From assembly GCA_028288625.1 (NCBI GenBank), contig JAQBNI010000057.1, positions 1 to 56,469 of the forward strand: 56,469 nucleotides of DNA, read 5' to 3'. Of this stretch, positions 1 to 56,469 are shown piece by piece. Within the stretch, counting starts at the first letter, position 1. The number at the start of each line of letters is the position of its first letter. This stretch comes from Bacteroidota bacterium. GTDB lineage: Bacteria; Bacteroidota; Bacteroidia; Chitinophagales; JADIYW01. Under the pieces are notes generated by a model. That model made no database searches. It was not told where the DNA came from and was given only the letters and a program-made list of their open reading frames with translations. Position numbers and translations under genes: made by a program.

Positions 1-2
1 AT

Positions 3-1265
3 TATGTTACCTTACTTAGAAAGACAATTAAAAGAGAACTCGGCGAGGATGCCAAGTTAGAATACCGAATCTTAGTTGACTCCTCCAGCGGAATGAAATC
101 AGAACCAAAAACAATAGATGTTCCCAATTACAGGGAAGGCGTTTACGGCACTAACGAAGTGTCCATGCCAGCAGTGTTTACTAGCCCTATGGTGAAAAAC
201 CCTTTTGTAATCCCCGGCTTAAAAAAGATACATGTTGATTCGCAATTAAATCCGAATTATACTTTCGATTCCTTTATAGAAGGTGATTGTAATAAGTTTG
301 CAAGAAGCGCAGGAATGGCAGTTGCAAAAACTCCCGGCGGTACTGCATTCAATCCTTTAGTGATTTACGGAGGAGTAGGTTTAGGCAAAACACACTTGGG
401 ACAAGCAATAGGAAATTATATCAAAGTGCATACTTCAACTAAAACAGTTTTGTATGTAAGCTCTGAAAAATTTACCAGCCAGTTTTTAACTGCATTAAAA
501 GATAACAGCACAAATGATTTTATTCATTTCTATCAGCAGATAGATGTATTGATCATCGACGATATTCAGTTCTTTGCAAACAAAACAAAAACACAGGATA
601 TCTTCTTTCATATCTTTAACCACTTACACCAAAACGGCAAACAACTTATCCTGACTTCTGACAGGGCGCCGAAAGATCTCGAGAATATGGAAGAAAGATT
701 ATTGTCGCGCTTCAAGTGGGGTTTAACAACAGACCTTCAATGTCCCGATTATGAAACACGTATAACTATTCTTGAAAAGAAATTACATGCGGACGGAATA
801 GAGATGAATGAAGATGTAACCCGATTTATTGCTACCAATATCAAAACTAATGTAAGAGAACTGGAAGGTGTATTAACTTCTATTCTCGCACAAGCTACCC
901 TCAACAGGCAGGAAATAACATTGGAATTAGCGAAAAAGACGGTGATCAATTTTGTGAAGCATGCTACGAAAGAAATTTCACTGGATATGATACAGAAAAC
1001 GGTTTGTGATTTCTTTGAAGTACCTGTAGAAAAATTAAAAGAAGCAACACGCAAGCGACAGTTTGTACAGGCTCGTCAATTGTCTATGTTTTTTGCAAAA
1101 GAATATACAAAGTCTTCTTTAAAGGCGATCGGTCAGCAATTTGGCGGTCGCGATCATAGCACGGTGATCCATTCGTGCCAGGCTGTAAGAAATTTAATCG
1201 ATACGGATGAAGAATTCAGAGATTCTGTGGAGGAATTGAAGAAGCGTATTGAATTAAGTTTATAA
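3..1265 (+). CDS. dnaA: Chromosomal replication initiator DnaA (5' end missing)
   Basis: DnaA binds the replication origin and uses ATP to open it. The reading frame is open from the first complete codon at position 3 (YVTLLRKTIKRELG...), so the gene starts before the window; the ATG at 93 is internal. Visible: linker, then AAA+ domain with Walker A GGVGLGKTHLG, Walker B VLIIDDIQFF and a sensor-type LTSDRAPKDL, then domain IV with the signature FGGRDHSTVIHSCQAV that contacts DnaA boxes. The C-terminus is complete at 1265. Family membership is certain from these motifs. No cluster of DnaA boxes is seen nearby, so the origin is not shown to be here. The next genes, two tRNAs, have their own promoter. 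Confidence 0.97.
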   Translation, partial: YVTLLRKTIKRELGEDAKLEYRILVDSSSGMKSEPKTIDVPNYREGVYGTNEVSMPAVFTSPMVKNPFVIPGLKKIHVDSQLNPNYTFDSFIEGDCNKFARSAGMAVAKTPGGTAFNPLVIYGGVGLGKTHLGQAIGNYIKVHTSTKTVLYVSSEKFTSQFLTALKDNSTNDFIHFYQQIDVLIIDDIQFFANKTKTQDIFFHIFNHLHQNGKQLILTSDRAPKDLENMEERLLSRFKWGLTTDLQCPDYETRITILEKKLHADGIEMNEDVTRFIATNIKTNVRELEGVLTSILAQATLNRQEITLELAKKTVINFVKHATKEISLDMIQKTVCDFFEVPVEKLKEATRKRQFVQARQLSMFFAKEYTKSSLKAIGQQFGGRDHSTVIHSCQAVRNLIDTDEEFRDSVEELKKRIELSL

Positions 1266-1278
1266 AACTTTAGCGATA

Positions 1279-1309
1279 TTTGCAAAGTTCTTTAAAAAAC
1301 CTATCTTTG
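1279..1309 (+). promoter_or_regulatory. Bacteroidota-type promoter of the tRNA-Ser/tRNA-Pro unit
   Basis: TTTG at 1279-1282 and TATCTTTG at 1302-1309 are separated by 19 bp. This fits the primary sigma factor consensus of Bacteroidota (TTTG, about 19 bp, TAnnTTTG). It lies between the dnaA stop and the first tRNA (1341), placing transcription start a few bases after 1309. Confidence 0.75.
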
Positions 1310-1340
1310 CCGTCCCAAAGTTCTCAGAATAATTAAGGGA

Positions 1341-1428
1341 GGTGAGATGGGTGAGTTGGCTTAAACCACCAGTTTGCTAAACTGACGTATGGGAAACTGT
1401 ACCGAGGGTTCGAATCCCTCTCTCACCG
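1341..1428 (+). tRNA. tRNA-Ser (anticodon GCT)
   Basis: The 5' acceptor GGTGAGA pairs with TCTCACC (1421-1427). The anticodon loop TTGCTAA gives GCT, which reads AGC/AGU. There is a long class II variable arm (ACGTATGGGAAACTGTACC), then T-arm GAGGG-TTCGAAT-CCCTC and discriminator G; CA follows. The outermost anticodon stem pair is a C-A mismatch by eye. The long variable arm fits serine. Confidence 0.93.
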
Positions 1429-1431
1429 CAT

Positions 1432-1506
1432 CGGGGCGTAGTTCAGCCCGGTTAGAATGCCTGGTTTGGGACCAGGAGGTCGTTGGTTCGAATCCAGCCG
1501 CCCCGA
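1432..1506 (+). tRNA. tRNA-Pro (anticodon TGG), integration target
   Basis: Acceptor CGGGGCG pairs with CGCCCCG (1499-1505), discriminator A, then CA. The anticodon stem-loop is CCTGG-TTTGGGA-CCAGG, giving anticodon TGG; the T-arm is GTTGG-TTCGAAT-CCAGC. The 3' part of the gene is repeated exactly at 15981-16014, showing that this gene is the integration site of the adjacent element. Crossover inside the repeat leaves the tRNA intact. Confidence 0.96.
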
Positions 1507-1511
1507 CAAAA
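1478..1511 (+). repeat. attL-type core repeat (3' end of tRNA-Pro)
   Basis: The 34 bp starting GGTCGTTGGTTCG and ending CCCCGACAAAA are identical to 15981-16014 in direct orientation, with the flanking bases different on both sides (A versus C before, G versus C after). The repeat runs from the variable loop through the T-arm and acceptor into four downstream A residues. An identical tRNA 3' end at each boundary with an integrase beside one of them is the standard mark of site-specific integration. Confidence 0.93.
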
Positions 1512-1513
1512 GA

Positions 1514-1545
1514 AAAGCACTTCAATTATTGAGGTGCTTTTTTTA
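1514..1545 (+). terminator. Rho-independent terminator after tRNA-Pro, supplied by the element
   Basis: AAAGCAC-TTCAA pairs with TTGAG-GTGCTTT around a three-base loop, followed by a T run. It lies just inside the left end of the integrated element, so the tRNA transcript now ends on element DNA. The other boundary has a different terminator at 16019-16049, probably the original one. Confidence 0.8.
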
Positions 1546-1638
1546 TTTAAAGCCCTTTATTTATTACTGTTTTTGGGTTCTCCTACGTATAGAATTCCCA
1601 TTACTGCTGCCTCTAAAGTGTATCATTTACTCCAATTT

Positions 1639-1656
1639 GACACCTAGAAGCACACC
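1639..1656 (+). repeat. Candidate integrase arm-type site, left copy
   Basis: GACACCTAGAAGCACACC matches 15918-15935 (GATACCTAAAAGAACACC) at 15 of 18 positions in the same orientation. The copies sit 127 bp inside the left core repeat and 45 bp inside the right one. Tyrosine integrases with an N-terminal arm-binding domain use such repeats; this function is inferred. Confidence 0.5.
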
Positions 1657-1686
1657 TAATTTTTCACATCACATAAAATTTTATAA

Positions 1687-2904
1687 ATGAAAACCAATGC
1701 CTTAGGTTTCTCATTCTATTTGAGAATAGATAAACAAAACGCAAAAGGTGAATCTTTAATTTTTGCTAAAATCAGATTAAACTCTCAAAAAGCTGAAATT
1801 TCTACTAAAAGGTATATCCATCCCAGATATTGGGATAAGAAAAAATATATTGCTAAGAAACCTTTCCAATTCTGCAAAGAGCTTAATGAGCACCTACAAG
1901 TGGTTAAAAATAAGCTGTATGCTGCTTATACTCAACTCCTTCAATCAAATAAATCCATATCCGTACAAAATATAAAGGATTTGTATTTGGGAAAAGGAAA
2001 AATAGATGTGGTTACAATGGTACAGCTTTCTACTTTGCACATTAACGAAATGGAGCAGTTCTTAGGAAAAAGCAGTTTTCGAGGAAATTACAAGAATTAT
2101 AAGACTACTCATAAATACATCTTAGAGTTTATTCCTTTAGCATTTAAAAAGAAAGATTTGCCTTTGGAAGAGATTAATTACTCTTTTATCAAACAATATG
2201 AATACTTCTTGCAAACTGAAAAGGATTGCACTCAAAATGGCATTATGAAGCAAATGCAAAGACTTAGAAAGGTGTTCAACTGGGGAATCAGAAATGAGTA
2301 CTTGACAGAAAATCCACTAAGAAGTTATAAAATTTCCTTTAAGAAATATGATAGGGGATACTTGAAGATGGAGGAAATCGCCAAATTAGAGAATCTTTCA
2401 GGATTATCTAAGAAATTGCAGTACACTCAAGATTTTTTCATTTTTCAGTTATATACAGGTTTGGCTTATTCTGATGTCATAGATTTGAAGGTTAAGGATA
2501 TTGTATCGGGTATAGATAATACACCTTGGATTATTAAAAACAGGGTAAAGACAAATGTTAAAATTACCATTCCACTTCTGCCTAAAAGTATATATATTAT
2601 CTCGAAGTATTCAGATTTATCCATGCCAGACAAGAATATCTTCCCAAGGATCAGTAATCAGAAGATCAATCAGAATTTAAAAGAATTAGGGGAGATTGCG
2701 GGAGTATTAACACGACTTTCTACGCATTTAGCTAGACATTCAGCGGCAACTACGATTTGGTTAAGCAATGGTGTCTCTATAGAAGTTGTTTCCAAAATGC
2801 TTGGTCATACAAAAATCTCAACTACTCAAATTTATGGTAGAATTGTAGAAGAAAAGATAGCTGAGGAAATGAAAGAATTAAAGCAGAAATTGAGAGGGGA
2901 GTAA
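1687..2904 (+). CDS. Tyrosine recombinase / phage-type integrase
   Basis: Catalyses integration and excision of the island at tRNA-Pro. The 405 residues fit the Bacteroidota integrase layout: N-terminal arm-type DNA-binding domain (about 1-100, including STKRYIHPRYWD), SAM-like core-binding domain (about 110-215), and C-terminal catalytic domain. Catalytic residues visible: H347 and R350 in HLARHS, H374 in LGHTKISTT, nucleophile Y383 in QIYGR. The first catalytic arginine is not at its usual place: YTGLAYSD has Ala there. The same substitution is common in Bacteroidota integrases, and IntDOT also lacks this Arg. The ATG at 1687 lies 176 bp inside the left core repeat and the gene points into the island. 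Confidence 0.93.
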   Translation: MKTNALGFSFYLRIDKQNAKGESLIFAKIRLNSQKAEISTKRYIHPRYWDKKKYIAKKPFQFCKELNEHLQVVKNKLYAAYTQLLQSNKSISVQNIKDLYLGKGKIDVVTMVQLSTLHINEMEQFLGKSSFRGNYKNYKTTHKYILEFIPLAFKKKDLPLEEINYSFIKQYEYFLQTEKDCTQNGIMKQMQRLRKVFNWGIRNEYLTENPLRSYKISFKKYDRGYLKMEEIAKLENLSGLSKKLQYTQDFFIFQLYTGLAYSDVIDLKVKDIVSGIDNTPWIIKNRVKTNVKITIPLLPKSIYIISKYSDLSMPDKNIFPRISNQKINQNLKELGEIAGVLTRLSTHLARHSAATTIWLSNGVSIEVVSKMLGHTKISTTQIYGRIVEEKIAEEMKELKQKLRGE

Positions 2905-2971
2905 TCAATTCCCCTTTCAACTTTATCTTAAATCTTTTTAATTTTTTGTTGAGAGTCAAAGTGCTTTTAGA

Positions 2972-4378
2972 TCAAGAGACTTTCACAAGATAATTCCCAT
3001 CACTTTTGTAATGATATGCTATCCATTTCTTATGATCTATTATATAAACATCTAACCAGTGCTTAAAGGTAATTTTTGATACATAACTTACTTCGTCACC
3101 ATATTCTTCTAGGAATTGATTATAGAGTAAGCTTTTATTGTAAGTTTTACCTTGTTCAATTTTAGTCTCAATAAAGTTTACAAAGGATATGTGTGTCTGT
3201 TGAATTATACGATTCTTTTCCAAATTTATCTTAGGCACTTCAAATAAACCATGTTGAAGATAGAATTGAATGCAATATGCCATAAACGTATCAAACTTTG
3301 CCCAATCTTGTTCTGACCATTCAACAAAGAAAACCTGCTTAAATTCTTGTGCTGGTGTAAGATATTTATTGTAATAATCTGAGAACTCAAAGTCTATTCT
3401 TCTTCTTTCATCTGTATATCCTCCTGTGCCTTTGACTATATAATTGGAGGAAATTAATATTTTAGGGACTTTTTCAAAGGGTATCGGAGTTGGGGATTTA
3501 AATTTTTTCTCTGAAACTATTTCACCTGTAATGGCTGAATAGAAAGTTTCGAAATTCAAATCTTTTCTTACATCGTCGAAATACAATATTTTGTGATGCT
3601 CTTCAACATCTTGAAAAAAGAATCTGTTATTTGTTTCTATATTTTTACCCTCTTTTATACAAACACTAGTCATTTTAGCTAATGCAGAAGCAACTAAAGA
3701 CTTGCCAGTACCCCCATTTGCTTCTTTACCCATATAATCTATTTTTTCATCTGTAAATATTATTGCTTTGGTTACAGTTCTATCTTTATAATCATGTAGT
3801 AAATACCCAATAATGGAAATAAGTGAAAAGAACCTGTTATTACCTCCTGCAACATTTTGGATAAATCTTTTGAAATTAAAGTCTTCAAATTCAGATATGG
3901 AAAAGTCTCTACTCAAGATTTGATCCTTCCATATATAGTTATCAAAATCTGAGTAATTTATAATGTTCATACTGTCTCGCGTAATACAGAGTATTCCATT
4001 GTTATAGTATAAATAAGTAGTATCTCTACTTCCATTAATTGAGTTATACTCTATGGTTTCAAATGAGGTAATTAGATTCTTTGTGAATACATTTTGGGTA
4101 TGAAATAATTGCTTGTAGTGAGATTTATTGATCTGATCTAAATATTGAAAAACAATATCCTTAAGCATATATTCTCTTGTCGTTTCAATAATTCTACCAT
4201 TTGTGATACGAACCAAGGTAAAATCATTGTTAGGAATAGCTAGTTTCCTAAAGCCATTACAGTGCAAAAATTCAATTAATGCGGCAATATCTATATGATA
4301 TTGACTTTCTCCTTTGGCAGTATTCTTTTTGACAAAATCAGTATTGCAATCAGTATTAATTTCATAATGCTTTTTCAT
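2972..4378 (-). CDS. Primase-helicase family protein (phage/plasmid-type SF3-like ATPase)
   Basis: Likely unwinds DNA during replication of the excised element. 468 residues. Walker A GGTGKS at 222-227, Walker B ILYFDDV at 264-270, sensor-type ILISSNY near 308-313, and an arginine-finger-like DERRRIDF at 323-330. This arrangement matches D5/DUF5906-like helicase domains at the C-terminus of phage and plasmid primases. The N-terminal 200 residues show no CHC2 zinc finger or recognisable primase catalytic motif, so it may be helicase only. Only 67 bp separate its stop from the convergent integrase stop. It lies 89 bp downstream of the next minus-strand gene and probably shares its transcript. 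The exact family is not certain. Confidence 0.78.
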   Translation of the reverse strand: MKKHYEINTDCNTDFVKKNTAKGESQYHIDIAALIEFLHCNGFRKLAIPNNDFTLVRITNGRIIETTREYMLKDIVFQYLDQINKSHYKQLFHTQNVFTKNLITSFETIEYNSINGSRDTTYLYYNNGILCITRDSMNIINYSDFDNYIWKDQILSRDFSISEFEDFNFKRFIQNVAGGNNRFFSLISIIGYLLHDYKDRTVTKAIIFTDEKIDYMGKEANGGTGKSLVASALAKMTSVCIKEGKNIETNNRFFFQDVEEHHKILYFDDVRKDLNFETFYSAITGEIVSEKKFKSPTPIPFEKVPKILISSNYIVKGTGGYTDERRRIDFEFSDYYNKYLTPAQEFKQVFFVEWSEQDWAKFDTFMAYCIQFYLQHGLFEVPKINLEKNRIIQQTHISFVNFIETKIEQGKTYNKSLLYNQFLEEYGDEVSYVSKITFKHWLDVYIIDHKKWIAYHYKSDGNYLVKVS

Positions 4379-4467
4379 AAAAAAAATTATGGAACGAAAT
4401 TATTGGGATTCGAATTATACAAGTATAAAAAGGTGATGGAGAGGTGATAATTTAGCAGAAAAAAATC

Positions 4468-5376
4468 TCACCTTTTTTGCAAATCCTTTATAAAATCAGA
4501 CAGTTTGGATGTAAGCTTAGATTTAAACTCTTGATATTGCTTCTTAGATTTAACCTTGTATCCTGCTTTATTTAGATCACTAGGTGTAATGGATTTATCT
4601 CTATTATTTCTAAAATCATACTCTGTAATTGTCGTTGTTGTAAGATTTGAGAACAATGGCTTGAGAACTTTTATTATTATCTCTAAATAACCTATATAGA
4701 ATGGGATTCGAAATGGTGATAAATTTTCAGGATCATCGCATGTTATTAATTCCAAAAATTGGTCTTCTTGCTCTCTTTCGTTTCTGCAATCACAAATATT
4801 TTCTTCTTCTAAGGTGTCAGTAAGTAATTTGTATAGTTTTTTTAGGGATGCGATACTATGTTTATATCCCAATAAAGTAATTGTATTTTTATTTTTTCCA
4901 ATTAGTTTTAAGATAGGATGTCTAAAATTAAGTGAGTCCTGATATCTTTCTTTTATTCTAACGACTAATGATACTATTGGTTTGATATAAATGTCACCAT
5001 ATTTATTTTTATCGGCATTAGAAATATTATTGTAAATACTTTGTAGTATGCCCAATTGTGACTTTAAAAAATATTTGTTCTCATTAATGTTACGATTAGT
5101 GTCTATAGAGTAAAATAAACAATCTCTAGCGTTAACAAATAATCTATATAAAGATCTATGAAGTGTAGAATCAAAAGTTTCTATAATAGTGGTAATCTCA
5201 CCTTTTTGTGTCGTCTCATAAAAAGTAAAATGTAGTCCATCTTGAGACAGAAAAGCATCTAAATTATTAGCACTCTCGTGAAAGTTTTGTAATAATTTCT
5301 TAGCGCCATTTCCTTGGTCATAAAATTTCTCTATTTCCTGAAATGGTCTATCACAGGTAGCAATCTTTTTATTCAT
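4468..5376 (-). CDS. Hypothetical island protein, 302 residues
   Basis: I do not recognise this protein. It has no signal peptide or clear membrane segment, is rich in Lys/Asn/Ile, and has a basic C-terminus (KSKKQYQEFKSKLTSKL) that could contact nucleic acid. A small CDCRNEREQEDQF stretch is the only cysteine pair near the middle. It precedes the primase-helicase on the same strand and is divergent from the DUF3871 gene across an 85-bp gap holding a tandem GGCACTTT repeat. The position suggests a replication or control role within the element, but that rests on context only. ATG start at 5376. Confidence 0.7.
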   Translation of the reverse strand: MNKKIATCDRPFQEIEKFYDQGNGAKKLLQNFHESANNLDAFLSQDGLHFTFYETTQKGEITTIIETFDSTLHRSLYRLFVNARDCLFYSIDTNRNINENKYFLKSQLGILQSIYNNISNADKNKYGDIYIKPIVSLVVRIKERYQDSLNFRHPILKLIGKNKNTITLLGYKHSIASLKKLYKLLTDTLEEENICDCRNEREQEDQFLELITCDDPENLSPFRIPFYIGYLEIIIKVLKPLFSNLTTTTITEYDFRNNRDKSITPSDLNKAGYKVKSKKQYQEFKSKLTSKLSDFIKDLQKR

Positions 5377-5404
5377 TCATTCCGTTCAATCATTTCTAAA
5401 AAAA

Positions 5405-5420
5405 GGCACTTTGGCACTTT
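5405..5420. repeat. Tandem 8-bp repeat GGCACTTT in a divergent intergenic region
   Basis: Two abutting copies of GGCACTTT lie between the divergent genes at 5376 (-) and 5462 (+). A related reverse-complement form, CAAAGTGCTTTT, occurs near 2957, between the integrase and primase-helicase genes. It could be a regulator or replication-protein binding site; function unknown. Confidence 0.45.
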
Positions 5421-5461
5421 TGCAAATTTAAATCTATTTATAACATTTTAAAATTATTTAC

Positions 5462-6505
5462 ATGAAACAAGATCTAACAATACAAATAATTGAGGATTAT
5501 CCTCAGAACGCAGGAGTAAATTCAAATTCTCTTATTTCTCTCTCTAGAGAGGCAAATATTCTGACTCCTGCCCTGAAAGCTCCAGTTGCTTCAAATCACT
5601 TTATTGAAGCAAATACAAAGGATGTGGAACTTATGCATTTAAAGAAAGATTGCGTCATTCCCAATTTTTCTAAAGACAATGAGTCTACAATTTCACATCA
5701 GGAGTTTATTGAAACTTTATTATTCAGTGTTCAAACTGTTTTCCCAACTGAACAAATCACACAGCCAATTATAAGAGTGAGCCATGAAATTAAGGGGCGA
5801 ATACCAGAGGCAATAGGCAAACCTGCTAATGAATTAGAGGAGTATGAAAAAACAATTTATTATGAACGGATGGCATTTGCAATTTCAATCTCTTCAATTG
5901 TGGAAAAAGTTGAAGAAAGCAATCTCGTTTTAACTGTAGGAGGTGTAAGGGCATATAACCACGAGAATCTGTATGGTAAGAAAAGCTTTGAAAAATTTAA
6001 AATCTTTATTGGCTTTCAGAATACAATTTGTACAAATCTTTGTATTTCCACAGATGGATATTGTGCTGAAATAAAAGCAACCAACGTTGAAGAATTGAAG
6101 ATGAAAATATTAGACTGTTTTCATTCTTACAAAATGAATTCCGATTTAGAACTTTTGAATAATATGGGCAAATATGAATTGACAGAACATCAATTTGCAC
6201 AACTAATTGGCAAGTCACGATTGTATCATTATTTACCAGAAGGAGTTAAAAAACAAATCCCATGTCTGGACTTTAATGACAGCCAGTTAAGTTTAATTGT
6301 AAGAACTTACTATCAGGATAAGAATTTTTGCAAATACTCTGATGGAAGCATTAGCCTTTGGAATTTGTACAATCTGTTTACAGGGGCTAATAAAACTAGC
6401 TATATTGACAGCTTCTTACAAAGGTCTGTTAACGCTACACAATTTATTCACGGTATCTCAGAAGCTTTACAAGGTAATAGCAATTACCATTGGTTTTTGA
6501 GTTAA
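5462..6505 (+). CDS. DUF3871 family protein
   Basis: 347 residues matching my memory of DUF3871, a family of unknown function found on Bacteroidota mobile elements. Recognisable stretches: SHEIKGRIPEAIGKPANEL, KTIYYERMAFAISI, LTVGGVRAYNHENLYGKK, FKIFIGFQNTICTNLCISTDG, LTEHQFAQLIGKSRLYHYLP and LWNLYNLFTGANKTSYIDSF. It has no signal peptide. The variable N-terminal 80 residues look disordered. Its presence supports the mobile origin of the region, and the neighbouring primase-helicase suggests a DNA-maintenance role, which is unproven. ATG at 5462; the gene ends at a hairpin (6512-6545). Confidence 0.85.
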   Translation: MKQDLTIQIIEDYPQNAGVNSNSLISLSREANILTPALKAPVASNHFIEANTKDVELMHLKKDCVIPNFSKDNESTISHQEFIETLLFSVQTVFPTEQITQPIIRVSHEIKGRIPEAIGKPANELEEYEKTIYYERMAFAISISSIVEKVEESNLVLTVGGVRAYNHENLYGKKSFEKFKIFIGFQNTICTNLCISTDGYCAEIKATNVEELKMKILDCFHSYKMNSDLELLNNMGKYELTEHQFAQLIGKSRLYHYLPEGVKKQIPCLDFNDSQLSLIVRTYYQDKNFCKYSDGSISLWNLYNLFTGANKTSYIDSFLQRSVNATQFIHGISEALQGNSNYHWFLS

Positions 6506-6511
6506 CCAATG

Positions 6512-6546
6512 CTCGGCACCTATCCACGGTGTCGGGTCTTTTTTTA
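6512..6546 (+). terminator. Terminator after the DUF3871 gene
   Basis: CGGCACC (loop TATCCA) pairs with GGTGTCG (one G-T pair), followed by GGTC and a run of seven T residues. It lies between the convergent DUF3871 and STAND genes. Confidence 0.65.
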
Positions 6547-6548
6547 CA

Positions 6549-9500
6549 TTACCCTTCATTATTTTGGTTATAGAGCCACTGTTTAGTTTCTTCCGTGATT
6601 TGGAAATTTAAATATTCAATAATTGGCTTTAAAATTAATTGCATTGCAGCAGGGGCTTTATCTTCTATCATAGAAATCTTTAAATTATATTCTTCTATGT
6701 TTTTCTGTTCAGAAAAAATCAAAGCAACAAGTTTATATGCTATCTCTTTTAGAAATGGTATAATAATATTTTTTGAGACACTATTTCTTGTCATTCCATG
6801 TGTTTTTTGGATGAAAGGAAAAATTCCCAATATTTGATTTATAATTAAATCTCTATCATCGGATAAGTAAAGCAAACATAACAAGCACATTAATTGCTCG
6901 TGCCTTTTGTCATTTCCTGCAAATGTATTTGCTCTTTTTATTAATCGCTCTGTAGTAATTTCTTTTAATACAGTTTTGCGAGTGAGTTCTTCTACTAGCG
7001 TCCAAAGAATAGGATTTGAAGCTTTAATTTCATAATCCTTAACCGCATTAGTAAATGTTTCTAATCTTACTTCTTTATCAGATGAATCTCTTAAGTAATC
7101 TGTAAATAATACACACATCGCCGGAATAATGCAAGTTAGTATTGTTAGGTTTTCAGCCTCATCCCAATTCTTGCTTGGTTTAGATTCTAATATTTCCTCA
7201 AGTTTTATTTCCTCTCTTCTCGAAAATTTAGCTTTATCCTCCTTCTTGGTACAAGTACTAAAAGCTGCAAATAGTAAATAGGATTCCAATGCTTCTCTTA
7301 TTTTGAAACTGATTAAAGAAAATTGGCTACATGCGGAAGCTATCATAAGAAGAATATTTCCGTTTACATGCTTTCGAGCAGTGTCAAATGCTTTTAAAGA
7401 CCATTTATAAGATTTCTCATTATTCTTAATTCCATCCGCAAAAATAGCAAGCATGCCATAAATTAAAGCATCTTGAAACTGGTCATATAATTCTGATAAG
7501 TTTGATTTATTTATTATGAAATGTCCAATTTTTGGTTTAAAATAATCTACTCCATCCATCTTTGGAATTTCATCATAAGCAATTGTATTCCCTATATACG
7601 TTATTGTATGGCTCGAGATTTTAAATAACCTTTTCCATTCAGTAGTGGGATCATTGCCTTTCGAATCAAATAATCTTATAACAATTTCTTCAAATATCTC
7701 AAAAGACTTTTCTAAATCATTATTAATCCAATAAGCTAAACCTAGTTCCCCTAGTACCATTATATAGTTTAGATCGGATAATTCCTTATTGGTGTCAACA
7801 AAAATTTTTGCTTCAATACAATATTCTAAAGCTTTTGCTTTGTTTGTATCAGATAGAATCGAGCTTGCATAAATTAAAGTATCCAATAAATTTAATTGGT
7901 CAGTTGGCTTTAAATCTATTGCGTGTTGTAGCCACTTTAAACTTTCGGGATTCTGTTTATGGAAAAATAGTTTCCCTATATTTTCATAAAGAAGATATTT
8001 GGCAGTATTAGTATTCAGGACTAATGATTTTTCTATAGTAAGATTTAAGGCTTTGTCAATATCATTTTTGTACTGAAATGTACAACTAATAATCTCTTTT
8101 AATACAATTGCAGCAAGGGTAAAAAATTTCCGCTCCTCAAAAAAAGTATATAACACATATAAGGAATTGATGACATCATCCCACTTTCTATTCTTTTTTT
8201 CAAGTTTATACTCTTCATCTACTAGTTTAGAAGCCAAAACTGTAATAGCGGTTTCTGCATTCTTATCATCAAAAAAGTTTGTTTTAAATATATCTTCAGA
8301 ATGCGTTATATTTTCCAACCATAATCTAATATCTATTTCTGTGTTTATTTTAAGAATTGGAACCCAAAGAACTTTAATATATATATGGGCACCTTCCCTA
8401 AAACGTGCATTATATGGTTCTTCTAGATTCTCAACTGCTAATAATAAATCTCGATAAAATTTCCAAAAGTCTTGTAATTCTGGTTCGTTATAAAAGAAAA
8501 GAAGAGTTGCGTATAATGCAAGTCTTTCAATATTTTTTACCCCATCAGCCTGTGAAAAATTTTTCAATTGATTTTTATAAAAGCTTGTATCTTCTCCTAA
8601 TGAATGAAATAAACGAACTTGCTCACTTCTTATAGAAATCTTTTGCATCATATGCATTCCTTCAGGAAGATTGATACCAGACCAATAATAAAGATATCCC
8701 CATTCTTTTATTGTTAAAATTTCTTGTTTGGTTCTGGCAGATCTATAAACAAGTGATAAAATTATTCCTGCTTGATCATAATCTTGAGCTGAAATAAATT
8801 CAGTAATTGCTCGAGAAGCTTTAACCTGATCAAGTTGTTTGCTTTCTATTATGGTGTTGGCAATTGCTAAATGCGTGTTTTTAATAACTACATCAGTTAG
8901 ATTATTTTTTCCAATGTCTTTTATTAATGGAGAGATTTGGAATGTATCATTTGAAAATCCTTGGATCCAAATATTTACTAATTGCTGTAGTTTTTCACTA
9001 TGGTGTAAGATCTTTTCATCAACTTGACATACATTTTTTACAATTTGTAAATCAAACTCCCAACTTATTAAGCTAAGCCTATATAGTAATTCTCGAAGAG
9101 CGGGGTCATATAAATAAGTGGTAATAGATAATTGGGCATCGGAAAGTATATTATTAGTAAACTCTTTCTTAAGTAAAATATCGATAACATCTGTAGAATT
9201 AGTTCCCCAATGTAAATTTTTTAAATGTTGAATCATTGCGGTGGTGAGCCTGGGGTTTCTTTCCGATAAGGATGTTATTAAACTAAGGTAATTTAAAATG
9301 TGTGAAGGAGCTCCACTGTTTAGCAGATACTCTATTGTTTCTTCGTCTGTAAATTGTAAATCTCCATATTCAAATAAAATATCAGTCTCTATTGAGCTTT
9401 TAATATTTTCTGGAATAGTATAATTAGAAGTAGTTAATAGCTTAATTGAATATTTAGAAAACGCATTGGCAAGTAAGATTAGTGTTTCAGAAAATAAAGT

Positions 9501-10799
9501 GGGATTATTTACTCTAGGAATATCATTTAAAATAATTAATGAGTTTTTTGGCAAGAGTGATGCAACTTTTGTAACCCACATTTCCTTGTTATGTAAAACA
9601 GTTTCACTGGAAATCAATTTTAAAAACTCTAGAAAAATTGCATATGATAAATGCTCATTAGAATTATAGGACCTTAAGTCTAACCACCATTTTTGTTCAA
9701 ATTTATTAGATACGAGAGCAGCAAGTTGTGTTTTGCCTGATCCATTTATACCACATAGAGAAATCCAAGTAATATCTTTAAATCTTTCTAAAATTAAATT
9801 CACTTTCTTGTCTCTTTCCGATCCATTAACTATTTGTGAAGGATGGCTGATTGAAAAGTTTTTTAAATGATATTCAAATACAGTATCTGAAGGTAATTGC
9901 GTTTCTATTTTTTGAGTTAATGCCAATAAGGAAGATGCATTGTTGGTAATATCACTTTCTAACTTTAATAGTTTAATGTGGATATTGTCTGTAAATTGTT
10001 TTAAAAGATTTAGTAATAGTTGATCTGACTGTGACACTTGCTTTTTAATACAATTATTCAAATCTGCAAGAGCTAATTGTTTAGTCTCTTTATGGGTCAA
10101 TAGTTTGAATACATAAAGAAACAATTTTGAATATATCTGTTCCGAATCTTTTTTTTCTACTTTAAATTTGCTTAATAGAGCTTGTTTAATTGTTTCATTA
10201 ATTTGAGTCGCATCACCCTTATTTATACTCCAATTAAAATTGAAAATAAATTCTTTAAAACTTTCTGGCGAAGAGTCTTTAAGGTAATTGCTAAATAAAA
10301 GCCAGTTATTTGTTTGGGCATCCTTCCTACTAATAAATTTATTGCATGTATTTTTTAGGTGATCTTTAATAAGAATAAGTCTATTATCATTAACATCGAT
10401 GTTCTCCGTTTCACAGAGCTTGTTCCATACATCAATCCCTGCTTCTCCACTTATAAAAATTGCAGGTCTTTCTATTCCGTAAGATGTATTTGTTATGAAT
10501 CGAAATATTATTTTAGTATTTGGGTTATTTGTTCTGTGAAGAAAGTAATTTAGAATAGTCTCTAACGATTTCTCATTGTTTAATGTGATGTTGTTTTCAA
10601 GGTATTTAACTTGTTCAAGTTCTCGAATATCAAATTCAGTAATTTTGTCGTTTATGATGTCTATATCTTCACCCTTTTCTAATTCTAATATTTCATTATT
10701 AGCTAAATTTATCCATTTTAGAATAGTGTAATCCACCTGATATACATATCCTCGAATCACATACCAAGCATCTCTATTCGCAATTTCCTTAAAATCCAT
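6549..10799 (-). CDS. Avs-like STAND NTPase with N-terminal Cap4/DUF4297-like nuclease and C-terminal TPR-like region
   Basis: 1416 residues from the ATG at 10799. Residues 1-120 resemble Cap4/DUF4297-type dsDNA nucleases: RGYVYQVDYTILKWI, then acidic ELEKGEDIDII (39-49) and QVKY (63-66), the usual PD-(D/E)xK-like signature in that family. A STAND-type P-loop domain follows, with ISLCGINGSGKTQLA (Walker A at 350-357), Walker B-like LIILNDIPRV (421-430, Asn-Asp at the acidic pair) and sensor-like LLTTSNY (about 454-460). Residues from about 650 to the end are alpha-helical with TPR-like repeats. This nuclease-NTPase-sensor order is that of antiviral STAND (Avs) proteins, where the C-terminus recognises a phage protein and the N-terminus cleaves DNA. 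Function and trigger are inferred. The start overlaps the stop of the SMEK gene by one base (TGATG), so translation is probably coupled. Confidence 0.72.
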   Translation of the reverse strand: MDFKEIANRDAWYVIRGYVYQVDYTILKWINLANNEILELEKGEDIDIINDKITEFDIRELEQVKYLENNITLNNEKSLETILNYFLHRTNNPNTKIIFRFITNTSYGIERPAIFISGEAGIDVWNKLCETENIDVNDNRLILIKDHLKNTCNKFISRKDAQTNNWLLFSNYLKDSSPESFKEFIFNFNWSINKGDATQINETIKQALLSKFKVEKKDSEQIYSKLFLYVFKLLTHKETKQLALADLNNCIKKQVSQSDQLLLNLLKQFTDNIHIKLLKLESDITNNASSLLALTQKIETQLPSDTVFEYHLKNFSISHPSQIVNGSERDKKVNLILERFKDITWISLCGINGSGKTQLAALVSNKFEQKWWLDLRSYNSNEHLSYAIFLEFLKLISSETVLHNKEMWVTKVASLLPKNSLIILNDIPRVNNPTLFSETLILLANAFSKYSIKLLTTSNYTIPENIKSSIETDILFEYGDLQFTDEETIEYLLNSGAPSHILNYLSLITSLSERNPRLTTAMIQHLKNLHWGTNSTDVIDILLKKEFTNNILSDAQLSITTYLYDPALRELLYRLSLISWEFDLQIVKNVCQVDEKILHHSEKLQQLVNIWIQGFSNDTFQISPLIKDIGKNNLTDVVIKNTHLAIANTIIESKQLDQVKASRAITEFISAQDYDQAGIILSLVYRSARTKQEILTIKEWGYLYYWSGINLPEGMHMMQKISIRSEQVRLFHSLGEDTSFYKNQLKNFSQADGVKNIERLALYATLLFFYNEPELQDFWKFYRDLLLAVENLEEPYNARFREGAHIYIKVLWVPILKINTEIDIRLWLENITHSEDIFKTNFFDDKNAETAITVLASKLVDEEYKLEKKNRKWDDVINSLYVLYTFFEERKFFTLAAIVLKEIISCTFQYKNDIDKALNLTIEKSLVLNTNTAKYLLYENIGKLFFHKQNPESLKWLQHAIDLKPTDQLNLLDTLIYASSILSDTNKAKALEYCIEAKIFVDTNKELSDLNYIMVLGELGLAYWINNDLEKSFEIFEEIVIRLFDSKGNDPTTEWKRLFKISSHTITYIGNTIAYDEIPKMDGVDYFKPKIGHFIINKSNLSELYDQFQDALIYGMLAIFADGIKNNEKSYKWSLKAFDTARKHVNGNILLMIASACSQFSLISFKIREALESYLLFAAFSTCTKKEDKAKFSRREEIKLEEILESKPSKNWDEAENLTILTCIIPAMCVLFTDYLRDSSDKEVRLETFTNAVKDYEIKASNPILWTLVEELTRKTVLKEITTERLIKRANTFAGNDKRHEQLMCLLCLLYLSDDRDLIINQILGIFPFIQKTHGMTRNSVSKNIIIPFLKEIAYKLVALIFSEQKNIEEYNLKISMIEDKAPAAMQLILKPIIEYLNFQITEETKQWLYNQNNEG

Positions 10800-13516
10800 C
10801 AAGCTAAGTATTTAATAAAAATTTTTGCTAAACCCTCAATATATTTTTCTTCAAGGGCTTCTTTTACCTTATTAATGAGAATTGGGTGCTTTTTAAATGT
10901 TAAGTAATATGTTTCGGAAGGGTATTCCATTATCCAGTAGGGATTGAACTTATTGTAGTCGAATGTATCTAAATTTAAAAGCCATTCATAATAGGGAACG
11001 TTGTTGTGAAGTGAACTTATCTCTACAGTACTAAGTGTAACATTATAACTATAGATTAATCTAATAAAATGATTCAAAATAAAGTTTTGATCTTGTTTGT
11101 CATCCTTACTAAAAATGTATCCTTTAGTGTGCCAAAAGTTTTGAATTAGACTCATATACTGATTAAAGTATTGTTCATAATTGATTATTTCGAATAAAAC
11201 CGAGTCATAGTATAAATCATGTTCAAAATTTTCGTTTAATCTTTTAAGAATACCTGCTCTAATTTTTTCTTTGTAGTCAAGAGGAGCAATTCTGTGAAAA
11301 TATAACAGATTGTCTTCTTTAAGGATTCTCTTATTAGTGGAAAGACTATCTATTAGGAGATCGATATTTTTTAAAATTCCCTCACTTGTTATTTCATAGT
11401 TTTTCTGTTGCAACCAATAAGTGCAATGCTGAAACAATGTGAAATTGTTTTTTAATTGTTCTTTATTTAAGCTTAAATTTAATATCTGCTCCAGATTTTT
11501 AATATTGATTTGTTCACCCTTAAACTTTAATAACTCATTTACATAATTTATGGTTCTAGAGTTTAGTGTTGATGATTTCAACAGTTGCTCTATTACATTT
11601 GAAAGAATTTGGTTCAATTCATTTGTAGATATATTTAATCGAGAAAGTATTAGGATCTGATTTGAAACTAATTTGTTTGTTTTATCTCTTAGGTAATAAA
11701 TCTGAGATTGGGAAATCTGCTCATTTATCAAATCTTCTAAAATATTGAATGAAGTAAAAAAATTCTTCATTTTATTAAATACCTCCACATTATTACCATG
11801 TGATGGAGGAGATAGCTTTAGTTCTTTTAAGTTATAGCTTTCAAGTATTTTAAGGATTTTTTCAGGTTCACCAAACTTAATTATTAATCTTAAAATGTAT
11901 TCATTGAAGAATTCTTCTTTAGAAGAATCTTCATTTGAAATGCTATAAAGAGCTACGATTCCTTCAAATCCTTTCTGAATGACTGTTGTAAATTCTAAGA
12001 ATATATCATAAATAATTAAGTTCCCATCAATAAACAAAGATAATTGAGCTACTGTATCAAGGAGTTCATTGAGGCTGTTATTGTTTGACCAATTCCCATT
12101 TTGATCATTAATATAAATCTCTCTACATTCATCTATCAATTTTAATATTTTCCAAATAGTCTTATCAATAAATTTAGAATCAGCAATCCAGTCTAAGACG
12201 GTGCATATTTCAGGTTCTATATTTTGGATGGATTTTAAATGATGTAATATCTTATCTAGATCAATGTCATTTAATCCCTCCTTTATTTTTTCCCACTCCT
12301 TTCCATAGCCATACCGTTTAATAATAGTGTTTAATCTAAACAAGTTATGTTCGCAAATAAAATAGCTTACATATTTTTTTTCGGCTTTAAATTTTTCACG
12401 CAGCTCTTTATATAAAAGTATTGAGGTCTTAAAATTACCATATTGGTAATGCATGTATGCATTTTTTAATGCGTCATAGTTTTCTTGATTTTTATTTGTG
12501 CCTATTAGTTTATTTATTGATTGTGTAAAATCGAATCTTTCAAAAGTGCATCTCACACAATTGCATTGTTCTCGACTGAATAAGGTATGTATACAAAGTC
12601 TCTCTTCATTAGAATTAAATAAGTAAAGATGGTGAAATAGGTTATGACCAAAAAAATCAACTATTTTTTTATTTGTTTCATCTAGTTCAGAAATATCTTT
12701 TTTTATTAATTCTTTAAAATAATTATATAAGTCTTTATTATCAGTATATAATGAAAAGTCAGAATAATGAGATTTAGAATTATTGGTTTTAGAAAGTGGA
12801 TACAACTTGGATAAAAATGTATGTGGGATGACCTTTAATTCTTCAAACTTGTTGAACAAATAATTGAATGCATCTTTGATGTTAGATATTTCTTGTAACT
12901 TTTTATTTAGAGATTGAATAAAAATTAAATCCTCAGACGAGATATCCTGATTAAACTTTAGTTTGGGATATTCCTTTCCCAAATATTCATGAATATTAAA
13001 GAGTGAGTCAATGTCTAAATGATTGCCGATTTCATTTACTAGTGTACTAATATTCCATATGTGAGATGATTCGAATTTAAAATTACCAAGATCTTTATTG
13101 TTTTTGTTGCTTATTTCTTTTAAATACTCATTAAGATCCGTAGTCTTGAGCGATGATTTATATTCGTCATCAATTATCAGTATATATAAGCGATCATAAT
13201 TTTTATAAAGTTCCTTCTTTATAAATTTTTCAAGTGTATTCTTGATTTTTAATGCGGATTTAGTAGATGTTATCTGAAAAGCTATTTTGCTATTTTGACA
13301 ACCCAAATCAATTGCTTCAGTATTTTTTTTATCAATTTCGAGTCTTTTGAAGGAAGCTTTCTCAGTAGTAAAAAGAGCATTCATAATTGGTATAAAAAGG
13401 ATTTCTGCATAAAGGTTTATATCATGGTAACCACTGTTACTTGCAAGTCTTATCTCTGTAGTAAACAGAGCAAAATAAGTTCTAATCTCAGTAATGTATT
13501 TTAAACCATCAGCCAT
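10799..13516 (-). CDS. SMEK-domain protein with zinc-knuckle-like motif and helical repeat tail
   Basis: 905 residues. The N-terminus (about 1-175) fits the SMEK domain found in bacterial conflict-type proteins: an initial helix TEIRTYFALFTTEIRLAS, then AIDLGCQNSKIAFQITSTKSALKI (about 68-91; written here as D70 and Q81-x-T83) and LYILIIDDEYK (about 109-119). The rest is helical, with a Cys cluster C308-x9-C318-x-C320-x2-C323 that could bind zinc, then a TPR-like AYMHYQYGNFKTSILLY. Nothing catalytic is obvious. It is the first gene of a two-gene operon and is joined to the STAND nuclease gene by a TGATG stop-start. It may sense infection, or help or restrain the partner; this is inference. ATG at 13516. 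Confidence 0.72.
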   Translation of the reverse strand: MADGLKYITEIRTYFALFTTEIRLASNSGYHDINLYAEILFIPIMNALFTTEKASFKRLEIDKKNTEAIDLGCQNSKIAFQITSTKSALKIKNTLEKFIKKELYKNYDRLYILIIDDEYKSSLKTTDLNEYLKEISNKNNKDLGNFKFESSHIWNISTLVNEIGNHLDIDSLFNIHEYLGKEYPKLKFNQDISSEDLIFIQSLNKKLQEISNIKDAFNYLFNKFEELKVIPHTFLSKLYPLSKTNNSKSHYSDFSLYTDNKDLYNYFKELIKKDISELDETNKKIVDFFGHNLFHHLYLFNSNEERLCIHTLFSREQCNCVRCTFERFDFTQSINKLIGTNKNQENYDALKNAYMHYQYGNFKTSILLYKELREKFKAEKKYVSYFICEHNLFRLNTIIKRYGYGKEWEKIKEGLNDIDLDKILHHLKSIQNIEPEICTVLDWIADSKFIDKTIWKILKLIDECREIYINDQNGNWSNNNSLNELLDTVAQLSLFIDGNLIIYDIFLEFTTVIQKGFEGIVALYSISNEDSSKEEFFNEYILRLIIKFGEPEKILKILESYNLKELKLSPPSHGNNVEVFNKMKNFFTSFNILEDLINEQISQSQIYYLRDKTNKLVSNQILILSRLNISTNELNQILSNVIEQLLKSSTLNSRTINYVNELLKFKGEQINIKNLEQILNLSLNKEQLKNNFTLFQHCTYWLQQKNYEITSEGILKNIDLLIDSLSTNKRILKEDNLLYFHRIAPLDYKEKIRAGILKRLNENFEHDLYYDSVLFEIINYEQYFNQYMSLIQNFWHTKGYIFSKDDKQDQNFILNHFIRLIYSYNVTLSTVEISSLHNNVPYYEWLLNLDTFDYNKFNPYWIMEYPSETYYLTFKKHPILINKVKEALEEKYIEGLAKIFIKYLA

Positions 13517-13558
13517 ATAAAAATTTATATTTAATATAGGAACAATAATGGATTAAAA

Positions 13559-13589
13559 ATAATATATTAATGCTGTTTAATAACACAAA
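13559..13589 (-). promoter_or_regulatory. Candidate promoter of the SMEK-STAND operon
   Basis: Read on the minus strand, TTTG (13589-13586) is followed after 19 bp by TATATTAT (13566-13559), a partial match to TAnnTTTG with correct spacing. It lies about 43 bp before the ATG at 13516. Confidence 0.35.
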
Positions 13590-13655
13590 TTGCTGTTTGT
13601 GAATCTTATTCATGATTACGGGTGTAAATTTTACTATTTTTCATTAATTGATTTT

Positions 13656-14240
13656 ATGTCTTCGTTAGTGCCATATCTCATTAGTGTTCCATTGGGTGCA
13701 TTTAGTTCTTTAATTGCGTGGTATATTTTAAACCACTTAATCAAACCAAAAATTAAATTTTCTGATTGGATATCAAAGTTATATGAGAACAATGTCCCCT
13801 TTTACAGATTTAAGTTTGAGAATAATGGGAAAAGAAATATAGTAGAAGTGGAAATAACTGCAAAATTGCGTATTAAAGGATTAAGATTTACGAATAATTG
13901 GGAAGTCATTTATTTACCTCTTGATAATAATAATATTCCTATCATATACTCAATAAAAAGTAAAAACAAAATTTTGAGAGAGGTTCCTCGTTTGGAATTA
14001 AGTATCATTGAACCACGTTACTATAAATTTTTAAGTGAGGTAATAGTTAAACGGATTAACTCCGGCAATATAACTTTAGAAGAATTATTTAGTCTTGGAA
14101 CACATGCAGAATTGATCTTGATTATTTCAGGATTTGATGAAATCAGTGGAGCAAGAAAAACTTTTTGTTCTGAACCATATACACTGAACAGAATTAAAGA
14201 AGGCATATTCGAAAATAATGGATTAGAAATTAAAGGATAA
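13656..14240 (+). CDS. Single-pass membrane protein of unknown function
   Basis: 194 residues from the ATG at 13656; a TTG further upstream at 13590 is possible but less likely because the ATG directly precedes the membrane segment. Residues about 3-30 (LVPYLISVPLGAFSSLIAWYI) form one transmembrane helix and the rest is a soluble, probably beta-rich domain (KFENNGKRNIVEVEITAKLRI). No family recognised. It is transcribed divergently from the SMEK-STAND operon with about 140 bp between starts, so it could be a membrane partner of that system or separate cargo. Confidence 0.7.
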   Translation: MSSLVPYLISVPLGAFSSLIAWYILNHLIKPKIKFSDWISKLYENNVPFYRFKFENNGKRNIVEVEITAKLRIKGLRFTNNWEVIYLPLDNNNIPIIYSIKSKNKILREVPRLELSIIEPRYYKFLSEVIVKRINSGNITLEELFSLGTHAELILIISGFDEISGARKTFCSEPYTLNRIKEGIFENNGLEIKG

Positions 14241-14365
14241 TTTTTTTTAAAAAATTTTTCCATAATCTCTCTTCGAGAACGCAAACCACCCCAAAACAAC
14301 CCCCACTAAGTTTTGAATGGGGAAAACACCCCCGGTTATTATTGTTAACTCAAAATTTTAAACCT

Positions 14366-14734
14366 ATGGTAAAAGTTATTGGCTATCATTTAAGACAGTC
14401 TAATGATGGCAAAGAGTTCTTTACTCTTACACTTCAAGGTGGTGTGGAAATTGTTCAATCCTCATCTACTGGTAATTATTATGTTACGGCAAAGAAGGCA
14501 AGTTTAACTTGTTCTTTTGATGAACAAACCTGTAAGTCTTTAATTGGGCAAGATTTACCAGGAAAAATTGAAAAGACCCAATGTGAGCCTTATGACTACC
14601 AAATTCCGAATTCGAATGAAGTCATTCAGCTTTCTCACAAATTTGTTTATACGCCTGATGAATCTACAAAGATCATTATTCCTTTTGGAGGTGAATTAAA
14701 ACCATCTTTGAATGGTTCATTGGCGCATATGTAA
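14366..14734 (+). CDS. Conserved hypothetical protein of Bacteroidota mobile elements
   Basis: 122 residues from the ATG at 14366 (MVKVIGYHLRQSNDGKEFF); a TTG eight codons earlier is possible. The sequence looks like a compact beta-rich domain: FTLTLQGGVEIVQSSSTGNYY, SFDEQTCKSLIGQDLPG, EKTQCEPYDYQIP. The pattern is familiar to me from short uncharacterised proteins in Bacteroidota elements, but I cannot name a function. No signal peptide or membrane segment. It is followed by a hairpin (14744-14785). Confidence 0.68.
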   Translation: MVKVIGYHLRQSNDGKEFFTLTLQGGVEIVQSSSTGNYYVTAKKASLTCSFDEQTCKSLIGQDLPGKIEKTQCEPYDYQIPNSNEVIQLSHKFVYTPDESTKIIIPFGGELKPSLNGSLAHM

Positions 14735-14743
14735 ATTTCTTTG

Positions 14744-14785
14744 TCCCATTTTGCCTACCTTGACTGGTTAGGCAATTTGGGGATT
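14744..14785 (+). terminator. Hairpin after the 122-residue hypothetical gene
   Basis: CCCA...TTGCCTA pairs with TAGGCAA...TGGG around a short loop, followed by a T-rich stretch (GATTTTCTTTTA). It is probably a terminator, although the T run is interrupted. Confidence 0.55.
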
Positions 14786-14884
14786 TTCTTTTATTGCGTA
14801 AACACACAGATGGAGTAAACAAGGGGAAATAACAAGAATGCAGATTTTTTAAAATAGTGGCAGATAGTATGTAATAGCTTTTTT

Positions 14885-15112
14885 TTAAAATTCAAACAAT
14901 TCCTTAAGGTCAACATTCAATGCCTTACTTAATTTATTTAGAGTTCCTAAAGTCACATTTGTTCTTCCACCTTCTATTCTAGATATGCTAGTTTTTTCAA
15001 AATCACATATCGTGGCAATATCAAGTTGCGTGAAGCCCTTAGATTCCCTTAGTTCTTTTATTTTCTTCCCAAGCCTAATTTTTAGCTTCTCATCAGTCAT
15101 CAGGGTTGTCAT
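14885..15112 (-). CDS. XRE-family helix-turn-helix regulator
   Basis: A 75-residue HTH_3 protein: IRLGKKIKELRESKGFTQLDIATICDF then EKTSISRIEGGRTNVTLGTLNKLSKALNVDLKELF covers the whole five-helix fold. ATG at 15112 chosen; ATG 15100 (MTDEKLKI) is also possible, and the upstream TTG is less likely. Such small Cro/C1-like proteins control lysogeny-type switches or toxin-antitoxin operons; no toxin gene is adjacent. The region between it and the divergent secreted-TPR gene contains ACATATATGT palindromes next to both starts, consistent with self-repression and control of the neighbour. Confidence 0.88.
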   Translation of the reverse strand: MTTLMTDEKLKIRLGKKIKELRESKGFTQLDIATICDFEKTSISRIEGGRTNVTLGTLNKLSKALNVDLKELFEF

Positions 15113-15155
15113 AATTGTCAACTCAAAATGGTGATAATCAACGCCAATAAGGTAA

Positions 15156-15168
15156 ACATATATGTCAA
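15156..15168. promoter_or_regulatory. Operator half/variant near the XRE gene
   Basis: ACATATATGTCAA repeats the core of the perfect palindrome at 15236-15251, with only the left outer TTG changed. It lies about 44 bp upstream of the regulator's ATG at 15112, a place suited to autoregulation. Confidence 0.55.
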
Positions 15169-15235
15169 GGTGTTGTAAAAGGAGTTGGAAATTAATTTGG
15201 TGGAAAATTAAATAAGGCTTACTTTTAATTACCTG

Positions 15236-15251
15236 TTGACATATATGTCAA
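15236..15251. promoter_or_regulatory. Perfect 16-bp palindromic operator TTGACATATATGTCAA
   Basis: The 16 bases are their own reverse complement. They lie 22 bp before the ATG of the secreted TPR gene and opposite the divergent XRE gene, which has a near copy at its own side. A dimeric HTH repressor is the obvious binding partner; this is inferred. Confidence 0.65.
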
Positions 15252-15272
15252 TAAACTTAGTAAATAGTTGAT

Positions 15273-15899
15273 ATGAAAAAAACATTTGTCTTATTTGTAC
15301 TAATACTTACAAATTTACTTGCATATACGCAATCGGATTATTTTAGTGGTTTTTATGAAGGTTATAAAAATGGTTATTGTCAAAATAAAATTGGGTGTTG
15401 GTCACCTACTCCTCCAATTGCACCATTGCCTGCTATAGGCATAATAATTAATTATCAATCTGGCTACAATGCAGGATTTATATTAGGAATGAAAGATTCA
15501 GAGCAAGCGGATAAATTCCAAAATACAGATAACAATAATAATGGTAGATATAAAACCTCGAAGTCAGAGGATGTTGACTTTATGTATAAAGTAGATATAA
15601 ACAATGTTTATGCTTTAGCAGATGCTCTAAAAAAGTTAAAAGGAAGAGCTATTGCCTTACAGGATGAAAAAAATTATCAGGAAATGCTAGATTTGAGTTT
15701 AAAGGGAATAAAAGTTAGCCCACATGATCCTGAATTATTGGAATTATGTGGGATTGCTTATGTAAACTTACAAGACTATTCAAATGCCTTAAGTTATCTA
15801 AAGCAAGCAATTAAATATGGTGCCGATGATGCTGCCACTCTAAGGACAGTAGTAAATGACATAGAAAGTGGAGACTATCAAAGTAGAATCAATAAATGA
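15273..15899 (+). CDS. Secreted TPR-containing hypothetical protein
   Basis: 208 residues with a clear signal peptide (MKKTFVLFVLILTNLLAYTQS) followed by a Tyr/Gly-rich segment (DYFSGFYEGYKNGYCQNKIGCW) with two cysteines that may form a disulfide. Residues about 125-195 hold TPR-like repeats (GRAIALQDEKNYQEMLDLSLKGI, LCGIAYVNLQDYSNALSYLKQA). It is the last gene before the right core repeat and has the operator palindrome right upstream, so it is probably controlled by the XRE protein. Its job in the element is unknown; exported cargo or a lysogenic-conversion-type factor are possibilities. Confidence 0.75.
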   Translation: MKKTFVLFVLILTNLLAYTQSDYFSGFYEGYKNGYCQNKIGCWSPTPPIAPLPAIGIIINYQSGYNAGFILGMKDSEQADKFQNTDNNNNGRYKTSKSEDVDFMYKVDINNVYALADALKKLKGRAIALQDEKNYQEMLDLSLKGIKVSPHDPELLELCGIAYVNLQDYSNALSYLKQAIKYGADDAATLRTVVNDIESGDYQSRINK

Positions 15900-15917
15900 T
15901 CACAATAGTCTTAATTA

Positions 15918-15935
15918 GATACCTAAAAGAACACC
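15918..15935 (+). repeat. Candidate integrase arm-type site, right copy
   Basis: GATACCTAAAAGAACACC matches the left copy at 1639-1656 in 15 of 18 positions and in the same orientation. It lies between the last island gene and the right core repeat. Confidence 0.5.
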
Positions 15936-15980
15936 AGTAAAAAATAATTCCCCTTAATTATCTAATAATGAATAATATAC

Positions 15981-16014
15981 GGTCGTTGGTTCGAATCCAG
16001 CCGCCCCGACAAAA
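15981..16014 (+). repeat. attR-type core repeat (partial tRNA-Pro copy)
   Basis: Exact 34-bp copy of 1478-1511. It contains the T-arm and 3' acceptor of tRNA-Pro but no D-arm or anticodon arm, so it is not a functional tRNA. It marks the right end of the island. Confidence 0.93.
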
Positions 16015-16018
16015 CAAG

Positions 16019-16049
16019 AAAAAAGGTACGCGATAGCGTACCTTTTTTT
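16019..16049 (+). terminator. Terminator, probably the original one of tRNA-Pro
   Basis: AAAAGGTACGC-GATA-GCGTACCTTTT with a T run. It immediately follows the right core repeat, so before integration it would have followed the intact tRNA-Pro gene. Confidence 0.8.
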
Positions 16050-16450
16050 ATTTGCGCAACGAGCGAGAATTTATTCTCGCGAAGTGGAGCAAATAAAAAA
16101 AGATTGGTGCGAAGCCACCTTTTTTCTTGTTTTGTACTGCCCCATTTACTCGATCAACGCAGCTAATCCTTTTATTCTCCTGAAGCAAATAAAAAAGACA
16201 CCGGCGATTAACCGCTTTTTCTGTTTTTCACCCACCACTGGATTAACGCAGTTAATCCAGTCAACAGAAAACCTATAAGGTTTTAGAAACCGTATAGGTT
16301 TCGTATTCTTCCAACGCTTTCTTTACTTCTTATGCAATTATTTCTCTATACATGGGAATCATGTAATCTTTTATAGTAATTATATAAAATATCCTATGTA
16401 TATAATTTGATATTTGTCTTATTATCGACTAAAATAACATTTTAGCCTCT

Positions 16451-16517
16451 CTTCCGACAGTAGCAGTTTGTAAGCCGCCCCGGCTTCTAAAAAAGGTTTG
16501 CACAGCAAACCTTTTTT
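16451..16517 (+). ncRNA. Two-hairpin RNA element, copy 1
   Basis: It starts CTTCCGACAGTAGCAGTTTG, then hairpin AAGCC-GCCCC-GGCTT, then terminator GGTTTGC-ACA-GCAAACC with T run. Copy 2 at 16835-16904 is nearly identical, and the terminator stem differs by a paired change (T-A here, C-G there), so the stem is conserved as structure. Either a small RNA 3' end or a conserved 3' UTR. Confidence 0.5.
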
Positions 16518-16637
16518 GTTTTATACGCCTGATCTTCTTTTCATCTCATATGTACAAATCATGTAATGTTTTTAAGAAATTGTATAAAAAGAACCATTCA
16601 ATTAATCTTCATATTTGTCTGGTAAACAAAATATATC

Positions 16638-16802
16638 GTGAAAATTAAACAAGATCAAAAACAAGGCAGTCAGCAGAATTTAGAAAGACAGGATAATAAG
16701 AGTATGACTGCTCAGAACAATAGCAAATCACAAAGAAATGCAAAACAAACAACCGACAAGTCTTCCGGAAAAGGGAACTCGGGAAGGTCATCTAACAAGT
16801 AA
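16638..16802 (+). CDS. Small low-complexity hydrophilic protein (54 residues), tentative
   Basis: GTG start at 16638, stop TAA at 16800-16802. The product is almost entirely Gln, Asn, Ser, Lys and Gly (start MKIKQDQKQGSQQ, end GKGNSGRSSNK), with no hydrophobic segment, so it should be disordered. It sits between the two copies of the two-hairpin element, and copy 2 begins 32 bp after its stop. The sequence before it (ATGTAAT...TATTTGTCT) resembles that before copy 1, suggesting a duplicated transcription unit. Whether it is translated is unproven. Confidence 0.4.
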   Translation: MKIKQDQKQGSQQNLERQDNKSMTAQNNSKSQRNAKQTTDKSSGKGNSGRSSNK

Positions 16803-16834
16803 ACTAAGATAAATTATAAGGCATAAAGACTCAT

Positions 16835-16904
16835 CTTCCGACAGTAGCAGTTTGTAAAGCCGCCCGGCTTACTAAAAAAAGGTTCGCATAGCGAACCTTT
16901 TTTT
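16835..16904 (+). ncRNA. Two-hairpin RNA element, copy 2
   Basis: Same order as copy 1: CTTCCGACAGTAGCAGTTTG, hairpin AAGCC-GCCC-GGCTT, terminator GGTTCGC-ATA-GCGAACC plus T run. Here it could be the 3' UTR and terminator of the small ORF at 16638, and it also faces the end of the convergent dinB gene. Confidence 0.5.
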
Positions 16905-16906
16905 AT

Positions 16907-18193
16907 TTATAGAAATTCATTCCGGTCCACATCTTTTATATTCCCAAACCCAATTACATCATCCGCAGTGTCATCATCTCCTAATTCAGAAGCGCGCTTG
17001 ATCGTTCCCAACCCGTATTTATCCTTTATATCATACACCGTTTTGCGAAGCTTGTTATTTTTTATGTGAGAATTGTCGAAAATATTCAGTTGAACGGATT
17101 CCTCTGAAATAAAATCACCGATAATAACGCCAACACCGGTCATATTGCGGTTAAAAATATGCTCGTTCAGATTATTCTTTTCTTCAAATACTTTTTGCCG
17201 TTCTTCCAGTATATGAAAAATTTCCATGCCGTCCTGTAAAGGTTGTGTGGTAGAAAACCTGTCTTCGTAAGAAGTACCATCTTCATACTTCGTATAAAAA
17301 GTAACGCGCTTGCAGAAAAGCTGTTTTTTCATCAGCCGTTTTTCGAGTGTAAGACACAACATCACAAAAACTGACTTTAATGATTCAATATCTTTTCGCT
17401 GGTCTTTGGATACATGCCGCATAGCCGACATATTCTTATACTCTTCACTTTGCAGCAGGTCAACTTCCTGGAAATGCAGGCGGTAATACCAATGCAATCC
17501 TACAATGCTTTTGCATGCTGCTTTTAATTTTTCAGGAGTGGAATAGCGAAGATCCAATGGCGTGTAGATGCCTGATTTATTTAGTCTTTCCGCCATGCCT
17601 TTCGCAATTCCGGGCAAGTCGGTGAGTTCTAGTTTCTTTAAAACGGAGTCAATATTTTTAGGATTGATGACTGTTAGCCCATCCGGTTTTTGTATATCGG
17701 AAGCGAGCTTTGCAAGAAATGCATTTGGTGCAATACCGATAGAGCATTTCAGCCAATCGCCTACTTCTTCAAAAATATCTTTTTTAATTCTTTTTGCAAC
17801 AGCAACTACATCCGGATGCACATTTTTATAAGATGTAAGGTCCACAACCGCCTCATCAATACTCTTTGGCATTACATCATCGGAATATCTTTTCAGGATA
17901 TTAATAATGCGCGAATGGAAAGTGCGGTATTTATCAGGATTGGTTTCCAAAGGCACAAGATCCGGGCAGATCCGGATGGCTTCATTCAGCCGCATCCCCA
18001 GCTTGATCCCCCGTTTTTTTGCTTCAATGGAAGGCGCGATCACGCACCCGTACTTCCCCGTATACACACACACGCCCACAGGTCTTCCGCGCAGCCAGTA
18101 GTTGGTTTGCTGCTCGCAGCTGGCGAAAAAACTGTTCATGTCAATAAACAGCACACGCGCTTCCGTTTTCGTATTCAGGGTATTGGAGTTCAC
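16907..18193 (-). CDS. Y-family translesion DNA polymerase (DinB/UmuC-like)
   Basis: Copies damaged DNA templates with low fidelity. 428 residues. Motifs: VLFIDMNSFFASCEQQ (first catalytic Asp), GVCVYTGKYGCVIAPSIEAKKRG, and KSIDEAVVDLT (second catalytic acidic pair). The palm is followed by the thumb with helix-hairpin-helix LTDLPGIAKGMAERL, and a little-finger domain to about 350. The C-terminal tail (QLNIFD...) is Pol V/UmuC- or ImuB-like in length; a UmuC-type assignment is as likely as Pol IV. The only start in frame is GTG at 18193 (an upstream stop lies three codons before), giving MNSNTLNTKTEARVLF. No UmuD-like partner is next to it. Confidence 0.88.
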   Translation of the reverse strand: MNSNTLNTKTEARVLFIDMNSFFASCEQQTNYWLRGRPVGVCVYTGKYGCVIAPSIEAKKRGIKLGMRLNEAIRICPDLVPLETNPDKYRTFHSRIINILKRYSDDVMPKSIDEAVVDLTSYKNVHPDVVAVAKRIKKDIFEEVGDWLKCSIGIAPNAFLAKLASDIQKPDGLTVINPKNIDSVLKKLELTDLPGIAKGMAERLNKSGIYTPLDLRYSTPEKLKAACKSIVGLHWYYRLHFQEVDLLQSEEYKNMSAMRHVSKDQRKDIESLKSVFVMLCLTLEKRLMKKQLFCKRVTFYTKYEDGTSYEDRFSTTQPLQDGMEIFHILEERQKVFEEKNNLNEHIFNRNMTGVGVIIGDFISEESVQLNIFDNSHIKNNKLRKTVYDIKDKYGLGTIKRASELGDDDTADDVIGFGNIKDVDRNEFL

Positions 18194-18293
18194 GTTTGAA
18201 AGTTAATAGTTATAGGTTAAATGTTATTGGTTATTTGTAAATTATTTATCCTATAAATCGTAAATCGTACATTGTAAATCGTAATTTTAATCC

Positions 18294-18740
18294 ATGAATT
18301 TTCCCACAAAATTGGTCATCGGTGGCGATCATGCAGGCTTTGAATATAAAGAAGCGATCAAGCAATATCTTGCAAAAAATAACTGTGAAGTGATTGATGT
18401 CGGAACGCACAGTTTAACCAGCTGCGATTACCCGGATTATGCGCATGCAGCAGCAGAAAAAATTGAAGATGGAACATGCGAATTCGGTATACTGATCTGC
18501 GGCAGCGCAAATGGTGTTGCTATTACAGCCAACAAGCACAAAAATATCCGTGCAGCAATATGCTGGAAAAATGAGATCGCATCTTTAGCGCGACAGCACA
18601 ATAATGCAAATATTATTTGTTTACCTTCGCGGTTTGTAACATTGGACGAAGCATTGGAAATGGTGCATACATTTTTTACAACAGATTTTGAAGGTGGAAG
18701 ACATGCGAACCGCGTGAATAAGATCGATATCCATGAGTAA
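18294..18740 (+). CDS. rpiB: Ribose-5-phosphate isomerase B
   Basis: Interconverts ribose-5-phosphate and ribulose-5-phosphate in the pentose phosphate pathway (cytosol). 148 residues, standard for RpiB. Motifs: VIGGDHAGFEYKEAI near the N-terminus, CDYPDYAH, ILICGSANGVAITANK with the active-site Cys and anion hole, and RAAICW with NANIICLPSRF. It overlaps the next gene by 8 bp (ATG 18733 inside the rpiB end), so the two are probably cotranscribed. ATG at 18294. The 100 bp before it contain the short tandem words described under 18255-18287. Confidence 0.94.
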   Translation: MNFPTKLVIGGDHAGFEYKEAIKQYLAKNNCEVIDVGTHSLTSCDYPDYAHAAAEKIEDGTCEFGILICGSANGVAITANKHKNIRAAICWKNEIASLARQHNNANIICLPSRFVTLDEALEMVHTFFTTDFEGGRHANRVNKIDIHE

Positions 18741-19947
18741 CACGATACAGAAACTATCCGTCATACTTTTATTCGTTATGGCATGTTCATTTTTTGCATC
18801 CGCGCAGGATGCAAAAGTGTATGATATGATCCCATACAGGAAAGACAGCTTGTGGGGTTTTGCAGATATCGCGAAAACAGTTTTGATCCAACCGCAATAC
18901 AAAGAGATACGCTTTTTTAACGAGGAGATCACTGCAGTGCGCAAAGATAAATGGGGATTTATTGATAAGAGGGGACAAGCGGTAACGCCTTTTAAATATG
19001 ATGTCGCCGGAGATTTTAAAGAAGGCATGTGCCAGGTACGGATCGGAAATAAAGTAGGTTATGTAAATGAAAAAGGAAAGGAAGCGGTAAAACTTAACTA
19101 TCAGTTCAGTGAAGAATTTTCAGAGGGACTTGCCGTAGTGAGTGACAGTATCAACGGGAAATTAATATCTAAAATAATTGACAAGAACGGCAAAGAGATT
19201 CTGTCAAATATTATTGTCGCATCGAGTCAGTTTCATTCGGGATATATCGCAATCAAAGAAATTGATCAAACATATTTTATAAATCGGAACGGTAAGAAAT
19301 TAAATCTTCCCGAAAATGCTGAAATATATTTTCAATTCTCTGAAGATGTGGCGCCGGTGAAATTGCGTTCAGTAAAAATTACGCCGGATAGTTTGTATAG
19401 TGTAGTAAACTATCTTGGTATTATTAATACTGCAGGCAAATTATCAAAGGATACTGTAAAGGATATTTTCGGAAATAAATTATCCATTTCAGCAAACCAG
19501 CGCATCATTACAAATTTTACAAACGGCTTTGCGATTGTTCAGCGCAGCTCGCTGGAAGATTATACAGCAGACAAAAAAAATGAGTATGCTTTTGTAGATA
19601 AAAAAGGAAAAATGAGCATGTGGTATAGTGCAGTACGAACGTTCAGTTCTGACGGAAGATCTCTCGTTGTTTCAACCGGAGATTCTACCGTGAAGATCAT
19701 CGATATAAATTTTAAAACGATTCCGCCTTTCATCAAATTGGCAGATGCAGGTACGTTTTCGGAAGGCTTGCTTCGCGTAAAATTCGCTGCCGGTGGCAAA
19801 TGGGGTTTTATTAATGAAAAAGGAGAAATTGTGATCGAGCCTGTATATGAAGAGTGTTCAGATTTTTCCGGTGGAATTGCTGCAGTTACCCGCAATGGAA
19901 AACATGGCTTTATCAATAAGAACGGACTTCAGTTCTGGGAAAATTGA
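18733..19947 (+). CDS. WG-repeat secreted protein
   Basis: 404 residues with a signal peptide (MSNTIQKLSVILLFVMACSFFASAQ) and several WG beta-repeats: KWGFIDKRGQAVTPFKYD, KVGYVNEKGKEAVKLNYQ, KWGFINEKGEIVIEPVYEE, KHGFINKNG. Proteins of this type are exported and thought to bind other molecules; no precise role is known. It starts inside the last codons of rpiB, which fits an operon, although no metabolic link is evident. Confidence 0.85.
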   Translation: MSNTIQKLSVILLFVMACSFFASAQDAKVYDMIPYRKDSLWGFADIAKTVLIQPQYKEIRFFNEEITAVRKDKWGFIDKRGQAVTPFKYDVAGDFKEGMCQVRIGNKVGYVNEKGKEAVKLNYQFSEEFSEGLAVVSDSINGKLISKIIDKNGKEILSNIIVASSQFHSGYIAIKEIDQTYFINRNGKKLNLPENAEIYFQFSEDVAPVKLRSVKITPDSLYSVVNYLGIINTAGKLSKDTVKDIFGNKLSISANQRIITNFTNGFAIVQRSSLEDYTADKKNEYAFVDKKGKMSMWYSAVRTFSSDGRSLVVSTGDSTVKIIDINFKTIPPFIKLADAGTFSEGLLRVKFAAGGKWGFINEKGEIVIEPVYEECSDFSGGIAAVTRNGKHGFINKNGLQFWEN

Positions 19948-20061
19948 TATATGAATTGAATTTGCCTTCATTCAGGCATAATTTCCTCCCAAAATCACAG
20001 AAATTTAACACCAAACCCTGATTCTCCAATTCTATAATTTTATAATTCTACAATTAATCCC

Positions 20062-20069
20062 TATCTTTG
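20062..20069 (+). promoter_or_regulatory. -7 element of the rpsF-rpsR-rplI promoter
   Basis: TATCTTTG matches TAnnTTTG exactly and lies 31 bp upstream of the rpsF ATG. The upstream element at the right spacing is only TTTA-like. Confidence 0.6.
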
Positions 20070-20100
20070 CAATCCATTTTTAATCAAATTATTAACAATT

Positions 20101-20454
20101 ATGAGCAATTACGAAACGGTTTTTATTACAACGCCCGTACTCTCTAATGATGAGTACACAAGAACCGTAAAAAAGTACACTGATCTCGTAGAGAAAAACG
20201 GTGGTACTCTGGTTCAAAAAGAAGATTGGGGAATCAGGCAGCTTGCCTATCCAATCCAGAAAAAAACAACAGGCTTTTACACGCTGTTGCAGTTTGAGGC
20301 TGATCCTCAGTTCATCAAAAAATTTGAAGTGGAATTTAAGCGCGATGAGAGCATCATGCGTTTTCTGACCAGCAAATTTGACAAGCACGGGCTGGCTTAC
20401 GCACAACAGCGCAGGGATAAACTGAATGGTAAACCTAGAAAAACGGAGGCATAA
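20101..20454 (+). CDS. rpsF: 30S ribosomal protein S6
   Basis: 117 residues, standard for S6, which binds the central domain of 16S rRNA together with S18. Recognisable: MSNYETVFITTPVLSNDEY, QKEDWGIRQLAYPIQKKTTGFY, LRRDESIMRF-like FKRDESIMRFLT. First gene of the conserved rpsF-rpsR-rplI operon; the next ATG follows after one base. Confidence 0.97.
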   Translation: MSNYETVFITTPVLSNDEYTRTVKKYTDLVEKNGGTLVQKEDWGIRQLAYPIQKKTTGFYTLLQFEADPQFIKKFEVEFKRDESIMRFLTSKFDKHGLAYAQQRRDKLNGKPRKTEA

Positions 20455-20455
20455 C

Positions 20456-20722
20456 ATGGCAACACACGAAGAAATTAAATTCTTAAACTCCCCGAAGATC
20501 GGGTTGCAAAGAAAAAAATACTGCAGGTTCAAAAAAAGCGGTATCAAACACATCGACTACAAGGATCCACAATTCTTGTTTAAGTTTATTAATGACCAGG
20601 GAAAATTATTGCCGCGTCGTCTTACAGGAAACTCTTTGAAGTTCCAGCGCAAGATCTCACAGGCGGTAAAGAAAGCGCGTCATTTAGCAATATTGCCTTA
20701 CGTTACTGACCTTTTAAAATAA
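20456..20722 (+). CDS. rpsR: 30S ribosomal protein S18
   Basis: 88 residues from ATG 20456 (MATHEEIKFLN); an upstream in-frame start at 20426 would overlap rpsF and is rejected. Typical S18 core: KKYCRFKKSGIKHIDYKDPQ, KLLPRRLTGNSLKFQRKISQAVKKARHLA, LPYVTDLLK. It partners with S6 on the 30S platform. Six bases separate it from rplI. Confidence 0.97.
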   Translation: MATHEEIKFLNSPKIGLQRKKYCRFKKSGIKHIDYKDPQFLFKFINDQGKLLPRRLTGNSLKFQRKISQAVKKARHLAILPYVTDLLK

Positions 20723-20728
20723 ACGATC

Positions 20729-21175
20729 ATGGAAGTCATCTTATTAAAAGACGTAGATAATTTAGGAATGAAATTCGACGTAGTGGCAGTAAAGCCGGGC
20801 TACGGAAGAAATTTCCTGATACCACAAGGACTTGCACAGGTTGCTAATGTATCGAACAAAAAGCACGTGGAAGAAGTGAAGAAACAGCAGTCTGCAAAAA
20901 TTGCTAAACTGATCGAAGATTATAAAGTATTAGCAGAAAAGCTGAAGGCAACAAGAATACTCGTCGGTGCAAAATCCGGCGCAAGCGGAAAATTGTTCGG
21001 AAGCGTAACAAATATACAAGTGTCTGAAGCGCTGAAAAAACAATTCGATCTTACCGTGGATAGAAAGAAAATTCATATCCAGGGAGAAGTGAAAGAATTA
21101 GGCGTGTATAAAGCGACTGTAAATTTATTTAAGGATGTGATGACGGAGATTGAATTCGAAGTTGTTTCTGAATAA
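20729..21175 (+). CDS. rplI: 50S ribosomal protein L9
   Basis: 148 residues with the invariant N-terminal domain MEVILLKDVDNLGMKFDVVAVKPGYGRNFLIPQGLA, the long connecting helix (about 40-75, KKHVEEVKKQQSAKIAKL) and the C-terminal domain. Part of the large subunit near the L1 stalk; it helps keep the reading frame. Last gene of the operon; a terminator follows at 21244-21273. Confidence 0.97.
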   Translation: MEVILLKDVDNLGMKFDVVAVKPGYGRNFLIPQGLAQVANVSNKKHVEEVKKQQSAKIAKLIEDYKVLAEKLKATRILVGAKSGASGKLFGSVTNIQVSEALKKQFDLTVDRKKIHIQGEVKELGVYKATVNLFKDVMTEIEFEVVSE

Positions 21176-21243
21176 AAAAGTTGTCCGACCGCTAAGCAAG
21201 TTTAATGCGCGGGAAGCGGTCAGTACGACTTAATGAAATAACG

Positions 21244-21273
21244 AACGCCGGATTTTTATCCGGCGTTTTTTTA
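21244..21273 (+). terminator. Terminator of the ribosomal protein operon
   Basis: AACGCCGGAT pairs with ATCCGGCGTT across a T loop, followed by a T run. It is perfectly placed after rplI. Confidence 0.85.
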
Positions 21274-21283
21274 TTTATCCAAC

Positions 21284-21470
21284 TGTCATTTCGACGCAGC
21301 CCTAATAATGCTGAATTAAAACAATGATGCGGCGAGGAGAAACCTCGCCTTATTATTTTGTGTGAGACTGAGAAATTGCCTAATGCGCGTGAGCTGCCTG
21401 AAGGGCTTGGTGCGTAGCACCGAACGAAGTGAGCCCGGAAGGGAGCGACCCGTAGGGGCACACCCCCAAA
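21284..21470. repeat. Intergenic structured repeat region (REP-like)
   Basis: TGTCATTTCGACGCAGC at 21284-21300 resembles the start of intergenic repeats common in Bacteroidota genomes. A strong hairpin GGCGAGG-AGAAA-CCTCGCC lies at 21331-21349, and a GC-rich block (21396-21467) contains nested stems such as GGTGC-GTA-GCACC inside GGGCT...AGCCC. No credible gene is present in this stretch of about 330 bp. Confidence 0.45.
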
Positions 21471-21508
21471 AAAAATATTATTTCAAATAAATCAGGTAGA
21501 TCAAGGTC

Positions 21509-22744
21509 TTACTCATACCGCAACGCCTCAATCGGATCCTGCAGCGAAGCTTTATACGCCGGGTAAATTCCGGACACCAAGCCCACAATCAAACAAAATG
21601 CAATTCCTACCAGCATCCACATCCACGGAATAATAAATGCTCCGCCGATAGAAAGTGAAACGGCGTTTCCCGCAGCAATTCCTAAAACAATTCCTAAGAA
21701 GCCACCGAATTGGCAGATCACCATGGCTTCCAATAAAAACTGCAACCGGATAGATTGATTATTTGCACCGATTGCTTTTAAAGTGCCGATCTCCTTCGTG
21801 CGTTCCGTCACGCTCACCAGCATAATATTCATTAAGCCAATTGCCGCGCCTATGAGTGTAATAATGCCGATAATAAAACCTGCCATCGTCGCATACTTCA
21901 TTTTCTCTACAAACATTCCGGAAATACTATCGCTTTTCAGAAGATCAAAATTTATTTGTTCGCCCGGATGCAGCTTACGCACATTTCGCATCACCAGCGT
22001 TGCTTCTTCCTGCACCGGTTCCATATTCTCCGGGTCATCTCCTTTCACACTAATAATATAAGAAGGATTTTCCTGCGCATACAGCTGTCGCGCTTTTGCC
22101 AAAGGTACCAGTACCATATTATCTGTAGTAATAAAGCTCGATCCTTTTTCATCCAGCACGCCGATCACTTTATATTTTACATCATCCAGGCGAATGATCA
22201 TGTTATCGAGATTGTAGTTTGCTCCAAATAATTTTTTCGCTACGGTATAACCGATCATGATCACATTGCTGCCGAGTTTTAATTCCGGAGTTGTAAAATT
22301 TCTTCCCTGTAATAAAGTATAGCTTTCATTCACTAAATAATTTTCATCGGAACCTATCACGAGAATATTCGGATTTGTTTTTTTGTTTCCAAATTTCGCA
22401 GTCGAGCCCTGGTTGGCGAGATATTGTATGGATGTGGAATATCTGTCGTTAAATTTTTCTTTGAACTGAGTCGATTCCAGGAAGGAGATACTTCTGAATA
22501 TTTTTTGAGGCTCGGAATTATCAGCATCGAGGTTAAAGCCTAAACTTTTATTCCTGATCTTGAAGGTGCCTGCGCCCATGCTGCTGAAGCTTTTTGATAA
22601 ATAACTTTTGAGACCATCAACAACAGTCAATATTCCAACCAATGCCATGATCCCAAAACCGATAATGCAACACGTAATGATCGTACGAACAATATTCGTT
22701 CGCACTGAACGGTAAGCAAGCGCAAGGACTTCGAAAAAACTCAT
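21509..22744 (-). CDS. ABC transporter permease, MacB/FtsX type
   Basis: 411 residues. One N-terminal transmembrane helix (IVRTIITCCIIGFGIMALVGI), a large periplasmic MacB-type domain (about 45-270), then the FtsX domain with three helices and the coupling motif ERTKEIGTLKAIGANNQSIRLQFLLEA. Such permeases pair with an ABC ATPase (and often a membrane fusion protein) to move lipoproteins, peptides or drugs across the envelope. No ATPase gene is adjacent here. It is followed upstream by the secreted protein gene (22778) on the same strand, 33 bp away. Confidence 0.92.
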   Translation of the reverse strand: MSFFEVLALAYRSVRTNIVRTIITCCIIGFGIMALVGILTVVDGLKSYLSKSFSSMGAGTFKIRNKSLGFNLDADNSEPQKIFRSISFLESTQFKEKFNDRYSTSIQYLANQGSTAKFGNKKTNPNILVIGSDENYLVNESYTLLQGRNFTTPELKLGSNVIMIGYTVAKKLFGANYNLDNMIIRLDDVKYKVIGVLDEKGSSFITTDNMVLVPLAKARQLYAQENPSYIISVKGDDPENMEPVQEEATLVMRNVRKLHPGEQINFDLLKSDSISGMFVEKMKYATMAGFIIGIITLIGAAIGLMNIMLVSVTERTKEIGTLKAIGANNQSIRLQFLLEAMVICQFGGFLGIVLGIAAGNAVSLSIGGAFIIPWMWMLVGIAFCLIVGLVSGIYPAYKASLQDPIEALRYE

Positions 22745-22777
22745 GAGTTAAAGATATAAAATTGAAATGTATGGAGG

Positions 22778-23542
22778 TTATTGTTTATTTACCGGAACCA
22801 CTTCAATCTCTTTTGGTAATTCAAAAACTTCATCGCTGATCTCTTTCGGGCGGATCGCCACAAGCTCAAGTACGTAAATGTAGTCATCAGTATCATAAAG
22901 AATACGCTTGGTGATCAACGAGCCATTAGTGAATTTATAGAGCCTGTCGTCTCCATCTACGCGAAAACAATTGTATTGCAAGGGATTTATTTTTATCGAA
23001 TCAAAGTAATAATATTCTGCACTGCGAAAACCATCTTTTATATCCTCCATGATATGACAATTCATTCCTGCCACTACTATCATGGTATCTAACATTCTCA
23101 GTCCGGTGTAATTTTTTGGCTTGGCAAACTTTGTACTGTCCCAGCACAATTGTCTTTCAAAAATACGATGGACATTTGAAGTGTCTTTCCGGATTGATAT
23201 GCTATCTCTCACAGAAATAGTGGCATTGATTAAAGTGTCGACAATATGTATCGTGTCGTTTTGTATAACTGTTCTTGGTTTACCAAAATTCCGGTATTCA
23301 TAGCTGTGCCCGTTTTCAAAATCATCTATTTGCCAGTTTATTTTGTTCTTTTGATTCACATTGAGCTTGTATTTTCCACCCTTGATTGTTACTGTTTGCA
23401 AAATATCTTCATATAAACGCTGGAAAGATTGTTTGTCGATAAAGGCATTGCGATAATCAAGTTCTCCTTCGAAATAAGTTTGTGCAAAAACCGGTGTCAG
23501 CCGGGCAAAAATGTACAGCAATAAGAAAACACGCAATGGCAT
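22778..23542 (-). CDS. Secreted protein of unknown function (DUF4412/GLPGLI-like fold suspected)
   Basis: 254 residues. Signal peptide MPLRVFLLLYIFARLTPVFAQ, then TYFEGELDYRNAF..., a pattern of beta-strands with YKLNVNQKNKINWQID and MNCHIMEDI reminiscent of periplasmic lipoprotein-binding-like beta sheets (DUF4412 or GLPGLI types). Assignment is weak. It lies 33 bp before the MacB-like permease and both are read leftward, so an operon is possible. Confidence 0.6.
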   Translation of the reverse strand: MPLRVFLLLYIFARLTPVFAQTYFEGELDYRNAFIDKQSFQRLYEDILQTVTIKGGKYKLNVNQKNKINWQIDDFENGHSYEYRNFGKPRTVIQNDTIHIVDTLINATISVRDSISIRKDTSNVHRIFERQLCWDSTKFAKPKNYTGLRMLDTMIVVAGMNCHIMEDIKDGFRSAEYYYFDSIKINPLQYNCFRVDGDDRLYKFTNGSLITKRILYDTDDYIYVLELVAIRPKEISDEVFELPKEIEVVPVNKQ

Positions 23543-23683
23543 AAAGGAATTTTGCGGTAAAATAGTTAATCAGCCGGAATTCCTGATAATTATTTAATGC
23601 TCCCTGCGGGGAAAAACGGAACTAATCAACTGTTAAAGCTCATTAATGTTTATAGAATTCAAATGATTCTTTTTAAAAAATCG

Positions 23684-23691
23684 TACATTTG
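23684..23691 (+). promoter_or_regulatory. -7 element of the aconitase promoter
   Basis: TACATTTG matches TAnnTTTG, 60 bp before the aconitase ATG. No clean TTTG is seen 19 bp upstream. Confidence 0.5.
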
Positions 23692-23751
23692 CGGTCGCTT
23701 GGACAGCCTCAGGCGGCAAGCAAAATTTTTAATAGTTAAATATATATTCCT

Positions 23752-26019
23752 ATGATTTTCGATTTAGATATGATCAAAAAGGTGTATTCGGAATTTCCGG
23801 CAAAAGTGGATAAAGCAAAAGCATTGTTGAACCGTCCTTTGACGCTTTCTGAAAAGATCCTGTATGCTCACTTACATGCTGAACAGGAACTGGAAAATTT
23901 TGAAAGAGGGAAATCATATGTAAATTTTGCACCGGACCGTGTAGCAATGCAGGATGCAACGGCGCAGATGGCATTATTGCAGTTTATGCAGGCGGGAAAA
24001 AAGAAAGTGGCAGTGCCTTCCACGGTCCACGCGGATCACCTTATACAGGCAAAGATCCGGGCGGATAAAGATCTGCAGGAAGCGATCAACAAAAACAACG
24101 AAGTATATAATTTCTTAGCATCAGTTTGTAACAAATACGGATTGGGTTTCTGGAAACCCGGCGCCGGAATTATTCACCAGGTAGTTTTAGAAAATTATGC
24201 TTTCCCGGGAGGCTTGATGATCGGTACCGATTCACATACTGTAAATGCAGGAGGTTTGGGGATGATCGCAGTTGGAGTTGGTGGCGCAGATGCTGTTGAT
24301 GTAATGGCGGGAATGCCATGGGAATTGAAATGGCCAAAACTAATTGGTGTAAAATTAACGGGAAAATTAAGCGGCTGGACTGCTCCGAAAGATGTGATCC
24401 TCAAAGTTGCGGGAATATTGACGGTGAAAGGCGGAACAGGCGCTGTCGTGGAATATTTTGGTGAAGGTGCAACTTCAATGTCGTGCACAGGAAAAGGTAC
24501 GATCTGCAACATGGGCGCAGAGATTGGTGCAACAGCTTCCACTTTCGCGTACGATGATTCTATGTCGAGATACCTGAAAGGAACGGCAAGAGCGCAGGTG
24601 GCAACATTTGCGGATGCTATCAAGGATTATCTTACTGCTGACGCAGGTGTTTATGACGAGCCGGAAAAATATTTTGATCAGGTAATTGAAATTGATTTAA
24701 GCACTTTGGAGCCGCATTTGAACGGACCATTTACGCCGGATCTTGCAACGCCCGTTTCAAAGATGAAAGAGGAAGCAGCGAAGAATGGCTGGCCACTCGA
24801 TGTGAAATTCGGGTTGATCGGTTCTTGCACGAACTCTTCTTATGAAGATATTTCCCGTGCAGCATCTTTAGCAAAACAAGCAATAGAGAAAAATCTGAAA
24901 CCAAAATCTCACTTCACTGTTACGCCCGGTTCTGAGCAGGTGCGCTATACGATCGAACGCGATGGATTTATTGAATTGTTTGAAAAGATCGGTGCGAGTG
25001 TGTTTGCAAATGCATGTGGACCGTGCATCGGGCAATGGAACAGGGAAGGTGCAGAGAAAGCGGAAAAAAATACGATCGTGCACTCTTTCAATAGAAATTT
25101 TGCAAAGCGCGCGGATGGGAATCCGAATACCTATGCTTTTGTGGGTTCTCCGGAATTAGTGACTGCGATTGCAATTGCAGGCAACCTCGATTTTAATCCT
25201 TTGACAGATACATTAATTAATGAAGATGGAAAGGAAGTAAAATTAGATGAACCGTCTGGTTACGAATTACCGCCGCTTGGTTTTGAAGTGAAAGATGCCG
25301 GTTACCAGGAGCCTGCTGCTGACGGCTCGGGCGTTTTGATCAATGTAAAAGCTGATTCCGATCGCTTGCAGTTACTCGAAGGTTTTAAAGCATGGGAAGG
25401 AACAGATCTTTTGGGATTAAAATTACTGATCAAGGCAAAAGGAAAATGTACAACGGATCATATTTCAATGGCTGGTCCGTGGCTGCGTTATCGCGGTCAC
25501 CTCGATAATATTTCCAATAACATGCTGATCGGTGCAGTGAATGCATTTAATGATAAAACAGATACGGTATTGAACGAAGTGACGGGAGAATACGGTTCTG
25601 TACCTAATACGGCAAGGGCTTATAAAGCTGCCGGACTCGGCTCGATCGTAATCGGTGATGAAAACTACGGCGAAGGTTCTTCTCGTGAACATGCCGCGAT
25701 GGAGCCGCGTCATTTGGGCGTGAGAGCGGTGCTTGTAAAATCCTTTGCGCGTATTCATGAAACCAACTTGAAAAAACAGGGGATGCTCGGATTGACTTTC
25801 ATAAATAAAGATGATTACGAAAAGATCCTGGAAAAAGATACCATAGATATTGTTGGCTTAACAGAATTTGCACCGGGTAAAAACTTAAGCATCGTGTTGC
25901 ATCATGAAGATGGCTCAACGGAAAGCTTCGAGGTAGCCCACTCTTATAATGATCAGCAAATTGGCTGGTTCAAAGCGGGTAGCGCGTTGAATTTAATAAA
26001 GCTGCAGGTTGCTGAATAA
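23752..26019 (+). CDS. acnA: Aconitate hydratase (mitochondrial type)
   Basis: Isomerises citrate to isocitrate in the TCA cycle (cytosol), using a [4Fe-4S] cluster. 755 residues, the size of mitochondrial-type aconitase. Cluster cysteines: C359 in [12 protein letters not shown]422 and C425 in CGPCIGQW. Other signatures: [41 protein letters not shown], and the swivel domain [19 protein letters not shown]. The gene symbol is by analogy: Bacteroidota carry this mitochondrial-like form and naming varies (acn, acnA). ATG at 23752. A terminator follows at 26040-26066. Confidence 0.95.
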
Positions 26020-26039
26020 ATTTATAAGTAGTGAAAGAT

Positions 26040-26066
26040 TAAGGTTGCCTATTGGCAGCCTTTTTT
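26040..26066 (+). terminator. Terminator after aconitase
   Basis: AGGTTGCC pairs with GGCAGCCT (one G-T pair) around TATT, followed by TTTTTT. Confidence 0.7.
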
Positions 26067-26102
26067 CTTTTAAAATATATCGTTAGCTTAGTGTGCCTCG
26101 CA

Positions 26103-27581
26103 ATGAAAAGACTTTTCACAATATTTATTTTTTCTTTTTCCCTTTTTTCGTGTAAGAAGGAAAGCATGAATACTTCTACTATGGAGTTGTTGCATGCTGT
26201 CCGTGGAAGTGATCCGGGAATTTATGATCAGCAGGGAAGATACATTTTGTTGCGCGGCGTAAATTACAATGCATTGGGTGATTACTGGCAAGGCAATCCT
26301 GCTGTTGCGACAACAAAACAATATGAAGAAAGAGATCTGCAGCTGATGGCAAAGTATGGAGTGAATTGTATTCGCTTATTGTTCAGCTGGAGTGAACTCG
26401 AGCCCGAAAAAGGAAAATATAATTACGAATATATTCAGAGGTTGCAGCATGTAATTGAAGATGCCGCAAAATATAATATTTATATCCTGCTCGATATGCA
26501 CCAGGATGCGTGGGGAAAATTTATTGTTTCTCCGGCAAGTGAAATGTGTGGAAACCCCAATAAAGGTTGGGACGGAGCACCGGCATGGGCAACGCTAACG
26601 GACAGCGCTTCCACTTGTCTTTCCGGTGGAAGAGAAACTGCACCTGCGGTAATTCACGCATTCGAAAATTTCTGGAATAACACCAATGGCATTAATGATG
26701 ATTGTATAAAAGCATGGCAGGAATTAGTAAAAGCAACATGCAATTATTCGAATGTTGTGGGTTATGATTTGATCAATGAGCCTAATCTTGGAGATCAACC
26801 TCTAAATGTGGAAGGACGAAAACTGGGAAATTATTATGACAAACTGATCAAAGGAATTCGCACTGCAGAAAATAATGCAAACGGATCTTCGCACATTATT
26901 TTTTTTGAAATGAGTGTAACATTAGCAGGCAGCGGAACACCGTTTATTCCTTTTCCGGATTTTACTTCAGATAAGAATATTATTTTTTCACCGCATTTAT
27001 ATTTTGAAGCGATCTCTTATCAGCTGACGATAGAGCAGGGAGTTGATGTAGTGAATTTAGTTTCCAAACTTTTTAATACTTCCATGTTTCTTGGTGAGTG
27101 GGGCTTTTTCGGCGATCCGAATGCTGATGTTTCAAAAGTAAAACGCTTTGCGAAAAAAGAAGATGAATATATCGTCGGATCAACATGGTGGCAATGGTCG
27201 CAGTCTCCCGGTGATCCACACGGCATTAGTTGGGACGGAACTCAGTACGGCAACACTTCTATGGCGTTAATCGAATTGGATAAGAACGGAATGTTTACGG
27301 GAAATGTAAATGATCTTTATTTAAAAGTATTGAGCAGGACAAGACCAATTGCAATTGCGGGAAAACCCTTGAAACTAACATCGGATCCGGAAACCGGGGC
27401 AATGCACCTGGAAGCAAAAACCAATGCGGAAGGCACCACAATTTTATGGATTCCCGATCGTTTCGGAGTTCCTCAATTGTCGGGAAATAATATGATCTCT
27501 TTCCAATTAAATAAAGCGGATGGAGGTTATTTTGCTGAAGTAAGCGTGAAGGGCAGCTATAGCATTGATGTTCATTTTTAG
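26103..27581 (+). CDS. GH5 glycoside hydrolase lipoprotein, endoglycoceramidase-like
   Basis: 492 residues from ATG 26103 (MKRLFTIFIFSFSLFSCKKES); the lipobox LFSC makes this start far better than the upstream one at 26052. The catalytic barrel shows RGVNYNALGDYW, CIRLLFSWSELEPEKGKYNYEY, ILLDMHQDAW, acid/base E226 in INEPN and nucleophile E332 in LGEWGFFGD, as in glycoside hydrolase family 5. The long insertion after HQDAW and the C-terminal beta-rich domain recall the endoglycoceramidase subgroup that removes glycans from glycosphingolipids. The substrate is inferred only by resemblance. It should be anchored to the membrane surface by its lipid. Confidence 0.8.
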   Translation: MKRLFTIFIFSFSLFSCKKESMNTSTMELLHAVRGSDPGIYDQQGRYILLRGVNYNALGDYWQGNPAVATTKQYEERDLQLMAKYGVNCIRLLFSWSELEPEKGKYNYEYIQRLQHVIEDAAKYNIYILLDMHQDAWGKFIVSPASEMCGNPNKGWDGAPAWATLTDSASTCLSGGRETAPAVIHAFENFWNNTNGINDDCIKAWQELVKATCNYSNVVGYDLINEPNLGDQPLNVEGRKLGNYYDKLIKGIRTAENNANGSSHIIFFEMSVTLAGSGTPFIPFPDFTSDKNIIFSPHLYFEAISYQLTIEQGVDVVNLVSKLFNTSMFLGEWGFFGDPNADVSKVKRFAKKEDEYIVGSTWWQWSQSPGDPHGISWDGTQYGNTSMALIELDKNGMFTGNVNDLYLKVLSRTRPIAIAGKPLKLTSDPETGAMHLEAKTNAEGTTILWIPDRFGVPQLSGNNMISFQLNKADGGYFAEVSVKGSYSIDVHF

Positions 27582-27588
27582 AAACAAC

Positions 27589-29487
27589 TTACTTCGCATA
27601 TTTAGCGAACGATTTAGCTTTTGTTTCAAGGCTATTTCTCTCCAGGTAATTAATAATAAGCTGAGCAGCATCCCGATTTTTTAATCCATGTTGATATCCG
27701 TTTTCAAAATAATTAATTGCTGTTGCCGTATCGCTTTCCTGTAAATAATAATATCCTAAATTTTCCCATGCCGCATATAATGATTGGTTTTTATCGAGTA
27801 GTTCAAGGTTAAAATCCACACATGCTTTTTTCTCTCCCTTTTCAAATAATATACTTGAAATATTGCTGATCAGTGTAGGATCGGATATGTCGAATGCAAA
27901 CGCTTTATTATAATAGTAATACGCGGAATCCAAATTTTTTTCCATGTAAAATATATCTCCCAGAAAGTTCAGGGTTTCATATTCTGCACTGTCGTTCTTT
28001 ATTGCAATATGAAATAATTCTTTAGCCTTTCCGTATTCATTTTTTTTAAAGTAAGCTGTAGCTTCCAGCTTATGCAGTAACACATTAACGGGATATACAG
28101 CATTCCCTTTTTCTGCACAATCAATAGCCTTATTTAGTAGTTCTGATTTGGTAACCGGATTGGTTTCTTTATCCGCGAATTCAATGTAAGTTGCAGCTGC
28201 AATTCGCATCGCTTCATAAGATGTTCCAAGTTCCGGTGCGTCTCTTTCAACGAGTGTCAGCTTATTTTCCCATGCACTTGTGCGGCAAAAACTTATGATC
28301 CCGAATATGATAATTATCACTGCCGAAACAACAATAAATTTTTGTTCATTATTTATCAATTTATAAATAAAATATACTGCAGCTGCACAAAAAAATAAAG
28401 AGCTGATAAAAATATATCTGTCTGCAATAATGCCCGCGACAGGCGTGATGAAATTTAAAGCATATAGAATAAAAGAAATAAATCCGCCAAGACATATCTG
28501 TATAATTTTATCTCTCCAAAAATATCTTATGATCACAGAAAATAATCCGATGCCTGCAATAATTGCTGTAATACTTTGCCATTCCCTGGTCGTATAGAAC
28601 GGGATATAATTATAACCGTAGTAATACCTGTAATCCGTAGGTATTACAAGGAGTTTCACATAATACCATAAAGTGACTGCTGCTGCTGAGATCCTGTTGC
28701 CAATAGTAAAATTTCCGCTTAATGGATTCTCCGTAAAAGTGGTGGATGGTTTTAAAAATAAGGACTTAACAGGTATTAAATAATCTATAAGAGCATAACG
28801 GATTAAAAGTACAATGAACAAGAGTAGCAGGAAATAAAACAAGGCAATTCCTTTTTTTTCTTTATTAATTATGCATATGGAAAGCGGTATAAATAATATC
28901 AATCCGGCAGCATCCACTTTTGAGAAAATGGCGATTAAAAAGAATAATATTCCTGCGAAAAAATATTGCCATTGTTTTTTTATCAGTGAATATTTAAAAA
29001 GATAGTTTCCCGACAATATTCCAAACAGCATGCTCAATAAATTATCCCTGCTTTTTAAACCGGCAATAACTTCTGCATGTACAGGGTGCACAAGGAACAA
29101 TAATATCGCTACACTAACGATCAGCTTTTGTTTATCATTACGAAACAATCCGGTTGAAGTTTTATATAGTGCAATTGCAATAAGGAAATAAAGAATAAGA
29201 TTGATGCAATGGGAAACATGTGGATTGTTTTCCCCGGCGACGTATTTTTCTATGGCATAACTGGTAGTCACGAAGGGACGATAATCTGACTTATTGTAGC
29301 GTTCACCAAAGAGATGCAGGATACCTTTTATGCCTTCTGTTCTGCCGGGGATATCCTGATTAATTAACTGGTCGTCCAGACTGTAATCAAAATGGCATAC
29401 TTGACCGAAAACGGATGCGATGATCAGGAAGCTAAGAATATAGAATACATAGTCCTTTTTAAATCGATCGCTTAGTATTCTTTTCAT
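27589..29487 (-). CDS. TMTC-like multi-pass membrane protein with TPR domain
   Basis: 632 residues from ATG 29487 (MKRILSDRFKKDY); a TTG 13 codons upstream is less likely. About 11 hydrophobic segments occupy residues 1-400 with an early luminal/periplasmic loop FDYSLDDQ...SDYRP, resembling GT-C fold glycosyltransferases; a C-terminal TPR region (about 430-632) has repeats such as NEYGKAKELFHIAI and YYLQESDTATAINYFENGY. The same arrangement occurs in eukaryotic TMTC O-mannosyltransferases and their bacterial relatives. The acceptor and sugar are unknown. It converges with the GH5 gene, 7 bp between stops. Confidence 0.75.
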   Translation of the reverse strand: MKRILSDRFKKDYVFYILSFLIIASVFGQVCHFDYSLDDQLINQDIPGRTEGIKGILHLFGERYNKSDYRPFVTTSYAIEKYVAGENNPHVSHCINLILYFLIAIALYKTSTGLFRNDKQKLIVSVAILLFLVHPVHAEVIAGLKSRDNLLSMLFGILSGNYLFKYSLIKKQWQYFFAGILFFLIAIFSKVDAAGLILFIPLSICIINKEKKGIALFYFLLLLFIVLLIRYALIDYLIPVKSLFLKPSTTFTENPLSGNFTIGNRISAAAVTLWYYVKLLVIPTDYRYYYGYNYIPFYTTREWQSITAIIAGIGLFSVIIRYFWRDKIIQICLGGFISFILYALNFITPVAGIIADRYIFISSLFFCAAAVYFIYKLINNEQKFIVVSAVIIIIFGIISFCRTSAWENKLTLVERDAPELGTSYEAMRIAAATYIEFADKETNPVTKSELLNKAIDCAEKGNAVYPVNVLLHKLEATAYFKKNEYGKAKELFHIAIKNDSAEYETLNFLGDIFYMEKNLDSAYYYYNKAFAFDISDPTLISNISSILFEKGEKKACVDFNLELLDKNQSLYAAWENLGYYYLQESDTATAINYFENGYQHGLKNRDAAQLIINYLERNSLETKAKSFAKYAK

Positions 29488-29618
29488 CTGCTCAGGTAAA
29501 GAAATTTGTTTGGGAAATGATCGCAAATTTTATAAACATATATTAGAATTATTTGAAAACTTAATATTGAAGATCAATTTTTTAGTTAACTTTATTACGC
29601 GCCGTAAAGAAAAATATT

Positions 29619-30155
29619 ATGAAGAAAAATATACATTCATTGTTTATTTTATTATTTGTTTTCGTAGCCCATTCTTACGCACAAGATAGCAATACCACTA
29701 AAATAAATAACCAGCCTGTAAACGGGTATTATCAGAAAATAGATCTCAATCCCGATTCTCCATGCAATTGTGATAAAAAAACAGACAGAACTTACGAGCT
29801 GAACAGGGGACTCATCGAAAAAGATGTTTTAAAATACCAGCTGCATGCTTATAAATTTATATTAGGAAATTCCATGAGTGCAATTTCCAAACTTTTTAAA
29901 GCATTTGAAAACGATCCTTCTATTTATAAAATTTCCATGAAAGAATGGGAATCCTTTATGCTGCTCACCACTCCGGCTTTCGACCAGGCTTCTTTTGAAA
30001 AAGCCGCCGCTACCGTTCTTCCCTTCTTTGCAGCAATTCCTACCGAAGATTTCTTAAAAGTAAAAAACACTTCTTCCTACAACGAATACATTCAAGCCCT
30101 TGAATTAGAAAAGAAAAAGAAAGCGTATATGCAGTCACAGCAGACTACGCATTAG
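29619..30155 (+). CDS. Secreted hypothetical protein, 178 residues
   Basis: The signal peptide is MKKNIHSLFILLFVFVAHSYA. A CNCDKKTDRTYEL pair of cysteines follows; the rest is helical and ends with basic KKKKAYMQ. I do not recognise a family. Its stop is one base before the ATG of the 2825-residue T9SS protein, so both are probably on one transcript and it may help that protein fold or reach the surface; this is inference. Confidence 0.72.
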   Translation: MKKNIHSLFILLFVFVAHSYAQDSNTTKINNQPVNGYYQKIDLNPDSPCNCDKKTDRTYELNRGLIEKDVLKYQLHAYKFILGNSMSAISKLFKAFENDPSIYKISMKEWESFMLLTTPAFDQASFEKAAATVLPFFAAIPTEDFLKVKNTSSYNEYIQALELEKKKKAYMQSQQTTH

Positions 30156-30156
30156 T

Positions 30157-33100
30157 ATGGCTTGTATGAAAAAATATTACAGATTTGTCCGTTATTTTAT
30201 TCTCTTCTCGTTTTTTACGATAGCGTGTAACTATTCGTATGCTCAGAAAAATATCAAGCTTAGAATATTAACGATAGCTTCAGCAAATTCTTCCGGTACA
30301 GATTGTGATTACAGTTGTATTTGCTGCAGCAATAGCCCGATAGACTGGGTATATGATATTGATGATGGCGGTACCGATGTAGATGAAGCATGCTATGATG
30401 CGGGCGATGATCAGAATTCTAATTCGGTGAGCCCGGGATTTTTAGCATGGAACAGGAACTACGACGGCTCCTGCCAATGGCCCGGGGGTAATATCGATTT
30501 TAATGTTGAAGGTTGGGACCAGGATTGTGCAGACCTTTGTATCGGCGGTGGTTTCGGCGCTACAGTGAGTGATCTTGTTTGCCGCGTTAATGTAAACAGG
30601 GCGTGGCCTTCCACAACTAACGGAACGTACGGTCCCTTTACGGCAACCTGCACGTACAACTCAAATTATAACGGAAGCGGAAATTGCGCAGGCACTATTA
30701 CGGTTACTTATCAATGGGAGGTGACCGGCAATTTCGTTTATCCCGCACCCGCAAATGATAATATCTGCAGTGCGATAGATCTTGGAGTTGTCAATGGTGG
30801 CTACAACAGCGGAGCACTCAACTTTAATAATATTTGTGCAAGCAACCAGGGAGGAGAGCCACGCTCGTCGCCAACAGGAATGTATAATACGGTCTGGTAT
30901 AAATTTACCACGCCTGCAACAAATGTTCCCGCACGGATAAATATCAATATCAGCGAAAATGGCGCAGGCGCCAACAACTCAGCATTAACGCTCTATGAAG
31001 GTTCTTCCTGCGCATTCGGAAGCCTTATAGAAAAAGATTTTAACTGGTGGTGTAATTCATCCGGCGGATCCATAAAAGGAAATTGCCTTGCGCCCAATAA
31101 AACCTATTATATACAGGCAGGAACTGCATATAATTCAAACGACAATGTAATATGCGTATTCAGCAGCGAATCTACAGGCTCTTATTCTGTAAGTGTAGAT
31201 GCGCCAAATATTTCAGCAGGTCCGGATCTGATCTGCAATGCTTATGACCTCGGCACGTTTTCCAATAATGCAGGTTTAAGTCTGGATGTATACAACCAGA
31301 CAAACCGCTGTGCATCGGTCGGTGGCTGCGAGCCGGATGATATGCCCGGGTCGCTCGATAAAACAGTTTGGTATAAGTTCACAACACCTCCTCCATATTA
31401 TTCCGATGGTACATTGCCCAATCTTTATACCGTTGAAATAGAGCGCACAGGCGGCGGCGCATTCGATCATATTCCGGCATATACTTTATGGAAACAAACT
31501 GCTGCAACCGTTCGCACGTGTTCGCCTGAAAACTGCGCAAGTTTTGCGAACCTCTCTTCGTTAGGATCGGAAGCGTGGACATCTATTGGAAATACATTGA
31601 GAAATCTTTGTCTTGAACCCAACACTACTTATTATATTCAAGTGGATCACAATTGCACAACATGTTTTTTTGGAATTGATGACTATGTTGAATTTAATGT
31701 CCACGTAAAAAAATCTGCCTATCGTCCGCCGAATAATATTTGCGATGCACTTGACCTTGGATATATCACCAGCAACGGAACTGCTTCCGGTACTGCAACA
31801 AATATCAACTGGAATAATTCCAATAAATTCAGTGCCGCGCCTTTTTTAGGCTTACCACATTCTAACAGGTGTAAGAGCACGGAGTCAGGCGAGCCGAATG
31901 CAACACTTGGTCAGGATGAGACCGTGTGGTATAAATTCACCACGGGAAATAATGCTCCTGATTATATTGATTGGTATGAAACGGATGGCACCTGTGCAGC
32001 TCCCGGCTTGCTGAGTTCGTTCTTTAATTCTGAAGTTGAATTTTATAAATCGAATTCAACAGCAGCATGCCCTGTTGGAACAAATTTGGATCTTCAGCCC
32101 GAAAAATTACTCTCCGGAGAAACCTGTTTAGCAGGTATCGGAACAGGCGCTCCATGTTATCGTGATGAGTTCAGGTTAAAATGTCCTGAGCCAAATACAA
32201 CCTATTGGGTACAGATACAAGCCGCTTCTTTTTCTGTGTGTGAAGAAGGCTTGTGGTATTTTGATAACCAGTCAGGAAAAGGATGGATAAAAACTGCCCC
32301 GACTTTAAATGCAGGAAATCCATGGGATGAGCCGTGTACCGCATTCAATATGGGAACAGTGCCGAACAGTGGTACGCTCACCACGATGCCCGGTACGGGA
32401 TACATGGATAATTTTTGCGCAACAGCGCGCCAGGAATTCAGAGCTGATTTTAACCAGCCGCTGGAACGCGATGTATGGATAAAATTTAAGCCGCCTTCAT
32501 CAGGTTCCGTAAGAGTAACTGCACAATCCGCGCCATCCGGATCACCGGGCTTGGATAATGACCTCGATATACAAATGGCGCTTTGGGAACCGGTATTGGG
32601 GAGCAATATAAATGATCATTGCGGAGATCTGCGTTACCTGTGGACGCCGCGCTTAGCGCAGGATCACGGCATACAGGAAGCCACGGAAGCGGGCGTCATC
32701 ACTACGGCGTATTATGATATTTACAACACTTGCGGCAATAGTATTTTATGCAATGAAGGAAATAGTTTTATTGTTCCGTGTCTCGATCCCACCAAAACAT
32801 ATTTTTTACAAGTTGATGGAGGAAAATATTTTGGATGTGATCTGCTCGATGCCGGTGATTGTATCATGGGATATTTTAAAGTTCAGATCGCAGATGCAGG
32901 ATTAGGCTCGATAGATCCAAGTGCGCCAACAAATTATAATACAGGCAATCCACCAAATTTTACAAACGATGAGCCCTGCTTTGCACGCTTACTAACAGTA
33001 GATCCGCAGGCTGGTCCGATCAATTGGAAATTAATGACGAACAGGTGCGCAACATCTATCAATGATCCGATTCCTGCAAGATGGCAATCTGTAAACTCAT

Positions 33101-36100
33101 CAACAGATAATACAGTGTGGGCTTCGTTTATTGCACCTGCCTCCGGTCGTGTAAAAATTCGCGCCGAAAATATTGGACAGATAAAAGGTGATGCGGACTG
33201 GCATGATGATATCAATCTTCAGCTCGAAGTGTACAATGATTTTTATTGCTTTGATAAAGCACAGGCAAGAGAAGTGCAGACATTTAATGAAAGCGGTTTT
33301 GATGGGGCGTTGACTGAAGCAAATCCTGCAAGCGATGAATATGTAGGCGTGTGTGTTTGTATCGTAGATGCCACATGCGGTTACGACGAATATTATACCG
33401 TAAAATGTTTGATACCGGGGCAAAAATATTATATCATGATCGATGGTGATGCGGGATATACCTGTAACACTAATGCTGAAGATGTGCTTGGAGATTTCAG
33501 AATTTCCGTACAGGATCTTGGTGGAGGATCGCGTTCAGTAAACGACAGTGTTTGCAACGCGTATGAAATTTTAGGAACGGCAACGATGCCGGTGAACGGA
33601 ACAATTACAACAGGAAATTTTAATAATGAATGTGCTACTATACAACCGTTGATCGAAGGTCCGGGAAAGGTTGCAGAAAAAATAAGCGATGATGATATTA
33701 TTCTTCCATTTACGATCACCGTTGAGCATACGCTATGGTTTAAGTTTAAAGCGCCTTCATCAGGAAGTATATTGATAGAAGGAAAAAACACGGGGCTTGA
33801 TAATATAGATATCGGGATGGCATTGTATGATTTCCCTTTTGAAAACTGTGCCAATGCTGCTGCCGGTATTAAGGTTGCGCAGGATTATGATGCAGGAACT
33901 GTCGGGTTTAATATTGATGAAGATTTTTATGTTGAATGTCTTGTCCCGGGGAGATATTATTATTTGCAGGTGGATGGAGATCGCAATGCAGTATATAATC
34001 CATTAGATCCTAACGGAACGGAAACAGGCGAATTTTATCTGAAGCTCACGCATCAATCTATGGGCTCGCGTGCAGATCAGCCTCCGCAAAATAACGACAG
34101 CCTGTGCGATGCAATTAATTTCGGAACGATCTCTAACGGTGGTTCGGTGTTCAGGAATGATGATAACAACAGATGTGCAACATCAGAACAAAATGAACCG
34201 AATATCTCCGGCTGGAATGTAAGTTATTTTGCAGCGCAGGACAGAACAGTATGGTATACTTTTACAACGGGAGCAAATCCCGGTGCAATAAATATTGCGG
34301 TAACCGATCCAAAACCAAACATATGTTTTGACGTAGATATAGACCTGTTTGAATATACAGGAACTTACACAACATCTGCATGTGATGCAATGGCATTAAC
34401 CAATTCTCAATTCAATCCACTCTTCCGTGTCGCTAACGGAGATATCGCGGGTATCGGGCAGTCAGAAACAGTTACACTACCATGTCCTAAGCCGAACCAG
34501 CAGTATTTCCTGCGTGTTACAGGCAGCGGAGGAGTATTATGCGCTGGCTTCGGTCCGGACCAGGGAACATTTGATGTTTCGATTTCTGTCGCAAATTCTC
34601 CCGCCATACTTCCGCCAAACGATAATGTTTGTAATGCAGCGAATATGGGGATATTAGGCAACGGAACTACACTCACTTTAAATAATCAGAATAATAATTG
34701 TGCTACACAAGAGTTGAATGAGCCGAATACAAGTCAATCCTGCCTTGCAGATCAATCTTGTTATGATGAAACCGTTTGGTATTATTTTACAACGAGTGCA
34801 ACACCGGGACAAGTAACCATCAATATGGATGTGGTTGGAAATGCGATCGCTGATTTTTACGGCAACGTTTCTTTGTTTGAAGCGCTCGCCATTCCTGCCG
34901 TATGTTCATTTACAAACCTGGATTATATGATCCAGTCGTTGCCGTTCTCCAACGGATTCCATGATGCGCAAATTACCGCTCCATGCCTGAAACCTTACAC
35001 TACTTATTATTTACAATGTGATGGATGGGATGTGGGTCCGCTTGGTTTAGTTGGAGTTAACGAGCAGGGTGTATTTAATATTACCGTTAATGACAATGGT
35101 GCAGGATTTTCCAGGGCAACAAATGATAACCTGGCGAATGCGCTGCCGGTTCAGTCCGGAACACTTGCGGCAGGCGGAACACTTACCGTAAGCAGTCATA
35201 ATAAATGTGCTACCTGCGAAAATAATGAACCGGGTGGATTGAGTTTTTGCGGAACGAGCGGCACAGGACATACTGCTTTATTAAATGCGGAAGATGAAAC
35301 CGTTTGGTTTTATTTTACGACGCCGTTAAAACCAGGATTAACGACCGTAACTGTTGCGGATGATCCGGCAGTTTCCGGAACGTTCTCTCCTAATTTCAGA
35401 ATATATTATAACAACGGAACTTCGCCGTTTTACAGGATCACGGGAGCGCCTTCCGGAAGATTGATACAGGAAGGAAGCTCAGCAACTGGTATTTCCTCTG
35501 CATCGAATACTTATACCTGCCTGCTGCCGAATACAAAATACTGGGTGCAGGTCGATGGCAATGATGTTGTTCCGGGCACCGTTGATCAGAGCAATTTTAT
35601 TTTAACGGTAGCTGATGATGGTTCGGGGAATCCGGGACCTTCGAATGATCTTATTTGCAATGCAACAGGTATCACAATTCCTGCTAATGGTTCTGTGGCA
35701 ACCAACAGTACAAATAAATGCTCATGGGAAGAGATCGGTGAGCCGAATACAAGCGGCAATATGGGAGGCACCGGCGATAATGTAACGGCGGATAACTATG
35801 ATGAAACAGTCTGGTATTCATTTATTCCGCCATCTGATGGAATTGTTACTTTAAATAATTTATCAGTTGGGTATAATTATGTGTTGTATGAAATGCCCGG
35901 CACTGCAACCATAACAGGCTGCCCTGATCCGGTATGGTCTCAGCTGAGAGAAATAGCCAGTGGTACGGCATCAATTGCATCACTTACGGAATCATGGAGC
36001 TGTCTGGATGATGCGAAACGCTACTACTTACAAATTGATGGCAACGATAATCCGGTATCAGCCGATGTCGGTAATTTTTCTTTCACGTTATCTCATACGG

Positions 36101-38634
36101 GAAATACAATTGTTGGAAATGATATGATCTGCGGAGCGACAAACTGGGGAACAGTTACTGCAGCGGGCGCATCGAGTACTTCACAAAATAACCAGTGCGC
36201 AACGGAAGAATGTGGTGAGCCAAGCGTTAGCGGCAACTGTCATGACCTAACAGCATTAGGATATGATAAAACGCTGTGGTATAAGTTTACAGCGAATGCA
36301 GTAAAGGGTAACTATGTGGTTACAGTTGCCAACAACGGAGTACCCACTGATCTGCTTGCACCGAGTATCAGCATTTACAGGCAGAATGCAACGGTTTGCC
36401 CGGTAGCAACACCTAATTTTTCAAATCTTAATTTAGTAAAACAGAATTTAAATATTGCGGCAAGTACGGCATCGCAATCGGTGAGTTTAAATTGCTGGGA
36501 GATCGAACCTAACAAAACATATTATATACAGGTGGATGGAAATGACCTGAATGAAACAGGCAACAATTTCAATGTGTCAATTACGTACGCTGCTACGCCC
36601 GTGCCTAACGATGATATCTGCAATGCAGTGCCTTTAACTATAGGTGCAGCGCCGGTAGCAGGCGATAATACCTGCGCAGGCACACAAGCCAATGAACTGA
36701 ATTTATCTCCTTCCGCGCCGCAGGATCCAACCGTTTCAGGATATGACGAAACCGTTTGGTATTCATTTATTGCCCCGCCGTCAGGAGCTGCGCGCGTAAC
36801 TTTTGGCGGATTAGGCGTACTGGCAGTCGGGTTAAATATTGATCTGAATGTGCTGGAAGCGCCTGCCGGAAATCCTGCAATATCCTGTGCAGCGCCAAAT
36901 CAATTTACAGGCTTGGCAAATAACAGTTCAACTACAATTCCAAGAAATAATCTTGCTACTACACATGATCTCACTTGTTTAATTCCGGGAAGAAAATATT
37001 ATCTGCAGGTGGATGGAAGCGATGCATCAATTGTTGACCGTGGTTCATTTACGGTTGCAGTCAGCGATCTTGATCCGACATTTGTAGCAGGATCAACTGT
37101 GCCGAATGATGACCCATGCGGTGCCATAGATATCACTCAATTTATCCGCACCGATATCCAGGGACCATGTCCTTCCAATACTTCATCGTACACAGGGCAA
37201 TATACAGTAACAGGCGGTTCGCCGAATATTGACAGGGCAACGAGGAGTTCGCAGGGCGGACCGTGCAATGGTCTTAACTGCAGTGATTACTGGTTTAAGT
37301 TTACCGTTCCGAACGATGCATACGGAATACGCGTGCAGGGAGATGAGCAAAATGAAAGCGTGAACCATACCGAAAATGTAACGATCTACAGACCATCGGG
37401 AAATTGCAGCGGTACCATGAATGAAGTTTCCTGCGGATCAGGTGGATTCTTTGGCGATGTGGATTACAGTATTGCAGCAGCGCCGGGAGAAACATTATAC
37501 CTCAGCGTACATAATTCAGCAGGTGTCATGGGAACGGCTCCTGCCACCTCTGCAAATAATTTTGGATTGTGCTTATCGCCCGTATGCCCTGCTAAACCAA
37601 CTTGTCTGCCGGCTACATTAATATACGATCAGCCGCAATGCTGGAACATGGATGTTGATGGAGCAAATTTAGGTGCGCTATATTATGATTGCCTTCCTGG
37701 CAGTAATAACTCCGCAAATTACTTTGTATTTAATACGGATTGCGGCGTTAACGGATTTGATACGGTAACCATGGTATTTTCTGTAACCGATATTGGCGGC
37801 AGCAGTATATTCTGCGGCACACAAACTGCCATGTCTATTTTTGAAGATGCAACACCGTGTGACGGAAATCCTCAGAATACATTATTGAATTGCGTGGTTT
37901 GGGAAGATGTTACAGGCGGTTCTACCGCATCAAATGTGGTGCAAACCTGGGTACTCGGAGAATGCAAAACGTATGTGGTACAGATCATTTCAAATCAAAA
38001 CGATGGCGACTGTGCTTCGGGCGGACAGATCGTTATCTTCCAGAGTATATTAATACCTACACAAGTATTACCTGTTGAGCTCACCTCTTTCACCGGATAT
38101 AACGATGGAAATATTAATGTGCTCAACTGGATCACCGCTTCGGAAATGAATACCTTAAAATTTGTTGTAGAAAAGAGTATCGATGGCGAAAACTTTACCT
38201 ATATCGGTGAGCGTCCTGCCGCAGGGAATAGTTATGTTCCATTGCATTATACTTTGGATGATCCGTACCCGGTTGTAGGGAAAAATTATTACAGGTTAAA
38301 AATGATCGACAAAGATGGACAGTTTAAATATTCCGAAAAAATATTGATCAAGGTATATTCCACATCAGCAAATACGGATGGAATTGTAAGGATATATCCG
38401 AATCCGGCAAATGATAAGATAAATATCGTTTACCAGGCAGGCGCTGATCAGAGACTGGACCTGGATATCTTTAATGCGATCGGTCAGAATATGCATCAGA
38501 GTATTCACGAAATGAATGCAGGCTTAATTACACTCACGGTCGATGTCACAGATTATGCGAAAGGTATGTATATCATCAACCTTCAAAATAAAACCAACGG
38601 AAATAAATTCCAGTCGAGGTTCATAAAAGAATAA
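30157..38634 (+). CDS. Giant T9SS-exported surface protein with 13 tandem PPC-like units
   Basis: 2825 residues (ATG 30157, or ATG 30166 three codons later). The signal peptide ends near CNYSYAQ, followed by a Cys-rich N-terminal part (CDYSCICCS). About 13 repeats of roughly 180 residues begin ND-x-C-x-A, and hold CA...EP, TVWYKFT-like strands, and L-x-C...PN.TYY.QVDG; the last is divergent. This beta-sandwich layout is PPC-like. The C-terminus has the fibronectin-like LPVELTSFTGYNDGNINVLNW, then the type A sorting domain (IYPNPANDKINI ... KGMYIINLQ). It is probably secreted by type IX and attached to or released from the cell surface. The repeats look like a binding or adhesion array. A terminator follows at 38653-38676. 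Confidence 0.85.
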   Translation: MACMKKYYRFVRYFILFSFFTIACNYSYAQKNIKLRILTIASANSSGTDCDYSCICCSNSPIDWVYDIDDGGTDVDEACYDAGDDQNSNSVSPGFLAWNRNYDGSCQWPGGNIDFNVEGWDQDCADLCIGGGFGATVSDLVCRVNVNRAWPSTTNGTYGPFTATCTYNSNYNGSGNCAGTITVTYQWEVTGNFVYPAPANDNICSAIDLGVVNGGYNSGALNFNNICASNQGGEPRSSPTGMYNTVWYKFTTPATNVPARININISENGAGANNSALTLYEGSSCAFGSLIEKDFNWWCNSSGGSIKGNCLAPNKTYYIQAGTAYNSNDNVICVFSSESTGSYSVSVDAPNISAGPDLICNAYDLGTFSNNAGLSLDVYNQTNRCASVGGCEPDDMPGSLDKTVWYKFTTPPPYYSDGTLPNLYTVEIERTGGGAFDHIPAYTLWKQTAATVRTCSPENCASFANLSSLGSEAWTSIGNTLRNLCLEPNTTYYIQVDHNCTTCFFGIDDYVEFNVHVKKSAYRPPNNICDALDLGYITSNGTASGTATNINWNNSNKFSAAPFLGLPHSNRCKSTESGEPNATLGQDETVWYKFTTGNNAPDYIDWYETDGTCAAPGLLSSFFNSEVEFYKSNSTAACPVGTNLDLQPEKLLSGETCLAGIGTGAPCYRDEFRLKCPEPNTTYWVQIQAASFSVCEEGLWYFDNQSGKGWIKTAPTLNAGNPWDEPCTAFNMGTVPNSGTLTTMPGTGYMDNFCATARQEFRADFNQPLERDVWIKFKPPSSGSVRVTAQSAPSGSPGLDNDLDIQMALWEPVLGSNINDHCGDLRYLWTPRLAQDHGIQEATEAGVITTAYYDIYNTCGNSILCNEGNSFIVPCLDPTKTYFLQVDGGKYFGCDLLDAGDCIMGYFKVQIADAGLGSIDPSAPTNYNTGNPPNFTNDEPCFARLLTVDPQAGPINWKLMTNRCATSINDPIPARWQSVNSSTDNTVWASFIAPASGRVKIRAENIGQIKGDADWHDDINLQLEVYNDFYCFDKAQAREVQTFNESGFDGALTEANPASDEYVGVCVCIVDATCGYDEYYTVKCLIPGQKYYIMIDGDAGYTCNTNAEDVLGDFRISVQDLGGGSRSVNDSVCNAYEILGTATMPVNGTITTGNFNNECATIQPLIEGPGKVAEKISDDDIILPFTITVEHTLWFKFKAPSSGSILIEGKNTGLDNIDIGMALYDFPFENCANAAAGIKVAQDYDAGTVGFNIDEDFYVECLVPGRYYYLQVDGDRNAVYNPLDPNGTETGEFYLKLTHQSMGSRADQPPQNNDSLCDAINFGTISNGGSVFRNDDNNRCATSEQNEPNISGWNVSYFAAQDRTVWYTFTTGANPGAINIAVTDPKPNICFDVDIDLFEYTGTYTTSACDAMALTNSQFNPLFRVANGDIAGIGQSETVTLPCPKPNQQYFLRVTGSGGVLCAGFGPDQGTFDVSISVANSPAILPPNDNVCNAANMGILGNGTTLTLNNQNNNCATQELNEPNTSQSCLADQSCYDETVWYYFTTSATPGQVTINMDVVGNAIADFYGNVSLFEALAIPAVCSFTNLDYMIQSLPFSNGFHDAQITAPCLKPYTTYYLQCDGWDVGPLGLVGVNEQGVFNITVNDNGAGFSRATNDNLANALPVQSGTLAAGGTLTVSSHNKCATCENNEPGGLSFCGTSGTGHTALLNAEDETVWFYFTTPLKPGLTTVTVADDPAVSGTFSPNFRIYYNNGTSPFYRITGAPSGRLIQEGSSATGISSASNTYTCLLPNTKYWVQVDGNDVVPGTVDQSNFILTVADDGSGNPGPSNDLICNATGITIPANGSVATNSTNKCSWEEIGEPNTSGNMGGTGDNVTADNYDETVWYSFIPPSDGIVTLNNLSVGYNYVLYEMPGTATITGCPDPVWSQLREIASGTASIASLTESWSCLDDAKRYYLQIDGNDNPVSADVGNFSFTLSHTGNTIVGNDMICGATNWGTVTAAGASSTSQNNQCATEECGEPSVSGNCHDLTALGYDKTLWYKFTANAVKGNYVVTVANNGVPTDLLAPSISIYRQNATVCPVATPNFSNLNLVKQNLNIAASTASQSVSLNCWEIEPNKTYYIQVDGNDLNETGNNFNVSITYAATPVPNDDICNAVPLTIGAAPVAGDNTCAGTQANELNLSPSAPQDPTVSGYDETVWYSFIAPPSGAARVTFGGLGVLAVGLNIDLNVLEAPAGNPAISCAAPNQFTGLANNSSTTIPRNNLATTHDLTCLIPGRKYYLQVDGSDASIVDRGSFTVAVSDLDPTFVAGSTVPNDDPCGAIDITQFIRTDIQGPCPSNTSSYTGQYTVTGGSPNIDRATRSSQGGPCNGLNCSDYWFKFTVPNDAYGIRVQGDEQNESVNHTENVTIYRPSGNCSGTMNEVSCGSGGFFGDVDYSIAAAPGETLYLSVHNSAGVMGTAPATSANNFGLCLSPVCPAKPTCLPATLIYDQPQCWNMDVDGANLGALYYDCLPGSNNSANYFVFNTDCGVNGFDTVTMVFSVTDIGGSSIFCGTQTAMSIFEDATPCDGNPQNTLLNCVVWEDVTGGSTASNVVQTWVLGECKTYVVQIISNQNDGDCASGGQIVIFQSILIPTQVLPVELTSFTGYNDGNINVLNWITASEMNTLKFVVEKSIDGENFTYIGERPAAGNSYVPLHYTLDDPYPVVGKNYYRLKMIDKDGQFKYSEKILIKVYSTSANTDGIVRIYPNPANDKINIVYQAGADQRLDLDIFNAIGQNMHQSIHEMNAGLITLTVDVTDYAKGMYIINLQNKTNGNKFQSRFIKE

Positions 38635-38652
38635 TATAGTTATCACGATTTA

Positions 38653-38676
38653 AATCCCGATTTTTATCGGGATTTT
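38653..38676 (+). terminator. Terminator after the giant surface protein
   Basis: AATCCCGAT-TTTT-ATCGGGATT followed by a T run. Confidence 0.8.
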
Positions 38677-38688
38677 TTATTTTTAAGT

Positions 38689-39516
38689 ATGAAGAATTTA
38701 CTCGCGGTATTTTTGGTTATTGTTTCATATACTGTGATCGCACAAAATAATATTTCCGGCGATACAGTAATACCGGCTATTCTTCCTGTTGATTCCATAC
38801 CGGTTTCTCTTCCTTTACAAAAACCTGTGATCGATTCACAATTATCAAATTCACTTCATCCCGGAAAGAAAAAATTTAGGTTCGATAATGTGCATTTGAT
38901 GTTCAGCCTGAATTATTCTTATTATAACCCTATTTCAGTGGAGAAAGATATTTTTAAAGGACCGTATTATCCTGTTGCAGATTCAACACCGGTATGGACG
39001 GAAAGGAATACAAAAAATAATTTAGCAAAATCTTTCCCGGTCAGAAATTTTCAGTTCAGCCTGCAGGGGAATTTCTGGAAAGGATTATATATCGGTATGA
39101 ATTACCAGTTCTTCAGTGTAAAAAAATATAAGAAAGATCCAAGTTACGGCAACCTGCTTTCAAAAGTGAACTCGATGTTTTTCCTGGTATCCGCGAATTT
39201 TGGTTACGTGTTTTCATTCCTGAAAAATAAATGCCTGCAGATAGAACCCTCTTTTAGAATAGGCGGATATACAGCGGATGATTATTATGACAGCGGAAAA
39301 GGACGCAAGCTTTACCTCGGGGCAGATTGCAAGATCCGCTACCTCATCAAAAGAAAATTCGGATTAACTGTTGGCGTTGATTATGATTTCCTTTATTACA
39401 GGAGAAAAGATTACAGTGATATCTTTCAACGCAATACTTACCAGAAAACAACATTCAGCAATGTCCATTTGAACGCAGGCATCTGTTATAACATTACCAT
39501 TCATCCACAAAAATAA
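38689..39516 (+). CDS. Probable outer-membrane beta-barrel protein, 275 residues
   Basis: Signal peptide MKNLLAVFLVIVSYTVIAQ. The body has alternating strands rich in aromatics (HLMFSLNYSYYNPISV, FQFSLQGNFWKGLYIGMNYQFF, LFLVSANFGYVFSFL-like FFLVSANFGYVFSFL), ending LNAGICYNITIHP; this is the pattern of an outer-membrane beta-barrel. No specific family is assigned. It lies 12 bp after the terminator of the giant gene and 21 bp before the serine hydrolase gene, so it may be independently transcribed with the latter. Confidence 0.65.
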   Translation: MKNLLAVFLVIVSYTVIAQNNISGDTVIPAILPVDSIPVSLPLQKPVIDSQLSNSLHPGKKKFRFDNVHLMFSLNYSYYNPISVEKDIFKGPYYPVADSTPVWTERNTKNNLAKSFPVRNFQFSLQGNFWKGLYIGMNYQFFSVKKYKKDPSYGNLLSKVNSMFFLVSANFGYVFSFLKNKCLQIEPSFRIGGYTADDYYDSGKGRKLYLGADCKIRYLIKRKFGLTVGVDYDFLYYRRKDYSDIFQRNTYQKTTFSNVHLNAGICYNITIHPQK

Positions 39517-39537
39517 ACTTCAGGTTAACTGCGCACA

Positions 39538-40662
39538 ATGACGAAAAAGATCACGCTCGGCAAAATTTTTCTGGTACTTTTCATCCTCGTGCTGAGCAGT
39601 GTTATCCTGATCTATAATGAAACTTTGCGGGTGCCTTCTATTCTCGATGCTAAATTTTATACTGCTGCACGTATTAAAACTTCATCAACGCCATACTACC
39701 TTCCCGAAAAACAAATTGCACTTCCGGATATGTCAATTTGGGCAGACAGCATCACTGCTGCGCGTTACCGGTATCCCGATTTCCTTTTACAAAATACAAG
39801 TACCACTGCATTCCTTATTGTGCGCAACGATACCGTGATCTTTAAGCGTTATTTAAATGGTATCAGGGAAGGAGAGAACACGCAGCTTTTTTCCATCACC
39901 AAAGTTTTTGTAACCGCACTGCTCGGGATGGCTATCCGTGATAAATATATTGCAGATGCCGATGTTCCCGTAACAAATTATTTTAGTGATCTGAAAAATA
40001 AAGAATTTCATCAGCTTACTTTGCGTCACCTTGCACAAATGCAATCCGGTTTGGATTATGATGAATACGGCAGAATATTTCAAACACTTCAATATTATTA
40101 CGACAAAAATTTAACGCGTTCTATTTATGGCGCTCAATTTGAAACACCACCGGGAAAACAATTCAGATATAAATCCATCGATACACAAATACTGGGCGAA
40201 TGCATTAAGAAAGCACTGGGCAAAAAAAAACTGCTCGATTATTTTAAAGAAACGATCATCGATCCGTTGGGCATGCAGGATACTGCTTATTGGTCGCTGG
40301 ACAGCCGTCTTACACGCAATCCAAAATACTACGGAGGATTGAATATGTCTGCACGCGATCTTGCAAAATTCGGCGTGATGGTGATGCAAGATGGAAAATT
40401 CAGGAACAAACAATTGTTGCGACCGGAATGGTTTAATTATTGTAATGATACCATGCATCGGTGCCGTGAAGAAGATAAGTATTGCCTGGGATGGTATTAT
40501 TGTATAGACGATGAAAACAGCGATGTATATTATGCCGCAGGATTTAACGGTCAGATCATGTTGATCAATGAAACGAAGAAGGTTATTGTTATCCGGTTGG
40601 GAAAAGATCGTGGAGGAGTGGACTGGTATCCGATCATGAGGAAATTATCAGAATCGGTATAA
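39538..40662 (+). CDS. Serine hydrolase, beta-lactamase/class C (DacB-like) family
   Basis: 374 residues. One N-terminal membrane anchor (LGKIFLVLFILVLSSVILIY). Active-site motifs: S119-I-T-K122 in LFSITKVFVTALL, and Y211-K-S213 in FRYKSIDTQILG. Conserved barrel-type YYGGLNMSARDLAKFGVMM-like segment (GLNMSARDLAKFGVMVMQDG). Family members hydrolyse esters, D-amino peptides or beta-lactams; the substrate is not deducible. The protein is expected in the periplasm, held by its anchor. Confidence 0.88.
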   Translation: MTKKITLGKIFLVLFILVLSSVILIYNETLRVPSILDAKFYTAARIKTSSTPYYLPEKQIALPDMSIWADSITAARYRYPDFLLQNTSTTAFLIVRNDTVIFKRYLNGIREGENTQLFSITKVFVTALLGMAIRDKYIADADVPVTNYFSDLKNKEFHQLTLRHLAQMQSGLDYDEYGRIFQTLQYYYDKNLTRSIYGAQFETPPGKQFRYKSIDTQILGECIKKALGKKKLLDYFKETIIDPLGMQDTAYWSLDSRLTRNPKYYGGLNMSARDLAKFGVMVMQDGKFRNKQLLRPEWFNYCNDTMHRCREEDKYCLGWYYCIDDENSDVYYAAGFNGQIMLINETKKVIVIRLGKDRGGVDWYPIMRKLSESV

Positions 40663-40712
40663 AAACGACCATTAAAATTCGTTAATATGTGAATTTATAA
40701 ATTCAAATACTG

Positions 40713-40720
40713 TATTTTTG
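40713..40720 (+). promoter_or_regulatory. -7 element before the FKBP pair
   Basis: TATTTTTG fits TAnnTTTG and ends 18 bp before ATG 40739. No clean upstream TTTG is seen. Confidence 0.45.
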
Positions 40721-40738
40721 CACTTCAAATTTTACAAT

Positions 40739-41530
40739 ATGAAACGAGATCTTACACTTATTTTACTTTTTATAACCGGTTTGTCTTTCAGCCAGACGGG
40801 TGCGAAAACAGCTTCAAAGACGAAGACAACAACTGTAAAAACTACTGCAAAAACAACAACAGCAAAAACAGTTTCTCCGTTTAAAAATCGTGCGGATACA
40901 GTATCTTATTTTATCGGACTACAGATCGGAGGAGATATGAAAAAAAATGGCGCCAATGATATTAATGCTTCTGCATTATCAAAAGGTGTTGCAGATGCAT
41001 TGAAAGGCAATACACCGCAGGTAGATCCGAAAGTAGCAGGAACTGTTGCACAAGCTTATTTTGGAGAAGTACAAGCTAAAAAAGATAAAGAAAAATCAGG
41101 AATGGCAAAGAAATTTTTTGAAGAGAATGCAAAACGCCCGGGCGTAAAAACTACACCAAGCGGTTTACAATATGAAGTGCTGAAAGATTCTGCAGCGCAA
41201 AAGCCTAAATCTACTGATGTTGTAAAAGTGAATTACAAAGGAACATTGCTCGATGGCAAAGTATTTGACAGCACCGAAGGAAGGGAGCCAGCTACATTCC
41301 CGCTGAACCAGGTAATACCGGGCTGGACAGAAGGCTTGCAGCTGATGTCTGTTGGCTCGAGATATAAATTCTACATACCGGGCAGTATTGCATACGGCGA
41401 ACAAGGTGTTCCGCAGGCGGGTATCGGACCTAACGAAACACTTATTTTTGAAGTAGATTTATTAAGTATTGAAAAGCCTGCCCCGCAAGTACCGCAGGTG
41501 CCAAACACGATCAATCCAAACGGACAATAA
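40739..41530 (+). CDS. FKBP-type peptidyl-prolyl isomerase (secreted, Mip-like), copy 1
   Basis: 263 residues from ATG 40739 (MKRDLTLILLFITGLSFSQTG); the start at 40718 is rejected because the signal peptide begins here. A Lys/Thr-rich linker (TASKTKTTTVKTTAKT) follows. Then the FKBP N-terminal dimerisation domain (FKNRADTVSYFIGLQIGGDMK), then FKBP: GVKTTPSGLQYEV, VKVNYKGTLLDGKVFDST, FPLNQVIPGWTEGLQLM, YKFYIPGSIAYGEQG. It helps proteins fold outside the cytoplasm. Followed 29 bp later by a paralogue, most likely a duplication. The -7 element TATTTTTG lies at 40713-40720. Confidence 0.92.
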   Translation: MKRDLTLILLFITGLSFSQTGAKTASKTKTTTVKTTAKTTTAKTVSPFKNRADTVSYFIGLQIGGDMKKNGANDINASALSKGVADALKGNTPQVDPKVAGTVAQAYFGEVQAKKDKEKSGMAKKFFEENAKRPGVKTTPSGLQYEVLKDSAAQKPKSTDVVKVNYKGTLLDGKVFDSTEGREPATFPLNQVIPGWTEGLQLMSVGSRYKFYIPGSIAYGEQGVPQAGIGPNETLIFEVDLLSIEKPAPQVPQVPNTINPNGQ

Positions 41531-41559
41531 TTAATCAACCAACCAAATAAATAAATACA

Positions 41560-42333
41560 ATGAACAATACCACCAAATTAATTATCGTAGCTGTAATTGC
41601 AATGATGTCGGCGTGCAATTCAAAACAAGGTTACATAAATTCTTCGCCGAAAAAAGAAATGGATTCAGTTTCCTATGCGATCGGTTTGCAAATGGGACAA
41701 AACCTGAAAGCAAACGGACTGGACAGTACAGTAAATATAGATATGTTAGCGCGCGGTTTATACGAAGCGATGAACAATAAAAAACAATTATTCACAGGAG
41801 ATACGATCACCGGAATTTTGATGAAACACTTTAATCCGCAAATGTATGCGAGTATGAAAGCCAACGAAGAAAAAACTAAAAAGTTTTTGGATGAGAATGG
41901 CAAAAGACCGGGCGTAAAAACAACAGCGAGCGGTTTACAATATGAAGTGATCACAGAAGGAACGGGAGAAAAGCCAAAGATCTCTGATGTTGTAAAGGTT
42001 GATTATACTGGAACATTACTGGACGGTACTGTTTTTGACAGTTCCGTTAAGCGTGGCGAGCCTGCAACATTCCCATTGAATGGCGTAATTCCGGGCTGGT
42101 CAGAAGGATTACAATTAATGACGGTTGGATCTAAATATAAATTATACATTCCGGGTAAACTTGCATATGGCGCGCAGGGTCAGCAGCAAGCAGGAATCGG
42201 TCCGAACGAAACTTTGGTGTTTGAAGTAGAATTAAAAAGCATCGAAAAGAATCAACCGCAGCAAGGTGGAAATGCAGAAATGCAGAAAATGATTGAAGAA
42301 GCGATGAAGAAACAACAACAGGAAAAAAAATAA
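41560..42333 (+). CDS. FKBP-type peptidyl-prolyl isomerase lipoprotein, copy 2
   Basis: 257 residues. The N-terminus MNNTTKLIIVAVIAMMSACNSKQ gives a lipobox (MSAC), so it is membrane-anchored, unlike copy 1. Same layout: dimerisation helices (KEMDSVSYAIGLQMGQNLK), then FKBP GVKTTASGLQYEVITEG, VKVDYTGTLLDGTVFDSS, FPLNGVIPGWSEGLQLM, YKLYIPGKLAYGAQGQQQ. The C-terminus is Gln/Lys-rich. Tandem arrangement and near-identical motifs point to gene duplication with changed localisation. Terminator at 42355-42381. Confidence 0.92.
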   Translation: MNNTTKLIIVAVIAMMSACNSKQGYINSSPKKEMDSVSYAIGLQMGQNLKANGLDSTVNIDMLARGLYEAMNNKKQLFTGDTITGILMKHFNPQMYASMKANEEKTKKFLDENGKRPGVKTTASGLQYEVITEGTGEKPKISDVVKVDYTGTLLDGTVFDSSVKRGEPATFPLNGVIPGWSEGLQLMTVGSKYKLYIPGKLAYGAQGQQQAGIGPNETLVFEVELKSIEKNQPQQGGNAEMQKMIEEAMKKQQQEKK

Positions 42334-42354
42334 TTTCTTGCTGAACTATAGTAG

Positions 42355-42381
42355 AAGTCTCCCCAACGGGAGACTTTTTTT
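42355..42381 (+). terminator. Terminator after the FKBP pair
   Basis: AAGTCTCCC-CAAC-GGGAGACTT followed by a T run. Confidence 0.85.
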
Positions 42382-42466
42382 GTGTAGAAATAAAAAGATA
42401 AAGTTTATCCTTTGTTAGTATTTTTAAATTTAATTAGGATGAAAATAATTCAGGTAAAATCATCGT

Positions 42467-43012
42467 ATGAAAATATATACAAAAACCGGCGATAAAGGTA
42501 CAACCGCTTTATATGGCGGAAAACGATTGTCGAAAGGAGAGTTGCGCATAGAAGCTTATGGAACAGTGGATGAATTGAATTCTTTTCTCGGGCTTGTAGC
42601 AGCAAACCTTCAGGAAAAAGAATACAGCGATCTCTTTACAGATATTCAAAGCAGGCTGTTTGATATCGGAACACATTTAGCTGCAGAGCCCGGTAAAAAA
42701 AATCTCATATTGCCGGAGATCGCTGAAGAAAAAATTACAATACTTGAACAGTATATCGATAAGATGAATGAAGCATTACCGGAATTAAAATTTTTTATTT
42801 TACCCGGTGGAAATAATGCATCTGCTTTTTGTCACGTGGCAAGAACGGTTTGCAGGAGAGCGGAAAGATGTGTGGTTCGTTTATCAGAAACAGAAACGAT
42901 CGAACCTATCATTATTCAATATCTCAACCGGTTGTCTGATTTTTTATTTGTACTTGCACGGAAATTTGCACACGATGCAAACCAGCCGGAAATTGTGTGG
43001 AAATCACATTGA
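42467..43012 (+). CDS. Corrinoid adenosyltransferase (PduO-type)
   Basis: Transfers the adenosyl group from ATP to cob(I)alamin, making coenzyme B12. 181 residues. The N-terminus KIYTKTGDKGTTALYGGKRLSKGELRIEAYGTVDELNSFLG is the ATP-binding signature, and ARTVCRRAERCVVRL and FLFVLARKFA follow as usual for PduO/MMAB-type enzymes. ATG at 42467. No other B12 genes are nearby. Followed by a 313-bp intergenic region. Confidence 0.93.
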   Translation: MKIYTKTGDKGTTALYGGKRLSKGELRIEAYGTVDELNSFLGLVAANLQEKEYSDLFTDIQSRLFDIGTHLAAEPGKKNLILPEIAEEKITILEQYIDKMNEALPELKFFILPGGNNASAFCHVARTVCRRAERCVVRLSETETIEPIIIQYLNRLSDFLFVLARKFAHDANQPEIVWKSH

Positions 43013-43325
43013 CAAGTATTGCAATTCTGAAAAGTGATTCAATGTGCGCATTAAATACTTTTATAACACATTAAAGCACATTGAAATTGAGAATTAGGAA
43101 TTGAGAATTACGAATTTTGCACTACATTATCCAATAACTTAATTATCTCATCATCTTATATTATTCATCTTTGGAATTTCTCGTTAAAATATCTATATAT
43201 ATAGTTGATAATCAACAGTAAGCAAGTATTTCATTTTTAATTTTGATTTTTGATTTTTAGGTATATATTTGCAGTCTTGTAGAAATACGGGAATTGCAAT
43301 CACGACTTAAAAATTTTTAGAAAAT
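43013..43325. other. Intergenic region with short tandem words
   Basis: No gene seen. It holds GAATT-based repeats (43086-43115, ATTGAGAATTAGGAATTGAG and a further copy), and a Bacteroidota-type promoter for the next gene: TTTG 43242-43245, 18-bp spacer, TATATTTG 43264-43271. Confidence 0.6.
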
Positions 43326-43547
43326 ATGTATTGGACTTTAGAATTAGCATCGTACCTGGAAGAAGCGCCTTGGCCTGCTTCAAAAGATGAATTGATAGAT
43401 TTTGCCATTCGCACAGGTGCGCCTCTGGAAGTGATAGAAAACCTGCAGGAGCTGGATGACGATGAAGAATTGTATGAAAGCATTGAAGACATCTGGCCCG
43501 AATATCCAACAAAAGAAGATTTCCTTTTTAATGAAGATGAATATTGA
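43326..43547 (+). CDS. DUF2795 family protein
   Basis: 73 residues, very acidic. The sequence MYWTLELASYLEEAPWPASKDELIDFAIRTGAPLEVIENLQELDDDEELYESIEDIW matches DUF2795, a small conserved family often found as a housekeeping orphan; its role is unknown. It has its own promoter with TATATTTG at 43264-43271 and ends at a palindromic terminator. Confidence 0.88.
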   Translation: MYWTLELASYLEEAPWPASKDELIDFAIRTGAPLEVIENLQELDDDEELYESIEDIWPEYPTKEDFLFNEDEY

Positions 43548-43571
43548 TCATCATTCATTTTTAAAATAATT

Positions 43572-43594
43572 CCGCATCAATTGATGCGGTTTTT
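43572..43594. terminator. Bidirectional terminator between DUF2795 and DUF4249 genes
   Basis: CCGCATCAATTGATGCGG is a perfect 18-bp palindrome with a T run on the plus strand, and A residues upstream serve the minus strand. It lies between the two convergent genes. Confidence 0.8.
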
Positions 43595-44531
43595 ATTTTA
43601 CGGGAAACGCAATGGTTACACCGCTGCTTGCAGTAAAATGCCCGTACCCATTTTCAATATTGCTTTTCAGGTTTGCTCGCTCTTGCTGCCCTTCATTTAA
43701 AAAATCCTGCCCAACCGGGATCTGCTGTATATTCCAGTCATAATAATTTTTACCTACGTTATATAATTGCACGATGAAAGTAATTTCGCGGTAGATATTA
43801 TTATACTGGCTCGGAAAAGTAAAGCTCAATATTTTAAATTGACCGTCAAAACCCGCATCTGTAAAAAATGAGAAACTGTAACCTGATGGGTTTGGAATTT
43901 CAGGAGAATAAGAAGGGATATTAAAAATATGATCGTTTACATAACTGGTATCACCTAGTGAATCGACAACAGGTTTTAATATCTTGTAAAATGCTGTTGC
44001 TAAATAATAATTTTGTACGCCTGCGCTATCCCAGAAAGTTATAGAATATCTTCCCGTGGTTTGGGGGTTTGCAAGATTAGCATGTTCATCTAACGATGCA
44101 TACAATACTTTAGGTGGTGGTGGTAAATATTCCGTTGCATTTGCAGTGCCTAACTGCGGATGCAAAGAAACAATATGATAAGTTTTATTAGGAATAAGAT
44201 GAAAAGAAGAAACATAATTGCCTAATCCGGATAGTGTATCTTTTAATTTGTATGTCAGCGTTTCTTTAAAAACATCATTCTCATACAAATCTACTTTACA
44301 GTCCGATAAAAATTCTACAGGATTAAAATCATCAGGTTGTTTGCTCTTGCTGATGTTCACGGATAAAATATTTCCCGGTGTGAGGTTTGCAAGGATTACT
44401 TGTTTTACCGGCGTGTTTTCATATTTTAAATTGAATTTTTTCTGGCAGGAAATATTCATCACGCATAAACAAAATAAGATTATGATGAATGCGTAATCAG
44501 TAACTCTATATTTTAGCGAATTGAAATTCAT
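43593..44531 (-). CDS. DUF4249 lipoprotein
   Basis: 312 residues from ATG 44531 (MNFNSLKYRV); the TTG at 44543 is rejected. The N-terminus has a hydrophobic stretch and lipobox-like LCVMNISC, then FNLKYENTPVKQVILANLTPG and beta-sandwich strands (HIVSLHPQLGTANATEYLPPPPKV). DUF4249 proteins always sit beside a TonB receptor, as here (one base between genes). They are thought to be surface lipoproteins that act with it. Confidence 0.85.
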   Translation of the reverse strand: MNFNSLKYRVTDYAFIIILFCLCVMNISCQKKFNLKYENTPVKQVILANLTPGNILSVNISKSKQPDDFNPVEFLSDCKVDLYENDVFKETLTYKLKDTLSGLGNYVSSFHLIPNKTYHIVSLHPQLGTANATEYLPPPPKVLYASLDEHANLANPQTTGRYSITFWDSAGVQNYYLATAFYKILKPVVDSLGDTSYVNDHIFNIPSYSPEIPNPSGYSFSFFTDAGFDGQFKILSFTFPSQYNNIYREITFIVQLYNVGKNYYDWNIQQIPVGQDFLNEGQQERANLKSNIENGYGHFTASSGVTIAFPVK

Positions 44532-44532
44532 T

Positions 44533-46965
44533 TTACTTTTCAAATTTTATCGTATAACTAATAGAAGGCAAAACCGGGAATAAGCTCAGCTGCACATATT
44601 TGCGTTGCCTGTTTCCATTTTTGTCAACATCGCCTTGCCTGTAAACCGTGAAAATATTGAAATTGTTATACACGTTATAAACGCTCACATTCAGTTGGTG
44701 TGTAACATGCTTTCCTTTCTTGATATAATTCATCCCGATATCCAGGTGATGATACGCCGGCAACACATAATTGTTCTTTGCATTCCAATACGTATTCATA
44801 TTTTGATCGCCTGTTAAAGGTGTATTAGCAGCGTCATAACTTGTAATCGTATTATCACTTGCAAATTTAGAGTTTGGAGTGGTCATTCTCCAACCGGTAC
44901 CGTACGTCCATGCAATAGAAAAATCAAAATGCTTCTTCAGTTTATATTGTAAAACGATGGATATATCATGGCGCCTGTCGTATTTATAATAATATTCCTT
45001 GCCTTCATTCAACTCGGGAAATTGCCTTGTGCTCCAGCCTAAATTATATTTCACCCACGCAGAAAATTGTCCCTTGGTTTTTGCGAAGAAAAATTCGAGA
45101 CCGTATGCTTTTCCAGTTCCGCTGTTTAACAACTGGTCTTCCCACGAAATTTTATCCAGAATGAAACTTGTCTTGTAACGGTATTCAGAGAGGTGACGCA
45201 TGGTTTTATAATATGCATCTATGCTTGCAGAATACCCTTTGGGATGATCATATTGGATTCCGCCCGAATATTGCCACGATGTTTCAGGTTGAACCTTAGA
45301 AGTTGCCGGCACCCAAACATCATTTTGAATATCACCGGTACTGTTGGTCAGCAAATGCATCGGCTGCACAGTATTTAATACCGATGCGCGAATGCTTAAA
45401 TTGGAAACAGGATGATAGATGGCCTCTACACGCGGCTCCGCATAAAAAAAAGTTTTTTCCTTCGCGTGATACATGAATAATTGTACACCGGTTTTTATAT
45501 CGATCTTATTTTTCCAGGTAAATAAATAATCGAGGTATGTGTAAAGGTCAAAGCCTATTACTTTGGGGTTTGTAAAAGTATCTCTTGAATAAATATTTCC
45601 TGTGCTGTCCTTGTTGGTGATATTTACTGTATTGATGGAAAATGTACGTGCTGCGAATTTTACACCGTAATTCAAATGATGCATGGCATTGATGTGGTGC
45701 GCGATATTTGTTTGCCAGCCATTTTCACTGATCTTCGAAAGCGTATTGTAATCAATAGTATTGATAGCATTGATATAGCGGATATAATCGCGGAAAGTAG
45801 ATTCCAGTTTTTGTTTTGAATCGATTTTGTAAAAACTATAATTGTAAAAATTGGAGATCGTCACTTTTTTTAGCTTGATCCTCCATTCAAGTGTATTTGT
45901 AATATTCATCCACTTCAGTTTCTTTCCACTGTTGTCTTCAGTAAAATTTGTTTCCCTGGGGAATGTCTTGATTTGTTTAAATGAATAAAAATCTTGCCCG
46001 GCATACATGCTCCACCTCAAAGTGTGTTTGTCGTTTATCTTATGTTCGATCGCTCCGTTGATATCATAGAAGAAATATTTTACGGAACCGTCGTCTCCCG
46101 CTGCGCGGTATTGTTTTCTCGACAGCGGACCGGTGAACAAACCTGCATGACATTCTCTCATTGTAAAATTCATGGAGGTTTTACCTTTTTTTAACGGACC
46201 TTCAATATGAATTTTGGAAGTGATGGCGCCGATGGTGAATTCTCCTTTCCAGTGCTCCTTGTTGCCGAAATTCGGTTCGATATTAATGACTGAAGATAAA
46301 CGCCCTCCGTATTGCACGGGAATATACGTTTTGTAAATCTCCATTTGCGATAATGCCTCCGCAGTGAATACAGAAAGGAAACCATAAATATGCGCGACAT
46401 TATAAACCGGTGCATTGTGAAACAACAGCAAGCTTTGATCGGGGCTGCCGCCGCGCACGAAGATGCCACGCGCGCCTTCCTGTCCGCCCTGTATGCCCGG
46501 TGTAAGCAGAATTGCTTTTAGGATATCTTTTTCTCCTACGAACGCGGGCAGGCGCTCTACACTCGCACTGGTGAGCGTCGTCACGCCGGAGGAATTCATC
46601 TCTACGGTCTTGCTAATTTTTTTTGAAGTGACAACAACTTCGCCCAGCCTGTTATCCGGGTTTAAAGAAATATCGAGCGCCATGTTTTTTTCAATGCGTA
46701 CTTCTTTCTTAATGACTTCGTAACCCACACTCGAAAATTCAAAAGCGTACGTTCCTGCTTTTACTTTGAGTTCGTAAAAACCCATGGAATCCGATGCTGC
46801 CAGTGTGCCGCTGATGGAATCATAAATGTTTACAAAAGGAATTGCTTCGAGTGAATTCTTATCTGTAATTTTTCCTTTTAATGTAAAAGTATTCTGAGAA
46901 AACGACAATAGTGTGTTTACGCCAATTACAAGCAGTATTAAGTATTTTAGGAAGGAATGGTGCAT
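44533..46965 (-). CDS. TonB-dependent receptor with carboxypeptidase-like N-terminal domain
   Basis: 810 residues. Signal peptide MHHSFLKYLILLVIGVNTLLSFSQ; carboxypeptidase-like regulatory domain (FTLKGKITDKNSLEAIPFVNIY ... GTYAFEFSSVGYE); plug domain (about 110-215: VTTLTSASVERLPAFVGEKDILKAI and IFVRGGSPDQSLLLFHNAPVYN); a 22-strand barrel ends ...PSISYTIKFEK. It brings an unknown substrate across the outer membrane using TonB energy. There is no SusD partner, but a DUF4249 lipoprotein follows after one base. The usual companion of such pairs is not a polysaccharide locus, so the substrate may be a small molecule or peptide. Confidence 0.93.
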   Translation of the reverse strand: MHHSFLKYLILLVIGVNTLLSFSQNTFTLKGKITDKNSLEAIPFVNIYDSISGTLAASDSMGFYELKVKAGTYAFEFSSVGYEVIKKEVRIEKNMALDISLNPDNRLGEVVVTSKKISKTVEMNSSGVTTLTSASVERLPAFVGEKDILKAILLTPGIQGGQEGARGIFVRGGSPDQSLLLFHNAPVYNVAHIYGFLSVFTAEALSQMEIYKTYIPVQYGGRLSSVINIEPNFGNKEHWKGEFTIGAITSKIHIEGPLKKGKTSMNFTMRECHAGLFTGPLSRKQYRAAGDDGSVKYFFYDINGAIEHKINDKHTLRWSMYAGQDFYSFKQIKTFPRETNFTEDNSGKKLKWMNITNTLEWRIKLKKVTISNFYNYSFYKIDSKQKLESTFRDYIRYINAINTIDYNTLSKISENGWQTNIAHHINAMHHLNYGVKFAARTFSINTVNITNKDSTGNIYSRDTFTNPKVIGFDLYTYLDYLFTWKNKIDIKTGVQLFMYHAKEKTFFYAEPRVEAIYHPVSNLSIRASVLNTVQPMHLLTNSTGDIQNDVWVPATSKVQPETSWQYSGGIQYDHPKGYSASIDAYYKTMRHLSEYRYKTSFILDKISWEDQLLNSGTGKAYGLEFFFAKTKGQFSAWVKYNLGWSTRQFPELNEGKEYYYKYDRRHDISIVLQYKLKKHFDFSIAWTYGTGWRMTTPNSKFASDNTITSYDAANTPLTGDQNMNTYWNAKNNYVLPAYHHLDIGMNYIKKGKHVTHQLNVSVYNVYNNFNIFTVYRQGDVDKNGNRQRKYVQLSLFPVLPSISYTIKFEK

Positions 46966-47007
46966 TCACGCTGATGAGCTGCAAAAATACGAATTGAAAG
47001 AGTTAAA

Positions 47008-47379
47008 TTATAAATCGAACCAAACTTTTGTCTGGTCTTCAGGATAGAAATTATAGTTTATTGTGATTTCAGTATTCGCTTTTATAAATTTTCGCGCCTT
47101 TACTATAAAGAGTTCCTTTTTATAAGGCGTTTCATATACTGCATTCGGGTCATACGAGTGATTATACATCGCGCCATACCCTAACACCACGCCTGCACTG
47201 TTTCCATCATTGCCCCATTGAAAATAATAGTGATAAAGAAGCGTCTTATCAAGGTGCTTGCAATCTTTCGCGGGACAAACAATAACAGGACAAACTTCGA
47301 TGAGGTCGCCTTCGTTCAGGTCTTCTGTGCAGAATACGCCCCTGCCTTTTTTCCGTACTTTTTTTATGTAGAGTTCCAT
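47008..47379 (-). CDS. SET-domain protein, probable protein-lysine methyltransferase
   Basis: 123 residues, a bare SET domain. Motifs: KKVRKKGRGVFCTEDLNEGD (cofactor binding), GYGAMYNHSYDPNAVYE (the NHSxxPN signature) and EITINYNFYP. These enzymes move a methyl group from S-adenosylmethionine to lysine side chains. The bacterial target is unknown. It lies between argS (43 bp downstream gap, same strand) and the TonB receptor; no functional link is visible. Confidence 0.88.
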   Translation of the reverse strand: MELYIKKVRKKGRGVFCTEDLNEGDLIEVCPVIVCPAKDCKHLDKTLLYHYYFQWGNDGNSAGVVLGYGAMYNHSYDPNAVYETPYKKELFIVKARKFIKANTEITINYNFYPEDQTKVWFDL

Positions 47380-47442
47380 TTTTATAATCTATTAATACAA
47401 ATACTTTTGTATTTAGTTGTGAGAAATCTGTTTAGTGATAAT

Positions 47443-49218
47443 TTACATTCTCTCCGGTACTTCAATTCCTACAATTGAAAAACATTTCCTGATCATTTTT
47501 CCGGTAAAGTCGGTGAGTTGTACTCGAAAGATCTTTTGTTCCTCTTTATCGGCGGCTAAGATAGAACAATCCGCGTAAAATTTATTATAAGTTTTTGCTA
47601 TCTCGTATGCATAATCAATAAGCTTTGAAGGGTTCATTTCTGTGCATGCTTCATTCAATACAATAGGATACTTATACAATAATTTTATCATTTCTAATTC
47701 CGTTGGATGCAATGCCGTGTTCCCATGATCTGCATTTACATTACCCTCAAATTTCCTCAATACACTTCTTGTACGCGCATAGGTATATTGCACGAACGGT
47801 CCTGTGTATCCATGCAGGTCGATACTTTCTTTAGGGTCGAATAATATTCTTTTCTTAGGATCAACTCTTAACAGGAAAAATTTCAGTGCTCCCAAACCTA
47901 TGGTGCGAAATAACGCGGTTTTTTCTTCTTCTGTGAAATCATCAATTTTTCCGAGTACTTCAGTTTGTTCTCTTGCAGCGTTGATCATATCTCCTATAAG
48001 ATCATCCGCATCTACTACAGTGCCTTCACGTGATTTCATTTTACCTTCCGGGAGATCTACCATGCCGTAAGAAAAATGCTTCATGCCGTTTGCATAAGGT
48101 CTATCCAGTTTTTGCAAAATTAATTTCAATACTTTAAAGTGATAATCCTGCTCGTTGCCTACAACATAAATAGATTGATCCATTTTAAAGTCGCTGTACT
48201 TCAGATCCGCGGTGCCTAAGTCCTGCGTAATGTAAACAGAAGTACCATCGGCGCGCAATACAAGCTTATTATCAAGCCCGTCTGCAGTCAGATCGATCCA
48301 TACGCTGCAATCATCCTTTTTATAAAAAACATTTTTTTGTAATCCTTCTTCTACAATAGTTTTTCCAAGAAGATAGGTTTCCGATTCATAATATATTTTG
48401 TCGAAATCAACACCCAGATTTTTATAGGTGATTGCAAAACCGTCATACACCCAACTGTTCATTTTTTGCCATAATTCCATCACTTGCGAATCACCGTTCT
48501 CCCATTTTACCAGCATTTCCTGGGCTTCGAGGATAAGTGGTGCCTGCTTTTCCGCTTCTTCCGTGGTTTTTCCGGAAGCAATCAACTCCGCTATTTGTTG
48601 TTTATAGTGCTTATCAAATTCTACATAATATTTTCCGACGAGCTTATCGCCTTTTACATTTGCTGTTTGAGGTGTTTCACCGTTGCCAAATTTTTGCCAG
48701 GCGAGCATGCTTTTACAAATGTGAATGCCCCTGTCGTTGATAAGGTTTGCCTTTACCGTATGATATCCGTTTGCATTAAAAACGCCTGCAAGTGCAAATC
48801 CCAGCACGTTATTCCGTACGTGTCCGAGATGCAGCGGTTTGTTTGTATTCGGTGAAGAATATTCTATGAGAACTGTTTCGTTTTTTGCGATGATTTTTTC
48901 GTGTGAATTTTGCCGGTAAGAATTGGTGAAATCATCCAGCCAGTATTTTTCGGAAACAGAAAGATTTAAAAATCCTTTGATAATATTATAAGCATCAACC
49001 TTCGAATTATTTGCCACTAAATATTCGCCAATCAATTTGGCAGATTCTTCGGGATTCTTTTTCGTGAATTTTAATAAAGGAAATACAACAAGCGTAATAT
49101 CACCGGTGAATTCTTTCGGTGTATCATTGATCGTGATCTTATCGGAAATGATGTCACTGCCAAATAAAGTTGGGAAAGCTTTAACCACCGCATCCTGTAT
49201 CTCCTCGTAAATATTCAT
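47443..49218 (-). CDS. argS: Arginyl-tRNA synthetase
   Basis: 591 residues from ATG 49218 (MNIYEEIQDAVV); TTG 49227 is rejected. Charges tRNA-Arg. HIGH signature in YSSPNTNKPLHLGHVRN, and the class I second signature in GKMKSREGTVVDADDL. The N-terminal additional domain and C-terminal anticodon-binding DALR helix bundle (YTYARTRSVLRKFE) are intact. A divergent arginine decarboxylase gene starts 178 bp away, so two arginine-linked genes face each other here. Confidence 0.96.
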   Translation of the reverse strand: MNIYEEIQDAVVKAFPTLFGSDIISDKITINDTPKEFTGDITLVVFPLLKFTKKNPEESAKLIGEYLVANNSKVDAYNIIKGFLNLSVSEKYWLDDFTNSYRQNSHEKIIAKNETVLIEYSSPNTNKPLHLGHVRNNVLGFALAGVFNANGYHTVKANLINDRGIHICKSMLAWQKFGNGETPQTANVKGDKLVGKYYVEFDKHYKQQIAELIASGKTTEEAEKQAPLILEAQEMLVKWENGDSQVMELWQKMNSWVYDGFAITYKNLGVDFDKIYYESETYLLGKTIVEEGLQKNVFYKKDDCSVWIDLTADGLDNKLVLRADGTSVYITQDLGTADLKYSDFKMDQSIYVVGNEQDYHFKVLKLILQKLDRPYANGMKHFSYGMVDLPEGKMKSREGTVVDADDLIGDMINAAREQTEVLGKIDDFTEEEKTALFRTIGLGALKFFLLRVDPKKRILFDPKESIDLHGYTGPFVQYTYARTRSVLRKFEGNVNADHGNTALHPTELEMIKLLYKYPIVLNEACTEMNPSKLIDYAYEIAKTYNKFYADCSILAADKEEQKIFRVQLTDFTGKMIRKCFSIVGIEVPERM

Positions 49219-49395
49219 CGTATGCAAAGATATTACATTTGATTTCCCTCCTCATTAAATAATCAAGAACTTTGATGCAAACCAGAGAGTTGACATAATA
49301 TATATTAATCAATTACAATTGCTTCAAACTTCTTACATTTGTGGTTGTTTAAAATATTTTTCACAATAGCAATTACATAACTCCCGTATTAAAGA

Positions 49396-50784
49396 ATGAG
49401 AGACCGTTATATAGACCTGATCGAACAAACATATTATTTTCCCCAAGACAGTTTTGATCTGGAAGATAACTGGTTGAGATTTCACAAAATTGATCTGAAG
49501 AGCGTCATAGAACAGCATGGCGCACCGCTTAAGATAACTTACTTGCCAAAGATCGGTGACAACATCAACCGGGCTCGAAGGTGGTTTTATGAAGCTTTTG
49601 AAAGCGTTGGTTACAACGGGCATTATTATTACTCTTATTGTACCAAGAGCAACCATTTTTCCCACGTGTTGAACGAAGTGCTGAAAAATAATGCGCACCT
49701 GGAAACTTCAAGCGCCTATGACATTGATCTTATCCGCGCATTGCTGAAAAAAAAGAAACTGGATAAGAAGATCCGCATTATTTGCAACGGCTTTAAGCCG
49801 AAACGCTATACGGATTCTATCCTTAGCATCATACGTGATGGTTTTTCCAACGTGGTTTCCGTACTGGATAATATGGATGAGCTCGATGCTTTTTTAAATT
49901 TTGAAAAAGACCTGGTGATCGGCGTTCGTATTGCTGCTGAAGAGGAACCGAACTATCAGTTTTATACTTCACGGCTGGGTATCCGTCAGCGCGACCTTAT
50001 TCCGTTTTATATAGAGAAGGTGAAACCCAACCCGAAGATAAAACTGAAGATGCTGCATTTCTTCATCGATTCAGGTATCAAGGATTCCGCATACTACTGG
50101 AGTGAATTGAATAAATGTCTTGCGATGTACGTGGAGCTGAAACAGGTTTGCCCGGAACTGAATAGTTTAAACATCGGCGGCGGCTTGCCCATCCGTTATT
50201 CGCTGGGTTCAAAGTATGATTATCCTTACCTGATAGAAGAGATTGTTACAAAGATCAAAAATTTCTGCGATGAAGCGGAAATCGAACACCCCAATATTTA
50301 CACGGAGTTTGGAAACTTTACGGTAGGAGAAAGCGGATGTAATATTTTTGAAGTGATCGGTCAGAAAAAACAAAACGACAGTGAGTTATGGTATATGATC
50401 AATGGTTCTCTCATGACTACGGTTCCCGATGTATGGGGAATGAACCAGCGGTTTATTTTATTGCCGATCAACAGCTGGAACCAGGCGTACCAGCGTACGA
50501 TCATCGGCGGACTCAGCTGTGACGTCAGTGATTATTACAACTCTGAAGTTCATATCAACCAGGTGTATATGCCAAAGATCATCGGCGACCAGAAACTGTA
50601 TATTGGTTTTTTTCATACCGGTGCGTACCAGGATTCGTTAAGCGGATATGGAGGTACAAAGCACTGCCTTATTCCATCTCCAAAAAATATTATCATCGAT
50701 AAGGATGCCAACGGCAAATTTACTTACGAAGTATTTGCGGAAGAACAATCTTCCGAAGCGATGCTGAAAGTATTAGGCTATTAA
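49396..50784 (+). CDS. speA: Arginine decarboxylase (PLP-dependent, fold III)
   Basis: Makes agmatine from arginine for polyamine synthesis. 462 residues, the compact form known in Bacteroidota. The PLP-binding region HYYYSYCTKSNHFSHV carries the Schiff-base Lys, and LNIGGGLPIRY (glycine-rich phosphate binding) and SGYGGTKHCL near the C-terminus belong to the PLP alanine-racemase/ODC-like group. An ornithine or diaminopimelate decarboxylase is possible, but the overall pattern fits arginine. ATG at 49396. Confidence 0.83.
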   Translation: MRDRYIDLIEQTYYFPQDSFDLEDNWLRFHKIDLKSVIEQHGAPLKITYLPKIGDNINRARRWFYEAFESVGYNGHYYYSYCTKSNHFSHVLNEVLKNNAHLETSSAYDIDLIRALLKKKKLDKKIRIICNGFKPKRYTDSILSIIRDGFSNVVSVLDNMDELDAFLNFEKDLVIGVRIAAEEEPNYQFYTSRLGIRQRDLIPFYIEKVKPNPKIKLKMLHFFIDSGIKDSAYYWSELNKCLAMYVELKQVCPELNSLNIGGGLPIRYSLGSKYDYPYLIEEIVTKIKNFCDEAEIEHPNIYTEFGNFTVGESGCNIFEVIGQKKQNDSELWYMINGSLMTTVPDVWGMNQRFILLPINSWNQAYQRTIIGGLSCDVSDYYNSEVHINQVYMPKIIGDQKLYIGFFHTGAYQDSLSGYGGTKHCLIPSPKNIIIDKDANGKFTYEVFAEEQSSEAMLKVLGY

Positions 50785-51054
50785 TTGGTTTTCATTTAAA
50801 GGAAATATTACCATAAATAAATTTCCCTTTGTAATTCCCGCTATTTCACTTTAGTTTTATTTCCATATATTTTGGGGAAAGGACTAACTATCAATTCCTT
50901 ATTCAATTTTCCCCCAACTTAGTAACATTATAAAAATAAAAATGTGAATTATTTTTGGTTAATAAATGATTAAACCAGTCTCTTAAGTTAAAAAGTTTAA
51001 AAATATTTTGATTACTTAGCGAATACAATTCTTAACCACAAAAATTATTCTATT
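50785..51054. other. Intergenic region before amt with a long hairpin
   Basis: No gene seen. TTGGGG-AAAGGA (about 50871-50882) and TCCTT...TTTTCCCCCAA (about 50897-50920) form an imperfect inverted repeat. The 130 bp before the amt start are strongly AT-rich. Confidence 0.5.
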
Positions 51055-52425
51055 ATGGCGATGCGAAAAAAGTACATGATTCCCTTCCTGATCTTGTTAG
51101 CAATAATTGTAGCGGGCGCATTTAATCCCGGACAAGTGTTAACCGGCAACACGGCGGGAACTAAATTTAATTCCGGCGATACAGCATGGATGCTGATTGC
51201 AACAGCGCTGGTACTTATTATGACACCGGCTCTCGGTTTTTTTTACGGAGGTATGGCAAACAGGAAAAATATTGTTTCCACGGTTTTCCAGAGTGTGATA
51301 TGCCTCGGATTATTAAGTGTGATCTGGGTGGTTTTCGGTTTTAGCTTATGTTTTGGTCCAAGTATTCACGGAATTATCGGTAACCCGATGACGTACTTTA
51401 TGTTTCGCGGAGTAGGGGAAATGCCGAATGATACTTTTTCTGCAAGCATTCCGTTTGTGATCTTTGCGATGTTCCAATTGAAATTCGCGATCATCACACC
51501 TGCGTTGATCACGGGGTCTTTTGCACAACGCGTAAAATTTTCAGGATACTTATTGTTCATCACTTTATTTTTCATTTTTATATACGCGCCTTTATGCCAC
51601 ATGACCTGGCACCCGGACGGATTGCTGCATAAATTCGGCATACTCGATTTCGCGGGAGGAACGGTGGTGCATATGTCTGCAGGTTTCGCTGCATTAGCGG
51701 GTGCGATGTTCATGGGTCCGCGTACGGAAAGCGAGCGCACGAATGAATATTCAAATATTCCTTTTGTAATTATCGGAACAGGCTTACTGTGGTTTGGCTG
51801 GTTCGGATTCAATGCAGGTTCTGCTTTAGCTGCAAACGGCTTATCGGTAAATGCATTTGCAACAACCAACACCGCTGCAGCGTCTGCGATGATCGCATGG
51901 ATCTTGATGGATGCAATGAGAGGAAATAAAGTTTCTTCCATTGGCGCATGCGTTGGTGCCGTAGTTGGCTTAGTGGCGATCACTCCTGCATGCGGATTTG
52001 TAAACGTAGGAGAAAGTGTAGTGATCGGTGCGGTATCGGCAATGGTGAGTAACATGGCAGTGCATTATAAAAATAAATCAACACTTGATGATACGCTGGA
52101 TGTATTTCCTTGTCACGGTGTTGGCGGTATGATGGGAATGATCTTTACGGGAATTTTCGCAGCAGATTACGGTGTCGGCGGTATACTCGACCAGGCAACT
52201 AACGGTCGTGCAAACTGGGGTCTTGCATACGGACACTTCAAAACGTTTTCACATCATCTTATTGGTCTCGTTGGTGTAGCATTGTTTGCATTCGTCGGTT
52301 CTTACATTTTATATTACATCACTAATTTTATTGATCCTATGCGTGTAACTAAGGAAGAAGAAGAATTAGGACTGGATATTACACAGCATGGAGAATCATA
52401 TCAAAGTCTTAGAATAGATCTTTAA
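51055..52425 (+). CDS. amt: Ammonium transporter, Amt family
   Basis: 456 residues, about 11-12 membrane segments. Signal peptide-like first helix, then AWMLIATALVLIMTPALGFFYGGMANRKN, DFAGGTVVHMSAGFAALAGA (Amt signature with His), WFGFNAGSALAANG, and FPCHGVGGMMGMIFTGIFA with the second pore His. These pass ammonium into the cell. No GlnK regulator gene is beside it, which is more unusual than for most amt genes. ATG at 51055 (or 51061). Confidence 0.95.
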   Translation: MAMRKKYMIPFLILLAIIVAGAFNPGQVLTGNTAGTKFNSGDTAWMLIATALVLIMTPALGFFYGGMANRKNIVSTVFQSVICLGLLSVIWVVFGFSLCFGPSIHGIIGNPMTYFMFRGVGEMPNDTFSASIPFVIFAMFQLKFAIITPALITGSFAQRVKFSGYLLFITLFFIFIYAPLCHMTWHPDGLLHKFGILDFAGGTVVHMSAGFAALAGAMFMGPRTESERTNEYSNIPFVIIGTGLLWFGWFGFNAGSALAANGLSVNAFATTNTAAASAMIAWILMDAMRGNKVSSIGACVGAVVGLVAITPACGFVNVGESVVIGAVSAMVSNMAVHYKNKSTLDDTLDVFPCHGVGGMMGMIFTGIFAADYGVGGILDQATNGRANWGLAYGHFKTFSHHLIGLVGVALFAFVGSYILYYITNFIDPMRVTKEEEELGLDITQHGESYQSLRIDL

Positions 52426-52456
52426 TCCACACCAAGCATTTTTTATAGATTTTTGG

Positions 52457-52486
52457 AGCCCACTCGCCAGAGTGGGCTTTTTTATT
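52457..52486 (+). terminator. Terminator after amt
   Basis: AGCCCACTC-GCCA-GAGTGGGCT followed by a T run. Confidence 0.85.
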
Positions 52487-52627
52487 ATAGTGAGCATTCT
52501 TCCATAAGTTGTTAGTTCTCATCTTAATAAAGAAAATGTTTGAAAATAATTAATATACAACGATAGAAATTTGTTTTTTTAATATGTAGAATTTACACAT
52601 AAATTCAATCCATCAAAGATTGAGTTT

Positions 52628-53965
52628 ATGTGGTATAAAATATTTACTTACAGCGTTCTTATCATCACTATAAACGGTCTCTTTTTATTTTCTCCAAAGC
52701 CTTTGACGAAAGCGAATAATTACTCGGGAGAATACATACATATTTCAAAGGCAGGTTTTGTATTATTCAGCGATTCCTATCAGTACACATTTTTATCGAG
52801 CCGCCCTTCTTTGTTATTGGATAAAAATTTTAACGCCGTACGACAAAACAGACCAATGTATATTTATGCAGGTTTTTTGATCGGTAAGTGTTTCGACTGG
52901 CTGCTAAAAAATGATTCTTCGGATTTCGTAAATGAATATCTTAAAAAAATACTGGGTCAAAAAAATATCAATGAGAAACTCGCCAGCAGTCCTTTTATAA
53001 AACAATATAAAGTAAATCAAAATGGAAATCTCGTGATGATGATGTTTCCATATTACCTGGCTTATCTCTTCCTGAATTTTATTTTTTTATTAGCTGCATT
53101 GTTATTGTTTGACAGGCTGCTAAAACTGATGAACGTAAAACAATGCATTATATATTTTTTAAATCTTTTGATTGTTTGCAGCGGGGTTGTTAAAGCATTT
53201 TTCTTTTCCGCACACGAGCAAATGTTCGCCATCGTTGCCTGTATTTTATTAATGAATATTTTTTACAGTTATCTTACTTCAGGCTTATCAGATCGCAAAG
53301 TATATTTGTTATCCTTTTTTACAGGATCGTTGTGCCTGGCATACGGAAGCCTTGTTTTATATGTCCCGTGTTTGTTTATTGCAAATTATTTACTCGACCG
53401 CAAACCCTATTTTTCTTTTCAAAGAATATTTTTCCTGTTTTTGAATGCTGTAATATTTGCTTTGCCTAACCTGGTATGGATGTGGATCTGCATTATCTAT
53501 TCGGGGCATTATCTCAATACAGAAGTGGAATCATTCAGGGAATTTATATGGATAGCAGATGGCTGGAAAGGCGGACCTGCATTTCTGCTTTCTTTATTTC
53601 TTCACCATACTTCGCGATTTTTATATCCCGTGCTCATTACGCTGCCGGTATATCTTATTGCGTGGAGGAAATTGATAACGCTCAATCATAAAAAAGAAAT
53701 AGCTTATCCAATCACAATTTTCAGAACGTTTATTATGTGGATGTTTGTGTTGTACTTTATATTTTTCTGGTTGCTTGGATATTATAATTTCCGGCTGATC
53801 TACACCTGCGTCCCCATAATTTTTGCAGGTATTGCGATGGAGTTGCACGCAGGCTTATCCGGAGGAACGCTGAAAGAAATAAAACTTGTAAAAATAATGA
53901 AGGTGTTGTCTGTTACGTGGATCGTATGGACGGTAGTCAAGTACGGGCCTTTCCCTTTTCAATAG
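52628..53965 (+). CDS. Multi-pass membrane protein of unknown function, 445 residues
   Basis: Some nine or ten hydrophobic segments (VLIITINGLFLF, FIFLLAALLLFDRLL, IIYFLNLLIVCSGVV, FIMWMFVLYFIFFWLLGYYN and others). I do not recognise a family. A luminal loop between helices 1 and 2 contains SRPSLLLDKNFNAVRQNRPMYI, a feature of some GT-C type or polymerase-type membrane proteins, but no motif confirms this. Its stop is 41 bp before the YjbR-like gene start. Confidence 0.7.
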   Translation: MWYKIFTYSVLIITINGLFLFSPKPLTKANNYSGEYIHISKAGFVLFSDSYQYTFLSSRPSLLLDKNFNAVRQNRPMYIYAGFLIGKCFDWLLKNDSSDFVNEYLKKILGQKNINEKLASSPFIKQYKVNQNGNLVMMMFPYYLAYLFLNFIFLLAALLLFDRLLKLMNVKQCIIYFLNLLIVCSGVVKAFFFSAHEQMFAIVACILLMNIFYSYLTSGLSDRKVYLLSFFTGSLCLAYGSLVLYVPCLFIANYLLDRKPYFSFQRIFFLFLNAVIFALPNLVWMWICIIYSGHYLNTEVESFREFIWIADGWKGGPAFLLSLFLHHTSRFLYPVLITLPVYLIAWRKLITLNHKKEIAYPITIFRTFIMWMFVLYFIFFWLLGYYNFRLIYTCVPIIFAGIAMELHAGLSGGTLKEIKLVKIMKVLSVTWIVWTVVKYGPFPFQ

Positions 53966-54006
53966 AATTTTCTGCACGCATACGGCATAAAATTTTATCT
54001 TTAAAT

Positions 54007-54351
54007 ATGGATGTTGAAGAATTAAGAAAGATATGTACGGCATTGCCAAAAGTAACGGAAGATATTAAGTGGGGAAACGATCTGTGTTTTTGCATTGCCG
54101 GAAAAATGTTTTGTGTTGCCGGTTTATCGTCTCCCATGCAGATCTCTTTAAAAGTGAAGGATGATGAGTTCGATGAATTAAGCGTTTCACCAAATATTAT
54201 TCCTGCACCTTATGTTGCAAGATATAAGTGGATATTGATCACGGATGTGAACCGGTTTTCAAAAAAAGAATGGAAACATTATATCACGCAATCTTATGAG
54301 CTCGTCAGAGATAAATTGCCAAAGAAAATTCTGAAAGATCTGGGGCTGTAA
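54007..54351 (+). CDS. MmcQ/YjbR family protein
   Basis: 114 residues from ATG 54007 (MDVEELRKICTALPKVTEDIKWGND); an upstream start that would overlap the previous gene is rejected. The core (FCIAGKMFCVAGL, SLKVKDDEFDELS, WILITDVNRFSKKEWKHYITQSYELV) matches the YjbR/MmcQ DNA-binding-like fold. Function unknown; family members are often called DNA-binding. Confidence 0.88.
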   Translation: MDVEELRKICTALPKVTEDIKWGNDLCFCIAGKMFCVAGLSSPMQISLKVKDDEFDELSVSPNIIPAPYVARYKWILITDVNRFSKKEWKHYITQSYELVRDKLPKKILKDLGL

Positions 54352-54405
54352 TTTGTACACAGCCTTCCCCATTATTAAAGTGGATGAGATTTTACTACAC
54401 GATTG

Positions 54406-55155
54406 TTACAACTTCACATTTCCGAAAACCTTTTTCAGCATTTCCGTCGTGCGCGCTCCCGGATCCCTCCTGATCTTCGCTTCTTCCTGCGCCACCATTA
54501 CAAATAATCCGCTGATCGCTTTTCGCGTTACATAATCAGGCAGATCGGTTTCCACTTTTTCAAGAAACGGGATCCTGTTGTACTGCGTCATTATATCACT
54601 CCAATATTTTGTGGCATTCAGCTTATCCAATGCAATTTTTATAGAAGGCTTGAATGCAATAACCAATTGCTCTGTAGTTGTTCTCTGTAAAAATTGCGTT
54701 GCAGCATCCTGCTGCTTGTTATTGATGATGCTGATGGCATCCTTTACCGTCATTTGCTTAATAGCGGATACAAATACCGGAACAGCTTCCTTTGCCGCAT
54801 TTTCTGCCGCATGGTTGAGTGTCTCTATCATTTTATCCACCTGGCTGCCCAAGCCAATGCCGCGAAGTGTAGACTCCACCTTTCTTGCGTTTTCGGGAAA
54901 AGGGATCTTGATCAGGTCATTTTTCAGGTAACCGTTGACAACGGAAACCTTATCTACGCCATTTAGAATTCCTTTATTCAGCGCTTCCTTTATCGCCTGT
55001 ACAGCTTCATTCTCTGTAAAAGATGATGCACTGGTTGAGTTCGTATTTGTATTGGTCACCTTCTCTATTCCCTTTTTAAAATCCGACCAGTCCTGCGCGA
55101 AGATCATAGATGAAAAGAAGATCAGGAGCGCTGTTAAAGAATATTTTTTTTGCAT
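54406..55155 (-). CDS. DUF4197 domain protein, secreted
   Basis: 249 residues. The signal peptide is MQKKYSLTALLIFFSSMIFAQ. The DUF4197 pattern EAVQAIKEALNKGILNGVDKVS, YLKNDLIKIPFPENARKVESTLRGIGLG, LNHAAENAAKEAVPVFVSAIKQMTVKDA, and a C-terminal YVTRKAISGLFVMVAQEEAKIRRDP fit the family, whose function is unknown. Periplasmic. Convergent with the YjbR-like gene. Confidence 0.9.
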   Translation of the reverse strand: MQKKYSLTALLIFFSSMIFAQDWSDFKKGIEKVTNTNTNSTSASSFTENEAVQAIKEALNKGILNGVDKVSVVNGYLKNDLIKIPFPENARKVESTLRGIGLGSQVDKMIETLNHAAENAAKEAVPVFVSAIKQMTVKDAISIINNKQQDAATQFLQRTTTEQLVIAFKPSIKIALDKLNATKYWSDIMTQYNRIPFLEKVETDLPDYVTRKAISGLFVMVAQEEAKIRRDPGARTTEMLKKVFGNVKL

Positions 55156-55370
55156 GATGAAAGTTTTACCAGGTTGAAATTTTTGCTGTTGTTCTATCGC
55201 TTTGTAAAGAAAGCAAATATTGCGCCAAAGCCGAAAAATGTTAAGCGATTTTACCGCTCGCTAAACATAAATGCCCGAATACGCAATAAATACAATGGCT
55301 GTCACCCGGTTGCTGCAAATTACATCATCAAGTAACAATAACATTTTTTAAATAACCAAAACCAAAAACT

Positions 55371-55577
55371 ATGAAAACAAATTCTTACGAACTCAAAAAT
55401 CTGATTACAGAAAATATGAGTGTGGTAAAAAAATCCATCCTTGGCATTTTTTGTGCAATCTTATTAATCGGAACAACTTCCTGCTCACGCGGTTCCGGAT
55501 GCGGCACATGGGGCAAATTAAAACAAAAACAAAACAATAATCAATACATGTGCTACCACCCAAAGGATAAAAAATAA
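55371..55577 (+). CDS. Small Cys-containing lipoprotein, 68 residues
   Basis: ATG 55371, or ATG 55416 (MSVVKKSILGIFCAILLIG) which directly begins a lipoprotein signal with lipobox TTSC. The mature part is only CSRGSGCGTWGKLKQKQ and NNQYMCYHPKDKK, with three cysteines and basic residues. It resembles short conserved lipoproteins of Bacteroidota with unknown role. Followed by a terminator at 55592-55617. Confidence 0.75.
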   Translation: MKTNSYELKNLITENMSVVKKSILGIFCAILLIGTTSCSRGSGCGTWGKLKQKQNNNQYMCYHPKDKK

Positions 55578-55591
55578 GGGACCTTTGTTAA

Positions 55592-55617
55592 GACCCGGGA
55601 AACCGGGTTATTTTTTT
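55592..55617 (+). terminator. Terminator after the small lipoprotein
   Basis: GACCCGG-GAAA-CCGGGTT followed by a T run. Confidence 0.75.
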
Positions 55618-55649
55618 GTTTGAAGTTGTAGAAAGAGTTTAAAAGAGGA

Positions 55650-56243
55650 TCATTTATTTCTTTGTTTCAGCAAACGCTCCACATACTTTCCGATCACATC
55701 AAATTCAACATTCACCTGCGTGCCAATTTTGTAAGTAGAAAAAACAGTGTTCTCAAAAGTGTAAGGGATAATGGAAACTGAAAATTTTTTATGTTTCGCT
55801 TTTACAACCGTCAGGCTCACGCCATCAATGCAGACCGAGCCTTTATCGACCAGTGTGAATTTCGGTTTCTTATCAAATTCAAAATAAAAATTCCAGCTTC
55901 CTTTCGCGTCTTCGATCTTTGTTACCGTTGCAGTTTGATCTACATGTCCCTGCACCATATGTCCGTCAAGTCGCGCGCCGGCTTGCATTGCTCTTTCCAG
56001 GTTAATTTTATTTCCTTTTTTTAAATGAGAAAGATTCGTGATGTCTAGTGTTTCCTTTATCGCAGTTACCGTATGTGAAGCATTGTCTTTTTTTACAACA
56101 GTCAAACACACGCCGTTATGCGATATGCTCTGATCTATTTTTAATGTTTGGGAGAGCTTGCTTTTTACAGTAAGATTAATGTTGCTCCCATCTTTTTTGA
56201 CAGCAATAATTTCTCCTGTTTCCTCAACAATACCCGTGAACAT
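55650..56243 (-). CDS. ribE: Riboflavin synthase, alpha subunit
   Basis: Forms riboflavin from two molecules of 6,7-dimethyl-8-ribityllumazine. 197 residues with two lumazine-binding halves: MFTGIVEETGEIIAVKKDG ... ISHNGVCLTVV, and MVQGHVDQTATVTKIEDAKG ... GSVCIDGVSLTVV. Standard length. It stands alone in this window; the other riboflavin genes are not nearby. ATG at 56243. Confidence 0.95.
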   Translation of the reverse strand: MFTGIVEETGEIIAVKKDGSNINLTVKSKLSQTLKIDQSISHNGVCLTVVKKDNASHTVTAIKETLDITNLSHLKKGNKINLERAMQAGARLDGHMVQGHVDQTATVTKIEDAKGSWNFYFEFDKKPKFTLVDKGSVCIDGVSLTVVKAKHKKFSVSIIPYTFENTVFSTYKIGTQVNVEFDVIGKYVERLLKQRNK

Positions 56244-56340
56244 AATTCTTTTAATGTTTAATGATGAATGATGAATAGAGAAAAGAAATGAGCAGGGATT
56301 ATTTTATTTATTATTTATCATTCAACATTCATCATTTTTT

Positions 56341-56469
56341 TTACTCTCTGAATAAATGAATATAACCACTCAACGGTTTATCGGTTTTCTTAGAACCTTC
56401 AATAGTCTGATAGTATACATCGCAGACATAGTAGTAAACCCCTGTAAATAAAGGCTTACCGGTCTTATA
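56341..56469 (-). CDS. T9SS type B sorting-domain protein (C-terminal 42 residues only)
   Basis: The gene enters from the right edge on the minus strand and stops at 56343-56341 (TAA). The visible end GVYYYVCDVYYQTIEGSKK ... LSGYIHLFRE matches the end of the gliding-motility-associated (type B) C-terminal domain, used for export by the type IX system. The rest of the protein lies outside the window. Confidence 0.82.
   Translation of the reverse strand, partial: YKTGKPLFTGVYYYVCDVYYQTIEGSKKTDKPLSGYIHLFRE

What the first reader, a model, noticed from the sequence alone, without database searches (positions are those of the whole stretch)
6549..13516. Coupled SMEK protein + Cap4-like-nuclease/STAND/TPR protein: candidate undescribed two-gene defence system
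The two genes cover almost half of the island. The downstream protein has the Avs layout (nuclease-like N-terminus with GEDID...QVK, P-loop GINGSGKT, long TPR-like sensor tail), but known Avs proteins act alone. Here the gene is joined by TGATG to a 905-residue SMEK protein with its own Cys cluster. A SMEK partner for an Avs-like nuclease would be a new arrangement. Family calls are from memory and motifs; activity is inferred.
Basis: partly seen in the sequence, partly recalled or inferred. Interest (0 to 1): 0.85.

Follow-up and report, generated by a model that had tools for sequence, protein, structure and literature searches.

The report
Nuclease-armed DSR2-type sensor beside Avs-like gene
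A mobile island in a Bacteroidota genome carries two back-to-back predicted anti-phage genes that look like two independent single-gene systems; one is a version of the known phage-tail sensor DSR2 with its NAD-destroying domain replaced by a DNA-cutting domain, and it belongs to a family that swaps at least six kinds of attack domain on one conserved sensor.

Summary
The two genes are real and overlap by TGATG inside a 14.5-kb island at tRNA-Pro (37-bp att repeats). The upstream protein does start with a SMEK (Mrr-like) nuclease domain. The 'two-gene system' is not supported: among 21 other genomes carrying the SMEK protein's C-terminal module and 13 other loci with relatives of the STAND protein, none carries both. 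The main new result is that residues ~204-905 of the SMEK protein are the DSR2 phage-sensor region: profile to PDB E=1e-9, hhalign 98%, AlphaFold model versus DSR2 Z~20, 602 residues aligned, next unrelated fold Z~10. In DSR2 this region senses the phage tail tube and switches on a SIR2 NADase; here SIR2 is replaced by a nuclease. Relatives put SIR2, SMEK, DUF4365, MmeI_N, PIN or another REase-like domain before the same sensor. Best reading: two independent one-protein abortive-infection nucleases stacked on a mobile element, one of them a new nuclease-armed variant of DSR2. Phage trigger and nuclease activity are inferred, not shown.

The parts
1478..1514 (+). left attachment repeat (3' end of tRNA-Pro)
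   Evidence: 37-bp direct repeat, 97% identical to 15981-16017; tRNA-Pro at 1432-1507
15981..16017 (+). right attachment repeat, end of island
1687..2904 (+). tyrosine integrase of the island
   Evidence: Pfam Phage_integrase 2.3e-19, Arm-DNA-bind_5, Phage_int_SAM_5
10799..13516 (-). SMEK protein, 905 aa: nuclease effector plus DSR2-type sensor
12941..13516 (-). SMEK (Mrr-like nuclease) domain, residues 1-192
   Evidence: Pfam SMEK_N 2.7e-30; PDB 26bh_D, Mrr domain of Kordia Mrr-APAZ pAgo, 1.2e-15 over residues 8-117; E38, D70, Q81 and K90 invariant in 23 SMEK domain rows, T83 in 21
10802..12907 (-). DSR2-type sensor region, residues 204-905
   Evidence: PDB profile hit to DSR2 420-1000, E=1.1e-9; hhalign to a DSR2 homologue 98.3%; VIA-align Z 21.5, 602 residues, model 204-905 on DSR2 298-1004
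12548..12565 (-). Cys cluster CNCVRC, residues 318-323
   Evidence: alignment of 22 relatives, C-x-C-x2-C in most
10946..10963 (-). C-terminal motif FDYNKF, residues 852-857 (family FDYskFnpeW; DSR2 FDYKKFIPSW)
6549..10799 (-). STAND protein, 1416 aa: DUF4297/Cap4-like nuclease + NB-ARC-type ATPase + TPR-like tail
10110..10799 (-). DUF4297/Cap4-like nuclease domain, residues 1-230
   Evidence: PADLOC LmuA 1.6e-13 and DUF4297 4.1e-9; PDB DUF4297 8xav 2.5e-9 by profile; E41, E44, D45, Q63, K65 invariant in 10 sequences
8850..9842 (-). STAND/NB-ARC ATPase, about residues 320-650, Walker A GINGSGKT at 9729-9752
   Evidence: Pfam NB-ARC 4.9e-5, 23.1 bits against a cut-off of 23.5; G355, K356, T357 invariant in 5 sequences
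6552..8849 (-). TPR-like C-terminal tail (presumed sensor)
   Evidence: profile matches consensus TPR proteins at E=1.8e-4 over profile positions 898-1028
5462..6505 (+). DUF3871 gene of the island (not part of either system)
   Evidence: Pfam DUF3871 1.9e-129
14885..15112 (-). small XRE-like helix-turn-helix regulator of the island, 75 aa
   Evidence: read from sequence; family call by eye

Best explanation
The locus is two stacked, independent, single-protein anti-phage systems on a mobile island, co-transcribed through a TGATG overlap. The upstream gene is a DSR2-type sensor whose SIR2 NADase has been replaced by a SMEK (Mrr-like PD-(D/E)XK) nuclease. The C-terminal helical/HEAT cavity binds a newly made phage structural protein (in DSR2 it is the tail tube), and the change of shape releases the N-terminal nuclease, which degrades DNA and aborts infection. 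The downstream gene is an Avs-like protein: a TPR-like tail senses a phage protein, the STAND ATPase oligomerises, and the DUF4297/Cap4-like N-terminus cuts DNA. Shown here: the genes, domain homologies, conserved catalytic-type residues, the DSR2 sensor fold, effector swapping in the family, and absence of the pair elsewhere. Inferred: operon expression, nuclease activity, phage triggers, abortive outcome.
For: SMEK-protein residues 204-905 match the DSR2 sensor by profile, by hhalign to a DSR2 homologue not in the profile, and by structure, with Z 17-21 for DSR2 entries against 10 or less for anything else. SMEK_N and Mrr-domain hits with invariant E38, D70, Q81 and K90. The same sensor carries PIN, DUF4365, MmeI_N, SMEK or SIR2_2, and one REase-like N-terminus by eye. 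21 other genomes carry the sensor without the STAND gene. STAND relatives at 36-38% full-length identity sit next to unrelated genes. DUF4297/LmuA and DUF4297 structure hits for the STAND N-terminus. Island with integrase and att repeats. DSR2 mechanism from PMC10981675 and PMC11263360.
Against: No function was tested. DSR2 and the SMEK protein share only 10-13% identity in structure alignments, so the phage ligand may differ. The overlap could mean real cooperation in this lineage. The nuclease fold of the STAND N-terminus rests on profiles only; the single-sequence model failed (pLDDT 37). The SMEK motif is E...D...QxT...K rather than the classic D...ExK.
Confidence: 0.75

Rival explanations
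1. A true two-component system: the SMEK/DSR2-type protein and the STAND protein form one complex or cascade and need each other.
For: TGATG overlap and same strand; both sit in one small island; similar AT-rich composition, GC3 0.22 and 0.25.
Against: No other genome has the pair among 21 with the sensor and 13 loci with STAND relatives; each protein already has its own effector and sensor parts.
Confidence: 0.08
2. The two genes are independent systems, but the SMEK protein uses the DSR2-type scaffold to sense something other than a phage tail tube (another phage structural protein, or another infection cue).
For: Sensor identity to DSR2 is low (10-13%); relatives are diverse; part of the family carries a Cys cluster for which no counterpart was seen in the DSR2 homologue alignment.
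Against: The fold is the same over the whole DSR2 sensor region, and the predicted loop 797-810 (lowest confidence in the sensor) falls about where DSR2's tail-tube-binding strand 904-907 lies.
Confidence: 0.35
3. A short-Argonaute (SPARDA-like) accessory protein, as the PADLOC hit suggests.
For: PADLOC PDLC02399 pAgo REase model, 8e-30.
Against: The hit covers only the SMEK domain (residues 6-211); none of the neighbouring proteins scanned matches an Argonaute; the rest of the protein is DSR2-like.
Confidence: 0.02

Closest known systems
DSR2 (defence-associated sirtuin 2)
   Same: Whole C-terminal region (SMEK protein 204-905 on DSR2 298-1004), single protein, effector at the N-terminus, sensor at the C-terminus.
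   Different: A SMEK/Mrr-like nuclease replaces the SIR2 NADase; no SIR2 domain; identity about 12%; ligand unknown.
SMEK/Mrr-APAZ proteins of short prokaryotic Argonautes
   Same: Same N-terminal nuclease domain (PMC10810196).
   Different: No APAZ and no Argonaute; a DSR2-type sensor instead.
Avs (AVAST) STAND nucleases, such as those with a Cap4-like N-terminus
   Same: The STAND protein has the order nuclease, STAND ATPase, TPR-like tail.
   Different: No PADLOC model matched the full protein and the profile found no Avs structure in the PDB; ligand unknown.
Lamassu LmuA / DUF4297-HerA nucleases
   Same: N-terminal nuclease domain only.
   Different: No LmuB or HerA partner gene seen; fused to STAND and TPR parts.

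Membership tests
DSR2 | C-terminal helical/HEAT sensor region (DSR2 299-1005) | tested here: met
   PDB profile 1.1e-9, hhalign 98.3%, Z 21.5 over 602 residues
DSR2 | N-terminal SIR2 NADase | tested here: not met
   N-terminus is SMEK_N; SIR2 occurs only in other family members L078 and L080
DSR2 | Activation by phage tail tube protein, inhibition by DSAD1 | not testable with these tools
   needs experiment; mechanism known for DSR2 (PMC10981675)
DSR2 | Head-to-head tetramer | not tested
   no complex prediction available
SMEK_N nuclease domain | Pfam/NCBIfam SMEK_N match above cut-off | tested here: met
   105.5 bits against 27; 77 against 30
SMEK_N nuclease domain | Catalytic-type residues kept | tested here: met
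   E38, D70, Q81, K90 invariant in 23 domain rows, some of them duplicates of one locus
Short pAgo (SPARDA-like) accessory protein | APAZ region and Argonaute partner | tested here: not met
   PADLOC hit limited to residues 6-211; no Argonaute among neighbours
Avs (AVAST) | Effector - STAND ATPase - TPR-like sensor in one protein | tested here: met
Avs (AVAST) | Sequence match to a named Avs type | tested here: inconclusive
   no PADLOC match and no Avs chain in the PDB profile search; the library lacks some families, for example a real DSR2 gets no Dsr2 hit
Avs (AVAST) | Sensing of terminase or portal | not testable with these tools
   needs experiment
Lamassu | LmuA nuclease with an SMC-like LmuB partner | tested here: not met
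   only the LmuA-like domain matches; the neighbour is the SMEK protein, not an SMC
DUF4297-HerA | HerA ATPase partner | tested here: not met
   no HerA among the neighbouring proteins scanned

The most novel reading that the evidence does not exclude
In this island the DSR2-type SMEK nuclease and the Avs-like STAND nuclease have become one system, with two sensors reading two phage proteins and two nucleases acting together.
Probability: 0.08. Interest if true: 0.75.

Novelty: new variant of a known kind. Interest (0 to 1): 0.6.

Why it matters
DSR2 is known as a single SIR2 system. Here the same sensor is found in Bacteroidota with six kinds of N-terminal effector, most of them nucleases, so DSR2 looks like one branch of a larger modular sensor family. 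It predicts that tail-tube (or related) sensing can trigger DNA or RNA cutting as well as NAD loss, and it gives named proteins on which to test whether ligand or effector is conserved. It also explains a set of proteins annotated only by their N-terminal domain (SMEK, DUF4365, 'MmeI', PIN).

Tried and rejected
Close-relative scans of viral contigs with each query gave no true relative, and phage records gave none. Single-sequence AlphaFold of the STAND N-terminus (residues 1-340) failed, pLDDT 37, and says nothing about the fold. The SMEK domain itself was poorly modelled in the full-length job, because the other rows carry other N-termini. Absence of PADLOC hits for the sensor is not evidence of novelty, since a true DSR2 homologue also gets no Dsr2 hit. 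A weak Pfam tRNA-synt_2 hit in the SMEK protein (5.5e-5, below cut-off) spans 257-878 and occurs in no relative: rejected as chance. Promoter scan no better than shuffles. A tree of 23 sensors needs at least 5 effector changes, but deep branches are weak, so the direction of swaps is open. Flank comparison in seven same-genus genomes shows the left flank and no island sequence within the stretch held, but not the right flank, so an empty site is not proven. No paper on DSR2-type sensors with nuclease effectors was found in the held library, which lacks most subscription journals and all bioRxiv preprints.

Full report
Observation. The two genes are present as described: a 905-aa frame at 10799-13516 and a 1416-aa frame at 6549-10799, both on the minus strand. 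The second most likely starts at ATG 10799, inside TGATG. They lie in an island bounded by a 37-bp repeat of the tRNA-Pro 3' end (1478-1514 and 15981-16017) with a tyrosine integrase and lower GC than its surroundings. In seven same-genus genomes the left flank is present and no island sequence was found within the stretch held.

The upstream protein. Residues 1-192 are a SMEK domain (Pfam 2.7e-30; PADLOC pAgo REase model 8e-30), matched to a solved Mrr domain of a Kordia Mrr-APAZ protein (1.2e-15). In 23 SMEK domain rows (a few are duplicates of one locus) E38, D70, Q81 and K90 are invariant and T83 nearly so. SMEK and DUF4365 are listed as nuclease effectors of short Argonautes (PMC10810196). 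The remaining 700 residues match no Pfam, NCBIfam or PADLOC family above its cut-off.

Relatives of that C-terminal part were found in 21 other Bacteroidota genomes or plasmids. Their N-termini differ: SMEK (window, L073, L077), DUF4365 (L037-L040, L047), PIN (L031, L042, L045, L046, L074-L076), MmeI_N (L032 second gene, L036, L044, L072), a REase-like domain by eye (L032 first gene) and SIR2 (L080, L078). A profile of the 22 C-terminal parts (A4) finds DSR2 in the PDB at E=1.1e-9 across DSR2 420-1000, with the shared end motif FDYxkFxPxW. A DSR2 homologue of Priestia megaterium (L083, phmmer about 1250 bits to DSR2), which was not in the profile, aligns by hhalign at 98.3% and E=1.2e-14. The AlphaFold model (sensor part pLDDT mostly 75-90) matches only DSR2 entries at high score: Foldseek E of 1e-9 to 3e-6 for 41 DSR2 chains, next unrelated 1e-3; VIA-align Z 17-21.5 over about 600 residues, model 204-905 on DSR2 298-1004, next unrelated Z 10.0. 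This is the full DSR2 region beyond SIR2: HTH, helix bundle, HEAT and C-terminal domain by the map in PMC11263360. In DSR2 it senses the phage tail tube and switches on the NADase (PMC10981675).

The downstream protein. The first 230 residues match LmuA (1.6e-13) and DUF4297 (4.1e-9) in PADLOC, and solved DUF4297 nucleases at 2.5e-9 by profile, with E41, E44, D45, Q63 and K65 invariant in 10 sequences. A STAND ATPase follows (NB-ARC 4.9e-5, just under its cut-off; P-loop invariant), then a tail with TPR similarity. Full-length relatives at 36-38% identity occur in three other genomes (G069, G467, G940), more distant ones in Deinococcus, Aulosira and Priestia plasmids and in G950, three of which show other or missing N-termini. 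Six further loci share the nuclease domain and STAND part at low identity. No Avs model or structure matched, so it works like an Avs protein on architecture but is not placed in a named type.

Is it a pair? With profiles of both proteins run over all fetched loci, only the window (and loci cut from it) holds both. STAND relatives neighbour an nSTAND3 gene (L014), SbcCD-like genes (L087, by eye) or unrelated genes (L070). Sensor relatives neighbour unrelated genes. The pair is therefore not a conserved unit in this sample, which covers 395 genomes of the phylum, 396 of the order, 199 of one genus, and an 84,980-species scan limited to one conserved sensor motif, so rare pairs could be missed.

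Verdict. Best explanation: two independent single-protein abortive-infection nucleases stacked on a mobile island. The notable part is the first: a DSR2-type sensor armed with a nuclease, one member of an effector-swapping family (at least 5 changes on a 23-sequence tree, deep branches weak). Fold and homology are shown; activity, ligand and abortive outcome are inferred. No description of nuclease-armed DSR2-type sensors was found in the held papers, but that library is partial.

Noticed in passing
L079:8972-12883, L081:5564-8830, L082:8402-11752, L034:4320-7277: SMEK domains fused in one protein to STAND/NACHT-type ATPases (SMEK_N plus NB-ARC, NACHT or nSTAND hits): Avs-like proteins with a SMEK effector, so SMEK is a general swap-in effector.
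   Followed up: partly
L080:7540-10560 and L078:4756-7404 (with 7410-8285): Bacteroidota SIR2 proteins with the same sensor, i.e. DSR2-like architecture that PADLOC calls only by its SIR2 part; L078 looks split in two frames.
   Followed up: partly
L032/L043:2117-7692: Two tandem sensor proteins with different effectors (REase-like and MmeI_N) in Flavobacterium tructae, 45 bp apart.
   Followed up: no
L037:6844-9435 and L039:6883-9402: An 840-860 aa gene of unknown kind, with hydrophobic segments near its C-terminus, overlaps the start of the DUF4365-type sensor gene in two genomes: possible real partner in that branch.
   Followed up: no
L014:12650-16303: An nSTAND3 protein with a REase-like N-terminus (by eye) stands 95 bp upstream of the STAND relative in G069.
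   Followed up: no
window:2972-4378: Island gene with a P-loop (GGTGKS) and no Pfam hit; looks by eye like a replication helicase, so the island may be a phage-satellite-like or mobilizable element.
   Followed up: no
G000:C119:37250-37540 (L029): A SMEK domain remnant with an internal TAG elsewhere in the same genome.
   Followed up: no
window:16450-16494 and 16834-16878: Two 45-nt direct repeats (84% identical) just outside the island.
   Followed up: no
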